Origin: Chrysochromulina tobinii
Lineage: Eukaryota; Haptophyta; Prymnesiales; Chrysochromulinaceae
Reading direction: 5' to 3'
DNA: 64,000 bases
NCBI GenBank assembly: GCA_001275005.1
Contig: JWZX01003352.1
Coordinates: 1 to 64,000 of the forward strand
The number at the start of each line of letters is the position of its first letter. Within the stretch, counting starts at the first letter, position 1. The position numbers and the translations under genes were made by a program. Below the pieces are notes generated by a model, which searched no databases, was not told where the DNA came from, and was given only the letters and a program-made list of their open reading frames with translations. Positions 1-64,000 of this stretch are shown here, piece after piece.

Positions 1-316
1 GGGGCGCCCGACACGGCGCCCGGCCGGACCCACGGCGACGCAGTGGAGAGGGCGACCCGAGGCGTCGCGCCCGCTACGGCGCCGGTGCCCGCGACGGCGC
101 CGTAGCCCGCGACGGCGCCCGCGATCTCGATGGCGGAGCTCCCATCGAAACCAAGCGGCACCGACGCCGGCGGCAGCGGCGTGGCAGCGCCCGTCCACCT
201 ATGTGGGGAGTGCGGGAGAGGGGTCGCCGTGGTGGGCACGTGCATGCGGCGCGTCGTGCCGAGCAATCCGTCGGTTCTCAGGGCTAAGGTTCTCAGCGCT
301 CGAGTGGCGGCGGCGC

Positions 317-425
317 CTCACCATACGGGCACCTCAATGAGGGAGGCACTCAAGAGGTCATCAGAGTTCATCAGTGGTTCATCAGAGGTCATCAGTGGTG
401 CGCGCGCTCACCATGCGGGCACCTC
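317..425 (-). repeat. 19-bp direct repeat around CATCAG-rich spacer
   Basis: Near-identical 19-base copies lie at 317-335 and 407-425 (plus strand CTCACCATRCGGGCACCTC). Between them is a spacer of reiterated TCATCAG. On the minus strand the first copy encountered contains the stop codon of the first gene, and the second copy carries the same codons and the same stop. The arrangement matches the repeat-bordered introns elsewhere in the window, so this may be an intron spanning the end of the reading frame. Either splice form would give the same C-terminal pattern, IEVPxW. Confidence 0.5.
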
Positions 426-1678
426 GATGGCAGCGCCAGACCAATGCATGTGCCCGAACCAGTGCAGCAGCAAAGGGTCCGACCCGCCAGGCAGCGGCGC
501 GAAATCGAGCTGCGTGAGCACGCTGACGAGACTTGGATGCCATATCTGGATTGGAGGTCAAGTCAAGTCAAGTCAAGTCAAGTCAAGTCAAGTCAGGTCA
601 AGCCAAGTCAAGTCAAGTCAAGTCAGGTCAGGTCAAGTCACATTTCATATCTGATGACGAGGAATGGATGCCATATCTGGAGCCGTCAGCCGCACTCAGC
701 AACCAGCACTCAGCTCTCAGTAGCATCAGCACTCGGCAGCACTCAGCCGCACTCAGCCATCAGTCGCACTCAGCGATCAGTCGCCATCAGAGGTGCTTGA
801 CGAACCTCGCGGTCGGCGCGGCGGAGGAGCGCGAGGCGCGCGTGGGCTGGCCACTGACGCCGCCGGCCCAGCTCCCCGAGCTCAACCCGCCATGCATGCG
901 TCGTCAGCACCACCGCCGCCGTACATAGCCGCAGCTCCGCCAGCAACTTCGCCAGCGCCACGCGCGCCTTGCTCACAAAGCGACGCTGCACGTCGAGCCG
1001 GCCGGCTCCGCGCACAGCCCGCACGAGGTCACGCCCCTCCTGCTGCGCGCGCAGGTGGGCGCGCAGTGCGCCGAGGCACTCCTCCCGCCGCGCGCGTGAG
1101 GCTACCATCCGGTCCTCATGCATCTGCAGCATCTCGAGATCTCGATCTCGACCCATCTCGAGCACCTCGCCCCTCATGAGTAGCGGATCGCTCCAGCGCA
1201 GGCGAATCCCCGCGCCGGCGGCCTCTCCAATCGGCTCAAAGCCATCTGGGCTATTCGAGCGGCTGTGCCCCACGAGCGCATGCGGCTTGTGCAAGCCGCC
1301 TTTTCTCGACGCCCTCGTCGGCGGCCATGACGGCACCGGCACAAAGTCAGCCGATGTCGTCGGTCGCTGCTTAACGCGCTGGCCGGGCGTCTCCTCGGTC
1401 GTGCTTCCACCGCCGCCACCGATGCTCGCTCTCGCTGAGGCGGGCCGCCGCGTCGCAGGCGCCGGGGTCGCCGGCGGTGCCGGGTTTGGCTTACCCATAA
1501 GCTTGACATTCCCGGGCGGTTCCATGTCCTTCGTCCAGAGATGAGTCGCCACGGTGATGCGCCGGTGCGTGATGGCCGACCACAAAGGCTTCTCATGTGA
1601 CGGCATCATCTGAGAGAAAGTCGGGTGACCAGAAGGCCGCGCTGGGCATTCACACCGACACGGCGTTTTTCGACGCAT
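408..1678 (-). CDS. Hypothetical protein, two exons
   Basis: I do not recognise this family. Exon 1 runs 1678 to 806 and exon 2 runs 509 to 408, ending in TGA. The 296-base intron (805 to 510) starts GTTCGT and ends GCAG, and both sides are phase 0. The joined tail reads RADRE then LDFAPLPGGSDPLLLHW, which looks like continuous protein. The product has 324 residues from 1678, or 301 if the paired Met codons at 1609 are used; I favour 1609 because conserved-looking sequence begins there (MMPSHEKPLW). The middle is proline/alanine-rich and low in complexity. The last third is helical and Arg/Leu-rich, including WSDPLLMRGEVLEMGRDRD. The coding assignment is fairly safe from codon structure; the function is unknown. 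Confidence 0.6.
510..805 (-). other. Intron filled with AAGTC satellite
   Basis: This is the inferred intron of the first gene, read on the minus strand. Its core (about 557-650) is a pentanucleotide satellite, roughly 18 copies of GTCAA/AAGTC. The satellite is bracketed by two copies of a short segment containing GCCATATCTGGA (plus strand about 539-550 and 669-680). The donor side (about 690-790) holds degenerate repeats of CACTCAGC. The splice dinucleotides are GT and AG. Confidence 0.5.
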
Positions 1679-2036
1679 GCAATCGCAAGGTCATCCACTC
1701 TCTCCTAACATGCTCGCTACGACTGAGAGCACACGACGACGGCTTGGCCTTGGGTTGTCCGCAAGGAACAAGTGCCTCTCACCAGGAGTTTCGGCAGAGA
1801 CTCAGGTCATGTCAGGTGCGAGCCGTTGCATGGGGAGACAACTGCATTATTGCAGCGAGTAGGGTAAGATTAATGCATGGGTATGGACGACAGACACGCT
1901 TCTCGAAATCGGCGTGGCGAATAGGCCCCCTGATCGATGCCTGCTTAGTAGGCATGTGGCGCCGTCGAGCCTGTGTCGTCCCCCACAAGTGAACAAACCC
2001 AAGGGGTCAAGCGATGCTTGGGACTGCTTGGGCATT

Positions 2037-2117
2037 GAGGCATTGAGGCATTGAGGCATTGAGGCATTGAGGAATTGAGGCATGCGGCATTGAGGAATTG
2101 AGGCATGCGGCATTGGC
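2037..2117. repeat. Decamer minisatellite, ATTGAGGC type
   Basis: About eight tandem copies of a 10-base unit of the form CATTGAGG(C/A)A, with later units slightly altered by an inserted GCATGCGG. It lies between the first two minus-strand genes. The stretch 1679-2210 around it holds no gene I can support. Confidence 0.8.
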
Positions 2118-2210
2118 GTGGAGCCCAATATGTTGAACCAGAGATACTTGCGCCTGAACTTGCGCCCTGCGCAACCACTGCGGCTCAGCTCTCACCTGTC
2201 AACTCAGCTC

Positions 2211-2942
2211 TCAACTCTCGACACTCTGAGCGAGGACGGCTGCCAAGGCAGATGAGACGCAGCTTACGTTGCGTTCCGAGACCGCGAGCCTCCGCTTGAC
2301 AGCATCCAAGTCGCGCTGGGCGCGCTTCTGTCCATCCTTCAGCTCGATCAACTCCTTCTGCTGGGCTGCGAGGGCCTGCAGCAGGACGCGCACCACGGCA
2401 GCGTCCACCGGCCCATCGGGCACCGAGGTGGGTAGCTCAACGGGTGCCCCCGTTCCCACACCAGCGAAGGACATCACCCGTGGGGTGCTCGATTCTGTCG
2501 ATGAACTGGGGGGGCTCCGTTCTGTCGCTGAACGGGGGGTGCCCTCATCATCGACCTTCGAGCTCCGAGAGGGGCTGGGAGAGCTCCGATCCGTCGAGCT
2601 CCGCAAGGGGCTGGGAGAGCTCCGATCCGTCGAGTCTGCTGTCGATATTCTACGGATGGTGTTGCCACTGTACATGCTCGCAACGAAGTCCGAGCTCGAA
2701 GAATGACTTTCGGACACCATCCGCGGGGCTGTCGTCGGGGCTCCTGCCGACGACGGCGCGTTCTCCATTCCGGCGGCGAGGTGCAAGTTGCCGGTGGATC
2801 GGGCGGCGCCCCTGGGTGCGTAGCCCAGACGAGGCCTCGGTGGCTCGGAGGCAGCCCCTTTCTGCTCTAAGATCACCGAGCCCTTCTTCACGGGCGTCGC
2901 AACATTTGCTTCGTTTGAAGGGTCACCGCCCCAACCCCACAT
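2211..2942 (-). CDS. Hypothetical serine-rich protein with C-terminal coiled coil
   Basis: This is a 243-residue single-exon frame starting at ATG 2942 and ending TGA. The N-terminal 90 residues are Gly/Pro/Ala-rich and low in complexity. Residues about 100-135 carry a near-perfect internal duplication of STDRSSPSP(L/S)RSS followed by further Ser/Pro blocks, the look of a phosphorylated disordered region. Residues about 180-243 form a predicted coiled coil (LLQALAAQQKELIELKDGQ onward). No domain is recognised. The coding call rests on frame length, the ATG start and the amphipathic heptads of the C-terminus. Confidence 0.55.
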   Translation of the reverse strand: MWGWGGDPSNEANVATPVKKGSVILEQKGAASEPPRPRLGYAPRGAARSTGNLHLAAGMENAPSSAGAPTTAPRMVSESHSSSSDFVASMYSGNTIRRISTADSTDRSSPSPLRSSTDRSSPSPSRSSKVDDEGTPRSATERSPPSSSTESSTPRVMSFAGVGTGAPVELPTSVPDGPVDAAVVRVLLQALAAQQKELIELKDGQKRAQRDLDAVKRRLAVSERNVSCVSSALAAVLAQSVES

Positions 2943-3251
2943 GAACTGGATAGCGCTAATCCTGCAGCTTCAAACCAATGGCTCCTCAAGCTTGCGCGCA
3001 GTTGTTCTTTTGCGCCCCATGTGAGCCGACAACTTCACCAAAACCTCCCGAGTTTCGTCAGTTTTTCGTCCTTGAATTGTCGATGTCGTGTCGAGACGAA
3101 ATCCTGTACCCCATCACCTTTCCAAATGCTGATGTCGGCCGCGCCGACGCACCCTCGCGAATTTTGACGGGGCTTCTTCGACCGTGGCACTCTCGTCGGT
3201 CGAGGCTAGCGCTATAGCACGCGCCGCTTCGCCGCGCGAGGACAGAGTGTG

Positions 3252-6200
3252 ATGCCACATGCTTGCACGGCCTCGGTCGCCCTCGACGCCGTGCTCGGTG
3301 CGGAGCGCGTCGCCAAGCTCGCCGAGGCGGGCGTCGACGAGTACATCACGGGCATGCTCGACGACGGCGCTGGCGAGGATGAGGCCGACTTGTCTGCGAC
3401 TCTCGGCCCGCTTCTCCTGGACACGGGCGTGGCAGAGGATGAGGCGGCTGCTGGGACGCTGAGCCTTGCAATCCTGAGGAAGCTGCGTGGCGCCATCGAA
3501 GGCGCGCCGGCTGCAGCGCCGGTCGAGGAGCCGCAGCTCAGAAAGCTCGCGGGCCACGGGGTGAGCATGTTCGAGCTGGTGGCGGCTGACGAGGCGAAGG
3601 CGATCGCCGAGGCCAAGGCTGAGATTGGCGAGGTGCGCGTCAACCTGAACACGACGATCTCCCACGGTGGCCCAGTCAACACGCTCATCGAGGAGGACTG
3701 CTCCGAGGAGGCGATGGCGCGGCGCTTCAAGCAGGCGCGCCGTGGTGAGAAGCAGCTCAAGCGAGAGGCGGATTGCGACTGATGAGTGCGAGTGATGATT
3801 GCCACTGATGCTTGCGACTGATGATTGCGACTGGTTGCCATCCTCAGGAGAGAAGCAGCTCAAGCGAGAGGCGCGGCGCGAAAAGGTGCGCGCGATGGCG
3901 CGCGACGAGTTCATGCGCGAACTTACCCGCGAGCCTGTCGTGCTGCACTGGCGCGGCGGCGGCGGCGGCGGCGGCACTGGCAGCGCGTGCGACATCCTGC
4001 TCAAGGGGATCAGCATGGACCTCGGCGGCATGATGTTGCTCGACGATGTCGACCTGACGCTCGTCCATGGGCGCAAGTATGCACTGATTGCCGCTGATGA
4101 CGCCTGATGATGCCTGATGACGCCTGATGATGACTGATGACGCCTGATGATGCCTGATGACGCTCGTCCATGGGCGCAAGTATGCACGCATCGGACGCGA
4201 CGGCGCCCGCGACGGCGCCCCCGAGTGCCATTGATTGCCTTTGAGTGTTTTTGATCGCGATTGATGGCCGTTATCAGGTATGGGCTCATTGGACGCAACG
4301 GTGTGGGCAAGACGACATTCCTCAAGTTCCTCTCCGCCCATCAGTTCGAAGGCATCCCCGAGCGGCTGCAGGTGCTATGCTCCTCCCTCTGATTGCGGCT
4401 GATTGCGGCTGATTGCGGCTGATTGCGGCTGCAGGTGCTATGCTCCTCCCTCTGATTGCGGCTGATTGCGGCTGATTGCGGCTGATTGCGGCTGCAGGTG
4501 CTATGCTCCTCCCTCTGATTGCGGCTGATTGCGGCTGATTGCGGCTGCAGGTGCTATGCTCCTCCCTCTGATTGCGGCTTATTGCGGCTGATTGCGGCTG
4601 ATTGCGGCTGATTGCGACTGATTGCGGCTGGATGGGCGCTGACTGGGATGGGCATGCAATCGCTCGGCTTGGCAGGTGCTCCACATCGAGCAGGAGGTCC
4701 CCTCCTCGCAGCTCTCTGTGCTCGAGACCGTACTGGCGACCGACCTCGAACGGATCGCTCTCTTGGCTGAGGCGAAGGAGCTTGAGGAGGAGGCGGCGAG
4801 CGAGGGGGCGAGCGAGGCGGCCAGTGAGGCCTCGAAGACGGACGAGGACCTAGCAGATGAGGCGGAGCGGCTGGCCCGGCTCAAGGAGGTGCTCGAGCGC
4901 CTCGACGAGATCGACTCGGCCACGGCGCCGTCTCGGTGTCGCGTTGCATGCAAGTGCTCACCACGGCGCCCGCTCTCTCCCACAGGTGCTCGAGCGCCTC
5001 GACGAGATCGACTCGGCCACGGCGCCGTCTCGGGCAGGCGCCATCTTATCCGGGCTGGGCTTCGATGCGGCGATGCAGGCGCGTTCGGTGGCCTCCTTCT
5101 CGGGCGGCTGGCGCATGCGCGTGGCGCTCGCCCGCGCCCTCTTCATTGCGCCCGACGTGCTGTTGCTTGACGAGCCCACCAACCACCTCGACTTGCATGC
5201 GGTGCTCTGGCTCGAGACCTACCTGCAGGGATGGTCGAAGACGCTCGTCGTTGTGTCGCACGCTCGCTCCTTCCTCAACGCGGTGGTGACGGACATCCTT
5301 CACTTTGCGGGCGATAAGAAGATCACTCGCTGGAAGGGCGACTACGACACGTTCGAGACGACGCGCTCCGAGCGGCTGCGCCAGAATGAGCGCATGCGCG
5401 ATGCACAGGCGAGTGTCGTTAATTGCCTCTTGATGGCCTCTTCTGATGGCCTTTGATTGCGTCTCTGACCAAGCGCATGCGCGATGCACAGGACAAGACG
5501 CGGGCTCACATGGAATCGTTCATTCAACGATTCCGAGCGAGCGCCAACCGCGCGGCCATGGTGCAGAGCCGGATCAAGGCGTTAGGGCGCATGGAATCTC
5601 TCGCTGAGATCCTCGAGGATCCGACACTGCGCTTCTCCTTCCCTGACCCCGAGCCGCTCTCGCCGCCCGTCCTGCAGCTGGCCAACGTGGGCTTCCACTA
5701 CGAGGGCCAGGCTCCGCTCTTCAGCAAGGTGCGTGATTGCGTCTGATTGCATACTTCAGCAAGGGGTACTCCTCGGGCCCGACTGGAGCTCTCGCGCAGC
5801 CCACAAGCTTTGGGGGGGCGCATGCAAGTGCTCACCACGGCGCGTCCTCCCCTTTCCCCACAGGTACACCTCGGGCTCGACATGAGCTCTCGCGTGGCCC
5901 TCGTCGGCCCCAATGGTGTGGGAAAGTCGACGCTGCTCAAGATCATCACCGGCGAGCTCGAGCCGACGGTCGGGTCGGTCACGCGCCACGGGCGCCTCAG
6001 AATGGGTCGCTTCACGCAGGTGAGCTCCTTGGAGTGCCGTCTGAGTGCCATTTTGGGAGTTCACTTGATTGCAGCTGAGTGCCACTCATGGTCACTGATT
6101 GCCGTTGAGTGTCACTGATTGCGACGGATGGGTCGCTTCATGCAGCACCACGTCGACCAGCTCGACCTGAGCCTCACTGCCCTCGAGGCCTTCCAAAAGG

Positions 6201-6715
6201 CTTTCCCAGAGGCGAAGCCACTCGAGATCCGCGCGCACCTGGGCGGCATGGGGCTGGGCGGGAACACGGCACTCCAACGCATGTCCACCCTCTCCGGCGG
6301 CCAAAAGTCGCGAGTGGCGTTCGCACAGATCATGTGGCAGCGGCCGCACCTGCTGCTGCTCGATGAGCCGACCAATCATCTCGATTTGGATGCGGTCGAG
6401 GCGCTCATCCACGCGCTCGTCGAGTGCTCGTGCGGTCTGCTCGTCATCTCGCACGACGCTCACCTCGTCAGCTCCATCTGTGAAGAGCTCTGGGTGGCCG
6501 AGCCGGGCACCGTCGCCATCTTCAAGGGCGAGTTCGAGCTCTACCGGAAGCAGCAGCTCAAGCTGGCTCGCAAGATGGGGCTGCTGCACATGGGGAAGGC
6601 CGTCGCCGGCGCACGGGACGAGCCTGATGAGGATGATGAGGCGGTCCCCACACCGCCTCCGCCAAAGCCCGCCGCAAAGATTGAGATCCGGCCCGCTGGC
6701 AAGCCGAAGAGTTAG
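3252..6715 (+). CDS. ABCF3/GCN20-type ABC ATPase, eight exons
   Basis: This is a cytosolic ATPase of the ABCF family, which acts on ribosomes; GCN20 with GCN1 activates the GCN2 kinase. Inferred exons: 3252-3744, 3848-4076, 4278-4371, 4676-4888, 4986-5408, 5492-5728, 5864-6019, 6146-6715, giving 804 residues (animal ABCF3 about 710). Residues 1-85 match the ABCF3 N-terminal helical domain (VDEYITGML). The first ATPase has Walker [10 protein letters not shown], signature [15 protein letters not shown] and Walker [12 protein letters not shown]. The second has [21 protein letters not shown] and again [11 protein letters not shown]. No membrane segments are present. The ATG at 3252 is preferred over the GTG just upstream. 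All seven introns restore the frame exactly, and most carry repeats of neighbouring exon sequence. Confidence 0.9.
3745..3847 (+). other. ABCF3 intron 1, bordered by 24-bp direct repeat
   Basis: The donor is GTGAGA and the acceptor CCTCAG. Positions 3747-3770, at the intron's 5' end, are identical to 3850-3873, at the start of exon 2. The rest of the intron is a degenerate reiteration of GATTGCGACTGATG-like words. Splicing gives [15 protein letters not shown] in frame. Confidence 0.8.
4077..4277 (+). other. ABCF3 intron 2 with internal copy of exon 2 end
   Basis: The donor is GTATGC and the acceptor TTATCAG. A 30-base segment at 4055-4084, spanning the exon 2/intron boundary, is repeated exactly at 4158-4187 inside the intron. 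That second copy is followed by 4188-4203, which resembles the start of exon 3 (GGACGCRACGG). The intron therefore holds an old copy of the uninterrupted Walker A region, plus GATGACGCCT-type reiterations. Confidence 0.8.
4372..4675 (+). repeat. ABCF3 intron 3: tandem array of GT...AG units
   Basis: The intron holds tandem units starting GTGCTATGCTCCTCC and ending GGCTGCAG, at 4372-4434, 4435-4497 and 4498-4550, followed by a longer degenerate unit 4551-4675. Each unit is itself built of CTGATTGCGG decamers. Each of the first three begins GT and ends AG, so the intron is a string of potential introns. The first bases of each unit also resemble the start of exon 4 (GTGCTCCACATCGAG). Confidence 0.85.
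4889..4985 (+). other. ABCF3 intron 4 with 48-bp exact direct repeat
   Basis: Positions 4889-4936 are identical to 4986-5033 (48 bases, 50 with the preceding AG). The intron therefore consists of a full copy of the first 48 bases of exon 5, followed by a 49-base element containing TTGCATGCAAGTGCTCACCA and ending CCCACAG. Splicing at AG|GTGCTCGAG gives [20 protein letters not shown] in frame. Confidence 0.85.
5409..5491 (+). other. ABCF3 intron 5, apparent GC-AG intron
   Basis: The donor reads CACAG|GCGAGT and the acceptor GCACAG. No GT donor restores the frame at this point. The 21 bases at 5389-5409 recur at 5472-5492, so the 3' end of the intron copies the end of exon 5. Splicing gives [12 protein letters not shown] in frame. 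Confidence 0.7.
5729..5863 (+). other. ABCF3 intron 6 containing a fossil of the fused exon junction
   Basis: The donor is GTGCGT and the acceptor CCCCACAG. Positions 5754-5796 match the last 10 bases of exon 6 (5719-5728) joined directly to the first about 31 bases of exon 7 (5864-5894), with several substitutions. Downstream, 5821-5840 carries the CATGCAAGTGCTCACCACGG element shared with other introns. Confidence 0.8.
6020..6145 (+). other. ABCF3 intron 7 with duplicated exon end
   Basis: The donor is GTGAGC and the acceptor ATGCAG. The end of exon 7 (6002-6019, ATGGGTCGCTTCACGCAG) recurs with one change at 6128-6145 as the 3' end of the intron. Between them are GAGTGCCRTYTGAGTGCC and TGATTGC-type reiterations. 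Confidence 0.8.
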
Positions 6716-6976
6716 CCGCGGTCTCAGGAAGCTCACGCCACCGAGTGCACACAGACAGCATGGAGTGCGGTTCGTGTGATGCGCCTTAATGAATCTTGGA
6801 AATCATTTCTTGGCGGGAAAACAAATGCTGAGGCCCCTGAACGCGCGCCGTTCCGAAAGCAGCAGTTATTCGAGGTGGGGTGTTTCGCACTTTGAGATAG
6901 CGTGCACAGAGAGATCACAGTGCATTCATGCTATTCTCGATACGAGCACCAAAATCTTTTCGCTGCATCAGCACCA

Positions 6977-7408
6977 TCAGAGCATTTCCATGTCATCGTT
7001 GTCATCGACTCCCTTGTATGAATCCTGCTTTTCCTGCTTCAACATGCGCCGTACTCGAAATGCGAATGGCCATAAAATGGGACAACTGCACCAGAGCGCT
7101 GGCGGGGCTAATCCGCACGCCACGAAATACACGCAGGTCATCAAGTTTATCAGGAGCCAGAGCTCGATGGTCGCCAAAATGAAGCCGCCGGTAAAAATCT
7201 GTGCGAGTTGATCAAGTTTGAGGTCGGCGCAGTGCACGGAGCAGGTTGCAGCGTTATTTGCAATCATGAAGCACCCGTTCAGTGGCGTGAATCGCTCCAC
7301 TGCATCCAGCACTGCGTCGCACCTTGAACTGCTCGGTGCAGACATCACGGCGGCTTCGCCGTGTACCGCAGCGGAGGGAGAAACACGACGGCCTTCGTCC
7401 ATCAGCAT
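6977..7408 (-). CDS. Putative small membrane protein
   Basis: This is a 143-residue frame from ATG 7408, of unrecognised family. A long hydrophobic region at residues about 73-118 (FILATIELWLLINLMTCVYF) could form one or two membrane spans. A basic stretch (RVRRMLKQEK) and a very acidic C-terminus (DDNDDMEML) follow, giving a plausible topology. The opposite strand carries a similar-length frame without such features. Base composition is less GC-biased than in neighbouring genes, so the coding call is moderate. It may be part of a longer spliced gene. Confidence 0.4.
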   Translation of the reverse strand: MLMDEGRRVSPSAAVHGEAAVMSAPSSSRCDAVLDAVERFTPLNGCFMIANNAATCSVHCADLKLDQLAQIFTGGFILATIELWLLINLMTCVYFVACGLAPPALWCSCPILWPFAFRVRRMLKQEKQDSYKGVDDNDDMEML

Positions 7409-8351
7409 CGTCGATCGGCGTTACCGGTACCGGTACCGGTATTCATACAAGTCTTGACGAATTTATATTGTCTCTTCGCATTCAGTTCAGTCCACTGCTA
7501 GCCTCGAGAGCACATTCGATAGGCTTCCCTTAGGTTGTCTGTTGTTTATGTAGTAACTAAACTGAACTCTTCACATTCACGTTCATTCGCCACATCTCGG
7601 CAAGACGCACAACCACCGGAGGTCCCGTGATAGGCATTTCACAACTTTCGTATAAAAAGCGAGCGCGGGAAGTCTCCCCTGAGACTGGAACCAGCCGTTG
7701 ATTTCTTTGTAAATAAACATGTAAAGTGGTTCTACCACAATCCATACTCCCCGAGACCCTGCTGATGAGCTTGAGTGTTGAGGGCTTATAGAGCATGTTT
7801 ATAACTGAGTACGAGCACTGGTTGGTTGTCAGGCAGAGCCGACGGCGACGGATCTATCGGGTCACTCTCGTGGCCGCTGTATCTCGAACGCTACGTACCC
7901 CTCTCGGTGCCCGCGCTAGAAGCGCGGTGGTTTCATGCAACTACGGTGGTTTCATATCTGGGGCGTGTGTATCGCCCCGGGATGTGTATAACGCTCGAGT
8001 AGCGCGAGGCGGGACGTGGGGATCCCCGGGGATCGTATAAAGAGGGTGGAGACGTATCACCTGCCCCGCCCCGCCTTTCGCTTTCCTCACCCCGTCGCAG
8101 CTTGCGTCGCGCCCACCCTGGGCACTCCACTCACATCGACTTAAGTGGACGACACAATTTCCAATTTTTCAGGTTGCAAGGGTTATACGGTCGGTCTGCC
8201 AGGGGTACGGTCCGGTTATTCCGAATAACCGCATCTACCAGCACCATCCATGTGCTTTTGCGTCTTGAACTGATCATGTGGACAAAAAAAGTGGCGCTCG
8301 TAAAGGAAATCCCCAGAGAAAAACCAGCTTGATTTTCATTGTCTTGTGGTT
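7409..8351. promoter_or_regulatory. Gene-poor stretch with two TATA-like boxes
   Basis: No coding region is supported here. Two good TATA-type boxes point to the plus strand: TATAAAAAGC at 7651-7660 and TATAAAGAGG at 8036-8045. The second is followed by a pyrimidine-rich stretch. A short ACCGGT hexamer microsatellite lies at about 7424-7441. No plus-strand reading frame follows within 1 kb, so a non-coding transcript is possible, or the boxes are chance. Confidence 0.3.
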
Positions 8352-9311
8352 CTACCGCAACCGGTGAAAAGACACCGGGGCATGCACCGGGGGGAGCCGG
8401 GACACACACGGGAACTTGGATGCATACAACCGGAGAGGGTTCGACTCACACGCAACCTTGCGCAGATCAAAAGGCAGGCGAGACGCGAGCACCGGATTAA
8501 GGAACACTTCGCTTGTCCAGATTCCGAAATTCGACCTGACGAGGCCAGCCCGGGTGAGTCGTGCGCGCACCTTCTGGTCCTTGTCATTGTCTCTTCGATC
8601 GAGCTCAACGAGCACCACGTCGAAGCGTGCAGGGTCGACAGTCGAAATCACATCAAACTCCGCACCCTCCACGTCCAGCGACAGAAAGTTGACGCGCGCC
8701 GGCATGTCAGCACGCTTCATAAGGACGTCAAGCCGAGCGCACGGTACCTGCGCAGTATCGCTAAGGTTCACATAACGGCTAAAGCGCTTCATGCTGCCGT
8801 TGACGTAGCTGCTGAGAAAGCCTGAGATCTCGTGGTGCTTGCGGCTCAGTGCGATGGTCATATTGCCCGAGCCAGCCTCGCACACCGCTGCGTGTTCCTT
8901 ATGGGCTGTGCGGCCGCTGCGCTCCAGCTCCTCATAAGACAGTGGATTAGCCTCTACCAACAAGCCCCGCCATCCCCAACAGCGCTCGAGCATGATGGTG
9001 TTTGACAAGTTGACACCATTGAGGGCACCTAGCTCAACGAAGCTGCCTGTGGTGTTGTTGCTAGCGTACAAAAGCGCGAGGAGCAGTCGTCCACTCTCGT
9101 CCCATTGGCCCAGGAATTGTTGCCTGGTACAGTTATCACGCTGCGCCAACTCTTGGCGGGTGGCAAGCGGCAAGGCCTTCTGCAGCAGATGGATAACGGC
9201 CTCAGCATCGGCATGTGGCGCATGCCAGGCCGTGCCCGCGCTCTGCGCAAGCGTGGCGGCGAGCATGCTTGCGCGCGCCCACAAGCATCGCAATGGCGCT
9301 GCCGCGGGCAT
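8352..9311 (-). CDS. FkbM-family methyltransferase, secretory type
   Basis: This is a 319-residue SAM-dependent methyltransferase of the FkbM family, whose members usually O-methylate sugars or secondary metabolites. Motif I is FVELGALNGVNLSNT (residues about 91-105), followed by RGLLVEANP. The second hallmark, FLSLDVEGAEFDVI, lies near residue 215. An N-terminal hydrophobic segment (about residues 8-28) suggests a signal peptide or anchor, consistent with action on glycans in the secretory pathway. Several NxS/T sites are present (NNTTG, NMT, NGS). The ATG at 9311 is the first in frame. The substrate cannot be told. Confidence 0.8.
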   Translation of the reverse strand: MPAAAPLRCLWARASMLAATLAQSAGTAWHAPHADAEAVIHLLQKALPLATRQELAQRDNCTRQQFLGQWDESGRLLLALLYASNNTTGSFVELGALNGVNLSNTIMLERCWGWRGLLVEANPLSYEELERSGRTAHKEHAAVCEAGSGNMTIALSRKHHEISGFLSSYVNGSMKRFSRYVNLSDTAQVPCARLDVLMKRADMPARVNFLSLDVEGAEFDVISTVDPARFDVVLVELDRRDNDKDQKVRARLTRAGLVRSNFGIWTSEVFLNPVLASRLPFDLRKVACESNPLRLYASKFPCVSRLPPVHAPVSFHRLR

Positions 9312-9677
9312 TCGCTCTCACGGCCCGTGTTGTCGTTGTTATGTGATATATGAGATAACATCCTGTGTACCTGGCATGTATGAGTGAACCCTGATGCCAC
9401 ATGCCTGAACACTGTTGCATCGCATGTGTCTATCTGTCTCCTCGACTCTCGTGTCACGTGTGAGTCCCGCGGCTCCCCCTGGTGTCTAAAAAATTCACAG
9501 CGAGGCCGAACCGGCTTGCCGGGCGGAGGGGTTACAGGGGAGACTGAGGATAGCCCCTATGGGCAGTCTGTCAGTCGCGTTTTCGCGGCCACGCACACAA
9601 CACACGCGCCCACCGCATTCCGGCACAGGGGCGCTCCTCTCGGTCGTCATGCTCGGCCTGCAAATCACATGCTAGTT

Positions 9678-10646
9678 TCACAGCTGCGCCTGAGGCGCGC
9701 GCCGCACGCGTCGGAAGAGCGTCGCGCACGAATGTCGCCGACTGTTCCAAGGCTCGTCGGTGCAGCCCAGCAAGACGCGGCTCAGGCGATCCATGGCCAC
9801 GTCCGCCGAGACGCGCTCCCATCCGTCGACGCCAAAAGGAGTCCGCGCAGGCTCGTACGTGTACACTTTGCGCCAGGAGCGTGACGCTGCGGGCTCCGAG
9901 CGACGGCTGATTAGCGGTCGCATGGCTGTAGATCGGGGGCTGGATGCTCGCCCGTCGTTGTCGTTGTCAGCAGCCTCAGATTCGACCTCCGAGCCGCTCG
10001 TGGATGACACGTCCAGCGCAGCGGCATCCTCGTCGCCATCGGCCAAGAACCCCCAAGTGGCCCACGGCGAGCCGCAGCACCCATCATCCTTCTCCCCCAG
10101 CAACAGGTAGGCTTGCACGGCCGCACACGCTCGGAAGCCGCTCGTCCAATCTAGACCTAGCGGCATGAAGCTGCAGATGACAATGTGCGGCTCGAACGCG
10201 GCGACTGCGTTGCGCGCGTCGAGTTGCTCGACCTTAGCTCCCGCTTTGGGACGCAAGCCACGGGCCCCACTGTCGGTGGCAAGGAGCCGCACGGGTGCTG
10301 CACGATCAGCGAGGGCGCGCTGCAGGTGGAAGCACAACGTGCCATCGCCTGCGCCCACCTCGAGGACCCGGAGCTCTCCGCCTTGCGCGCTGGCCTCGTC
10401 GCACAGCCAATCAGACAGCCGGGACACCACCTCACGGGTGACCACCAAGTAGTGAGGCTGTTGGTTATTGCCAGTGCGCACAAATGACCGCCACCGCGCG
10501 CAACGATCGCAGTTACAGTGGACTTCGCCGCTGACCTGCTCGAGAGGATGCTCAACGGCAGCAAACAGGGCAAATTCGCACTCGAGCGCAGCCGTGGACG
10601 GGAGGTCGACCTCCGCCATGCCCTGTTCACAACTATAAGGTGGCAT
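9678..10646 (-). CDS. Putative SAM-dependent methyltransferase
   Basis: This is a 322-residue protein from ATG 10646; the frame also stays open upstream to a TTG. A glycine-rich SAM-binding loop, VLEVGAGDGTLCFHL, lies near residue 107. It is preceded by a Cys pair (CNCDRC) and followed by a motif around SFMPLGLDWTSGFR and LLGEKDDGCCGSPWATWG that occurs in an uncharacterised eukaryotic methyltransferase-like family. A Ser/Asp/Glu-rich insertion (residues about 215-250) interrupts the C-terminal part. The substrate is unknown. It lies between two other methyltransferase genes. Confidence 0.65.
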   Translation of the reverse strand: MPPYSCEQGMAEVDLPSTAALECEFALFAAVEHPLEQVSGEVHCNCDRCARWRSFVRTGNNQQPHYLVVTREVVSRLSDWLCDEASAQGGELRVLEVGAGDGTLCFHLQRALADRAAPVRLLATDSGARGLRPKAGAKVEQLDARNAVAAFEPHIVICSFMPLGLDWTSGFRACAAVQAYLLLGEKDDGCCGSPWATWGFLADGDEDAAALDVSSTSGSEVESEAADNDNDGRASSPRSTAMRPLISRRSEPAASRSWRKVYTYEPARTPFGVDGWERVSADVAMDRLSRVLLGCTDEPWNSRRHSCATLFRRVRRAPQAQL

Positions 10647-11447
10647 GTCCAGGTCGCGTCGGTGCTCGCTCTCGGACTGAGCTTTCCGGGTACTCGTGCG
10701 GCTGCAGCCCGGGTGCGAGCTGTGAATGAACTGATGCGTGAAATGATTTGTCAATCGTATTTTTGGACGGGGCTGGTGCGTGGTTCTTTAAGTTCTCTTA
10801 GTGGACCCTTTTTCTCTTTTCTTGGTACATGTAGAGGACGTTGTATTGGTACTATTTCAGTAGAGAACTTGAGGTCCCTCCTCTCCGTTTTCCCACAGGC
10901 ATGTGCCCCGGCGTGTGAGCCCCATTCACAATCAGTAAGGATGTTCACCGAGGGGAGGGGATCGGGACGCAGGGTTTCGTCGCGCTCCCGGGAGGCGGAC
11001 CTCCCGGTCTCACTTTCGGCGCGGCAAATCGAGTGGGGGCCGGGTCGGCGCACTAACGGCGCACCCACTACGCAGCACTCGCCCGCCCACCCATGTGGCA
11101 TGTGCGCGAGTGGGTCGAGGCCAACCGGGGGAGGTGTGTCGTGTTGGATCCGGCGTCGGAGCCGTGCCACGAATTGCGGGAGCGGGCGATTGGGGTCTGT
11201 GGGTAGCAGCGCGTAGCGCCGCCGCCCACTCCCGGGACCTGTTCTGTTGTGTCAACCGTGTGGAGGTCATCCCCTCTTAGTGAGGAAGAGCTCAGCGAGC
11301 TACCCGAGTGTGTGTTGATTGAACGCCTGGTACGGCGCGCTGCTCGGTACAGCGCGGCGTGATGGCGCTCTGCGCTCTTGCTTGCATTCCTGTCGAATCA
11401 TCCTCATCCACCAGCTCGTTAGGAGAGCTCGCGCCCGAACCCATACC

Positions 11448-12554
11448 ATGTCAGAAATCTGTCGACGACTGCTTCGACAGAACGCCGTGCTGCGCGAGTC
11501 AGTCGCTCGCGAATTTGCGACGCTCCCAACGGCACACCCTCGGTTTGAGACGGCCATGCGCACGTACGAGCGTGAGGTACTGATGGCGATCGACAAGAAC
11601 GATGCAACGCTCACCCAGATCCATGGCAGTCCGGCACAAGGCAGCGCGTTGGCACGTGCAGCGGATTGGCTTGGCCTGTCGGAACGGCCCGAAACTTATG
11701 ACGGCCTCGGTTCATTGTGGAGGCATCTGGCCAAAGATTGGAGCCGTGACGGTGTTGCTGGCACAGAGGAGCTGCGGTCACTGATTGTGACGGGCGTGTC
11801 CGCTGAGATGTCGCGATGGCCGGCCGACGAGCGCATGCGCGTACTCGTGCCGGGTTGCGGCCAAGGCCGTTTGGCCTGGGCACTTGCGGATGCGCTACCC
11901 CACGCCCTCGTCACCGGCCTCGAGCGCAGCGAAGCGACGCTTGGATTTGCGCGGCACGTCCTGCATGGTGTGGGAGACGTCGCGTCGGTGCAATTTCATC
12001 CTTTCCTCGATGCATTCCCCAACAATTGGGATGCAAAGTCACGGACAGCGAGCGTCTCCGTGCCGGACGTGCTGCCACGTCCGGCGCCCAACCTCGCGCT
12101 GCAACTTGCTGATTTTATGGAGCCGCATGCTTTGCGCGACGAGGACGACAACTCGATCTCATGGACGGCGCTACGCAGCCGATCAGCGCTCACCAGCACG
12201 CAGTGGCGCCCGCCGTGGCACCAGCAGCAGCACCATGTCGTGTGTACCCATTTCTTCCTGGACTGCGTGGACGACGTCGTCGCGGGCTGCACCGCCGTCC
12301 GCGACGCTCTGGTCGACGGCGGAGCATGGATCTTCAGTGGCCCTTTGCACTACCACCAAGGTGGTGGGTACACGCCGCGGCCCAGCCCGGCACTGAGCCA
12401 TCTGCTCGAGCTCGCCTCCGACCTCGGGCTGGAACCAGAGGGCCCGCCGCTCCTCGTGCCCTCTCCGTACCTGCGACGACCCAACGCTCTCCTGCACGAG
12501 GCAGCTTGGACGGCCGCATTCTTCAAGGCGCGCAAGCGGGGTGGCCCGAGATAG
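11448..12554 (+). CDS. Carnosine N-methyltransferase-like (N2227 family)
   Basis: This is a 368-residue member of the N2227/CARNMT1 family, which in animals and fungi methylates carnosine or related His-containing substrates. I chose ATG 11448 (MSEICRRLLRQN, context ACCATGT); an upstream start at 11319 would add 43 poorly conserved residues. Family features seen: an N-terminal helical region, then MRVLVPGCGQGRLAWALA (the SAM loop, with GCGQGRLAW in place of the usual GAGLGRLAW), then THFFLDCVDD and WIFSGPLHYHQGG near the C-terminus, the counterparts of CFFIDTA and WINLGPLLYHF. Assignment to the family is good; the substrate is inferred only. Confidence 0.8.
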   Translation: MSEICRRLLRQNAVLRESVAREFATLPTAHPRFETAMRTYEREVLMAIDKNDATLTQIHGSPAQGSALARAADWLGLSERPETYDGLGSLWRHLAKDWSRDGVAGTEELRSLIVTGVSAEMSRWPADERMRVLVPGCGQGRLAWALADALPHALVTGLERSEATLGFARHVLHGVGDVASVQFHPFLDAFPNNWDAKSRTASVSVPDVLPRPAPNLALQLADFMEPHALRDEDDNSISWTALRSRSALTSTQWRPPWHQQQHHVVCTHFFLDCVDDVVAGCTAVRDALVDGGAWIFSGPLHYHQGGGYTPRPSPALSHLLELASDLGLEPEGPPLLVPSPYLRRPNALLHEAAWTAAFFKARKRGGPR

Positions 12555-12788
12555 AGATGCGATGCGTGTATTTGGGATCCCTCCGCTCGACATGTAGATA
12601 GTACCGTACACCGAACCAACTTGTGCGTTCAAGGTTGGCATGGTGCCATGACCGTAAGCGGACCAGCTTGGTGCTTGCGAACGAAAGCCTACGTAGTTTC
12701 AAACGTAGTTTCTGACGTGAACAACAAATATGACTCTGGCTTCCACAGCACGGTAACGAACCAGCCTCACACCTCTCAGGACTCAGCA

Positions 12789-13400
12789 TCACTGCGCGAT
12801 TTTCACCTGCAACGCCTGAAACCTCGATAACAGCATTCGTGCCTCTGCGTCCGAGGACAGCATCTCAGAGGCAGCCTGGGGCCCAGCAGCCATCATCTTG
12901 CGCATGAGGTCCTGCAACTTGGGGTTGCGAAGGAGCGCCATGATCTCGGGGTCTTGCGTCGCCGCCTGCAGCATGTCAGGGCTCATACCGCCGGGTAGCG
13001 TGCCATCGGCTGCAGTCGCTTCGTCCAGGTCAACATCCGCTGCAGGTTCAGATGTGGTCTGTGGCGTGGCCTCCCATGCTTGCTCAACCGACATCGTGTT
13101 GAACTGGTCGATTAGCAATGGATCCGCACGCCCTTCTCGCCGTGCTTTAGCCAGCACCTTAGCAAGCTCCTCCTTCTCAAACAGTCCATCCCATTTGACC
13201 TTTCGCAGGTCCAGCTCAGCTTTGATCTCGCTTACCTTCATGCCCATGCACTCCTTCACCGACTCTACGTCGATGGCAGCATCGTCGCTCGCAAATATCC
13301 TTGAGCGTGGCGGTGCGCGCGGCGATGGTAGCGGAATGATCATTGCAACGCTCCGAGCCGCTAAACAGCAGACGAGAAAGACACAGACACGAATGTTCAT
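12789..13400 (-). CDS. Secretory or plastid protein with STI1-type domain
   Basis: This is a 203-residue protein from ATG 13400. Residues 1-20 form a clear signal peptide (VCVFLVCCLAARSVA), followed by a Pro/Arg/Ser-rich stretch that could be a transit peptide for a secondary plastid. Residues about 50-95 resemble a SAP or helix-extended motif (KVSEIKAELDLRKVKWDGLF). The C-terminal 60 residues (DPEIMALLRNPKLQDLMRKM) match the STI1/Hip/Tic40 domain, which binds Hsp70-type partners during protein import. A stromal co-chaperone is a reasonable inference but not shown. Confidence 0.65.
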   Translation of the reverse strand: MNIRVCVFLVCCLAARSVAMIIPLPSPRAPPRSRIFASDDAAIDVESVKECMGMKVSEIKAELDLRKVKWDGLFEKEELAKVLAKARREGRADPLLIDQFNTMSVEQAWEATPQTTSEPAADVDLDEATAADGTLPGGMSPDMLQAATQDPEIMALLRNPKLQDLMRKMMAAGPQAASEMLSSDAEARMLLSRFQALQVKIAQ

Positions 13401-13582
13401 GGATCAACAGGTGGAGAGCGCGCTGTGCGGCCGCCTTGCGCGCCGCTTCGGCGAGTGCGCCGCGGTCGGTCGGGGCCCGATCGATCCAGAGCCGTGCGAG
13501 ATCTCGAGCGCGAGATCGCGGACGCACTGGGGGTGACCTTCGCTGCTTTGATCCCTCGATGACAAGAAAATTATTTGGCACC

Positions 13583-14485
13583 TCATAAAGGCAGAGCTCG
13601 CAAACACGCGAACCCACCAGCCGTGCCACCAGCAGTCGGTGAGGGGCAGGCGGCGGCGGCGGCGGTGGCTGTGTCGGCATCGCGCGAGCGCAGCGCCGAC
13701 TGAAGATCTTCGAATTGGCGGAGCACCAGGTCCTCAAACTTCTCGAGCTTGGCCCACGTCTCGCGCCGGCGCTGCCAGACGAAGTTGACGAGCGCCCGGT
13801 CCTGTTCGTCATTCTCCTTGTCCTGCAGCTTCTCCGAGTACGCTTTGGCCAAGAAGCAGCTGGCCAATAGGAGCAGCAGCAAAACGCCGACTGCGTAGCT
13901 CACGTGGCGCGTCGTGTGCTGAACAGCGTCGCAGTCGAGGCCACGGTCAGCAAGCTGCGCGCGCGTGAGCTCGCCTTCGCGGAACAGGCGGCATGCGGCT
14001 GAGCTCTGATCGGCTGAACTCAAGCTGATGACTGCAAAGGTCGACACGTTGGCAAGCCCCCAAAGCTGATTGATGTAGAAAAAGAGGAGCATCGGGCGCG
14101 AGGAGGCGCAGACGCCCACAATGCCGATGCACGCAGCAATGGCGCACAGTGCAGCGACCGCTTCGGTGAACAGCTCGCTCAGCGGATCATGCAGCACGTG
14201 CGTCGCCGAGACGATGTAATACATGCCGAGGGCGACTGCCACCTGTGTGATGCACAGCAGCAGCAGCCAGGAGCGGAAGGCGCGCATGGTGTCCGGGCTT
14301 GTTAAGATCATCTCGGGGTAGTACTGCGACGGGCAGTCGACCGGCAGTGCTGAGAAGATGCGTGGCCGCCCTGCTCCACGCGAGGAGGCGACGCTGCTCT
14401 GAACGAGCACCGAGGCCGTGGCCCGTACTGCTGCAGAATCCATGTACTGCTGCGACGGCTTCCGCACGGACGGTGTGCTGTCCAT
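13583..14485 (-). CDS. Hypothetical multi-span membrane protein
   Basis: The frame gives 300 residues from ATG 14485; a GTG five codons earlier is also open. Four hydrophobic segments are visible: SWLLLLCITQVAVALGMYYI (about 71-90), AVAALCAIAACIGIVGVCA (109-127), MLLFFYINQLWGLANVSTFAV (about 132-152) and YAVGVLLLLLLASCFLA (about 197-213). Between spans 3 and 4 is a Cys-containing loop (ACRLF, LDCDAV), the overall pattern of tetraspanin-like proteins, though I see no CCG motif. The C-terminus is a charged helix followed by an Ala/Pro tail. The family is not recognised. Confidence 0.55.
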   Translation of the reverse strand: MDSTPSVRKPSQQYMDSAAVRATASVLVQSSVASSRGAGRPRIFSALPVDCPSQYYPEMILTSPDTMRAFRSWLLLLCITQVAVALGMYYIVSATHVLHDPLSELFTEAVAALCAIAACIGIVGVCASSRPMLLFFYINQLWGLANVSTFAVISLSSADQSSAACRLFREGELTRAQLADRGLDCDAVQHTTRHVSYAVGVLLLLLLASCFLAKAYSEKLQDKENDEQDRALVNFVWQRRRETWAKLEKFEDLVLRQFEDLQSALRSRDADTATAAAAACPSPTAGGTAGGFACLRALPL

Positions 14486-14790
14486 CGTCGGGCCACGCAC
14501 GTGAAACTTGAGCGTCGTCTACACCGTTTATACAGTCCGGCTCCGTGGGTTCGGTCGGCTCTCGTGGGGACGACCGCACGGACGTGCGAGTTAGGGAGAG
14601 TTAGGGACGTCTGTGAACGTGAACACGACGGCACAGTCCCGTCTGTGTGATCCGTGTGGAGTGGGTCCCGGCTGCCGGCTCCCCCCGGTGTTTTTGAACC
14701 GGAACCGAATCGAACGTTCGGACCGTAGTACAGCACTGTACCGGTAGCACGCGTCGCGGTGGTTGAACAAAGCGTAGAAGCGTTGAACAT

Positions 14791-14826
14791 CAAGTCAAGT
14801 CAAGTGTCATGACTTGACTTGACTTG
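14791..14826. repeat. AAGTC palindrome, 15-bp arms
   Basis: Arms 14791-14805 and 14812-14826 are exact inverted repeats of CAAGTCAAGTCAAGT around a 6-base loop. The unit is the same pentanucleotide as the satellite inside the intron at 510-805. It lies about 50 bases upstream of the glycosyltransferase start. Confidence 0.85.
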
Positions 14827-14878
14827 ACTTGTGTTGACGAGGTTCGTCGAGCCGCCGGTCAAGTTTTGGATACGGAAC

Positions 14879-15925
14879 ATGCGCGGCACTGCCGCACGCG
14901 CCTCCGAAGCGCACGCATCACGAACGATCCCGCACGTTCTCTCATTCACATATAAGGTTGACCTCCTTCGCGCGCCAGATGCGAGTCTGACCGCGCTTGA
15001 GCGCGTCCTCGCCCGCAACGTGCGCTCGACGATCCATCATCATCATCGGCCGATCGGTGATTTGTGGTTTGGTGGTGATCCAGTGGTGCACTTTTACGAT
15101 GACGAGAAGTGCGTTCAGGTGATAAGAGCCGCATTTCCGCCCCTCCTACCTTTCTTTCAGAACGAGGTGAGCGGTATGTACAAGGGCGACATTTGCCGAG
15201 GCGCAGCTCTGTACCAACACGGTGGTTTGTACTTTGATGTGGATATGGTGGCGAGGATGAACTCGTCGGCGCTCATCGGCCGAGACACGGAGTTCGTCAC
15301 ATGCATTTCCAACTCTGATAGGGTCGAGAGTTTGCGTTGGAACGTCAAGTTCTTTCAGTCATTCATCGCGGTCGCGCCTCGGCATGGGATCATGAGGCGC
15401 TACCTCGAGGCGCTGTTGCAAATGTACAATGCGGCAGTCGACACATTTGGGAGCATCAGCGACTATTTCAAGCCGCAGGTGGCCAGCCGGCGAAGTCATG
15501 ACATGGGCACAATAGCGATGAAACGGGGCTATGACGTTTGGCTGCACGAAGGCGGCGACGGCAGGTGCGGCGACTCGTCGAACGTCTCAATAGCCAGACG
15601 CCGCCACTCAGTGCAACTCTGGGAGGAGCGGCCGCTCTCAACGCTTACGGGACGACGGCGGGTGCCACGTCAGGCCGGCGCAAAGCACGTGCGGCGCTGT
15701 GAGCTCGTCGTCTTTGACCCTGTCTCAGGCCAGGCGCCCTTTTACTCGCGGGTGCCGGGTACCGAGCTCTGCCCTTACTCGCGCACGAACAAGTCTTCAC
15801 GGGCTCCGATGGGACCTGGCCGTCGCTTGAGTGCGGGCGCCACGGACGGCTATGTGGCGCAGCACCAACGTCGCAGCAGAAGCGGAGGCGGACGAGGGCA
15901 GCGAACTCAAGGTACAGATAAGTGA
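14879..15925 (+). CDS. GT32-type glycosyltransferase with DXD motif
   Basis: This is a 348-residue protein from ATG 14879. The central region (about residues 85-150) has the hallmark of DXD glycosyltransferases of the GT32/Och1/capsule type: MYKGDICRGAALYQHGGLYF followed by the metal-binding DVD. The upstream IPHVLSFTYK is typical of the family's first strand. These enzymes transfer sugars from nucleotide-sugar donors in the Golgi. No signal anchor is visible at this start, so an upstream exon may be missing. The last 80 residues are Arg/Gly-rich and low in complexity, and may lie past a true splice site. Confidence 0.65.
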   Translation: MRGTAARASEAHASRTIPHVLSFTYKVDLLRAPDASLTALERVLARNVRSTIHHHHRPIGDLWFGGDPVVHFYDDEKCVQVIRAAFPPLLPFFQNEVSGMYKGDICRGAALYQHGGLYFDVDMVARMNSSALIGRDTEFVTCISNSDRVESLRWNVKFFQSFIAVAPRHGIMRRYLEALLQMYNAAVDTFGSISDYFKPQVASRRSHDMGTIAMKRGYDVWLHEGGDGRCGDSSNVSIARRRHSVQLWEERPLSTLTGRRRVPRQAGAKHVRRCELVVFDPVSGQAPFYSRVPGTELCPYSRTNKSSRAPMGPGRRLSAGATDGYVAQHQRRSRSGGGRGQRTQGTDK

Positions 15926-16360
15926 TATCGGGGTACTACCGAGCATCTGATCCCACCTCGCTACAGACGCGTCTACCGGCACAGACCACACGGTACGTCA
16001 GTACAACGCACAGCCCGAGCCAACTCTTGGTTGTGAAGCAGATTCACAAAGTACTCGAGCAGCACGGGCCACACAGACACACGAATCGAATCTCGCGGCC
16101 GATTCTGCACGGGTCAGGGCGGCGCTCATATCGCCAACGTCCGCAATAGCACCGGTGACGGTACACGTCGAGGTATTAGGTAACAGCTTGTTCAGTTTAC
16201 AGTGACAATTCAGAAATCTCTGAATCTGTATCTGCGCCGGTGCTCTATCGCGCACGCGGTAAGGAACACGCGGCGGACCGGCGACCGGACTTGGATGTTG
16301 GAAAAAGCAAAACGTCAGGAAAAACAAAGCACCGGTGAGTGTGCGAGTGCGTGCGCATCA
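15926..16360. other. Intergenic, nothing supported
   Basis: This lies between convergent genes. Short frames are present but have no protein-like features, and I see no repeats or RNA structures. Confidence 0.4.
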
Positions 16361-17149
16361 CTAGTAGCCCTCCGCATGCGCCACTGTGATGGGCGTCGCC
16401 ACTCGCTGCGCTGCTGGCTCGTGGCTATTGTGCCGCTTATTCGTGATTAATCCGCTCTCCGGCCCTGGCACGGCAATGCGCCGCCTCTCTGCTGCTGCGA
16501 GGGCGCGACGGCGTGCGTCGAGTGCCGCCATGCCGAGGCCACGGGCTGCGCCGTCCGCCTGGGCGGCTTGCGCTCGCATACGCCGCTTGTTGGCTGCGGC
16601 GCGCGCGGCTGCCTCTTCTGCGCCGACGAGCGCGCGATCGGGCGACTCGTACCCGGGACTGTGATGCAGGCTCCTGTTTTGGATGCGCCCCTGGATAGTG
16701 ACATGACCGTGCATCATGAACGGGTGCTGCGGCACGTCGCCGATGCCGCGCCGGCTGGGCGGCGGCGTGCTTGCACGGCGCGGCATCGGCGCCTCGAACG
16801 GCAGCGCCTCGCGATCGCCGTGCCGCGGCCGCAGGTCCGGGTGGAAGCCGGGGTTCGTCTCATAGCTAGGCGCACCCCACGAACCGTGCTGAGGCCACTC
16901 GGTAGGCGGCGGCTTCCGATTTTCAGGGGCCGGAGTGAAGTGGCCGCCTTTGCCGCCTGCACGCGACGAGAGCACGCCCGGCGAGCCATACCAATCTGGC
17001 TTCGCAACCTCAGATTGTGGCACCCATCGGCCAGAGGGCCCCTTGACGGAGCTCGAGTCCCGCCGCGGCGTGTGCCACGTGCGCTCAGGCTCCCAGCCGC
17101 GGCCGTCGTACGCGTTCATGTCGGGCTCCTTCCATGGCGTCGCAGGCAT
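16361..17149 (-). CDS. Hypothetical disordered basic protein
   Basis: This is a 262-residue protein from ATG 17149; a GTG start at 17209 would add 20 residues. The sequence is rich in Pro, Arg, Gly and Trp, with many short motifs such as GSWGAPSYETNPGFHPDL and REALPFEAPMPRR. A basic Ala/Arg helix (AEEAAARAAANKRRMRAQAA) and a short tail follow. This composition is common in axonemal microtubule-lumen proteins, but no defined repeat is seen, so that is only a suggestion. The coding call rests on frame length and composition. Confidence 0.45.
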   Translation of the reverse strand: MPATPWKEPDMNAYDGRGWEPERTWHTPRRDSSSVKGPSGRWVPQSEVAKPDWYGSPGVLSSRAGGKGGHFTPAPENRKPPPTEWPQHGSWGAPSYETNPGFHPDLRPRHGDREALPFEAPMPRRASTPPPSRRGIGDVPQHPFMMHGHVTIQGRIQNRSLHHSPGYESPDRALVGAEEAAARAAANKRRMRAQAAQADGAARGLGMAALDARRRALAAAERRRIAVPGPESGLITNKRHNSHEPAAQRVATPITVAHAEGY

Positions 17150-17449
17150 GAGATGTGTCGGCGAGCTGCGTTGGACGGGAAGCTGTGCTGCTCTGCGCAC
17201 CCACGACACTCAGAGGTTTCCAATCACGGGACGACTCATGTCCGTTTCGCCAAATTGAATAGCGCTGTGTTGGCGTTAATCCGGACCGGCGGCTCACACA
17301 CATGGGATGATCAAGGACGGACGCGCACGCAAGCAAACCCTCCGAGCCAAGACTCGGCGTCTCGGCTCAGGGGGCAGGGCCACACGACGGCGGCAAGGCG
17401 GCCGACTCTCAAGAGAGGCCACCGCGCACCGGCACAACAACCGCGACCG

Positions 17450-18322
17450 GTATCTGGTACCCCCTGTGGTTCCCCTATAGTATACAAGGATACCACTCTC
17501 GACTCCTCGTGCCTCGCCGGGTAAGTGAAGTTAATAATGGAGTCCTTGCAGTACATGTAGCATGTGCCCTTCGAGTTGATGGTCTCTGATGACCTCTGAT
17601 GACCTCTGATGACGTCTGATTGACTCCATCATCAGTAGCATGTGCCCTTCGAGTGGTGAATCACGCAATCGGCGCACGCGGTGTAGCGGCAGCGCTCGCA
17701 CACGTCGAAGGGCTCGCCCACGTCACCCTCCTCGTAGCCATTCACTTTCAGGCGCCGAAAGTCCACTTCCGTCAGACCACAGCCATCGCACGTATCCGGA
17801 TAGTTACCTCTGCCGGAGCCGAGCCACTCGCGCCGTGGGCAGCCCGGAGGTAGGCCCGGCTCGAGTGGAGCACCAACAGCAAGCCTGCTTGCTGCCTGCC
17901 ATCGAGGGCGGCGAAGGCGTCCCTAAGGCGGCCCCTGCCGTTCTGTCGCGATTCATTGAGGTATCGAGGAGATCCTGCAGGTTGAACCACTCACCGTAGC
18001 GCATGCACCGGCCGTTTACTCGTGCAGACTTCTGGGTTCGTAGCCATTTTCGAGGGTCACGATTCAACGCAAAGGGATTATCCAGGGGGAAAGCTTCGGA
18101 CAGCTCGCGAGTATCTTGAGAGGGTAATGATGCCCACAACATTATCGTGAGCTTGCAGCTGCATTCGCCGTTGCCGGTTCTTCCCCAGTGCTGCCGCCCA
18201 TGACGGCAGTAGTGAACCTCCTCCCAGTCGATTAGCGGACCGCTTGGGCGCGTACTAGTACAGAATGTGACTCGTGGTTGTGGTCCTCCGGACGGACGCC
18301 CAAGGCCACACGCCAACAACAC
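17450..18322 (-). CDS. Cys-rich putative zinc-binding protein, multi-exon, ends uncertain
   Basis: The minus strand encodes a Cys-rich module. An exon of about 17870-17665 reads YPDTCDGCGLTEVDF and then FDVCERCRYTACADC. An intron 17664-17584 (donor GTGATT, acceptor CAGAG) joins it to SKGTCYMYCKDS. The spacing CxxC...CxxC...C suggests a MYND- or RING-like zinc site; I cannot name the family. An upstream stretch (18322 to about 17990) has protein-like sequence, DWEEVHYCRHGRQHW and RYGEWFNLQDLLD. Further introns must lie between 17990 and 17870 because the frames change. The intron again carries a duplicated exon segment (CTCGAAGGGCACATGCTAC in both copies). Boundaries outside 17560-17830 are estimates. 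Confidence 0.4.
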
Positions 18323-18470
18323 GCCAACTTCTTGAGTTCGAAACGAACCATCGAATCGAACGTCCGCCTGACAGAAAGCGATGCTTTCGGCGCATTCTCA
18401 CCGCAATCCATCCAGCACGGGCTTCCTACGGGCTTCCCCCACATCCGAGCGAGAGACAAGACGAGTTCGT

Positions 18471-19133
18471 TCAGCCGAGGCCGCACCGGGCATTCAGTCG
18501 GTGGATCTGGCCCCGAGGGCCAAAATGAAGCACCATCGCACTATCGGGAACTTCCTGCTCGGCGCCGTCCGACAGGTGCTCGCCTGACGTTCGGTTGCAC
18601 TGACCGCACGTGTGTGCGCAGCATGCCTTGAACTCCTCGCATTGACCCCACTTGAGCTTCCACGAGCAGCTGTGACGGTTCCAATCGTCGACTTCAGTCG
18701 GATAGACGATGGCCCACTTATCGATGCACGCGTCCGGCTCCGTGCTGTGGCGATTCTGTTCAAGATACTGCCTGCGCTGCAGCCAGGTGCGGAATGCAGC
18801 CAGCGAAATGCAGCCAGCGAGTCCGAGAAGAAGCACGCTCGCAATGCAGGCTCGCAGCGCAGAAGAAAGTGGTCGCAAGCCGTGCGTTTGCTGGGGCTTA
18901 TGCTGCGGCAATGCTCTGAGCTCTGGATAGGTGATGAGCAGGCTCCGCTCGTTGAAGTTCTCCTCGTCGTCAGTGGAACTGCCAGCGGTGGAACAAGTGG
19001 ATAGAGCGACTGCGTTGGTCTGCATGGCCGTCGGGCGCCACGCCCTGACCTGCTCCGCGAGCGGCGCTGCGTCTCCTTGGCGCTCTCCGAGACGTTCCAT
19101 GGTGTCCATGGCCAGGACATGGGCCAGGTCCAT
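18471..19133 (-). CDS. Single-pass membrane protein with ShKT-like Cys motif
   Basis: This is a 220-residue protein from ATG 19133; the frame is open upstream to 19280 without conserved features. One membrane span (about residues 89-110, RACIASVLLLGLAGCISLAA) follows a charged N-terminal cytoplasmic region. The lumenal part contains DACIDKWAIVYPTEVDDW, then SCSWKLKWGQC and CCAHTCGQC. The six-Cys spacing ending in CxxxCGxC resembles the ShKT fold, widely used as an extracellular module and seen next to hydroxylases and peptidases. No catalytic domain is attached. Its role is unknown. Confidence 0.55.
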   Translation of the reverse strand: MDLAHVLAMDTMERLGERQGDAAPLAEQVRAWRPTAMQTNAVALSTCSTAGSSTDDEENFNERSLLITYPELRALPQHKPQQTHGLRPLSSALRACIASVLLLGLAGCISLAAFRTWLQRRQYLEQNRHSTEPDACIDKWAIVYPTEVDDWNRHSCSWKLKWGQCEEFKACCAHTCGQCNRTSGEHLSDGAEQEVPDSAMVLHFGPRGQIHRLNARCGLG

Positions 19134-19381
19134 ATGTGTGAAATGTGTCCTTTCGATTGAAGAGGCGTCGCGTCGAGGGACCACACCAACCAAGGACTTG
19201 ATCCCCCACAGAGGCCTCTGCAAGGGGACGTAACAGTTTTCATGTTTTGCATGCTTCCCCGCGAGCGAAGAGATGCGCACGTGACCTGCGTCATGCGTCG
19301 CGCATCGAGGTTGTCGTTGACTTGTCTTGACTTTTACCGGTACAAGTATCCCGTGGGAGATTTTTGTGGTAGGAATTTCCT

Positions 19382-21179
19382 ATGGCTCGGTGTAGGGTTA
19401 TCCTCGGCGTCGCGGCGCTCTTGGCGGTCACGTGCGTTGTTGGTCTGTTACCAGCTGGCGTTGCTGTATGCAGGCTCACTTCTGAAGCAGTAGTGCGTCA
19501 AGGTCGCAGCAGATGGCCGATTTCCACCGTGCCGCTGCAACGCCGCTCTCACATGCTGAGGGCAAAGGCCGCTGCCGAGTCGTCGGGCGCGAGCACAGAG
19601 GCTCAAACAGCCGACCTGATCCGCTTTATCGTACCGACACTGGCCGCCTTGCTCTCTTCGGAGGTGATGAGTGTCGTCGACACCGCCGTCGTGGGCTCGT
19701 GCTCCGCCACAGAGCTTGCCGCGCTTGGCCCGGCAACAATGCTGGTTGACAGCTCGGCGTATCTCTTCTTCTGGCTCAATGTCGCAACCACGTCGCTCTT
19801 CGCGACCGCGCTTGCGGCTGGCGACCAGAACGAGGCCTTCAGCACGCTGAGCGACGCCTTGTATGTCGCGCTCCTCTGCGGCCTCGGCGTGAGCGTGTTC
19901 ATCGCGTGCCTCGGACCAGCCACGCTGCAGCTCATCTGCGCCTCGGCACTCGAGGTGGTGCCAGCGGCGACCAGGTACCTTCGGATACGCATGTTCGGCT
20001 ACCCCGCCTTTCTGGTCGGTCTCGTGCTCCAGGCTGCATGCCTCGGTGCAAAGGACTCTCTTTCGCCGCTGCTCGTGCTGCTTGTGTGCGGCGCACTGAA
20101 CCTCGGGCTCGACCTCGTGCTGGTGAGAAGCTGCGGCATGGGCATCGGCGGCGCGGCCATCGCGACCCTCGCAGCCCAACTTCTGCAGACGGCCCTACTC
20201 GCCTACGTGGTACAGCGCAAGAAACGCCGAGGGGTCGCCGCCGCCGCCGCGGTCGCCACCTCTGCCTCTCCTGTGTTGGCTTCACAAGGGCCGCAATGGT
20301 TGCTGTTGCGTGGACGGCCCTCGCTCCCACGCATCCGCACCTTCCTTGCCTTCGCCGGCCCGATGGCCCTCGTCCTCATGGGAAAGATCGCTTGCTATAA
20401 CTCGATGACTTGTGCGGACCGCTGGGCTTCGAACCCTTCGCACCCTACCCTTCCCCCGTCGGGCGCGCTCTGTCGGGCGCTAACCTTGATCCGCGGACGG
20501 AATATGCCCTTGCTCACTCTGAACGGGCGCACGTTCGATTCGAACCCTCGCAGTGGCCGCCTCTACGGGCGTCGCGTCGCTTGCCGCGCACCAGGTGCTC
20601 AACTCCATCTTCTTTGTTGGCTGCAAGTACGGAGACGCGATCTCACAGACGAGCCAGGCGTTCTTGCCAGCATGCTTCCCCAGTGGCGCGGCCACAGGTC
20701 TCCAAGGGTCCGGATCCCCCACCAAGGCGTCGACGGCCGTGCTCCCTCCCGCCGCTGCGCGGCGGCTGAGCCGGCGCCTGCTGCGCCTTTCCATCTCTAT
20801 GGGCGCCTTCGTCTCCACCGCCGCATACCTCGTCACCACGCGCCTGTCCACACTATTCACTTCAGATGTGTCGGTGACCGCGCAAGTGCTGCGCTGTGCG
20901 TCGCTCCTGTTTGTGGCGCTGCTATTGCACCCGCCAACGATGGCCTCCGAGGGCCTCCTCATCGGATCGCTCGAGGTGCGCTTCCTCGCCAAGTCCTATG
21001 CGGCGAACGTGGCTATCTTCCTCACGGCGCTGTATGTGGTCAGCAAGCGGCAGCTGGGGCTATTGGCCGTGTGGGCGACGCTGGCCATGTTCCAGCTTGT
21101 GCGCCTCGGCACCTTCACGATGCGCCTCAAGCGCACGCGCCTCGCCTTCGCCGGGGCTGGCGTGAAGGACGACAACTGA
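19382..21179 (+). CDS. MATE-family efflux transporter, two exons
   Basis: Exons 19382-20411 and 20554-21179 join to 551 residues. The intron has GTGCGG and CGCAG ends; the split codon gives MTLAASTGVASLAAHQVLNS, matching the MATE motif around LAAHQV. Other hallmarks are VMSVVDTAVVG near the first membrane span, then AALGPATMLVDS and SGAATGLQGSG. About twelve hydrophobic segments are visible. The first 30 residues are a strong signal peptide, followed by a Ser/Arg-rich stretch (RRSHMLRAKAAAESS) that suits import into a complex plastid, as for plant EDS5-like MATE proteins. The substrate is unknown. The intron lacks flanking direct repeats. Confidence 0.8.
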
Positions 21180-21431
21180 TAACATGTAAAGCAGCATGGG
21201 ATGGAACATACACCAAACATGTGGCAATCGGAAGGCATGTCCGAAGAGCAGAGCTCCAGAGAGAGAAAGAGTGCCAGAAGTGCTTTCTCATACATTGTAC
21301 TGATGCATGCATACATGTAAACATGAGAAACGCACACCAAAAGAGTGTTTTCCACACCTTTCGAGGAGCTTTTTCGATGCGTGTTTGGCGTCGCAAAAAG
21401 GCACGGCGGCAGGTGCGCGCCGCGCCGTAAG

Positions 21432-24400
21432 ATGAATCCGACGCGGGGGCGCACAACCCGAACGCCGGGTGGCACCGGCGGGCGAATAAAGGCAAGAGAG
21501 GTCGGCGACCTAAGCAAGCAAACGACTCCAACGTCGAGCTTCCTGCGCGTAAAGATCACCCGCGACAGCAAGCCAACGACGCCAGAGTCGAGCTTCCGCA
21601 CTAGACCGACGCGCTCACCAGTGTCACCATCATCTGCCTTGCTCTCGAAGGGCCGGACGTCCCTCGAGCCCGTCTCCGAGGAGGGCAATAGCGCGAGTCA
21701 TGAATGGTCTGGGCTCTCGGGGTTCTCGGGCAGCCGTTCGGCTTCGCCTGGCTCGGAGACCCACACGAATAATGGGTGCTACCTCTCGCCGGCGAGCCTC
21801 CGGCCCCTCGCCGCTGCGCTCGAGGCGGCTCTGGACGCGCCGGATGCGGACCGCGTGATGGAGATGGCTCACGTTCAAATGGAAGCAGCTCTGCATCGTG
21901 AGGTGGATCGCGCGAAGCGTATCGAGCTGGCGTCGCTCCGCGAATTCGCTCAGCGTAAGACCTTCGCGGCCAAGGAGGAGGCCACACGCCACGTTGAAGC
22001 AACGTACAAGCGCATCCTGACCGAGCAGAGGGCCATTCGCGAGGAGCTCGAAGCGGAACTCGCGAGCGTGCGGGCCATCGCTGCGAATGTGACCGAGGCA
22101 CAGGCGGCCGTTGAAAAGGCACGGCTCGAGGCGCAGGAGGCGCGCGACGAGAAGCTCGCGATGAAGCAGGTCGCATCTGCGCTGGCGGCGCGTGCACGCG
22201 AGGTCCTCTCGTCACACCAGGAAGGTCTGAACGCGGTTCGTCAATATAGCGATTCGCTCGAGACTGCGCTTCTGCAGGTCGAGGATGAAAAGACGGCGAT
22301 GGTCCAGGGCGCGGCCGCAGTGACGGCGACCGAGGTGGCCGCCGTAGGAATGCTTGCCTCCAGAAAGATCGCCGAGCAGCGCATGGCGTCGCTGCAGGCC
22401 ATCCTGAAGGCCGAGGAGCAGACACGCGCCGCACAGCTCGAGGCCGAGCTCTTGCGTTGCGAGGTGGCCAAGGCTGCTTCGTTCGCGGCCGACGCGGAGG
22501 CGGCACGCTTCGAGTCGCTCGCGCTGCTCGAGGCGTCCAAATCCAAGGAGGCCGTGTTGCAGATTACGAGCGATGCGGAGCGGCGCGTGGAGCGGGCCCA
22601 GAAGGACTTTGAGCTCAGCCGAGCTGACTTTCAAATGCGTTTGGACGCAGAGCGGCGACTATCAGCTTGTGGGTTGCGCGAGGCCGAGGCGCAAGTCCGA
22701 GCCGCGCTGGCCGAGGGGAGCGCGGCAACGGCGGCGGCGGCCGCCAAGGAAGCTGAGACGAAGAGCACGGTCTTGGCGGAGCGTGCGACGACAGAGAGAG
22801 AGCGGCGCGAGGTGGAGAGAGCGAAGTGGGAGATCGCGTCGCGTATCGAGGCAGTCACCACCGCGGCGCGCATCAATCGTGAGGCAGCGGCCGCGCGTGC
22901 CGCAGCTACGCTCGAGCGCACGAACACGGAGGCTGGGGCGCGCGCGACGGCCGCGGCGGCGCAGTCGGAGGCAAGGCTGGAGTACGCACGCGTGGAGGCG
23001 AAGACGTTACTGGAGGCGGAGCGCGCGATCGATCGGTTTGGAGTGGCGTCGTCGGAGGCCAGGCACGAGCTCTTACGGCAGGCGGCCGAGGCAGAGGCGT
23101 CGGCCAAGCTCGCTGCCAGGCTGGCGGAGGCGGACGCGAGCCAAAAGGCGGCCAAGGCTGGGGCTGAGGCCCGCCACGAGTGGTCTACGACTATCCTCAA
23201 GGCGGCGCGACACGAGGCGGCCGCCGCCTTGAAGGTGGCTGAAGTGTTCGAGAGCACCTTGCAAGCGACGGGCAACGCCAAGCTTGGGGCGGAGAAGAAG
23301 ATTTCCGAGACGCGCGGCATCTACAAGCAGGCGCGCGACGACGCCGAGGCACTCAAGAATGAGGCGACGGAGAAGCTACGGCTGATGACGGAGCAGATTC
23401 GTAAAGCGCTCAAGACCGAGGAGTCCGAGGTGGCCATCATCGGCGCAAAGGCACAGGAGGTCGCGAAGCAGTTTGCGGCCTCCCAGCTCGCTCTTGAGAC
23501 GAAGCGCGCGGCCGAGGTGCGTGAGGTGGAGCAGGCGCGCGACGCGGCGCTCTTGCACGCGGCCGCGGCGCTCCGGATGCGCACAGAGGCGACGGACGCA
23601 GAGTGCAATGCGCTCTGTGAGCAGGCACTAGCCAAGTGGCACGCAGCCAACGCAGAGGCGGAAGAGATGGAGAGCGCTGCGGTGGCAACCATGGCACTCG
23701 CCAGTGCCTCCAGCGGCGGCGCCGAGGCAGATGATGGTGCTGCCGTGGCCTCTGAGATCGTCACGATGGCAGCGCATGCCGCCGAGGCAGCCACTGCCAA
23801 GGCCAAGGCGGCGGCTGCGCTCGTCACGGCGCTCGAAGAAGTGGGCACGGCGCAGGCGGCGAGGGACCGGGCCTCGAGGGACCGTCAGATGGAGCAAGCT
23901 GCCATCAAGGCGAGCCTCGACGCTGCAGCGAAGAAGGCCGAGGCAGATCGGGAGGAGATCTATAGATCACTGCAAGCGGAAGCGACCGATGCGGACCATG
24001 TGCGTTCGCAGCAGGGGAGGCGATTCGAGGAGCAACGCAGGATGGCGAGCTCCGCAGCCCGCGAGAAGAGACAACTCATGGAGGCAGCTGTAGAGAGCGC
24101 ATCGCAGGCGCAGGCGCATGCCGCCGTTGCTGCGCGTGAAGCCAAGGTGCGGATGCAGGAGGATATGGCCCGGATCGAACAGCAACAAGCCAAGGAGGCA
24201 GCTAACCTCGAGGCCGCGCAGAAGGAGCTCGCTCGTGTGCAGGAGGTCGCACGGCAGGCGGCCGAGGCAGCGCTGGAGCGCAAGCGCATGATGGCGCGCA
24301 AGGTTGAGGCGGAGGTGCAGCGCCGGCGGGTAGAGCAAGCGAGGGCGGTGCAGCAAGAGGAGGCGATTGGGCGGCGGCGCGGCGGGCGCGTCTTTCTCGA

Positions 24401-24434
24401 CTCGATGCACAATAACTCGGCGCTCAACGTCTAA
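21432..24434 (+). CDS. Large Ala/Glu-rich coiled-coil protein
   Basis: This is a 1000-residue single-exon protein from ATG 21432 (MNPTRGRTTRTPGG). Residues 1-145 are a basic, Ser/Thr/Pro-rich disordered head containing two related blocks (TTPTSSFLRVKITRDSKPTTPESSF). From about residue 150 to the end it is an almost unbroken alpha-helical coiled coil, very rich in Ala, Glu, Arg and Lys (ERATTERERREVERAKWE is typical). This is the profile of striated-fibre, rootlet or other cytoskeletal filament proteins. Low sequence complexity prevents naming a family. Codon structure is strong throughout. Confidence 0.7.
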   Translation: MNPTRGRTTRTPGGTGGRIKAREVGDLSKQTTPTSSFLRVKITRDSKPTTPESSFRTRPTRSPVSPSSALLSKGRTSLEPVSEEGNSASHEWSGLSGFSGSRSASPGSETHTNNGCYLSPASLRPLAAALEAALDAPDADRVMEMAHVQMEAALHREVDRAKRIELASLREFAQRKTFAAKEEATRHVEATYKRILTEQRAIREELEAELASVRAIAANVTEAQAAVEKARLEAQEARDEKLAMKQVASALAARAREVLSSHQEGLNAVRQYSDSLETALLQVEDEKTAMVQGAAAVTATEVAAVGMLASRKIAEQRMASLQAILKAEEQTRAAQLEAELLRCEVAKAASFAADAEAARFESLALLEASKSKEAVLQITSDAERRVERAQKDFELSRADFQMRLDAERRLSACGLREAEAQVRAALAEGSAATAAAAAKEAETKSTVLAERATTERERREVERAKWEIASRIEAVTTAARINREAAAARAAATLERTNTEAGARATAAAAQSEARLEYARVEAKTLLEAERAIDRFGVASSEARHELLRQAAEAEASAKLAARLAEADASQKAAKAGAEARHEWSTTILKAARHEAAAALKVAEVFESTLQATGNAKLGAEKKISETRGIYKQARDDAEALKNEATEKLRLMTEQIRKALKTEESEVAIIGAKAQEVAKQFAASQLALETKRAAEVREVEQARDAALLHAAAALRMRTEATDAECNALCEQALAKWHAANAEAEEMESAAVATMALASASSGGAEADDGAAVASEIVTMAAHAAEAATAKAKAAAALVTALEEVGTAQAARDRASRDRQMEQAAIKASLDAAAKKAEADREEIYRSLQAEATDADHVRSQQGRRFEEQRRMASSAAREKRQLMEAAVESASQAQAHAAVAAREAKVRMQEDMARIEQQQAKEAANLEAAQKELARVQEVARQAAEAALERKRMMARKVEAEVQRRRVEQARAVQQEEAIGRRRGGRVFLDSMHNNSALNV

Positions 24435-24770
24435 AGGCGTGAGCGCGAGCGCGCAAACTTTGGTAAGGGCTTAGGTTAGACCCGAGCCCCTTAACTCTCA
24501 ACTTAGGCAACAGCAGCGGGGCTCGTGCCATCGATGGCTCGTGCGCACGGGTATTCCGTTATCTCGCCGATGGTTGATCATGAGCAGCCGCGAAGGGCGC
24601 CGCCGCGCCAGAGCGCGCACGGCGAGCAGTTAAGTCTGGAAGGTTTTCCCTTCGCTTAGGTTCAGGTTAACGTATCCGACTACAAGGTGGTCACGGAGTA
24701 AAACCCGAGTCTAAAGTCTATAAAGCGGAGCAACCGCTCGAGCGCGGCACGGGTGCAGCCGTCGGGCAAG
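24435..24770. other. Convergent 3' region, no gene
   Basis: Short direct repeats of TTAGGTTA and CTTAGG type occur between the two convergent genes. Nothing coding is supported. Confidence 0.4.
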
Positions 24771-26147
24771 CTACCCGCGTTTGTACAGCACAGCTCGGTG
24801 CACAGGCCGCCCCTCAAGCTGATGGGTGCGCTCTGTCTCCGAAGCCCACGGCATCGACCGGCTCGCCTGCCAGATGGCGCCGTCGGCGTGCTCTCCACCG
24901 GCTGCCCTCCAGAGTTGCTGTCGTCGCGGGAGCGTGATCGAAGCCGCGAGCGCTGCGCCGCCCGTACCGCCCGCGCCGCCCGTGCCGCCCGCGCCGTTGG
25001 CGGCCGGTTCGAGGTCGTTCGCGCGCGCGTTCCGGAGGAGCGTGAGGGCGACATCCTCAACATTCGAGGCCAAGAAGAGCTGCCCGCCAGGCGCGAGGAT
25101 CTCCGCGATCTCCGCGAAGATGGCCGCATGGCCGAGGAAGGAGGGATCCGCCACTGTGGTGGGCAGCTGCGCGTTACCGCTCGCGAGCGTGGGAGGAACG
25201 GGGGCGGTTGGAGCGGCGGCCGGCTCGCCCACCGCTGCGTTCTTTCCCGAGGAGGCCGAGTCCACATCAGAGTCCACATCGGCATCGGCCTGCTGCTGCA
25301 GCTGCGCGTACGGCGTGGGGCACGAGAGGATGACGCGGTGGCAGCCGCCTGGGTAGCGCCGCGCTGCCCGGAGTACCGCGCGCACGTCGGCACGCACGAA
25401 ATGGCAATGATCCGTGGCGCCCCAGCGAGCACTGACGCCGCGTGCGAAGGCGACGCCTGCACCCGAAAGGTCACACCCAAGAACATTGTCTCCAGCCCAG
25501 GCAGCGGACGATGCGTAGACCAGCGGGCCGCAGCCGAAGCCGCAGCCCAGGTCTATGGTGAGCGGACGGGACGGGTCGCCAAAGAGGGCGTCCAGACGTT
25601 CTTCCGAGGCGCTCGAGCCCCAGTCAGTGTCGAACAAGCCCTCGGCGCTCGCACTCGCCTGCTTGGTAAGCCGAGCAGAGGCGCGAAAGACCCAGCGCGC
25701 CGCGGCCTCAGAGGTCGCGAGCGAAAAGTTGCCACTTCCGAGCGCGCTAGCCACGTCCATAAAGCCAGACTCCGCACGCTCGCTGAGAATCTCGCCAAGC
25801 AAGTCAAAGAGTCCCAGGGGGGAGCGGCAGCCAGCGGCGGCGGCTCGCTCGCCTAGCTGGGCGAGGGTCACCGAGGTGCACGACCGCCTTCGGCCCCATT
25901 TTCTGACCTCCGATGTCGCGTGCTCGGTGAGCTCAGAGAAGAGCCATGGATCCTGAGCGCCGGCAAGTGCCAAGTTGAGAGCGGCATCAACAGGCTTGCG
26001 CCCGCGCAGGTCAGCCTCGATGCACCGCCTCGGCATGCGCAGGCGCGCATCGATAGCAGCTACAGCCTCATCACGCGTGACGATGTCCGCATCGGCGGCC
26101 GCGGCGCGAGCGTGGTTGGACAGATCGAGCAGTGAGATGTATGTCAT
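24771..26147 (-). CDS. TrmB-like methyltransferase
   Basis: This is a 458-residue protein from ATG 26147. The C-terminal half has a Rossmann methyltransferase core: TIDLGCGFGCGPLVYA (SAM loop), LGCDLSGAGVAFARG, CHFVRADVRAVLR, then VILSCPTPYAQL at the catalytic strand. EILAPGGQLFLASNVEDVAL and the ending LEGRPVHRAVLYKR resemble the last strands of the tRNA guanine-N7 methyltransferase (TrmB) fold. The usual DPWPK motif is replaced by SCPTPY, so it may methylate something else. A low-complexity Asp/Ser/Ala/Pro insertion follows the catalytic strand, and a Gly/Ala block lies near residue 390. The N-terminal 190 residues are helical and specific to this protein. Confidence 0.65.
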   Translation of the reverse strand: MTYISLLDLSNHARAAAADADIVTRDEAVAAIDARLRMPRRCIEADLRGRKPVDAALNLALAGAQDPWLFSELTEHATSEVRKWGRRRSCTSVTLAQLGERAAAAGCRSPLGLFDLLGEILSERAESGFMDVASALGSGNFSLATSEAAARWVFRASARLTKQASASAEGLFDTDWGSSASEERLDALFGDPSRPLTIDLGCGFGCGPLVYASSAAWAGDNVLGCDLSGAGVAFARGVSARWGATDHCHFVRADVRAVLRAARRYPGGCHRVILSCPTPYAQLQQQADADVDSDVDSASSGKNAAVGEPAAAPTAPVPPTLASGNAQLPTTVADPSFLGHAAIFAEIAEILAPGGQLFLASNVEDVALTLLRNARANDLEPAANGAGGTGGAGGTGGAALAASITLPRRQQLWRAAGGEHADGAIWQASRSMPWASETERTHQLEGRPVHRAVLYKRG

Positions 26148-26366
26148 GTTGGTTCAACTCTGGCGACGCGTTGCGGACCCAGGGGTCGTCACGAGAGCGG
26201 AAATCGAATTCTAAGTTTGGAAAACTTCGACGAACGACCGATCCACGGCTCTCCCCGGCGAGAGACCGTGTGGGAGTCTGCCACGTGTTTCGAGATTTCA
26301 TGAAAATCTCGCGGGGCCCGGGGTCAAATACCTCATCAGGGCAAAAATAACCTCGCGGCAATTACG

Positions 26367-26618
26367 ATGTCGGAGAACCAGGGGCACGCCGTCGCCCTCG
26401 CCGCGTACACCGCGGGTCTGGCCTCGTGTTTCGGGATTTCGCACATAGCACCGATTCACAACTTCCTCCACCGCCACTCCCCCACCTTTTATCCGTACCT
26501 CAACGTGATTCTGCCGTGCGGGCGGGCAATCTTTCTCTTGCTCCTCGCCGAGAGAGGAGCAAGGATTTTCGAACAACAACAGCAGCAGCGGTTGCAGAGC
26601 GAGCAGCCGCAGCAGTGA
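26367..26618 (+). CDS. Putative small membrane protein
   Basis: This 83-residue frame from an ATG ends 4 bases before another in-frame ATG at 26623. It has a possible membrane segment (YLNVILPCGRAIFLLLLAE) and a Gln-rich tail (EQQQQQRLQSEQPQQ). The family is not recognised. It could be an independent micro-protein or an upstream frame of the hydrolase gene that follows. Confidence 0.4.
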   Translation: MSENQGHAVALAAYTAGLASCFGISHIAPIHNFLHRHSPTFYPYLNVILPCGRAIFLLLLAERGARIFEQQQQQRLQSEQPQQ

Positions 26619-26778
26619 GAGCATGGGAAGTATCCCACGCTCGACCGTGGAACTTTCCGCGCTCAGCTGCACAGCTACAATGCTCAGGTCACCGCGGTCA
26701 CCGCGGCCACTACGGCGTCTGCAACTGCCGGGGCCCTACAGCGAATTGCACGGCGCCGTGCGGCGAAAGTGGCTAGGA

Positions 26779-28659
26779 ATGGCCGCGGAAGCATTCGAAG
26801 ACATCGAGGCACAGATTCATTCTGGGCCTCGATGTCGGCTGCGGATTGCTGTGGCCGCGATTGCCGTCTTCGCTGCCTTTGTGGTAGTGTCGGCGGCCGT
26901 CTCCAGCGTCGCGAGTCTCTCACGTGTGGATGGCGTCGTGTTCGTGGCCGCGGCCGCCGCCAATGCTGCGAACGCGACATGCGCTCCGATCGTCGCCTTC
27001 GACCGGCCGCTGTTGTTGCGAACGCGTGCAGGCGATGTGCATACGATTTCCCCGCTACCGTCCGGGGGCTCAAGCGCCTACGAGTACGCGTACCAGCATG
27101 CGCTTCTGATGCTACCGCCCCCTTGCGTGCGCGCCCACCGACTGGTGCCGAATGTGGCCGAGCGGCCCGACCAGAAGACGCTCTGGGCGGGCCGGCTCTC
27201 GGAGCTGCCCGCAGCCCTCGGCCGCACCGCCCCGGGCGCTGGGGTCAGCACGCCTGCTCTGGAGGCGCTCGGCCTCTGTGGATGTGGCTTCGTCCTCTTT
27301 TTGCACGGCAGTGCCGGCCTCACGTATGACAATTGGCGGTATGTGACCATGATGGCTGCTGAGGGATTCGTGGTCCTCGCTCCCGATTCGATGGCGGCTC
27401 CGGCGGAGCTGCGGCTGCGGCATCGTGCGCTAGTACCTGACCTCGCTTCGTCACTCGCGCGCAACGACTCGCTGTACCGCTGGTGGTGCGACGACAACGT
27501 CTATGCCGATGCCGGCTGCACCTCGTTCACCGCGGGCAGCGCGGGCGGCGGCTGGCCCCTCTGCTACACGTCCAGTGCGGCGGAGATCCTCGCCTACCCG
27601 GATGCGTGGCGCTCGTACTATGCACGCGTCTTTGAGTTGAGAAGGCGCGAGGTGGATTGGGCCCTCCAACGCCTTGAGTCGGAGGCACCCACATGCTTCT
27701 GGGGGGCACGGCGCCTCATCCTGGCCGGCTCGAGCGAAGGGGCGATGGTGGCCGCGCGGCTGTTCCACGCGCGGCTCCACGCGCGGCTGAGCGGTCTACT
27801 GCTACTCCAGTGGTCGTGTGAGTCAAACTACTACGTGCCGTGTGCACGCGAGGCGGCCTTTTGTGAGGGAGCATGCCCGGCCAGCATGCCCGTGCTCGCC
27901 GTGATCGCGGAGCAAGATCCTTTCTTCTCGGCGACGAACGCGGACTCGATCGCCACAAAGGTCGCGCGAGCCCAGGGCTACTCGCTCACGGGCGACTGCG
28001 CGGCGCAGTTTGGGCGTCAGCGGCTGGAGCGCGCTGTGTCGATCGTCATTCCACAGCACGGCCTCGCGCAGCACGGACTCACTGAGGCTGTGCCGAACCT
28101 GATGCGGGCGCTGCTTGGCCAGTTCCTGAGCGCGCCCGAGCAGGTAGCCTCGATGGAGGTCGTCGGACCCGAGGCTGGGTTGTGCGCTCGAGAGGAGGAC
28201 GACGAGGAGGAGGAGGACGAGGCATCACCGATGCGACGGCGATGGAGTTGTGAGGAGATCGGGAACGAACCGTTACAGCCGCTGGTCAGCATCACGCCGT
28301 GCAGCTCCTGGCAGGGGGGCGGCAGGCGCACGAAGAGTATTATTCTGGGGGACCGCGCGTGGCCTGTGCGGTGTGACCCCTGTGGTGTCTTGTGTCTAGT
28401 TATCTCGAATCTCGAGGCGCGATCTCGTAACGATCTCGTCGCGTCCCACAGTGCGGGACCGGACACGCAAATGATCGGCGTATCCGATCCTATCCTATGC
28501 GGCGCGGGTACCGGGTTGGACGCGTCGGGGTGTCACGCTTCGCTTCTCTTCCGACTTCGTCTTTCTTCCTGCGTCAACCGCGCATGCATTCATTTCTTAA
28601 TTCTTATAGCGGCGCCCCGCACCCCCGCCGCGGTGACTGTGGTTCTGATATCCTCATGA
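26779..28659 (+). CDS. Membrane-anchored alpha/beta hydrolase
   Basis: This is a 626-residue protein from ATG 26779 (context GGAATGG); ATG 26623 is in the same frame and would add 52 residues. A signal anchor at about residues 20-45 (IAVAAIAVFAAFVVVSAAV) suggests a type II protein with a lumenal enzyme. The alpha/beta hydrolase core shows LFLHGSAG (oxyanion strand), GFVVLAPDSMA, the nucleophile elbow LILAGSSEGAMVAA, the acid region VLAVIAEQDPFF and a His in IPQHGLAQHG. This is a dienelactone-hydrolase-like layout with a plausible Ser-Asp-His triad. An acidic run (DDEEEEDE) follows. The last about 100 residues are Arg/Cys-rich and may include intron or read-through sequence. Confidence 0.65.
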   Translation: MAAEAFEDIEAQIHSGPRCRLRIAVAAIAVFAAFVVVSAAVSSVASLSRVDGVVFVAAAAANAANATCAPIVAFDRPLLLRTRAGDVHTISPLPSGGSSAYEYAYQHALLMLPPPCVRAHRLVPNVAERPDQKTLWAGRLSELPAALGRTAPGAGVSTPALEALGLCGCGFVLFLHGSAGLTYDNWRYVTMMAAEGFVVLAPDSMAAPAELRLRHRALVPDLASSLARNDSLYRWWCDDNVYADAGCTSFTAGSAGGGWPLCYTSSAAEILAYPDAWRSYYARVFELRRREVDWALQRLESEAPTCFWGARRLILAGSSEGAMVAARLFHARLHARLSGLLLLQWSCESNYYVPCAREAAFCEGACPASMPVLAVIAEQDPFFSATNADSIATKVARAQGYSLTGDCAAQFGRQRLERAVSIVIPQHGLAQHGLTEAVPNLMRALLGQFLSAPEQVASMEVVGPEAGLCAREEDDEEEEDEASPMRRRWSCEEIGNEPLQPLVSITPCSSWQGGGRRTKSIILGDRAWPVRCDPCGVLCLVISNLEARSRNDLVASHSAGPDTQMIGVSDPILCGAGTGLDASGCHASLLFRLRLSSCVNRACIHFLILIAAPRTPAAVTVVLISS

Positions 28660-28888
28660 AAGCGTGCCTCAACCCTCATATGTACAAAACTCAAAAGCGC
28701 ACTTGCATATGCAGCTGTTTGTGTCGACCCGTTTAAACAGACTCTGCGAATGTGGGTGTGTCTGGCCGAGAGGGGGCCTGAAACGAACGAACGAACGAGT
28801 GACCGCGTAAGAAGCCCCGGCGACGTGATCCAACACGTGATCCCCAGCTGAAGACGAACAACTCGAGCACCTGAACTCAGTTTCGCGA

Positions 28889-31704
28889 ATGCATCGATTC
28901 GCGCTCCCGATCGTGCGTGCGGGCGCCTCCCGGCTGCCGTCGCCGCACCGTGTAACATCGCTGCTGCTCCATTCGACGACCGGGGCGCTGCGCACGTCCT
29001 CGCGCTGTATGGCAATGGGCTCGCATGGCTCTGCTGCGGCACGCGACCACAAAACTGACAGCGTGGCCAACTCTTCGAGCGGAGGAAGCGGTAGCGGTAG
29101 TGGTGGCAGCAATAGCGGCGGCGGGTCATCTTGGGTCAATCCGCTCGCCACGCCCAAGGGTGACTCGCTCAAGAAGTACAGCACCAACCTGACCGAGCTC
29201 GCCCGGGCTGGGAAGCTTGACCCGGTGATCGGCCGCGACGAGGAAATCCGCCGGACGATCCAGGTGCTCGCGCGGCGTCGCAAGAACAACCCGGTGCTCA
29301 TTGGCGAGCCGGGCGTCGGAAAGACCGCCGTCGTGGAGGGGCTCGCGCAGCGCATCGTCGACAAGGACGTGCCAGAGTCACTGCGCGACTGTCAGGTCGT
29401 CTCATTAGACGTGGGTGCGCTGATCGCGGGCGCCAAGTACCGCGGCGAGTTCGAGGAGCGTCTGAAGGCGGTGCTACGCGACGTGAGCGACTCGAACGGC
29501 CAGACCATCCTCTTCATCGACGAGTTGCACACGGTGGTGGGCGCAGGCGCTGCCGAAGGGTCCATGGACGCGTCGAACCTTCTCAAACCTCCATTGGCTC
29601 GCGGCGAGCTCTCGTGCGTGGGCGCGACGACGCTGGCTGAGTACCGGCTGATTGAGAAGGACGCGGCGCTCGCCCGCCGCTTCCAGCCCGTCCTCGTGCC
29701 AGAGCCGACCCCAGCCCAATCGCTGACTATCCTACGCGGGCTCAAGGAGAAGTACCAGGCCCACCACGGCGTGCACATCACTGATGGTGCGCTGCTGGCG
29801 GCCGTGCAGATGGCGCCTTGCATGCACGCGCTCACCATGGCGCCTCCACGTTTCCACAGGTGCTCTGCTGGCGGCCGTGCAGATGGCGCATCGTTACCTG
29901 ACGGAGCGCAAGCTGCCTGACAAGGTCATTGATCTGCTCGACGAGGCGGCGAGTCGGCTGCGCATGCAGCAGGAATCGAAGCCCGAGCCGATCGCTGACA
30001 TGGAGCGGCAGGTGCTCGATCTCCAGATTGAGCTCGCATCTCTCGAGAAGGAGATTGGGAGTGCCGCGGCGACGCGCCGTCGCGAGCTGCAGGCGGACTT
30101 GCATGCGAAGCAGGCGAAGGCGGAGAGCGCGAATGCACAGTGGACGACCGAGCGACGCGCCCTCGAGCAGCGCAAGACGGCGCGCCAGCGGCTGGAGCAG
30201 GCACGCAAAGACCTCGCCGCCGCCGAGCGTGACGGCAACTTCGCAAAGGCGGGAGAGCTCTTGCATGCAGTGGTGCCGCGGCTCGAGAGAGAGCTTGAGC
30301 AGTGGGAAGGGGCCGCGGCTAAAGGTGGCACCGGAGCTGGCGAGGCCGGCGGCGAGGGTGGTGGCATGCTGTCGGAGCAGGTGGCGTCCGCTCACATCGC
30401 CGCGGTGGTGTCCAAGATGACCGGGATCCCGACGACGCAGCTCGACTTGAGCGAGCGCGACAAGCTCCTGCAGCTCGAGGCGAAGCTCGCGCAGACTGTG
30501 GTTGGGCAAGACCACGCGCTCCGCGTCATCGCTGACGCGGTGCGCGTCTCGCGCGCGGGGCTGCAGAACCCCGACAGACCTCTCGGCGTCTTCCTGTTAG
30601 TCGGCCCAACCGGCGTAGGTAAGACGCAGCTATGCAAGGCGCTCGCGGGTCAGCTCTTCGACTCCGAGGAGGCCGTGACGCGCATCGACATGTCCGAGTA
30701 CTCGGAGCGCCACTCGGTCTCGAGGCTCGTGGGCGCGCCTCCCGGGTACGTTGATGGCCACGGATGACCTGCCTTGCATGCAAGCGCTCACCACAGCGCC
30801 CTCGCCCCACTGGGACTCTTCGGAGGCACCTTGATTGCCACTGATGACCTGCCTTGCATGCAAGCGCTCACCACAGCGCCCTCGCCCCACTGGGACTCTT
30901 CGGAGGCACCTTGATTGCCACTGATGACCTGCCTTGCATGCAAGCGCTCACCACAGCACCATCGCCCCACTGGGACTCCTCGCAGGTACGTGGGGTACGA
31001 GGAGGGGGGGCAACTCACTGAGGCAGTGCGCCGCAAGCCTTACTCGGTCGTGCTGCTCGACGAGTTTGAAAAGGCGCACAAGGAGGTGGCGACACTGCTG
31101 CTGCAGCTGATGGACGAGGGGCAGCTGACTGACTCTCAGGGCAAGCGTGTGGACTTTCGGTCGACGATCGTCATGATGACGAGCAATCTGGGTGCGGACG
31201 CTCTCGCGGGCCTCTCCGAGGGTCAGCCGTCCGAGAAAGCTCGACCGCAGGTGATGGAGGCGGTGGCCAAGCATCTACCGCCCGAGTTCGTCAACCGACT
31301 CGACCAGATCGTCCTCTTCGATCGGCTCGACCGCAAGCAGATTGCACGCATCGCGAAGCTCGAGGTCGACAAGGTGGCCGGTCGTCTCGACGAGAGAGGG
31401 CTCGAGCTACACGTGTCCGAGGGGGCCGTGCACTGGCTCGCGGCCGCCGGGTACGATCCCGCGTACGGCGCGCGCCCCGTCGCGCGCGCCGTACGCCAGC
31501 ACATGCTCAACCCTCTCGCGCGCGATGCTTGCGCACGAGACGGCCGGAGGAAACAGCGGCAGCAAGCGCGGCGGGAGTACCGAGGAGCTTCATGTGGTGG
31601 TGGACGCGCCGGTCACGCACACCAAGGACGGCACGCTGCGCATTCGGGTGCTGCCCGAGGCCGAGGTTGAGCAGGCACTGAAGGGCGACACTTGGGCCGT
31701 GTGA
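28889..31704 (+). CDS. ClpB/Hsp78-type disaggregase, three exons, apparent frameshift
   Basis: This is an AAA+ Hsp100 disaggregase, probably mitochondrial. Exons 28889-29786, 29860-30745 and 30986-31704 code for about 834 residues. The N-terminal about 80 residues look like a targeting peptide plus Gly/Ser linker; the Clp N-domain is absent, as in Hsp78. NBD1 has Walker [10 protein letters not shown] and Walker B ILFIDELH. The coiled-coil middle domain is present. NBD2 has GPTGVGKTQ, Walker [12 protein letters not shown] and sensor [10 protein letters not shown]. Near 31514-31523 (CTCGCGCGCG) two bases appear to be missing: the frame reads [11 protein letters not shown], while the neighbouring frame continues as [10 protein letters not shown] to TGDTWAV-like tail residues and a stop. 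Restoration is not attempted here. Both introns are introner-like. Confidence 0.85.
29787..29859 (+). other. ClpB intron 1 with 30-bp duplicated exon start
   Basis: The intron begins with 29787-29816, which matches the start of exon 2 (29860-29889) at 29 of 30 bases. The rest (29817-29859) is an element containing TTGCATGCACGCGCTCACCA and ending TTTCCACAG. Splicing gives [18 protein letters not shown] in frame. Confidence 0.85.
30746..30985 (+). repeat. ClpB intron 2: three 80-bp tandem copies
   Basis: The element starting GCCTTGCATGCAAGCGCTCA recurs at 30771, 30851 and 30931, a period of exactly 80 bases. Each copy includes CACTGGGACTC and ends with GATTGCCACTGATGACCT. The first two copies are essentially identical; the third has a few changes. 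The donor GTACGTTGAT resembles the first bases of exon 3 (GTACGTGGGG). Splicing restores the conserved [13 protein letters not shown]. Confidence 0.9.
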
Positions 31705-32043
31705 ACAGTGTTATAGCGGGATGTTAACGTGTAAAACGGAGGTCGGGCACGGTGCGAGTGGCGACGCGCGCGACACGAGAGCAGCAGCAGGTCGGTTGGC
31801 ACGCAGCGCACGCAGTCCACACGCCACCGACGTGACACTCCAGCGCCGGACCAGTCCACGGTTTGAGAGCATTGACGGATAATGAGTTTCCAGATCGGAT
31901 TCCGCCCCACCGGGCCGCGGACCCGAACACCACCCTCGACGTGTCGCGCGACGACGTTCCGTCATGCGGGCGGTTCCGAAGGTGGATACTACACATGGTA
32001 CATCTCTAGGACCGTGCTGCTGCTAACTGGCGGGGCCGCCGCC

Positions 32044-35000
32044 TCAAGCCCTCACCAGAACACCGACGAACTCGCCGTACTCAATGGTGCCCGAGTTATC
32101 GCGATCGGCCTCACTCCATACCTCCTCCACCTGAGTAGGCGTGAGCGGCTGGCCGAGCGTTGTGAGGATTTTCACGAGCTCTGCCTTTGTGATGGTACCA
32201 CTCCTGTCCTGGTCGAAGCAGCGGAAGGCGGCCTTGAGTTCCTCCTCTTCATTGGACTCCCTCATCTTCTTCTTCATCATTCCGCAGAACTCGTCAAAGT
32301 CGATCTCGCCGTCGCCGCTCTCATCAACCTCCGCGACCATCTGCTTCACCTGCGCATCTGTCGGGGTCTCGCCGAGCGAGCGCATGACGGTGCCGAGCTC
32401 GTCGGCGCTGATCGAACCGGAGCCGTCCTTGTCGAAGAGCGCAAAGGCACTCTTGAACGACTCGAGCGCCACGTCATCGAGCATCGGGTCGGGGCGTGGG
32501 TACGGGTCGGGTTGTCCGAGGCGCTTGGCCTTGCGCTGCAAGAACTTGCGCTGGATGGCAAAGGCGGCGGCGTTCACGTCGGGTTTGACGAGCTCGATCG
32601 GTTTGTCGTCGCCGCCGCCCTCTTCGATCTTGTCAATCTGCCGAATCATCACGAACCAGTCCTCACCACTCGGCTCGCCGCTGTTCGTCACGAAGAACGC
32701 CTTGGCGAGCATCTCCGTACGAAGCAGCGACTGCGCGTTGGCCACGCGCCACTCGCGGACCGCCTGCTCTTGCACCATGGCAAAGGTGTTGCCCATCATG
32801 GCAATGAGCAGGTTGAGCAGCAGAATCAGCGCCATGATCAGATACATGAAGAGGAAGAGCACATAGAAGGCGAACTCGATCATCTGCGCCGTGTTGAAGT
32901 TCTGGAAGCCTCCCATGTGCACCTCGGGTGTCTCACCGAGGAGGGCGAGCTCGACGAGCGCCTGCACGGCGGCCGAGAGCGAGTTGAATTCGGGCGAGTT
33001 CATCGGCTTGAACACGTCGCCCGTGCGTGGGTAGCAGATGTACATAGCGAAGCCGTAGTTGATGAAGACGATCACGAAGACCTGCATGAACTTGGCGATG
33101 TCGTTGCCGAGCATCTTGTTAATCGTGATGAAGAGCACGCCGAGCTCCTGGTTGGGGTTGACGAGCGCCAAGAAAAAGTACTGCATCTCGATGAGCAGGC
33201 CGAGCGACATGAAGATCCAGATCGGGAAGATGTCGTCCTCGCCGCTCGTGCCTGCTTTGGACACTGCCGCGCCGGCGGCCCCTTGGAGCAAGCGACCGCT
33301 CTGGTCCAAGTCGGGGCCCCAGACCATCTCTTCAGTGATGCCAGCCGGCTTGTAGCCCATGATGAGGGCGATGCAGGCGACGGCGGTCAGGGCGCAGCCA
33401 ATCACCTTCGTGGTCACCATGTGCGAGCTCGCCCAGATTGAGAACTGCGCCAACTTATCGCTGGGTGGCCCCTGGTAGCCAGACCACCACATGATCGCCG
33501 AGCGAACGTCCTCCTCCAGGCAAGGGCCCATCGTGAGCAGAGTGCAGATGGGCAGCCACGTCTGCTGTAGCGCCACCACGGGCGCCTCCTTGAGCCAGAG
33601 CGCGTTCGTCACGAGTGGCACGAGGTACACGAGGTCGAGCAGACGGTGCACCACCCACATGCGCTGCCCAAAGCGCTCCCACTTCTCCTCAAAAAGCTTG
33701 TGCAGGAAGCCTTCCCGGAATTCGTCCAGCAGCATCTCCTGAGTCACGACCTTGGCGTCGAAGCGGCCGATGAGCTCGAGCACCTCGCCGCCCTGGCCCG
33801 AGGCGGAGTCGATGCCGTTCAGGTTGATCCGGAACTGCGTCACCGGCCCCCACTTCCACAGGATCGACGAGTACGTCGGCCGGCGCATGATGTGGTCGAA
33901 GACGTCGTGCAGGCCTAGCTGGCACGCGAGCTGCAGCGGCGTGAGGCCCGAGCCATAGCGCGCGAGGCACTCGGGCACGTTGCCGATGCCGCTCTTGAGC
34001 TTCTCGTCGCCCTTGAGCGTCTCGTTGAGCCCGAGCTCGGGCAAATCTACCAGGAAGTCGTACATGGACGCGAAGCCGTTACACACGGCCGCATGCATCG
34101 GTGAGAAGCCCGACTTCACGCATAGCTGGTCGGGCGCGTTCAGGTCGATGCTGCCGCGCACCTTGTTGTCCTTGGCGAGCGACAGGTACGTGGCGACCGC
34201 GCGCCGCATGCAAAAGGATGCGGCGTACGCGATCGGCGTGCCACCGTATTGGTTCATCGGCGGGCCAGAGAAGAAGACGCCCATCGCTTGCGAGCTGAAG
34301 GCCTCCTTGATCTGCTCGCGCGAGAGCAGCTCGTGGGCCATCTTGATCAGGTCGACCAGCGTGTCCTCCTGCGAGTTCACCGCGAGCACGTGGAAGGCGT
34401 TCTCTCCGACGAAGAAGCCGGGCAGGTGCGGCACTGCGATCATCTCGGGCCACCTCTTGTAGATGCCCATGCAGCAGTCGAGGGCGGCCTGGTTGTTGGA
34501 CACCATCATGGCGAGCACCCGAGTTCGCGCCTGACCAGTCGGGCAGCTTGAGCACGTCGCGCTCGAGATGCGAATCGGCGATTGTGAAAAAGACGAGCTT
34601 GAGCAGCTCCAGATACGCGCCTTCGAGAACGTCAAACTTCTTCTTGTTCGCCGCGACCGCGCTGGTCACGAGCGAGAGGAAGCCCTTGGAGGGAGCCGCT
34701 GGCGTCTTCCACACCACCTTGGGGAAGGTGTAAAGGTTGCAGCTGCCCGGCCGCAGCGAGACGGCCACGTCGCATTTGAGGTCTGTGTCCCACAACGTCG
34801 CCGTGATCGGCTCATCCCACGAGAGGGTATGCTGGCTCGTCATGTCCCACTTGATCCTCGTTAACTTGCCTCGAGGCAGCGCACGCGGCAGCTCAAATTC
34901 GAGGACCTGGATGGGATCCGGTCCAGTCGGCGTCGCATTGAACCCATGGGCGAGCCTCGGGTGCTTTTTGAAGATCTGCAAGCACGTCCAGAAGTAGTCC

Positions 35001-35140
35001 GGCGCTTCGCGGAACGAGTCCACGAGCAGCACCTGCGCAGGTAGCGGCGGCAATGCGGTGCTGCGGCGTGAGCACGGCACTGGCGGTGCGAGCATCGCGA
35101 GGCGTGTGCGGCAGCGCAGGCGGCAAAGGGCTTTCACCAT
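32044..35140 (-). CDS. TRPV-like channel fused to calmodulin-like domain; apparent frameshift
   Basis: This is a probable cation channel of about 1031 residues. I chose ATG 35140; the N-terminus is uncertain, and a possible splice acceptor (CCTGCGCAG) precedes VLLVDSFREAPDYF. Ankyrin repeats occupy about residues 215-430 (TPIAYAAS, SPMHAAVC, TPLQLACQ). WKWGPVTQFRINLNGIDS is a TRPV-type pre-channel motif. Six membrane spans follow, with the TRP-channel S6 LLNLLIAMMGNTFAMV and the TRP-box Trp in REWRVANAQ. After a linker, the C-terminal 150 residues hold four canonical EF-hands: DKDGSGSISADE, DESGDGEIDFDE, DQDRSGTITKAE, DRDNSGTIEYGE. The two frames meet at a CCC run at 34518-34520, where one extra base would explain the shift between DWSGANS and VLAMMVSNN. 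An intron is a weaker alternative. Confidence 0.8.
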
Positions 35141-35307
35141 TTCTGCTTTTGGTCGCGGCCGCAGCCGGTGGCAAAATACACAGTGCGGAACCGTTTCGTC
35201 CGATACTTCCAAGCGAATGGTCTTCCGAGCCCACAACCTGGACTCTCTGACCTAGGGCCCGTGAAAACCTGGACTCTCTGACTGTCCCGTGTCTTCCACA
35301 GGCAACT

Positions 35308-36735
35308 ATGGCGGCCCTCGCGAAAAGGCTGCCGCGCACTGTTCTGCCGCCGCTTTCGCGCGCGATGTGGGGCGCGGTGGAGCCCGCCGCGCAGTCGCTC
35401 ATCGTGCCGCTCTCCAACTACTCCGAGCCGCCCGTGATGACCAAGGCCGGCGCGCCCGCCAAGGTGACGACGCTCGCGAACGGCTTCAAGGTCGCGTCAT
35501 GCGAGATGACGGGGCCGGCGACGACGGTGGGGGTGTACGTTGAGACGGGCAGCAAATTCGACTCGGTCCCGGGCACCGCGCACGTGCTGCAGCACATGGC
35601 CTTCAAGAGCTCGACCTCGAAGTCGGCGCTCATGATGGTGCGCGATGCCGAGATGATGGGTGCGGCGGTGTCGTGCACGACGGGGCGCGAGAACATGGTG
35701 TACCAGGTGGACACGCTCACCGCGTCCGTCCCCGCGGCAGTCGCCATGCTCGCCGAGACCACGCTCCGGCCGAAGCTCCTCGCGTGGGAGCTCCAGGAGG
35801 CGGGCAGCACGGTTGAGGCGGAGGCGAGCAGCATGAAGGCAAACCACATGGCGCTGGTGCAGGAGCTGATGCACCCGGCCGCGTACGGCGCGGCGAGCCC
35901 GCTCGGCAAGCCGCTCATGGCCAAGCCGTCCAGCCTCGGCGACGTCGACCCCTCGGTCCTCGGCGCCTTCGTGAGCACGCAGTTCGTGCCCGAGAAGATG
36001 GTGCTCGCCGCCGCAGGCTACGACCACGACGAGCTCGTGAGCCTCGCAAAGAAGTACTTTGGCGGGCTGCCCAAGGGCGGCGCGGCCGCGGCGCCCCCCA
36101 AGGACAGCTACGTCGGCGGCGAGGTTCGGCTTCTGCAGGAGGAGCCCGTCACGCACTTTGCCATCGGATTCGAGGGGACCGGATGGAAAGGTGCGGACCT
36201 CGTCCCCCTGTGTGTGCTCAACACGCTCATGGGCGGCGGCACGTCCTTCTCGGCGGGCGGCCCGGGCAAGGGCATGTATACGCGCCTCTACCAGAACGTG
36301 CTCAACCGCCTCCCCTTCGTGCAGGCTGCCTCGGTCTTCAACTCGTTCTACAACGAGACCGGCGTCTTCGGCGTGTACGGTGCGGCGCCTGCCTCGGAGA
36401 TGGGCTCGCTCGTCTCGGCGCTCCTCGACGAGCTCAAGAAGATGAAGGGCGCGATCTCGGCGGAGGAGCTCGCGCGCGCCAAGATGCAGCTCAAGGCCTC
36501 GCTCCTCATGAACCTCGAGTCGCGCCCCGTCCTCTTCGAGGACATCGGCCGGCAGGTACTCACATACGGCGCGCGCACTGAGCCGGAGGCGCTCGTGAAG
36601 CAAATCGAGGCCGTTACTGCCGCGGACCTCACCAAGGTGGCGACCAAGCTGCTCAAGTCGCCGCCGTCGGTCGTCGTCGTCGGCGACACCACCGCCGTGC
36701 CCCGCTACGATATCATCGCCAAAGCGCTCGCCTAA
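35308..36735 (+). CDS. Mitochondrial processing peptidase alpha-like subunit (M16)
   Basis: This is a 475-residue M16-family protein that should pair with a beta subunit to remove mitochondrial presequences, or form a core subunit of complex III. The catalytic HxxEH position reads HVLQH, so the Glu is Gln, and the later partner Glu context is degraded. The glycine-rich substrate loop MGGGTSFSAGGPGKGM, which marks the alpha subunit, is intact (about residues 308-323). Together these say non-catalytic alpha subunit. The first 40 residues look like a mitochondrial targeting peptide (MAALAKRLPRTVLPPLSRAM). A CTTCCACAG six bases before the start codon looks like a splice acceptor, so a 5' UTR intron is likely. 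The start lies only 167 bases from the divergent TRP-channel start. Confidence 0.85.
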   Translation: MAALAKRLPRTVLPPLSRAMWGAVEPAAQSLIVPLSNYSEPPVMTKAGAPAKVTTLANGFKVASCEMTGPATTVGVYVETGSKFDSVPGTAHVLQHMAFKSSTSKSALMMVRDAEMMGAAVSCTTGRENMVYQVDTLTASVPAAVAMLAETTLRPKLLAWELQEAGSTVEAEASSMKANHMALVQELMHPAAYGAASPLGKPLMAKPSSLGDVDPSVLGAFVSTQFVPEKMVLAAAGYDHDELVSLAKKYFGGLPKGGAAAAPPKDSYVGGEVRLLQEEPVTHFAIGFEGTGWKGADLVPLCVLNTLMGGGTSFSAGGPGKGMYTRLYQNVLNRLPFVQAASVFNSFYNETGVFGVYGAAPASEMGSLVSALLDELKKMKGAISAEELARAKMQLKASLLMNLESRPVLFEDIGRQVLTYGARTEPEALVKQIEAVTAADLTKVATKLLKSPPSVVVVGDTTAVPRYDIIAKALA

Positions 36736-37238
36736 GGCGCACACGCCGTCGAGCGACCCGGCGTGTCATGGGACGGGGGCAGAGGGGCCTGAGCGCGGCA
36801 GTGGCTGGGCACGGGCGTGACGATGAACGAGCGATGAGGCATCTTTGGGGGCGGGGGGCGGGAGGAGGGCTGAACTGCATGGCGTCAGGCGAGGGGTGGT
36901 CGGGGAGTGCGCGAGCCGGAAGGCACTGCGCTTAGTATTTGCGGCTGCGCTTGCAGCTCGAACTGCGGGGCGGCCTGGATCAGGGGACCGTACTGGGCAG
37001 AGAATTCGTCCGGAATCATGTACGCTGCCCGGTGATCGGCGCCGCACGCGCACGGCACTCTCGACTCTGCAGCGGTGTTGGCCGTTTATTTGCGTTGATT
37101 TGCAAAGTAACGCGGTCGCGCCGGCGTGGTGCGCGCCTGCACCAGTAGCGCCGGTATTTTTATGCCGGCGGTTCGTGTTTTTCACAGCAGCTGGAGCAAT
37201 GGGAGGGGAATGCACCCTGACGTCATATCACATTGCAT
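36736..37238. other. Intergenic, nothing supported
   Basis: This is a spacer of about 500 bases between two plus-strand genes. No protein-like frame, RNA or repeat was found. A TTTGCGTTGATTTGC short repeat lies near 37087. Confidence 0.4.
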
Positions 37239-38753
37239 ATGTTATGCTCGACAGACGTGGCCGATGTGGGCTTGGCCGCCCACTTTCTTGGCGATGACAC
37301 ATTTCGGCTCAGCGTGTGCATAGTGGCTCTGAGCGGCGACGCACGCCATCTAGCTCTCGCGCGCGGCCACCAGGTGCTTCTGTTGCCGCAGCCACAGCCG
37401 CTGGCGGTGCACGATGAGGTCCGCAGCATGTGTTGGCTCGTGCCCACGGGCCACGGACGCGACGTGCTTATGATCGGCTGCGTGTCCGGCAAGCTGATGG
37501 CATTTTCAGCCTTGGGAGCGCTGCTGTGGACTCACACGTTGAACGCGACGCCGCTCGTGCAGTTGCAGCCAGCGCACACGGACGACGACGACTGCCCAGA
37601 GCTGTTGTGCCTGCACGAAACCCACGTCGTGGCGTGCTACGCCGGCGCCCTGGGCCGCGCACTCGCTGGCCGACGCGCCGCATTCGACAACCACAAATTG
37701 CCTGCGGAGGCGGTCGGCTGCCACTCCCTCGTCTGCTGTGGCCTGCTACCGCGCTTCCCGCTGGACTTGTCGCCGGATCCCGAGCCTCACGAGCGGCGGC
37801 TGGCACTTGTGGGGGCAACGGCACAGGCCGTGCAGCTGATCACGATCGCACCCCCGCTCAAGACGCGCGCAACCACCAACGGGCTCCACGCGACAGCTGC
37901 AGCAGCAGCGCCGTCCGCCGGCGGTGGCCGTGGGCGCGTGGCCCGAGTGGCACTGGGCCTTGGGGCAGCCTGGGCTTATCTCGGGGGTAGGGACGGCGGC
38001 GCCACTGAGGATGGCATCAAGAGCGGCGGCGGGGATGGCGGCAGGGATGGCGGCGGCGGCGGCGGCGGCGACGACGAACGCGGCGACGGCGGCGGCGGCG
38101 GCGACGGCGACGACGAAGACGTTGGCGACAGCTCTGCTGATGGTCATGCGAATCCTTGGATCACAACGTTTGGCGAGGCGGAGGTGTGCCGCGATGTAGG
38201 CGACGCCCCCCGCGTGTACGAGCGGCTTGTGCTCGAACCAAGACGGCGCTGGCTCGCCGCCACCGACACCCTCGGGCGCGTCGCCCTACTCGAAGCTCGC
38301 TCACTAGTGGCCGTGCGGCTCTGGAAAGGGTATCGTGAGGCCCTGTGCGGCTGGACCGACACTGCTGCCGTCGTCGCGGGCGGCAACGAGGGCGGCGCCG
38401 CCGCCGGCGCCCTCGGCGCCGGCAGTGGCTCCAGCAGTGGCTCCAACTCTCGATCGATGCGTGCCAAGGTCCCTCTGCTCGTCATCTACGCGCCGCGCCG
38501 AGGTCTTCTGGAGTTATGGAGAGTTCCCACAGGTGGTCGAGTGTGCGCATGCACTGTAGGGCCTGACTGCGTGCTGCTCACGCCACCGCCGCGACCTGCG
38601 ACGATCAAGGGAGCGGCCGAAGGCGGCGGAGGACGCGCGCGATGCTGGCTGCTGCAACCGAGCGGCGTCCTCAGCCTCATTACCGCTGGTGTGGATTCGC
38701 TCGAGGCCGAGCCTCCTCCAGAGCAGGACCCTAGATTTGTAGCTGTGGACTGA
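37239..38753 (+). CDS. RAB3GAP2-like N-terminal domain protein
   Basis: This is a 504-residue protein from ATG 37239 resembling the N-terminal beta-propeller part of the non-catalytic subunit of Rab3 GTPase-activating protein, which with RAB3GAP1 acts on Rab GTPases (Rab18 GEF activity in animals). Diagnostic stretches are TDTLGRVALLEARSLVAVRL followed by WKGYREALCGW, and IYAPRRGLLELWRVPTGGRV. N-terminal strands read VRSMCWLVP and LMIGCVSGKLMAFS. A Gly/Asp low-complexity insert (about residues 265-300), made of GGC/GAC triplets, interrupts the domain. Animal RAB3GAP2 has about 1390 residues; the C-terminal two thirds are absent and a stop is reached cleanly. Confidence 0.7.
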   Translation: MLCSTDVADVGLAAHFLGDDTFRLSVCIVALSGDARHLALARGHQVLLLPQPQPLAVHDEVRSMCWLVPTGHGRDVLMIGCVSGKLMAFSALGALLWTHTLNATPLVQLQPAHTDDDDCPELLCLHETHVVACYAGALGRALAGRRAAFDNHKLPAEAVGCHSLVCCGLLPRFPLDLSPDPEPHERRLALVGATAQAVQLITIAPPLKTRATTNGLHATAAAAAPSAGGGRGRVARVALGLGAAWAYLGGRDGGATEDGIKSGGGDGGRDGGGGGGGDDERGDGGGGGDGDDEDVGDSSADGHANPWITTFGEAEVCRDVGDAPRVYERLVLEPRRRWLAATDTLGRVALLEARSLVAVRLWKGYREALCGWTDTAAVVAGGNEGGAAAGALGAGSGSSSGSNSRSMRAKVPLLVIYAPRRGLLELWRVPTGGRVCACTVGPDCVLLTPPPRPATIKGAAEGGGGRARCWLLQPSGVLSLITAGVDSLEAEPPPEQDPRFVAVD

Positions 38754-39007
38754 CGGCCGCAGAAAGGACACAAATTGTAGCCGTGTTACCGTAACCGAAC
38801 GCCGTGCACACACAGCACAGTCGCGCCCTCCGCCCACAGTCTCTGCATGGGGCGAGCGCGCACCCTCAACATCGCACGTTCTGCTCAATGTCGCATCAGA
38901 CGGTTCGCGTATCGCGAAATTTTGAACACCGAAAACTCAAAACATCTTGCTCGTTGCTCCTCAAAAGCCGTGTGCGGTGTGGCGAAACGACGTCGAGCAG
39001 AACGCTC
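38754..39007. other. Convergent intergenic spacer
   Basis: Short convergent spacer with no repeats or genes seen. Confidence 0.4.
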
Positions 39008-39780
39008 TTAAAGCCCGTGCTTCGCTCGCTCCTTCTCCACGTTGACGCCGAGCGTATCGAGCAGTCGGAGCGCGGCCGATGGATCGGAACACTGGAGACA
39101 CTTGCCAATCAGCTTCGCCTTCTCCGTCTGCACTTCCTGGCCCAGACCCACCAGGAGCAGGTTGACGTCGGGCCAGATGTGACGTGGCATCCAGCCCTCG
39201 ATGACCTTGCGCGTCTTCTCGGGCGTCTTGCTGCCCTGCGCGCCCGCCCAGCCGAGCTGGTTGCAGATGCGATGCACGTGCGTGTCCACCGAGATCCCCA
39301 CAGTCTCGTCAAAGGCGACCCTCATTAGGATGATTGCCATTTTAGGGCCAACGCCTGGGAGATCGAGCAGCGCGTCCATCGTGCGCGGTACCTCGCCCTC
39401 GTGCCGCTCGAGCAGCAGGCGCGTCGTCTCCTTGATGAAGCGCACCTTGTTGTTGTGGAAGCCGACCTGACGAATGTACTCGTGCAGCGTGTCATCCGTC
39501 ATCGCGCTAACTGACGTTACCGTTAAGCCTCCAGGCTGGTGCGCTCGCAGCTTCTTCATCGTGGCCATATTGATCGTGTCCTTGGTCTGGCTCGAGAGCA
39601 TCAGCGAGATGAGCGCCTGGTACGCGCGCTCGCTCGCGCTCACATCTCCGATCGCCGAGATCGCCTCGGTCCCCATCGAGTCGACCACCGCCGTGCGGTC
39701 GGCACGCAGCTCAACGATCAGGTCCCACGTGGACTGCCAGCCGGGCGGAGGAGCGATCGCGGCGGCGCTCGACTTGGAGG

Positions 39781-39821
<41 letters not shown>

Positions 39822-40105
39822 GCCGGCTCGGACGAGACCTCGCCGGCCGCCTTGCGGCTGCGCTTCTTTGGCTGCGGCTCGGTAGATTCTGCATCCGCCT
39901 CGGCAAGTTTGGTGGCTTTCGGTGGGCGGCCGCGCTTCTTCGGCTGCGCTTTGGGCGGGTCTGCCTCCGCCTTGGGCGAGCCTGCCTCCGCCTCGACCGA
40001 TTCGAGCCGCGCGACCACTGTCGAAAACTTGAGGGGTCGCCCTCTCCTACGCTCACCATCGCCTGTCATGCACATGGCCGCACTACCAATACGCGTGCGC
40101 ACCAT
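39008..40105 (-). CDS. Endonuclease III homologue (NTH1) lacking the full Fe-S motif
   Basis: This is a 365-residue bifunctional DNA glycosylase/AP lyase of base excision repair. I chose ATG 40105; the frame is open further upstream but without conservation. Residues 1-125 are a basic disordered tail with AT-hook-like KKRGRPPK and a poly-Ser run encoded by a TGC-repeat (plus strand 39786-39820). The HhH motif is LPGVGPKMAIIL, with the catalytic Lys in place, followed by the catalytic Asp in SVDTHVHRICNQLGW. The C-terminus, where NTH proteins carry four Cys ligands (CX6CX2CX5C), has only KCLQC in GQEVQTEKAKLIGKCLQCSD. The 4Fe-4S cluster is therefore probably lost. Confidence 0.85.
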
Positions 40106-40390
40106 CAGAGCTGCGGAGCGCGCTGGATGCAGGTGAGGGAGCGCACAGCAACGCGCTGCCACGGAGGCGAGCGCTGCGCAGAGGGCCCTGATGGTCGCCA
40201 ACAGCGTCGAGGAAGTGACGTTTCGTTTGCGGAAAGTTCCGGCCCCCGGTGTGTTTTGAACGGGGACGTTTACCGAGTAGCCTTTTGCCCCCTCACGGTG
40301 CTCGAGTGCTCCAAGTGGGGTAATGATTGAATTCGCAATTATTTTTGTCACGTTCGTGACACGATTTTTTCTGCCTCGAACATAGTCGCG

Positions 40391-43300
40391 ATGAATCCAG
40401 TCGCGGAGGCGGCTGGTCAGCTGCTTCACAACAGAGGTGGATCGATGCTGTTGTCTCAATTCATCGCGGATCTGTACGAAAAGATTCCTATAGCCGCGAA
40501 GGAGCAGATCGCCGCAGCCGGTGGGCCAAAGAAGTGGGCCAACACGTCAGGCTTCACAATTACTTATGGGCCCAAGCCAGGTATGGAGACCATCGCGAAA
40601 GCGGGGCATTCGACAGCACCGCCGCATCGCTGTAAGCGTGGAGTCGCGTCCTCGTCATGCTCCAGCGCAGCGCTCGCGGCTGCACCCAGGACCAGCAAGG
40701 CACCTACTGCTGCGGCTGGCAAAGCACCTGCCATGACTGATATGATCGACCCAGGGCGAGGTGCTCGGCCGGGCTTCTTCGATGCATGGCAGGTCTGCGA
40801 GTACTGCCGGAGCAAGGCGGTTGGCCGAACCGACACAGACGGCGTCTTCTACTGCAACAGCTGTTGGAAGAGCTGGAAGGATGTGGACGTCGAGCTGACT
40901 CTGACGGCCTCCGGCGGGGGCTCTGTTGGGCTGGTTCCTCCGGTCGCCGGCAGCGCGGTCGTCACTGCCACCGTGCCAACGGGGCCCATCAAGTCGTCCA
41001 GCTTGCAGCGCTCTCAGTCGTTCAACAGGAAAGAGAAGAAAGACGCCAAGACGCTGGAGGCAGCACCGCCTGCAAGTCGAGTCAACGAGCGTCCGCGCGA
41101 TCTAGAGCTTCGGCTCTCGCTCGACCGCCAAGCATCGCCTGCGGAGAAGGCGCGATACGCGAATCTAAACCCTGGTGGCGTGTTTGCATGCTTCAAGGAG
41201 ACCTTCGAGCTAGGTCCCAAACACTTCGGCACCATCACCTTTCACGCGGGCAACTTCAGTGTACCCCTGCGCTTGATCGACGACGCCGCAGAAAGGGCGA
41301 TCAAAGAGCTGACAGTGAGGCCGCGATGGCGGGTCAAGGGCACTGCGCTCTTCGTTCGCCAAGGGAGTGACAAGCAGGCGGCATCGCCTCGTGAACAGCA
41401 CACCATGCCGTCGCATGGCAGCGCCCGCCCGCCCGCCGCGGTTATCTCGGAAGACATTGCCAAGTTTTGGGCCCGACTGAAGACCGCGCTCGAAGGTGGC
41501 ATGAAGGTCGACGCGCTCAAGCTACACGAACCGCACAGCCGGCAGCTGTGGCTCGCATGCTGGAAGGCAGCGGCGGCTGGAGTGTCCGGAAGCGGCCACG
41601 ACGTGCTGCTCAAGGTGCTGCTCAAGGCAGCGGCCACGTCAAATCTAGCGCCGCCGCCGCTCGTGCGAGGCTGCGTCTTGATCCCTCAGCCCATGGGCCC
41701 ACACCTTTCCGCTGCGTAGTCATTCAGAGGGTGCCGGATCGAATCGCGCCCACGCAGGATGTTATGCAAGTACTCGGCCACTATGTCAACTTCGTCAAGA
41801 GCTCCGCGCGGAGCCACGAAGACGCTCTCGCAGCACTTGAGCTCGTGGCAGATGTCGTGTCCAGCCGCGTTATTGGGCGTGAGTCAACAGTTGACAGTCA
41901 CGAGGCCGTGATCGAGCAGCTCTCGAGCCTCACTGACGCGTTCATGAAGTTGGCTGGCGATGCACAGAACCGTTCTAACGCTCTGCGCGTAATGATGCGA
42001 GCCAACGCGGCTTCCTCGCGTTTCCTCGCATCGATCGACGCGTGCGAGGAGGCGGCGAAGCGTTTGGCCATTGACGGGCCCACTCGCTGTGTCGAGAGCG
42101 AAGATGGCCTGCACCAACCGTGGATGGGATGGGCTACTGAGCCGACCATCGGCTGGCTGATGGGAACAGACTGGCTTCACCCACCCGGGCTCTCCTCAGT
42201 CTATTCGGACCCTACAGCGTACTGCAAAGCCCTGCAGCAGCTGACCACTATGCTCACATTTTACTGGGGCGCGGGCGCAATTGCGCCGAGGTGCCGCCAT
42301 CAGCAGGTCGGTGGGGGCGATGCCAAGTGCTGTAATGAGCCACTGCTTCACCTCGCGAGAGGGCACGCGGAATGCACCGCGCGCCTTCCAAACGGTTCTC
42401 CCTGCCGCAGTCCGGCAATGTTCACCTGCCCGCGCGGAAATCACGCAGATCGTGTCTGCGCGCCATGCCTGAAGCGCTCACAGCTCGCTCTCATGGGCAG
42501 CCCAGGAGCGAAGTCATTCCCTTCCACCGACATCTATGACGCTGTCATCCAAGGAGAGCTTGTCCGGCGTGAGGGTCATGTGTACGTACTCTCGGAGCTA
42601 CGCTCACGCCGACCGCCTCGGGACGAACCGAACTGGCGAACAACCTATCGCCTCGCTTGCCCTGCTCTCGTCGCCATCTGCCGCCTGACAATATCCGGCG
42701 AGGCTTTGCTGCCCTCGACTCGCATGTTTTGGGCTGAAGTTGTAAACTTGGTGAGCGGGCCGGGCGCAGACGAGGCGCAAGCTCGAAAGTCTGGGCGTAT
42801 GGCCGTCAGGCTACTCGGCCGCTCCGACATCAGCGTGCTACCAAGGGCAGCAGATCTCAACGTCGGCACGCGCGTTTGTGTCATCGACCTTCGGGTCTTC
42901 GCGCCGGAGGTGGTGCCGGTCCTAGCGACGTTCGCTGACCCGCAACTGCCCGAGCAGTTCGGCCGCATGAGCTTTGTGCAGCGCCTCATCGGCCAGGGTG
43001 ATCCGCCGCAGCCCATGCTCATCGGGGACGCGACCTGTATACCAGAACGCATTGCCAACGCGATCAATAGGACAGAGATTCAGCTCGTGCAGCGCCTACC
43101 TGGCGAGGCTCGCGCTCGCATCATCGATCAGATCAGCTTGCTGGCCGCAAAAGCCACGCTGTACGGTACGCAGCTCGACGCCTTCTGCAATGCGCTTCAG
43201 TACTCGGTGCATTGCACGCAGGGGCCTCCAGGCACGGGCAAGAGTTACACAGGCGTGCAGCTCATCGCGGCACTAAACATCATGCGGCAAGCGCTCATAG

Positions 43301-46300
43301 CGCACGGCCAACCCGTTGGCCCGATCATTGTGCTGGCATACAAGAACCACGCACTCGATGAAATCCTTCTCGATGTCAAAAGTCACTCTGCGCTCAACTG
43401 CAACTTGCCCGGTAGTCTGATCCGCTGTGGCAAGTCGGAAGATGAGCGGCTTTGGAAGCACGCTGAGCACTTTTCTGCCGAGGAAAAAACTTGGGAGCAC
43501 GCGTTGACGGAGCGCCTGAACAGCCTCCGACAGATGCGAAACTTTGGTCGAGATCTTCAAGACTTGAGCTCGCATCTGATGGTGAATGTGCCCGCCCTCC
43601 AACACGGCAGCGTCGAGGCGAGGAGCCAGCTGCTAGTCTGGCGCCCAAGCAAGGTGAGTATCGTCGAGACGGCAGTGGGAGCACTGTGCATGAGCATTGA
43701 AGTCATGAGCGCAGTGCTTGAGGCGCGAGAGGATCACGATGCAAGCACTGAAGCGTCAGGAACACAGGGCGAGTCTTGGCCCGACAGCAAGACCGCATAC
43801 CGCTTACTGGAATCCGCATGCAAGGCGTCGACCTCTCAGACAATCAACCGCATACCAGTGCGGAAGCTGTTGGCGTGCATGGAAAGACTCAGGGCAGAAG
43901 CCGAGCACTGGATCCTTCCAGGCGAAATGTCTACAGCGTCGCTTCTCCAGGCTTGGCTCAGCGGCCTGGACCCTCCGCCACGATGTATTGCGATCGAGAG
44001 CTCTGAAACTCCGATGATGACGAATGTGCGGTGCTTCGGGATCGCATGCAAGCCAGGTGGCTTCTGCTTTGATCTTCATGCGTGCAGGTCAAGAGGTTGC
44101 GACGCGCAGCGCACTACCGAGCCCTCGCGAGGGCTTGTGCCCTTCTGTGAGAAGCACCGTTGCCAAGCCACAGACAACTGCCCCAAAGAACAGCTCAGCT
44201 CTGCGCTTTTCTGCGAGATTCACAGCTGCAGAGCTTGTGTGCATTTCCACAAGGAAAACGGCCAACCAATTTTGATGGCCGACCCTCACGCATGTGTCGC
44301 GCACCGTTGCAATGTTCAGGGCTGCATCAAGCTTCAGCATGGCCCAAACTGCCGGTACTGCAACGATCACGTGTGCGACGCTTGCCTTCGAAGCCACAGC
44401 ACGAGCGTCATGCCTAGAGTTCCGGGATCTAAGTTTTGCTCGCAGCATCAGTGTACAGCGCAGGGCTGCACGAACCTTCGAATCCAAAACACGAGCGCAC
44501 TTCAGACACTATGCGACGCCCACGCGTGCGTCGTCTGCACTGGCATCCGCAAGCCGCTCGACCCGCAGATGCCACGGGCGCGCTTGTGCTTTGAGCATCG
44601 CTGCCAGTATGTACACGCATTCATCGGTGATGAATCTTCCAGCAACCTGCCCTGTGCTCAGCAGCGGTGCGGTGGCTCTTTCTTCTGCGCGGATCACTCG
44701 TGTAAGATCTGCTTGCAGCTGCCCTCCGTAGTAGATGTGGGTGCAGCATTCGAACCGCCACCGCGCAACGTCTGTGTGAAGCATCGCCTGTGCAGTTTTC
44801 AATATAGCAGCGGAGCGCGCTGCGTGGACATCGCTGATGGCGAACACTACTGCAAGCTGCATGAGCTCGAGCTCTCGAAGCGCACCTGCAATTCGGTGGC
44901 CACCGACAGCCCTGCTTTTGAGCAGATCTGTCACGGCACGACCAAAAAGAATAAACCGTGCAGAACAAGGGGTAAGGCGCCGATAGGTAAGGCGTTTTAT
45001 TGCGCTGCGCACGCCGACCAGGCCCCTGAGTCGGAGTCCGAAGAGGAGAGCGAGCAGGACACAGAGTCCGAGGAGGAGAAGGAGGAGGCTCCTCAGACGG
45101 GCCACAGCGTTGAGCCGACTGGTTGGATGAAGAGCTTCTTTAGCCTCGGCGTATCCAGGCAGGAGGAACTCGACCTGGCTCTCGCCCTCTCTGCGTCTCT
45201 CACCAACAGCCATCCAATCTTGGCGCCACTTGAGCTGATGCCGCCGCTGCGGACCCCGCCACCAGAGCCAGACCCACCAGAGCTGCCGGTCAAGGACGAT
45301 CCTACGCAGCCGAGCTCATCCACCTCGCGCGTGCCGTCAGGTCTTTCCGTCGAAGCTTCGGAGGCGCCTTCTACCTCTGGCATTCTTGTAGCAGACCAAG
45401 ATCCCTTTGAAGCAACCTTGGAGGCTCATGACACTGATTTCAATCGAAGCACATATCTCGATCCGGATGAGCTCGATCTTGACGATTACGAGAGCTCCGC
45501 CTCGAACGAGGAGCAACAACGGCTACGAGAGGTACTCGGGGAGTGCGATGTGATCTCTGAAGCAGGCTCAGATGGAGCAGGCAGCTTCTCTTCCGTAAAT
45601 GTTCTCGAACCGGACTTGGACTTAAAGGGGACTGTGGAAGGGCAGCTGCTCGAAGAGCTTGCCAGTGCCGTTCTCGAGTGGTCGTGGAAGATGGCGGTCG
45701 ACCATCGGTGGCTAGCAGCATCGAGATTCGTTCAGAAGATGAGCGACATCGTCAACGTTCTGCGAGGTACGCTTGCCATCCGCTCACACTTCGTGCACAT
45801 GTTGAAGCGCTCACCTCCAGCTGCATGGTGTGTCTCTGTGTGGCAGATCAAGCAGAGCCTCTCCTCGATGAAGCGAGGCAGGGACGCGCTGAGGCGTCCG
45901 CCCAGACGTTCAAGAACGCCCAGATCATTGGTTCAACTGTCGTAGGAGCGGCGCGACGGCTCAGTGCACTGCGTGCCGCCGAGCCCTTTGCTGTAATAGT
46001 TGAGGAGGCGTGCGAGGTGATGGAGCCGACACTCATGTCGGTGCTCTCGGTGCCGTCGCTGCAGAAGCTCGAGCAGGTGGGTGACCACCGCCAGTTGCCC
46101 GCTTTCATTCAACAGTGCTGGTTCAACCTCGAGATGACCATGCCGGCGCTCAAGGTGTCGCTTTTTGAACGGCTCGTTACGGGCGGGCAGACATCTCGCG
46201 AGCGCCACGGCCATCGTGACGAAAGGGCGCGCTCCGTCGCGTCATTCGATGTGCTCGAGGAGCAGTGGCGCATGCGTCCCGCCATCTCCGACCTCACACG

Positions 46301-49300
46301 GGGTCATTATGCAGATTTGGTCTTGATCAAGGATCATGCGCGCACGGTCTCCCAGCGCATTGGCGACCGCGTCGTGGTGGCGACTTCGAGCGAGTCCCTG
46401 GAGCGAGATACATGGCACACTCGAGGTCGGCTTGTGCCCGGTATTGTGCCGCAGGTCTACTTCTGGGACCTACCAAACAATGCGGTTGGCAGGCCTGTGG
46501 CCGGCCTCTCCGCATGCAATTACGTCGAGGCAAATGCCATTGCTTCAGCCGTCAAGTACCTGGTCACCCTATGTGGCGTGCCGCCGTCGACCATCTCGAT
46601 CATCACACCGTACAAGGGGCAGCGGACGGCTATCATGAAGGCGCTTCAATCGAACGGAGCCCTTCCCAAGCCGACCTACCACGGCAAGGGCGGCAAGGGC
46701 GGCAAGGGCGGCAAGGGAGGCCGAAGCGGTGGCCGCGGCACCGGCGGCCGGGGAGGCGGCATTGATACGGACGAACAGATCACCGTGTCGACTGTGGATC
46801 GGTACCAGGGTGACGAGAACGACATTGTCTTCCTGTCGCTCGTGCGCACAACGCCCGGCAACCGTTTCGTCGGTCTCGTGAACCGCTTTATCGTCGCCAC
46901 GTCACGCGCGCGTATTGCCTTCTTTATCTTCGGCTCGACCGCAGCAGTTGAGAAGAGCAAGGAGAAGGGCGGTCGCGGGCTAGAGCACTGGTGTGGGATG
47001 CTGGATGGCCTGCGCGAGGGCAACGAGGATCTCGCTCAGGCATGCGAGCCGTGTGAGACCAGCCGCGGCGTGGGTAGCGCCTTCCCCATCTGCTGTCCGC
47101 GTCATCCGCAGACGCGCCGGGATATCACTTGTGTGTGCAGCGAGGCAAAGTGTCTGTTGGTGCACTTCCCAGGCCGTCACGTGCAGAATGACGGACCGCG
47201 GCGCGCTGAGGAAGACGAGTCGTTCTGCATGCTGCACTGTGAGCACAAGCTCGAGTGGTGCGGTCATCAGTGCGGCCTCCCTTGTCACTCTCCTATTCGT
47301 GCGAAGCACTCATCAGCAAGCAACTGCGTCCACGCGGTCAAAAGCCCGTGCGAGCTGCACGCCAACGTACAGCTGCGATGCGGCAAGCTCTACGACAGCG
47401 CTCGCGTGATTTACGGTCCGATCCCGATGAGCTTTCAAGAGGTACTTCAACCAACGAGATTCCGCTGCGAAGTTCAGGTGGAGCATCGACGTGCCGAGTG
47501 CTCTCATAGCATTCAGATGAACTGCTGGGAGCGACAGCGAGTGCTCGCAGGTACCGTTACGCTACCACCCTGCGAGGTTAAAGTCGCCGACTGGCATCAC
47601 CCGGCGTGCAACCATGTCACGAAGCAGCCCTCGTGCAGCGATCGACGCCGCTGGGAAGCCGAGCCGCCTGACTGTCAGCAGCTGACGACACTTACAAAGC
47701 CGTGCGGGTGCACTGCCAAGCTCAAGTGCTTTGAGCGTGGGCGCGAGGGGGCGACGAGGTGTGTTGAAGCTGTCACCATGTGTCGCCCAAGATGCTCCCA
47801 TCAGCTGTCGCTGCGATGCTTCGAGCGGAAGGCTTTTGGCGAGCTTTGGGAGAATGAGGACGCGGAGAGTGTGACGTGTGCGGAGGCCAAAGGCGAACCG
47901 GCGGTTGTGGTGCGCTTCGACCAGTTGTATGGCCGCTCGGAAGCGCAGCTCGCTAGACTCATTCCGAATGCGATGACACATGTGTCCGAGTGCAAAGTAC
48001 TCGTGACATACGTAATGCCATGTGGCCACCGTATTCCCAACGTGCCTTGTGCTACCGCGTTCCGCTGGGCCGACAAGTCGGACCCAGAGCAGCCACCGTG
48101 CTGCAACGAAATCGTGCGGTTCACGAGCCCCATCTGCGGCCACGAAGTCAAGGCGCCGTGCTGGGTCCAGGCTGACCAATCATGGAAAGACTTTCTAATC
48201 CACACCGGCGAGACCGACAGCTCTGGTGTGCGTATGCTGCCTGAGGGCTTTCTGCAAGAGCTCGATAGAAGGATCTCACGTGGTTCTCTCCCGCCGGCGA
48301 TCTTGAAGATCGCACGTGGCTGGTGCGAAAAGTACGTCACGGTGCGCCGCCATTGCACGCACGAGTCGCAGGTGCAGTGTAGCAGAGTCCTCTCGGTAGA
48401 TCGTCTGCCCAAGTGCACGGCGATGGTTCCACGACGTCTGGACGCTTGCGGCCACAATGTATCTGTCGAATGCCACCGCTCAAGTGACGAGCTGCCCGAG
48501 TGCCAGATGGTGGATAATACGCCTTTCTGGTTCGCGTGCAACAGGCACAGCACAACTCCCGGCAGCTGCTTCAAGCTGCGCCGAATAAAGCTCGAGGCAC
48601 CACTGTGTAACTCGGATGTACGATGCGCCCGGTATCGCTGCGGGCATAGCGCGATGCTCCCGTGCAAGCTCGAGGCGGGGGCAGTCGCAGCGCAGCCGGG
48701 CAAGCGCCTTGAGGAGGGCGCGAAAGTGCTGGCGGGCGTGCAGTAGTGCCCGGTTCCAGAGGGTGTGCCAGCGTGCGACGCGCTCGTTACTTTCTGTACC
48801 GAATGCGGCCATGAGAAGGACGTGCCGTGTAGCCTCGCGTTTCGATGGGCCGCCGCTCCTGAAGAGGTACCGCCGTGCGATTCGCTTGTCGAAACGTGCA
48901 GCCCTCTCTGCGGCCACTCCCTCAGTATGAGGTGCCATGACGCAAAAACGATGCCGGATCTTGCGCAAGCGCTCTGGGCTGCGGAGGCGAAGCCGTGGGG
49001 GCAGCAGCCGAAACAGTTCCTGAGGTTCGATGCCGATGATGCGTCAACCGAGACTATTGTCATCGATGAGGACACGCCACAGCCCACCGGACTCGACTCG
49101 CTCACTCCAAGGCAGCGCGGGCTGCTCCTGTGCAACAGTACCATCGCCATCAGCCGTCCGTGCGGGCACCAGCAGCAGGTACCGTGCATGGAGGCGCTCA
49201 AGAGGCTAACCACGGGCCAGTGCGAACACTTAGTGAGTGTTGCTTGCGAAGACTGCGGAACAGAATCACTCGAACCATGCCACAGAGCTATTGCAATTGA

Positions 49301-51602
49301 GTTGGGCACCGTCCAGCACATATGTCAACAGCTGATCACGAAGGTCTGCATGACTTGCTTCATCAACGAGCAGTCCGTTTCTTGCTCTGTGCGCCATACG
49401 AGCTGCGCACGCGAGGTGACGGCGCAGCTCGGTTGCGGTCATTCCATCAGCTGGCGCTGCGGCGAAGATGCCGATCCTCGCATCGATAACAGCCAGGCCT
49501 GCTCAGAATGCACGCTCTCACGGTGGATGCTCGAGGACAAGAGCCCGCATCTGACTGTCAGTCTTGACCAGCTGCGCGGTTTTGCCATGTCTGCTCTGCA
49601 CCCGCACCCCACTGTGGAACATAAACCGCTCGAACCATCTTTCAAGCCGCTTCTGAATTGGCACGAGGGCATGAGACGCGCGCAGCGCAAGATCGTGAGC
49701 ACATATGTTGACTTGATTCGGGCCAGCATCGAGAATGGTGAGATGTGGGACAGCGATCGAGCAGAGCCACCAGACCTCTCGGATCTTAAGAGCTACCAAC
49801 CAGTTTTCTGTCGCTTAAGGGCAGATCGAAAGGATGATGAACAGATTTTGTGTTTCTTTCAGCAGCAAGACACGCGATATGGCACGGGAGTTCAGATCTT
49901 GCCTCTGACAACTGACAATATGAAGGCGTACACCGCCGAGGAGGACCTCTCGCTTCGAATTTGTGTTGGTGTCGCGTTTGGATTCTCACCTCTCGTTGGC
50001 ACAGCGCCATTCAAGCAGGCACTAGCACCAGGTTCAAAATCCAAGGTCAAAAAGGGTGCTGCAAACGATAATCTAGTGAAGGCAAACAGACACGCGTTCA
50101 ATGCTCAGCAGCGCGGTTATGATTACGTCATCCCGTCTTCTGGTGACCAGAAAATGGACTCCTCGCGCATCTACTGGCTACCAGGCTCGGTGATTCCGCT
50201 CTCAATTGTGACGATCAGGATTCACCGCTCGTGTGCATCTTGCAAGAAGAGCAACTTTATCAGCACAGACGGCGCTCCTGGCATCGACACTGATGAGATG
50301 CTTTGTGATTTCTTGTGTCATAGCTGCCGACGTGACTGCTTCGTGTGCGTTAGGAGCTTCGCCGCAGCCGCGGGCCTTGAGTGTCGTGACAAGCACTTTG
50401 TTTGCCGTGCCTGCCTGCAGCGCCACTGCGCGCAACTGTGCTCACAGCCAGATCACTTCGCAGCGCATGCCGGTATCACCTGCCCTTTCACCACATGTGG
50501 CGAGTCGTTTGCGGAGAGCGTCCTCGCGAAATGCGTCGCACAGGCTACGATGGATGAGGTACTTAAGGCAAAGCAAGCAGGGCTTGAGCGGCAGTTCGAG
50601 GCGGTTACAAAGGCGCAGGAAGAACTGTATCGAGATCAGCTGCATCAGGCAGAGCGTCAGAAGGCCGAGGCGGAGAGAGCAGGGGCCAAGGCCACAAAGG
50701 AGCGTGATGAGCTTCGCATCGCCCGCGCCATGCCAGACTACTGGGAGAAGCGAATTGCGACCAGTTCGCTGGATGGCCTCGCCGCGATTGCCCTCGACCG
50801 CACTGGCCGCGACCGTAGCACTTGGGCCGCACTCGAGCGGCTGCTGCAGACCGACCCAGTGAAGCTGAAACAGAGCGGTGCCGATCGACGGGCCCCCGTC
50901 ACGCACGACCGGCTGGAGCTCGCGTGCGCGTGGCGCCTCGAGAACCCGTCGCTGTGGGAAAAGTATATGAGCGGCGTGCAGGGTGTGATGAACGACATGA
51001 AGCGCATCCGGCAGGGGCGAGTGGCATCCGCGGGCGGCGCGCCGCCCCTTACATGCCGCGTAGCGGACGCCTTACCCGGCGACCTGCGCGTGGACGTCAA
51101 TGAGGCCTTCCTGATGCACGGCACGAACGCCGGCGTGCTCATCAATATCCTCTCCACGGGCATGAACGAGCGCTTCGCCGGCACGGCCGCCGGAGCTGCA
51201 TACGGCGAGGGCTCCTACCTGGCCGAGGACGCGGGCAAGAATGACCAGTACACCAAGGTGGATCAGCAGTACGATGGGAGCTCGGAGCTGCACAAGCGGC
51301 TGTACGCGCATGGCGCGCGCCACCCGGGCATGGTCTTCTACATCCTCGTGTGCCGCGTGGCGCTCGGTCATCAAGTGCGCACGCAGGAGCATGGGCCGTT
51401 AGCAACGAGTTCCGATACGGGTCGACGCGTGTTCCCCATCTCGTTCCGCGAGCTCGATACGGTGGCCGGCGTCTCTCCACCCGTGCATCACCACTCGCTG
51501 CTTGCCGACGTCATCGGCATTGGCAGGCGCTACCGCGAGTACATCGTCTTCCACTCTGAGTACATCTACCCCGAGTACCTGCTGGCCTACCAGCGGTACT
51601 AG
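40391..51602 (+). CDS. Giant ZNFX1-type helicase / NFX1 zinc finger / RING-like / PARP fusion
   Basis: Inferred exons: 40391-41662, 41728-45766, 45847-51602, about 3,690 codons. Domains by residue: a possible LOTUS-like winged helix (1-75, weak); a CxxC...CxxC zinc site (about 135-160, CEYCRSKAVG...CNSC); helical region; SF1 helicase motif I GPPGTGKSY (about 922); a Cys/His array (about 1200-1500); a UIM-like EELDLALALSASL (about 1568); helicase motif II VIVEEACEV (about 1820), QVGDHRQLPAF, EEQWRMRPAI, a KGG/RGG run, TVDRYQGDENDIV and NRFIVATSRAR; NFX1-type fingers (about 2190-2980); RING-like CFVCVRSF...CRACLQRHC (about 3230-3335); coiled coil; PARP domain (about 3510 to end) with HGTNAG, GSYLAED and SEYIYPEYL, so the H-Y-E triad is present. 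ZNFX1 relatives are RNA helicases of silencing and antiviral sensing. An in-frame TAG lies at 48744; a 78-base intron 48684-48761 would remove it. Confidence 0.75.
41663..41727 (+). other. Giant gene intron 1 (inferred)
   Basis: 65 bases, GTGCGAG to ATTCAG, phase 0 on both sides. The upstream frame would otherwise stop at 41719. No direct repeat is visible at its borders, unlike the ABCF3 and ClpB introns. Confidence 0.6.
45767..45846 (+). other. Giant gene intron 2 (inferred)
   Basis: 80 bases, GTACGC to TGGCAG, phase 1. It joins IVNVLR to DQAEPLLDEARQGRAEA, leading into helicase motif II. The frame change between 45678 and 45945 requires it. Confidence 0.7.
48684..48761 (+). other. Possible short intron hiding an in-frame TAG
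   Basis: The frame is open from 45678 to 51602 except for TAG at 48744-48746. A phase-0 intron from GTCGCA (48684) to CCAGAG (48761), 78 bases, would remove it. That size fits the gene's other introns (65 and 80). The donor is weak; a GC donor at 48675 is a second option. Otherwise the TAG is a real stop, a read-through codon or an error. Confidence 0.35.
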
Positions 51603-51684
51603 TGCAACCTTGGGCCGATGGCATGAGTGTGGCGAGTGAGTGTGGGCGCGCTAGAGTGACTGTGCAGTGTCTGGAACGCTGATC

Positions 51685-51894
51685 ATGACCGCGCGGCGGT
51701 ATGAGGTATGTGAAGACGATGAAGTTCGACAGTTCTTCTCCCGCGCGGCGCGCCAGGGCCACAACTTAATGTTATTCCATCGCTCCGCTGAAGCTCGTCA
51801 CGGCGTCCGTCTAAAGTTGTTCAACATGCAAGCGGCCGCTGAAGCCGTGAAGCGATTCAAAGCCCAAAGCGGCCGCCTCCTTTCATTGGTTTGA
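51685..51894 (+). CDS. Doubtful small ORF downstream of the giant gene
   Basis: This is a 69-residue frame from an ATG with protein-like composition (RRYEVCEDDEVRQFFSRAA). It could be a micro-protein or simply 3' UTR of the giant gene. No family is recognised. Confidence 0.2.
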   Translation: MTARRYEVCEDDEVRQFFSRAARQGHNLMLFHRSAEARHGVRLKLFNMQAAAEAVKRFKAQSGRLLSLV

Positions 51895-51999
51895 CCTCAA
51901 CCCTCTATTCGGGCGCACAGCAGCAGCAGCATAACAGCAGCAGCCAAGGCAGTCCATGCGACACGCCGTTAAACAGTCACGCTGCACCATTTTACCTTC

Positions 52000-52270
52000 T
52001 TTACCCAAGGGGGTATAGGCTAGGGGAGGGATTAATATCTGGATTTGCACCCATTCCTCATTACCCTGATTTCAAACTGTGTGAGTGATTTACCCAAGGG
52101 GGTAGGGGAGGGATTAATAATAAATCTGGATTTGCACCCTCCACCCATTCCTCATTAATATACCCTGATTTCAAACTGAGTGACCTGCTCTTCCATGGAG
52201 TTGCCCAGATCAGGCTGTTATCAGGCTGTGCCCAACATCCAATCCGAAGGGATCTCCATGAAAGAGCAGG
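52000..52270. repeat. AT-rich tandem duplication plus 17-bp inverted repeat
   Basis: A segment of about 85-95 bases starting TTTACCCAAGGGGGTA and ending TTTCAAACTG is present twice in tandem, at about 52000-52079 and 52089-52179. Immediately after the second copy, 52184-52200 (CCTGCTCTTCCATGGAG) forms an inverted repeat with 52254-52270, 16 of 17 bases, with a 53-base spacer. The region is much more AT-rich than its surroundings. The remaining bases of 51895-52478 hold nothing else I can support. Confidence 0.8.
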
Positions 52271-52478
52271 AGTTTCCCTCCACCAGCCCACTTCGAGTGG
52301 CTAACGAGTGGCGCGTGGCAGCGTAAACCGTAATACCGCAAGATCCAAGAACCGGATCGTGTGTACTTGTAAATCGTACTTGTATATCGTTTTGTTGTGT
52401 AGAGCGGTCGACCCGGACTACGTCCATGTATGCATGCAACCTCCTGGAATTCCCCCAGCTCCTGCCCTCCTCCCTCGA

Positions 52479-53834
52479 TCAATCCTCATCCTCCTCATCC
52501 TCCTCGCCGTCATCGGACGCGATCGCGAGGTTCGCGTAATTGCCCGCCGGGTAGATGACCTTGGCGACCACCTCCCACTCTATTCGGAAGACTGCCCAGA
52601 CGTGGCGGCGAAGGATCTCGATGACCTCAAAGAAGAGCATGCCGAGCCCGCGCCCGGGCACCCCGCCAAAGACAGAGAGCGCCCACGCGAAGCGCAACAC
52701 CAGGTCGAAGACGCATAGGAGGATGTAGACGCTCTTGGAGCGTGTCACGAGAAGCGGCTCGCGCATGGCGCACACAGCGGCCGGCCCACCGCAGTACGCG
52801 GACCCGGTCTCATCGGGGTACCGGCCGCCGAGGTTGGCGCGCCGGAAGAGCCCCCAGTCCATGTGAACGTCCCAGATCAAGCAATACGTCGACTGCACGA
52901 CCGCACAGAGGATGAAGAGCTGCTCGTGGAATGCGGACGGCTCATGCTTCTTGAGGTAGCCCGCGTAGACGAGCGGGAAGGCGGTCGAGTACTTGAGGGC
53001 GTTCCACAGGTTCTTGACCTCGCGCGTCTCCGAGTACACCCGGAGGCATTGCATCAGGCGCCACCAAAAAGGAAGAGCCAGGAAGATTCCGTTCACGGGC
53101 GAGTCGGCGCACGACTTGTACGACTGGTGCCAGAGCGTCGTGGTGCGCGCATAGTTGCCCTCGCCGTCCGCATCGCCCAGAAAGATGCCCGAGGAGATGC
53201 ACATGGTGATCTGCAGGTCAGACATCGCCTTGGCCAGCGACGTCAGGTAGTCCGCAACGATCACGTGCCAGAAGGTCACGGGCGCAAACGGCGCGATCAA
53301 GGACTCGAAGAGAGTGCGAAGCAGCGAGAGGCGCGAGTCGCCATAGAAGAGGTTGCACGGGAGCGCGCCGATCAGGAAGAAGGCGACATTCAGCGCGCAG
53401 TTGGACACCAGCCATGGCCTCCATGTGACGCCCGGCGTCTCGGAGGCCCAAAAGTGTAGCAGATGGGCAGCAAGCAAGAGGCACAGCAGCTGCAGGGCCG
53501 CGTGGTAAGTGGCCCCGGGCATCTGCACCGGACCACCGAGGACATGGTCAACCTCCAGTCGCGCAGCCTGGCACACGCTGATCACCCAGCCCCAGCCGCC
53601 CACCACGAGCACGATGAGCAGCGGCGGCCGCACGGTGGCATTCTTCCAAAAGAGCTTAGAGAGCACGGTGTACAGGCTTGGCGTGTGGATCTCGTCGTGC
53701 AAATTGACAACTAGAAGCGCTAACATTAGCGTCACGAGAAGGATCGCGGTCACTGTGGCGGTGGGGCTCATCGTGATCAAATTTCCTAAATTGGCTTCTT
53801 GCCTCCAGGGAGAGAGGACAGGAGGTGCAGTCAT
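52479..53834 (-). CDS. EXS-domain membrane protein (ERD1/SYG1/XPR1 type)
   Basis: This is a 451-residue multi-span protein from ATG 53834. The EXS domain covers most of the chain: FWHVIVADYLTSLAKAMSDL, a central PFWWRLMQCLRVYSETREVK, then NALKYSTAFPLV and WDVHMDWGLFRR, and near the end LFFEVIEILRRHVWAVFRIE. These are family signatures of SYG1/XPR1 phosphate exporters and yeast ERD1. No SPX domain precedes it, so it resembles ERD1 or short EXS proteins of the Golgi, linked to phosphate recycling and glycosyltransferase retention. The tail is strongly acidic (SDDGEEDEEDED). It diverges from the decarboxylase gene with only 129 bases between starts. Confidence 0.85.
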   Translation of the reverse strand: MTAPPVLSPWRQEANLGNLITMSPTATVTAILLVTLMLALLVVNLHDEIHTPSLYTVLSKLFWKNATVRPPLLIVLVVGGWGWVISVCQAARLEVDHVLGGPVQMPGATYHAALQLLCLLLAAHLLHFWASETPGVTWRPWLVSNCALNVAFFLIGALPCNLFYGDSRLSLLRTLFESLIAPFAPVTFWHVIVADYLTSLAKAMSDLQITMCISSGIFLGDADGEGNYARTTTLWHQSYKSCADSPVNGIFLALPFWWRLMQCLRVYSETREVKNLWNALKYSTAFPLVYAGYLKKHEPSAFHEQLFILCAVVQSTYCLIWDVHMDWGLFRRANLGGRYPDETGSAYCGGPAAVCAMREPLLVTRSKSVYILLCVFDLVLRFAWALSVFGGVPGRGLGMLFFEVIEILRRHVWAVFRIEWEVVAKVIYPAGNYANLAIASDDGEEDEEDED

Positions 53835-53963
53835 GTTTGTCGGGTGTGACTATGGAAGTTCGAACAGACCAGTCTTGGAGATTTCCGTGCAAAACGCCGT
53901 TGCGGCGGCGATCAAGGAGGAACGTGGTCACGGCAATTTCATCACCACACAAAATCCAACTTC

Positions 53964-55850
53964 ATGCCGGCACCGCTTGCAGTGCCTGCCCCGCTTCCGC
54001 AGCCTGTGGCCGAGGACGACAAGAAGACAGACGCTGCGACGGACGCTGCTACGGAGGATGCTACGACGGGGCTTGAGGACCTGACCCCTGCGGAGCTGGA
54101 GTCTGTGTACGTCGTACAGGCAGACGCCGAACAAGACGCCCTCGTTACTGGCTCAGTTGACGAGCCAGTTTCGGGCATCGTCATCTCGTACATGCTGCAG
54201 GACGACATCCGCCAGTCCAAGATGCTCGACAACAAGAACCTCAAGGAGGTGGACGCACTCACAAAGACGATTGACGATCAGGTTCCCGAGGAGCATATCG
54301 AAAACATCACGCTCGAGGAAGTTGAAAAGGTTGACAAGCAGGCAATCGAGGATAAGCTGGATAAAATGATGGAGCTGTACGACAACGTGAACCTCATGGA
54401 GGCGATGCTTGAGCAGTCGCTGCAGCCCGAGGGTGACGACGCCGTCCCGTATACTCTCGACGAGCTCACTGTGAAAGACGCGGAGGTCACGGCTGGGATG
54501 GAACCGGCGGTCGCGGCGGCTGTGTACACCAAGTACGGCTGCCTTCCGATCGCCGCCGGTGGACCCTTGGCGATCAGGGAGCTCGCGCAATCGTACATTG
54601 CATCGTCCGACATCGACGACTCGTTTTACATCATGGACCTCGGCAACGTCCAGCGCTTGTATGATGCGTGGCACGCGGCGATGCCCCGCGTCAAGCCGTT
54701 CTACGCGATGAAGTGCTCGCCGATGCCCGCCCTGATCGACGTGCTCGCCGCAAACGGCTGCGGCTTTGATTGTGCCTCGGCGGCCGAGATCCAGCTCGCG
54801 CTCGACGCCGGCGTCTCGCCCGACCGCATCATCTTCGCCCACCCGGCCAAGCGGCCGTTTGACATCCGTTTCGCCGCGTCCAAGGGCGTGACCATGACCA
54901 CGTTCGACTCCATCATTGAGCTCGACAAGATTGCCAAGTGGCACCCGGACGCGCAGTGCGTCCTCCGCATCCGCGCCGATGACCCCGAGGCTGGCATCTC
55001 GTTTGGCATCAAGTACGGTGCGAACCTCGACGAGTACGAAAACCTCATCTCCCATGCGAGAGACATCGGCCTCGACATGATCGGGGTCTCGTTCCACGTC
55101 GGCTCACTTGCCAAATCGGGCAAGGCCTTCTACCGCGCCATCGAGTGCGCACGCAAGGCCTTCGATGTTGGCACCGCCTGCGGTTTCCACTTTTCGCTCC
55201 TCGACATCGGCGGCGGCTTCACAGGGCGTTTCAACTCATTTGGAATCGTCCAGTCGATGGTCGGCGAGATCCCAGCCTACATTAACGAGGCGCTCGAGAA
55301 ATTTTTCGGGCCGGACACGCCCTACTCCGACCTGAGAGTCATCGCCGAGCCTGGGCGCTACTTTGCCGAAGCGTCGATGCATCTCGCCTGCCACGTGCAC
55401 TCCGTGCGCAACCGCCTCGATCGTGCCTCGGATGACGAGCCCGACGTGCTCATCCCGACGTGTGACTACCTCATCTCCGACGGCCTGTACGGCTCGTTCA
55501 ACTGCGTCGTGTACGACGGCGCGAAGCCTCGCGCCTGGCTCCTCCCGGGGCCCAACCTGCCCCCGATGGACACCGTGCTGATGCGTTCTACGGTCTTCGG
55601 CCCCACATGCGACTCGATGGACTGCGTCTTCAAGGACGTCATGCTGCCCCAGCTGCGTGTGGGCGACTGGCTCCTCTTCCCGCACTTTGGAGCGTACACC
55701 CTCGCCGGCGCCACCAACTTCAACGGCATCCAGAATGCGAACCCGAGCCTGTTTTACGTCTGCTCTCAGTCCTCGGTGGACGAAGAGAACGCGGTGGTCA
55801 TGTGGGCCTGTGAGATGGAGAAGGCGCCCTCGCAGATCGTAGCCACATGA
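53964..55850 (+). CDS. Ornithine decarboxylase with a long N-terminal extension
   Basis: This is a 628-residue group IV PLP decarboxylase, putrescine-forming ornithine decarboxylase by its motifs. The PLP lysine is in KPFYAMKCSP (about residue 252). SFHVGS, LDIGGGFTG and VIAEPGRY are phosphate- and substrate-binding motifs. YGSFNC is present, and the active-site Cys lies in FGPTCDSMD. The usual ODC has about 450 residues; here about 185 extra residues precede the catalytic domain. They are acidic (EDDKKTDAATDAATEDATT, then PEEHIENITLEEVEKVD), probably helical, and not recognised. ODC acts as a dimer in the cytosol at the entry to polyamine synthesis. The start ATG 53964 is in good context. 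Confidence 0.85.
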   Translation: MPAPLAVPAPLPQPVAEDDKKTDAATDAATEDATTGLEDLTPAELESVYVVQADAEQDALVTGSVDEPVSGIVISYMLQDDIRQSKMLDNKNLKEVDALTKTIDDQVPEEHIENITLEEVEKVDKQAIEDKLDKMMELYDNVNLMEAMLEQSLQPEGDDAVPYTLDELTVKDAEVTAGMEPAVAAAVYTKYGCLPIAAGGPLAIRELAQSYIASSDIDDSFYIMDLGNVQRLYDAWHAAMPRVKPFYAMKCSPMPALIDVLAANGCGFDCASAAEIQLALDAGVSPDRIIFAHPAKRPFDIRFAASKGVTMTTFDSIIELDKIAKWHPDAQCVLRIRADDPEAGISFGIKYGANLDEYENLISHARDIGLDMIGVSFHVGSLAKSGKAFYRAIECARKAFDVGTACGFHFSLLDIGGGFTGRFNSFGIVQSMVGEIPAYINEALEKFFGPDTPYSDLRVIAEPGRYFAEASMHLACHVHSVRNRLDRASDDEPDVLIPTCDYLISDGLYGSFNCVVYDGAKPRAWLLPGPNLPPMDTVLMRSTVFGPTCDSMDCVFKDVMLPQLRVGDWLLFPHFGAYTLAGATNFNGIQNANPSLFYVCSQSSVDEENAVVMWACEMEKAPSQIVAT

Positions 55851-56414
55851 CATCGCTCTCGCGCGTGCATCCTCCTTCGCCGAAAGACTCGTTGCTCTCG
55901 CAAGTGTGCGCGGAAGGGTTTGGCGAAGACATGTGGAGGCTGGGTGAGCGCACCATGTTGAACCACCGCACTTTGGGTCCGCGGTGCCGCGTATGCCGTA
56001 TCCGCGTATGAACCGACGACCGCACGGTGGGCGGCTGTAAAGGGCCACAGCCGAATGACTCAGTGGTACAAGTGGAGCGTACTGTATAAGTGTGCTCGGG
56101 TGTAGGCTGAAGTAGGCTGTAACGGATAGGCCGGGTTCGGTTGGGCTCGGGGTCGGATCTTGTGTACCTGTACACGACGTGGAGTCCCTGGGGAGGGGGA
56201 TCTTCGGAACTCGATGGCCGGTGTTCGTGTTGGCGGTCCCAACATGTTCCGCACCGTCAAACCGCGATCCCGATGACGATTTTCCGAGTAATATGGCGTT
56301 TTAAAACTGTCGATAATACTGTCGAGTAGGGCGCGAGAGAAGCGAGAAGGGAGCGCCTTCGCGTTGATGTGCGGCCCGCCCTCTCGCGTCGCGCGACCGG
56401 TTATTCCGTGAGCG
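55851..56414. other. Convergent intergenic spacer
   Basis: This lies between the convergent decarboxylase and EF-hand genes. Frames here are short and unlike protein; no repeat or RNA seen. Confidence 0.4.
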
Positions 56415-59400
56415 TTACCGCTGCCCAGTTACGACCTGATGCTGATACCTCTCGAGAGTGCCACAAACTCGTCTTCTCTGAGCTTCACAAAGTAACTCTG
56501 CCAACGCAGCCCGTCGCGCCCCACACATGCGCTCCCACTCGCGATCCTGCTTTGGCACGAGACTCGGCTTTGTATGGCTTTGGCATGCCCGTTGCCCGCC
56601 CGGCTGCCGCGTGGGAAGTGCGGGCAGCGACAGCGAAGGGGCCATCGGACGCTGAAGCCGCGTCGCCGTGTGTGGCGTGGCCGTGCGGATCACGTTTTCG
56701 AGCACCCCGAACTCGAGCCGCTCGAGGGCTGCCTGTGTCTCGCGGCTGATGACCGTCACCGGCAGGCCGTACGGAGAGCAGCCCCCCCCGCCGCTGACGC
56801 CGCGCTTGCACCCGCGTGCAATGATATCGTCGAACTCGGTCTTCGTCGGGGGCGAGAGGACCGTGCTGAGGTGCGTGGACGGTCGCGGACTATGACTTCT
56901 CGCCTCGGGGCGACGAGGGCTGGTGAGGCCCCGCAGCAGCACGGCCATCCCTTGATTCCACTCGCACGCCGTACGTGCCGTACGGCTTGTTTGCGCCTCC
57001 AAGTTTCCCGCCAAGACATGTTCACCCATCTCGATCGGCGCCGTACATGCCGACGCCGCCGCCGCTCCTCTCGACGCTGCTGCGACACTCGATGCGGGCC
57101 CTCGCACGGCCTCGGCCTGCTCGTCGAGGGCTTGAGCTGTACGCCGAGAAGGAGATGCGCCGAGAGATACACTTGCCTCCTCGTCGAGGGCTTCTGTGGA
57201 TGGCGCACGCCCTGATCTTGCTTGCTGCCGGCGCTCCAGCATCACGAGCAATCGCTCCGTCTGGTACAGCGGCACGATACGCGCGCCCCCGAGCCGGCCG
57301 CCAGGTGCACCATCCTTGAGGGTGAGCGGGATGGGCGTCATGGTGAGCTCGTGGAGCGCGGCGAGGCACTGTCGGCGCTGCTCACCCTGCTGCCGCCCGA
57401 GGGCGACCAGTCGAGCCTGGCGACGCGCGGCGAGGCGCCGCTTGCCCATCGCTGCCTCGAGCCGCTCGCCGAGCGCCACGAGTCGCTTCTCATGCGCCGC
57501 CAACTTCGAGCGCACGTACTCGTCGTCATCGATCCGAGGCCGCTCCGAGAGGGGAACCGATGGGCCGCTTGTAAGGCCACTTGGCGGCCCGTCGCCCTTG
57601 CTGGGCTGGGCATGGAGCCGCTTGGCTTGCAAATCGGGTGGCGGCTTGGCGCGCTGTCGGCCGAGGTCGAGCAGCGACGCGTACTCTCCCCCGATGAATC
57701 GTTTGAATTCATCCGCCTGCGCGCGTAGTCGCATCATTTGCGTCCATTACTGTCAATCAGGGACCATCGTGCAATCAGGGACCCTCTTGACGCAATCAGC
57801 CTATCAGCGACCCTCAGAAGCAAACACCTGCACCGCATCCGAATCGTCCGCGTCGAGAACGCACCAGAGCGCCTTGAGCTGACCCTCGCTAAGCTCGGCC
57901 TTGCTGACGCGCAGCTTGGTGCGTGTGGCGTCCTGCAGCTCCTTGAACGTGACGAAGCCGCCTGCAGAGGCGAGAGAGGTGTCAACGTTCGGTGAGAGTT
58001 CGAACTCGTGCGAGATGAGAGGAGCGGCGCGGGCGAGAGGCCGAGCTTCGAGTCGCGCCGCTGTACTGCCGTCCACGTCCACACGCGCAAACAGCTGGTA
58101 CCATGAGTTCGCCTTAGAAGTTGCATGCGTGTCCCGGCCGCGCGAGCTTCCGATGCGGTGACGAAACTCCTCGAGCCGTCCACCGAAGAGTTTCGAAAGT
58201 TGAAGGAGTGCTGCCACCTCGGGCAGCTCCACCTGTGCGGCCTCGAGCTCGGCGCGCATGGCTGCGGTGGAATGGGAAGCGAGGGCGGTGCCGCGCGCTT
58301 GCAGCGGCGCTTGGAAGGCGTCGAAGGCTTGCCCCCTGACGGACCCTTTGCCGCCGAATTTTGGCTTCGAATTCTGAGGCGGTGCGAAGCGCTTGAGGAG
58401 CTTGGCGAGCTCATCGACCCGGATCGCGTTCGAATTGTCCGCATCGAGAGCGCACCAAAGGGCGCGAAGCCGTGCTTCCGACATCTCGGCCGGCGCGAGA
58501 TTGAGCTTCTTACGCACCACGATCTGGAATTCGTCAAAGGTGACTTCGCCACTCCCATCAACGTCAGCCTCGCGGAAGAGCGCGTACCTGATGAGGGAGA
58601 CCATCCGAGGTCATCAAAGGCGATCACAACAGTCATCCGAGGCCATCAAGCAGCCTCGCGGCAGAGCGCGCACCACGACGCGATGCCATTCGCGAGCTTC
58701 GTGCCGCGATGGCGCGCCTGCTCGAGCTGCTCGTAGAAAGTGCGCGCGATCGCATCCAGCTCAGCTTCGTCCGGCAGAGGCTCGCCAGCCGCCTCGAGCT
58801 CCGCCCGCATCACCTTTGTCGGCGCCGGCGCGAGCGCTTCGGAGGTCGCGATCTCGGAGAGCGCGCCGCCTTTGACGAATCCCTTGCCGCCGAAGCGCTG
58901 CCTGCTCCGCTTGGGCGGCGTGTACCGATCACGGAAGCTTTTAAACTCTGCTGGTCGTACCGAGTTGTCGTCGTTGGCATCGAGCGAGCAGAAGAGAGCC
59001 TTGAGCCTGTGTGCGGACAGCAGCTTGGGCCCCAACTTAAGCTGGGTTCGGATGGCCCTCTCAAGCTCATCGAACGTGATCACGCCGTCGCCCGACACGT
59101 CCAGCGCGGTGAAGAGGTTGTGCCACGACATCGTCCCTTGGTTCTTCGTGCCTATGCGAATGCGCACGGCCTCGAGCCTCTGATAGAACAGCTGGGCCAG
59201 CGTGGCAAGCTCCTCGTTCGAGGGAAGCGACATGCCCGCGGCCTCGAGTTCGGCACGCATCTCGCGCGTGGGCGTGGAGGCGAGCGCCTCCGACGTCGTG
59301 AGCGATGAGAACGCGCCGCCTTTGGCGAAGCTCTTCCCGCCAAATGTGGGGCCGTGACCACCCGACAGGCCGCCTCGTATGATGAAGCGCTTGAACTCCT

Positions 59401-59734
59401 CTGCTGCAACTGAGTCGTCATCATTGCCGTCGAGAGCGCACCAGAGCGCCTTGAGCGATGCTCGCGAGAAGTCCTTGGATGAGAGCTTGAGCTTGCTGCG
59501 CACGGCCACCTCGAGCTCATCGAACGTGATCACGCCAGATCCGTCCTCGTCGACCTGGCTGAAGAGCTGATGCCAAGAGATGGCGCCCTGGCTCTTCTCG
59601 CCGAGCTTGCTGCGCAGCGCTCCGAGCCGATCGATGAAGAGCTTGGCGAGCTCCGCGAGGCGCTCGTCATCGGGGAGGGCCGTGCCCACTGCCTCGAGCT
59701 CGGAGCGCATCTCGCGCGTAGGCGTCGATGCCAT
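56415..59734 (-). CDS. EF-hand repeat protein, three exons
   Basis: Inferred exons run 59734-58674, 58587-57828 and 57716-56415, giving 1040 residues. The N-terminal about 620 residues are repeats of a module of about 130 residues. Each has a Thr/Arg helix (STPTREMRAELEAAG), a SWHQLF segment, a canonical EF-hand (DEDGSGVITFDELE), a degenerate one (LDGNDDDSVAAEEFKRF) and a spacer GGKGFVKGGA. At least four modules are seen. Intron 1 splits a third-type module and splicing restores ASWYALFREADVDGSG. Intron 2 joins DAVQ to ADEFKRFIGG, completing an EF-hand motif, which is why the C-terminal 430 residues belong to this gene. That C-terminal part is basic and low in complexity, of unknown function. 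Calcium sensing in the cytoskeleton or a flagellum is plausible only. An upstream exon is possible. Confidence 0.7.
57717..57827 (-). other. EF-hand gene intron 2
   Basis: 111 bases, GTGTTT to CGCGCAG, phase 0 (minus strand). It carries GGTCCCTGATTG reiterations of the kind found in other introns of the window. Confidence 0.65.
58588..58673 (-). other. EF-hand gene intron 1 with duplicated exon start
   Basis: 86 bases on the minus strand, donor GTGCGC and acceptor CATCAG. The first about 20 bases of the intron (58673 to 58654) match the start of the next exon (58587 to 58568) at 18 of 20 positions. Between them are GATGRCCTCGGATG-type reiterations. Confidence 0.75.
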
Positions 59735-59837
59735 CTCGTGAATGACAGGTTGCAAGTAACGAAAGTCCGCAAAAACTTTGACGAATGGTAACGTGTAACG
59801 TGACGGTGTTCATGATGCATGCGGTGACTGCGTTCCG

Positions 59838-60025
59838 CTACTTAGCCTGCTTGCTTCGTCCACCAGCGGCAGGTTGCTTGTGCTTTGCAAATGCCGCAAG
59901 CACTGAAGCGTCGTCCTCCTTATCGTCTTCGTCTTCGTCTGGGATGTTGAAAGCAGATTCCTCCTCCTTTGCCTCTTTGACCTGCTCTTTGCTCAACTCA
60001 TCCTCAACCTCCATGATTATCGTCC

Positions 60026-60070
<45 letters not shown>

Positions 60071-61526
60071 TGTCATCGTCCTCCTCCTCCTCCTCCTCCT
60101 CTTCCACCTCCTGGACAACCATGCCCACCTCCAATTCATCTGTGCCTTCCTCCCCGTTTGCCTCTGACTGCACCTCAGACCCAAGCTCCAACCGCCAATG
60201 GGCCGCCCGTGCATCACCATCGTCAACCTTGCCGCCTTCCGCCTCCGCCTCTTCCTCCTCCTCCTCCTCTTTCTCGTCGTTCCGTGACGAACGGTCGACA
60301 TCTCCGCCGCCCTGCTCCCCGCCGCCCTGCTCCCCCCCGCCGCCTCGCTCGTCCCCACTCCCTCGCGCACTCTTGCGACCCCAGCTCTGGACTTCTGCTG
60401 CGTCGACCTCCTCCGCGTCGATGACCACCACCCGCCGCGGCTTGACATTGGCCAGCGACCCATATTTTGAAAGCGCGCTGTAGTGGGCGTGACGCGGCCG
60501 GCCGAGCGCCCCCTTGACACGCGCACCCACAAACAGCACCATAGACAGCAGCAGGACGCATCCCCCCAGCAGCACAGTGAGTGCCTGCGCATGGTTCCAG
60601 AGCAGCACCGTCTGCGTGAACGCGAGGTAGGGCGCCGTGTCGCCGCTCAACACGACCGTTTGCAGCGCGGCGAGGAGCCCGACGGAGGTGCTCGGTACGG
60701 CGCTCGAGGAAGTACCCGGAAAGGCGCCGATCGACGCGCTCGAGAGCATACCAAGGATGGGCGGCAAGGGTGGCGGATGAGGGTCAGAGAAGCTCAGTGA
60801 CGCTGCGGTCCCTAGCAAGAAGCGCGGAGGGCCAGGCGGCGGCGGCGGCGGCGGCGTTGTGGGCGGCGGCGGCGGCGGGCGCGGCTGCGGCGGCACTGCG
60901 GGTGGTGGGCGGCGTGGCGGCGGACGCGGCGGCGGCGGGCCTGGGCTCGGTGGCTGGCGAGGTGGCGGTCGCGAGGGTGGCGGTGGTGGTGGTGGCGGAG
61001 CGTAGTGGCCGCACGCACGGATCTGTGGCGGCGAGCGCGGAAGCGCCGTTCGACACTCAAACATGAAATGGATTGTCAAGCCACGATCAGTCTTCTCGTT
61101 GCCCGCGCCGAGGGCGAGAGATAAACCGCCGTCCAAGCCCGAAGCGAGCGTGATCGTGCCCAGGGTCGCTGGGCTTAGTGCGTTGCACCCGCTCGGGCAG
61201 TTGCCGATGCCAATCTTCTCGCCGCGGACGAGCGGTGTCCGCAGCGCCACCAAGTTGACAGGACGCGACGCTGCGTCGCCGTAGTTGATCGCGTGCACGA
61301 TCGGCGCCTTCGCCAGGAAGGGCATTGAGTCAGGCAGCTCCACCTCGATGATTGAATCACCCACCCAATTTCGAATCGTGAGCGCCATGTCGAAGCCGAC
61401 GCTCCCGGTCGGCCCGTCCGCACCTCGATTGTCCCATGCAGCCTGAGTGCCGAAGCTCGCGGAGAGGTAGTTGCACGTGGATGGTGGCGACTTGGGCTGC
61501 CCGAGGAGCGGTTGCCAGCCGGTCAT
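59838..61526 (-). CDS. Proline-rich single-pass membrane protein with acidic tail
   Basis: This is a 562-residue frame from ATG 61526. Residues 1-165 look like a folded beta-rich ectodomain (ALTIRNWVGDSIIEVELPDS and GEKIGIGNCPSGCNALSPAT). Residues about 170-240 are a polyproline block (runs of 8 Pro) like hydroxyproline-rich cell-surface proteins of algae. A membrane span lies near residue 315-340 (LTVLLGGCVLLLSMVLFVGA). The cytoplasmic part is extremely acidic, with a 13-Asp run encoded by a CGT/GAC triplet repeat (plus strand about 60028-60070). No signal peptide is seen, so an upstream exon probably carries it. The family is not recognised. Confidence 0.6.
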
Positions 61527-62246
61527 GATGAAAAGAGAAATAGGAATCCGAAAAACCTCTCTCCCACCTTGGAAATTCCAGAGTATGCATGTGCATGTAA
61601 ATCATGCTGCAGTAGTGCAGTTACACAACGCGCGCTTCAACCTCCGGACCCCCAAGCGAGGGCCTCTATCGCTATGGACGGAGGTGTGATCAATCATAGC
61701 AACAAAGCGGCATATCACACAGAAAAGCTTTCCATATTCCGTGTAGTAAAATGGCAGTAATGCTAATGGAGAGAGACGAAGATTTGCAATCAAAAATGGA
61801 TTGTCAATCAAAAAAATTCATGCGGGGGCAAATTGCCTCACAAGCAAGCAAGCTAGGAACACAGTCAGTAGTCAGTCAGTTTCGTCGGATCGCCGCACGT
61901 CAAGGAGCCCGGCGCCCTGCATGCTGACGTCAATCGTCATCTACACACTGGCGCCTTGGGCTGTACAGGTAGCCGCGCTGCCGCCGCAGCCTCGATCGCG
62001 GCCTCGACATCACACCCAGAGCCACAGCCTCCTGGCTCCGGATGGACGTGAGAATGAGCTGTTCGAGCTCCGCCCGGGAGCACTTTGCAACGAGAACGTC
62101 AGCTGCCGCCAAGACGTGGCGAAGCAGGCGCACTCCCGACGAGCCTCCGGCAATGGCGTTGGCCGTTGGCCGTAGTACGGCGCTTCGCAGGCGGCCATTT
62201 TCTAAGACAGTAAGCGATGCGCGTGAGCGCGACTGTGGGCGTGGTT
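61527..62246. other. Intergenic, possible unassigned exon
   Basis: Most of this stretch is AT-richer and non-coding. On the minus strand about 62133-61980 reads protein-like (CSRAELEQLILTSIRSQEAV) and could be an exon of a neighbouring gene, but I cannot place its splice sites. Confidence 0.25.
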
Positions 62247-63359
62247 CTAGCCGCTCGCGCGGGTCGGGGCGAAGCGCTGGGCTTGCTTGAGCTGACGCTG
62301 AGCGTCCTGCTGCCGGATGTCGAAGGTACCCGGAGGGAAGACCCGTGGCACCTCCTTAGGGCGCGTGGCTTTCACGATGGGCACGCTCCCACCCTTGACC
62401 CATGAAAGTTCGTTCAGGGGGCCGCTCACCGGCGGCGGTTTCTCGGCCGCCGGTGCGGATTCGGACGGTTGGACTCCGCGGGCGGTTGCGCGCGCGACCG
62501 CTTCGCGCGCCGCGACCGTTACGGCGGCGGTTACGGCGGCGGCTAACGCCGGCGCCTGACGATCCTGCTCGTCGCGGTTGGCGGCCGTCTGCGAGCGCGT
62601 GACCGGGCGGAGCTTTCCCTTGTCGCCCGGCTGGCTGTAGGCTTCCGTACCGGAGAGCACGCCACGGATACCCATCGAATAGAGTTCGAGCAGCTCGTTG
62701 GCCTCGGACGCCTCGACGGCTTTCTTCTCCGCCTGCTGCCGCTTGAGCACTTCGCGCATCTTCGCAGCCTGCTGGTCCTTGACGAGCGCGCTACGGAGCT
62801 CCTCCGCAGAACAGCCGTCCGCTGTCTGCCGGCGCGTCACGCGCACGACCGTCTGTATCTGCGGCTGCGCCGGATCGAAGAGCACGCTGTGCTTGTAAAC
62901 ATCGCTCAGGTGGTCGCGCGCCGAGTGGCGCGGCAGCATCGGCGGAGCATCCTTCCGCTGCACCAGCGGATTGGCATCCGCGCGCGACAGCCACTCGACC
63001 GCCGGCATGACTTCGGTCGAGCGATCGCCGTCCACGCGCCGTTCGTAGCTTACCGAAAGATTTCGCATCTCCTCCTCGGCCGTCGGAACATTTGAGTACT
63101 CCCGCCGCGGATACTGCGTCGGCCCAGGCTTTAGGTCGCCGGTCGGCGACTCGCCGTCACGCATGCCGAGCCGCCGCTCGAGCGGCGAGCGCAGCGACGC
63201 CGAGTCGCGTTTCTGTGGGTCATTGAAAGAGACGGTGTTGGTCGACTTGAAGCGCGTCTTCCTTTCTGGCGCCCACACGTCTTTTTCGGCACCGGAGTGG
63301 AGGCCAGTGGTCGTGTACTCAGGCGGGTCAGGCTTCTGCGCAAACCGACCGAACTGCAT
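62247..63359 (-). CDS. Hypothetical charged protein
   Basis: The frame gives 370 residues from ATG 63359 (MQFGRFAQKPDPPEYTTTG). Earlier starts at 63470 or GTG 63524 are in frame, but that upstream stretch is AT-richer and less protein-like. The N-terminal half is Pro/Arg/Ser-rich with short ordered patches (YPRREYSNVPTAEEEMRNLS). A charged helix follows (VKDQQAAKMREVLKRQQAEK), then an Ala-rich stretch and a Pro-rich tail. This style is frequent among flagellar and basal-body proteins, but no domain is recognised. Confidence 0.5.
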   Translation of the reverse strand: MQFGRFAQKPDPPEYTTTGLHSGAEKDVWAPERKTRFKSTNTVSFNDPQKRDSASLRSPLERRLGMRDGESPTGDLKPGPTQYPRREYSNVPTAEEEMRNLSVSYERRVDGDRSTEVMPAVEWLSRADANPLVQRKDAPPMLPRHSARDHLSDVYKHSVLFDPAQPQIQTVVRVTRRQTADGCSAEELRSALVKDQQAAKMREVLKRQQAEKKAVEASEANELLELYSMGIRGVLSGTEAYSQPGDKGKLRPVTRSQTAANRDEQDRQAPALAAAVTAAVTVAAREAVARATARGVQPSESAPAAEKPPPVSGPLNELSWVKGGSVPIVKATRPKEVPRVFPPGTFDIRQQDAQRQLKQAQRFAPTRASG

Positions 63360-63606
63360 GAGATGGCGTGGAGACCAAGCAGGGTGAAGATTGGAGCCGG
63401 GGCTAAAAATACGACCATGTTTTTGTAACTTTTCGTGCGTAACCGATCGCGCAAACATGCGAGGATGCATGCACAGCTGCCTTGCTCTTTCGGCACCGGT
63501 TTGCGGCGGCTGACAAGACTCCACCTACGAGCGATGATTGGCGATGATGCACGGTCGGACCGGAGTCTTCGCTGCACTGAAGCGACTGACTGAAGGCGCG
63601 ATTCCT

Positions 63607-63999
63607 CTATCGCATCGGCTCCCAGTCGTCCGGCTCTGAGTCACTCATCTCGAAAACGCGCGTGAGCTGCGCTGTGGGCGCTGCCGGCGCCGGCGCCGCA
63701 AAATCAGCCGTGAGCAGCGCCGAGAGCGGCTTGCCCTCGACCACCATGCCAAACCAGCAGATCTGGCCCAGTAGCAGACCGTTCACAGCGAGCCCAAAAG
63801 CGAACCCGGCCAGCAGCAGCGGATCCGAGCCTGCCAGCGCGATCGTGGTGAAGAGCCGCACCGAGCAGCCGGCACATGCGAGGCCCGCGGTCAGTGGCGA
63901 GTAGCCGCCGGGGCTTCTCCTCCGGAGATTCTGATAGAGCTGCGGGAGGAGGGCGCCCGTGTTCAAGAGGGTGGCCACCGTCTGGCCGAGCGCGACCAC
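63607..63999 (-). CDS. MPDU1-like PQ-loop protein, truncated by the window edge
   Basis: Only the C-terminal 130 residues are present; the gene continues beyond base 64000. The second PQ-loop is seen: LLNTGALLPQLYQNLRRRSPGGYSP, followed by LTAGLACAGCSVRLFTTI and DPLLLAGFAFGLAVNGLLLGQI. This is the pattern of mannose-P-dolichol utilization defect 1 (MPDU1/Lec35), an ER membrane protein needed for use of dolichol-linked sugars in N-glycosylation. A short acidic tail (SDSEPDDWEP) ends the chain. Confidence 0.75.
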   Translation of the reverse strand: MVALGQTVATLLNTGALLPQLYQNLRRRSPGGYSPLTAGLACAGCSVRLFTTIALAGSDPLLLAGFAFGLAVNGLLLGQICWFGMVVEGKPLSALLTADFAAPAPAAPTAQLTRVFEMSDSEPDDWEPMR

Positions 64000-64000
64000 A

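What the first reader, a model, noticed from the sequence alone, without database searches (positions are those of the whole stretch)
40391..51602. One-chain fusion of ZNFX1-type RNA helicase, NFX1 zinc fingers, RING-like module and active-site-complete PARP
The sequence shows SF1 helicase motifs (GPPGTGKSY, VEEACEV, QVGDHRQLP, QWRMRP, VDRYQGDEND, VATSRAR), long NFX1-like Cys/His fingers, then a PARP domain with His, Tyr and Glu in the right places (HGTNAG, GSYLAED, SEYIYPEYL). Known families: ZNFX1 helicases work in RNA silencing and antiviral sensing, and PARPs with zinc fingers respond to RNA or stress. Joining them in one polypeptide of about 3,660-3,690 residues suggests an RNA-triggered ADP-ribosylation device. 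I am not aware of this exact architecture being described, but cannot search.
Basis: partly seen in the sequence, partly recalled or inferred. Interest (0 to 1): 0.92.

Follow-up and report, generated by a model that had tools for sequence, protein, structure and literature searches.

The report
RNA helicase with swapped enzyme tail
In a microscopic alga, a giant RNA helicase gene whose relatives end in a ubiquitin-attaching module ends instead in an ADP-ribose-attaching module copied recently from another gene family, which suggests that such cells exchange the enzyme tails of large proteins, although one stop codon leaves open whether this copy is made as a single chain.

Summary
The domains are real: SF1 helicase, long Cys/His finger arrays, one RING, and a PARP with an intact H-Y-E triad, at 40391-51602. 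But the gene is not a ZNFX1. Its helicase belongs to a giant protist family (about 2,050-3,580 aa) most of whose members end in an RBR-type ubiquitin-ligase module (RING1, coil, Rcat). The window keeps RING1, then at about 50658 switches to a ~1-kb segment 86.5-88.6% identical in DNA to PARP-tail genes of the same genome (two are kinase-PARP), copied past the stop. The Rcat is gone. Best reading: a helicase-E3 whose ubiquitin-transfer half was recently replaced by an ADP-ribosyltransferase.

One chain is unproven: an in-frame TAG (48744-48746) interrupts the fingers where 19 of 20 aligned relatives share an amino acid. RING1 to PARP is one open frame; helicase to PARP depends on that TAG. Organism: very likely the haptophyte Chrysochromulina tobinii.

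The parts
40391..51602 (+). whole gene: ATG 40391 to TAG 51602; preferred exons 40391-41662, 41758-45766, 45847-51602 (3,679 codons counting the in-frame TAG and the final stop)
   Evidence: frames, splice scan, alignment with P0184-P0186, translation
41663..41757 (+). intron 1, 95 nt, GTGCGA...CCCACGCAG
   Evidence: listed; preferred over the 65-nt form because one search shows a 10-residue excess against relatives with the latter; not shown by cDNA
45767..45846 (+). intron 2, 80 nt, GTACGC...TGTGGCAG
   Evidence: gap-free match to relatives across the junction
48744..48746 (+). in-frame TAG inside the finger array, at a position where 19 of 20 aligned relatives have the same amino acid; alternatively removed by a 60-nt GC-AG intron 48700-48759
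40928..41035 (+). N-terminal motif GLVPPVAGSAVVTATVP...RSQSF shared with two other places of the genome (C870, C1718)
43168..43836 (+). helicase RecA1, first part (motif I GPPGTGKS at 43222)
   Evidence: AAA_11; coordinate
44032..44793 (+). Cys/His repeat array inserted between helicase motifs Ia and II
   Evidence: sequence; region aligned in relatives; coordinates
45166..45201 (+). possible ubiquitin-interacting motif (ELDLALALSASL); recognised by eye from a recalled consensus only
   Evidence: sequence; no family hit
45846..46940 (+). helicase RecA1 end and RecA2 (motifs II VEEACEV 45999, III 46080, V 46794, VI 46893)
   Evidence: AAA_11 and AAA_12
47000..50300 (+). long Cys/His finger array (limits by eye), colinear with relatives
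50325..50549 (+). RING1 of an RBR-type module, all eight zinc-ligand positions of the relatives kept
   Evidence: alignment to P0184 tail, family columns; family RING1 matches RBR E3s
50658..51703 (+). segment shared with PARP-tail genes at C132, C333, C440 (86.5-88.6% DNA identity): coil, PARP and 3' flank; the 5' edge is the fusion junction
50661..51599 (+). PARP tail, 313 aa; H 51117, Y 51216, catalytic E 51537

Best explanation
The gene is a member of a giant protist helicase/finger family most of whose members end in an RBR-type ubiquitin-ligase module (RING1, coil, Rcat), and its Rcat half has been replaced by a PARP tail copied from a PARP-tail gene of the same genome (kinase-PARP at C333 and C440). 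Shown: the two sources, the junction within about a dozen residues, no detectable Rcat in the window, intact PARP triad and helicase motifs. Inferred: the helicase and fingers bind an RNA or RNP, ATP-dependent rearrangement exposes or activates the tail, and the tail ADP-ribosylates bound or nearby targets where relatives would ubiquitylate them. The kept RING1 may still recruit E2~ubiquitin. That helicase and PARP are made as one chain requires the in-frame TAG to be bypassed (readthrough, splicing) or to be an assembly error.
Against: The in-frame TAG at 48744-48746 may end the helicase chain; P0121 begins just downstream of it, as expected if the TAG is real. No transcript, activity or RNA-binding data. 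Only one genome carries this exact junction in the searches made, so it could be a young and transient fusion. The tails of the relatives lack the His that follows the aligned Cys in parkin, so their E3 activity is itself only predicted. Six of 52 relatives show no Rcat pattern. The genome has 16 matches to the RBR tail at E up to 1, of which only C1471 and the window were looked at.
Confidence: 0.62

Rival explanations
1. Split gene: the TAG is real and the locus makes two proteins, a helicase-finger protein ending at 48746 and a separate finger-RING1-PARP protein starting at an ATG such as 48927 or 48951.
For: TAG in frame; predicted protein P0121, 884 aa, starts at the residue coded at 48951; each half is openly coding.
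Against: In each of the 20 relatives aligned (of 52) the finger array runs through this point in one predicted protein.
Confidence: 0.22
2. An ordinary member of the widespread ZNFX1-PARP family that inherited its PARP.
For: 75 of 120 listed homologs of the C870 gene carry helicase and PARP; the best solved-structure hit of the helicase is ZNFX1 9q9z (1.3e-14).
Against: Helicase and PARP each fall in a different, fully supported clade from that family; the PARP is 86.5-88.6% identical in DNA to PARP-tail genes; no ZNFX1-domain hit.
Confidence: 0.03
3. A decaying or chimeric gene without function: a recent 3'-end replacement and a premature stop mark a pseudogene on its way out.
For: TAG in a conserved segment; the final TAG is also earlier than the stop of the donor-type genes, whose last residues remain downstream of it.
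Against: Otherwise open frames with all catalytic motifs; tail dN/dS below 0.5 against C132, C333 and C440, although this partly reflects those genes.
Confidence: 0.1
4. Assembly artefact at the RING-PARP junction.
For: Many similar PARP tails in the genome could mislead an assembler.
Against: P0121 from another contig carries the same junction.
Confidence: 0.03

Closest known systems
P0184-P0235, giant protist helicase family (PF13086, PF13087, mostly PF26600 and PF26601; named members in red algae, Dinobryon, Cymbomonas, Chromera, Ectocarpus)
   Same: helicase core, inserted Cys/His array, finger array, RING1; about 2,800 residues align in the same order with P0184
   Different: 46 of 52 show an Rcat-like tail; the window has a PARP instead
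ZNFX1 (human 1,918 aa; SF1 helicase, NFX1 fingers, RZ finger; PMC11959080, passages seen)
   Same: SF1 helicase core followed by Cys/His fingers
   Different: other helicase clade, no ZNFX1 domain or RZ finger detected, PARP present
ZNFX1-PARP proteins (C870 of the same genome, Limulus P0024, Dendronephthya P0060, Sycon P0073, Rhodomonas P0007, Prymnesium P0074)
   Same: one-chain helicase, fingers, PARP
   Different: different helicase clade and different PARP clade; often two PARPs
kinase-PARP genes (C333, C440 of the same genome; P0122-P0135)
   Same: the coil-PARP tail; PARP part 78-91% identical to P0122-P0135
   Different: a kinase instead of a helicase in front
RBR E3 ligases (parkin, RNF216; plant 'Plant I/Helicase' subfamily, PMC2904391, start of abstract in a search listing)
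   Same: RING1 and, in the window's relatives, an Rcat-like tail; a helicase-named RBR subfamily is known in plants
   Different: the window lacks Rcat; that the plant helicase is of another superfamily is recalled, not tested
PARP9/DTX3L (PMC11251020, PMC11251048; search listing only)
   Same: couples ADP-ribosylation with a ubiquitin ligase
   Different: two proteins in a complex; functional analogy only

Membership tests
PARP (H-Y-E type) | PARP catalytic fold | tested here: met
PARP (H-Y-E type) | H-Y-E triad | tested here: met
   H153, Y186, E293 of the tail invariant in 34 aligned rows
PARP (H-Y-E type) | ADP-ribosyltransferase activity | not testable with these tools
   needs purified protein
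ZNFX1 | SF1 helicase core of the ZNFX1 clade | tested here: not met
   falls in the other 100/100 clade
ZNFX1 | ZNFX1 domain (PF25396) | tested here: not met
   no hit up to E 0.1 in four frames scanned apart; the same library gives a weak hit for C870
ZNFX1 | NFX1-type fingers by profile | tested here: inconclusive
   no hit, but named NFX1-type proteins list none either
ZNFX1 | RZ finger | tested here: not met
   the one RZ match in the genome is on C1322
Giant RBR-ended protist helicase family (P0184-P0235) | same-order homology over helicase, fingers, RING1 | tested here: met
Giant RBR-ended protist helicase family (P0184-P0235) | Rcat-like tail | tested here: not met
   46 of 52 relatives have it, the window does not
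RBR E3 ligase | RING1 and catalytic Rcat | tested here: not met
   RING1 present, Rcat not found
ZNFX1-PARP family | helicase and PARP both of that lineage | tested here: not met

The most novel reading that the evidence does not exclude
Haptophytes exchange writer tails (RBR-type E3 or PARP) between sensor bodies (helicase, kinase) as a plug-in system: helicase-RBR in relatives, helicase-PARP in the window, kinase-PARP (C333, C440) and kinase-RBR (C1471) in the same genome. The window protein is an RNA-sensing E3 converted to an ADP-ribosyltransferase, and its kept RING1 may bring E2~ubiquitin to the PARP, so that it modifies ubiquitin or ubiquitin-loaded targets in one chain.
Probability: 0.3. 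Interest if true: 0.85.

Novelty: new variant of a known kind. Interest (0 to 1): 0.6.

Why it matters
Helicases that sense RNA carry different protein-modifying tails: RZ-finger or RBR-type ubiquitin modules in some, PARPs in others. In the 240 rows listed by two searches (a few proteins are in both lists, and both lists are capped), 77 carry helicase and PARP, 23 carry an RZ finger, and no row carries both. Here one lineage can be watched changing from ubiquitin to ADP-ribose at a mapped DNA junction. If the chain is made, it is a natural experiment on whether the sensor decides when and where, and the tail only decides which mark. It also points to a widespread ZNFX1-PARP family that I did not find described in the rows listed by my literature searches.

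Tried and rejected
Rejected as preferred account of the TAG: the 60-nt GC-AG intron at 48700-48759. I first used it (model of 3,668 aa) because it restores a finger spacing; alignment with relatives showed that it would delete sequence they code for. It remains possible. Also replaced: a 65-nt first intron (41663-41727) by a 95-nt one. Residue numbers quoted for the window protein come from the 3,668-aa model.

Rejected: TAG reassignment. The listed matches across the genome show no in-frame TAG; three show TGA. A stop survey of PARP tails resolved 8 of 22 loci, all TGA, the other 14 being missed by the pattern used, so it tells little.

Full report
What was checked. The window is contig C2193 of a 53-Mb eukaryotic genome. 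It is very likely Chrysochromulina tobinii: a found protein of that name (P0154) lies on a contig of 18,245 bases, the length of C1462 here, which carries a 58% match; the published assembly has 59 Mb in 3,472 contigs and 63.4% GC (PMC4580454, passages), against 2,253 contigs held here.

Gene structure. Frames on the + strand cover 40331-41719, 41395-45945, 45561-48746 and 48747-51602. Pfam finds AAA_11, AAA_12 and PARP. Two short GT-AG introns join the first three frames. The third and fourth frames are the same frame, parted only by TAG 48744-48746. I first removed this TAG with a 60-nt GC-AG intron, which gave a 3,668-aa model. Alignment with 20 relatives (chosen of 52) then showed that the surrounding sequence is coding in them, and that 19 of the 20 have the same amino acid at the TAG (P0203 does not align there). 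The TAG is therefore unexplained: real stop, readthrough, intron or error. P0121 has 771 residues identical to the window, then a few changes, and starts at the residue coded at 48951, which fits a TAG that is also present in that other assembly.

The helicase is not ZNFX1. The window helicase is best matched by P0184-P0235, proteins of 2,049-3,583 aa from protists and algae, up to 57% identical over the searched region. In a tree of 43 rows chosen of 239 the two helicase clades are separated at 100/100, and the window sits with P0184-P0186 at 99/96. Of 135 hits, 120 were listed; two of these carry a PARP: P0202, in which the PARP (25.3 bits, just under the Pfam cut-off) lies after the helicase core and the Rcat pattern is kept, and P0272, a ZNFX1-clade protein. 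The genome search found no second copy of the window helicase.

The tail of the relatives. They end in RING1, a coil and a Cys pattern typical of RBR Rcat. By strict pattern 27 of 52, by loose pattern 46 of 52 have it; the six without are P0189, P0207, P0211, P0213, P0226 and P0228, of which P0207 shows a variant and P0211, P0213 and P0228 show no such region in their last 150 residues. A 12-row profile finds parkin RING1 and RING2 (3.8e-7). The predicted P0184 tail (pLDDT 85, pTM 0.50) matches RBR ligases, RING1 well and the second half weakly. IBR_2 is a Pfam hit below its cut-off (20.8 against 27 bits). That these tails are active ligases is inferred.

The junction. Protein homology to P0184 ends in the coil after RING1. 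Of 8 loci compared, DNA identity with PARP-tail genes begins at 50658-50661 in four: C132 86.6%, C333 88.6%, C440 86.5%, and C1284 78.7% (in two pieces); in C1951 (86.5%), C830 and C1462 it begins at 50721-50727, and C2049 matches weakly. In C132, C333 and C440 it ends at 51632-51703. C333 and C440 are kinase-PARP genes by Pfam; C132 was not scanned. The last residues of the donor-type genes remain downstream of the window's earlier stop. tblastn of ten relatives' last 180 residues against the whole window gives, below E 0.05, only a match to the RING1 region. dN/dS of the tail is 0.27-0.47 against C132, C333 and C440, with dS 0.15-0.28. The swap is thus young.

The PARP. H, Y and E are invariant in 34 aligned rows. 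The model (pLDDT 88) matches tankyrase and PARP15. Its tree clade (100/100, 21 of 66 rows) is apart from the PARPs of the ZNFX1-PARP family. Of 63 homologs of the last 412 residues, 25 carry PARP and a kinase domain, and 2 (P0174, P0178) carry a helicase, which falls in the ZNFX1 clade.

Convergence. In the same genome, C870 codes a ZNFX1-type helicase, fingers and two PARPs, with helicase motifs V-VI, fingers and both PARPs in one 745-aa open frame (fingers by eye). Of 120 listed homologs 75 carry helicase and PARP. I infer that helicase and PARP joined at least three times: ZNFX1-PARP, the window, and P0202, whose PARP groups with second PARPs of ZNFX1-PARP. P0174 and P0178 pair a ZNFX1-clade helicase with a window-type PARP. 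The helicase tree needs at least five changes of the PARP label, gains and losses not told apart.

Tail exchange. C1471 of the same genome is a kinase followed by RING1 and Rcat (Pfam kinase 2.6e-31; 44% to the P0184 tail; sequence). With kinase-PARP (C333, C440) and the window this gives three of the four combinations of body and tail in one genome and the fourth in relatives. The proteins of C440 and C1471 show no similarity to each other, so the kinases differ. Of the 16 matches to the RBR tail in the genome only C1471 and the window were examined.

How it most likely works. By analogy with ZNFX1, reported to bind dsRNA (PMC11959080, passages), the helicase and fingers would bind RNA. The tail would add ADP-ribose where relatives would add ubiquitin. 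Shown: parts, sources, junction, intact catalytic residues. Inferred: RNA as trigger, targets, coupling to RING1, and that one chain is made.

Noticed in passing
L050 (C870:1-10000): Two tandem ZNFX1-PARP-type genes; the first is cut by the contig end (fingers then PARPs), the second has a CCCH finger (Pfam) and a possible UIM near its N-terminus (by eye).
   Followed up: partly
window 40928-41035; C870 2989-3120; C1718 25254-25400: A motif of about 35 residues (GLVPPVA.SAVVTATVP.GP..SS.L.RSQSF) is shared by three places of the genome; two code helicase-PARP genes, and C1718 has helicase matches about 2 kb downstream.
   Followed up: partly
genome contigs C1676, C1369, C2247: Helicase or Rcat-like matches with 1 to 4 in-frame TGA codons; possibly contaminant contigs with another code, or pseudogenes.
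   Followed up: no
genome G000: 58 matches (not genes) to the PARP family, 57 of them marked over the cut-off.
   Followed up: partly
P0202 residues about 2076-2235: A helicase of the window's family with a PARP after the helicase core while the Rcat pattern is kept: it looks like an independent fusion.
   Followed up: partly
window 39008-40546 (-) and 52479-53849 (-): Neighbouring frames that look like an endonuclease III-type DNA glycosylase and an EXS-type membrane protein; identified by eye only, no search made.
   Followed up: no
window 40391-40570: The N-terminus resembles a small winged-helix (LOTUS-like) domain by eye; no family hit.
   Followed up: no
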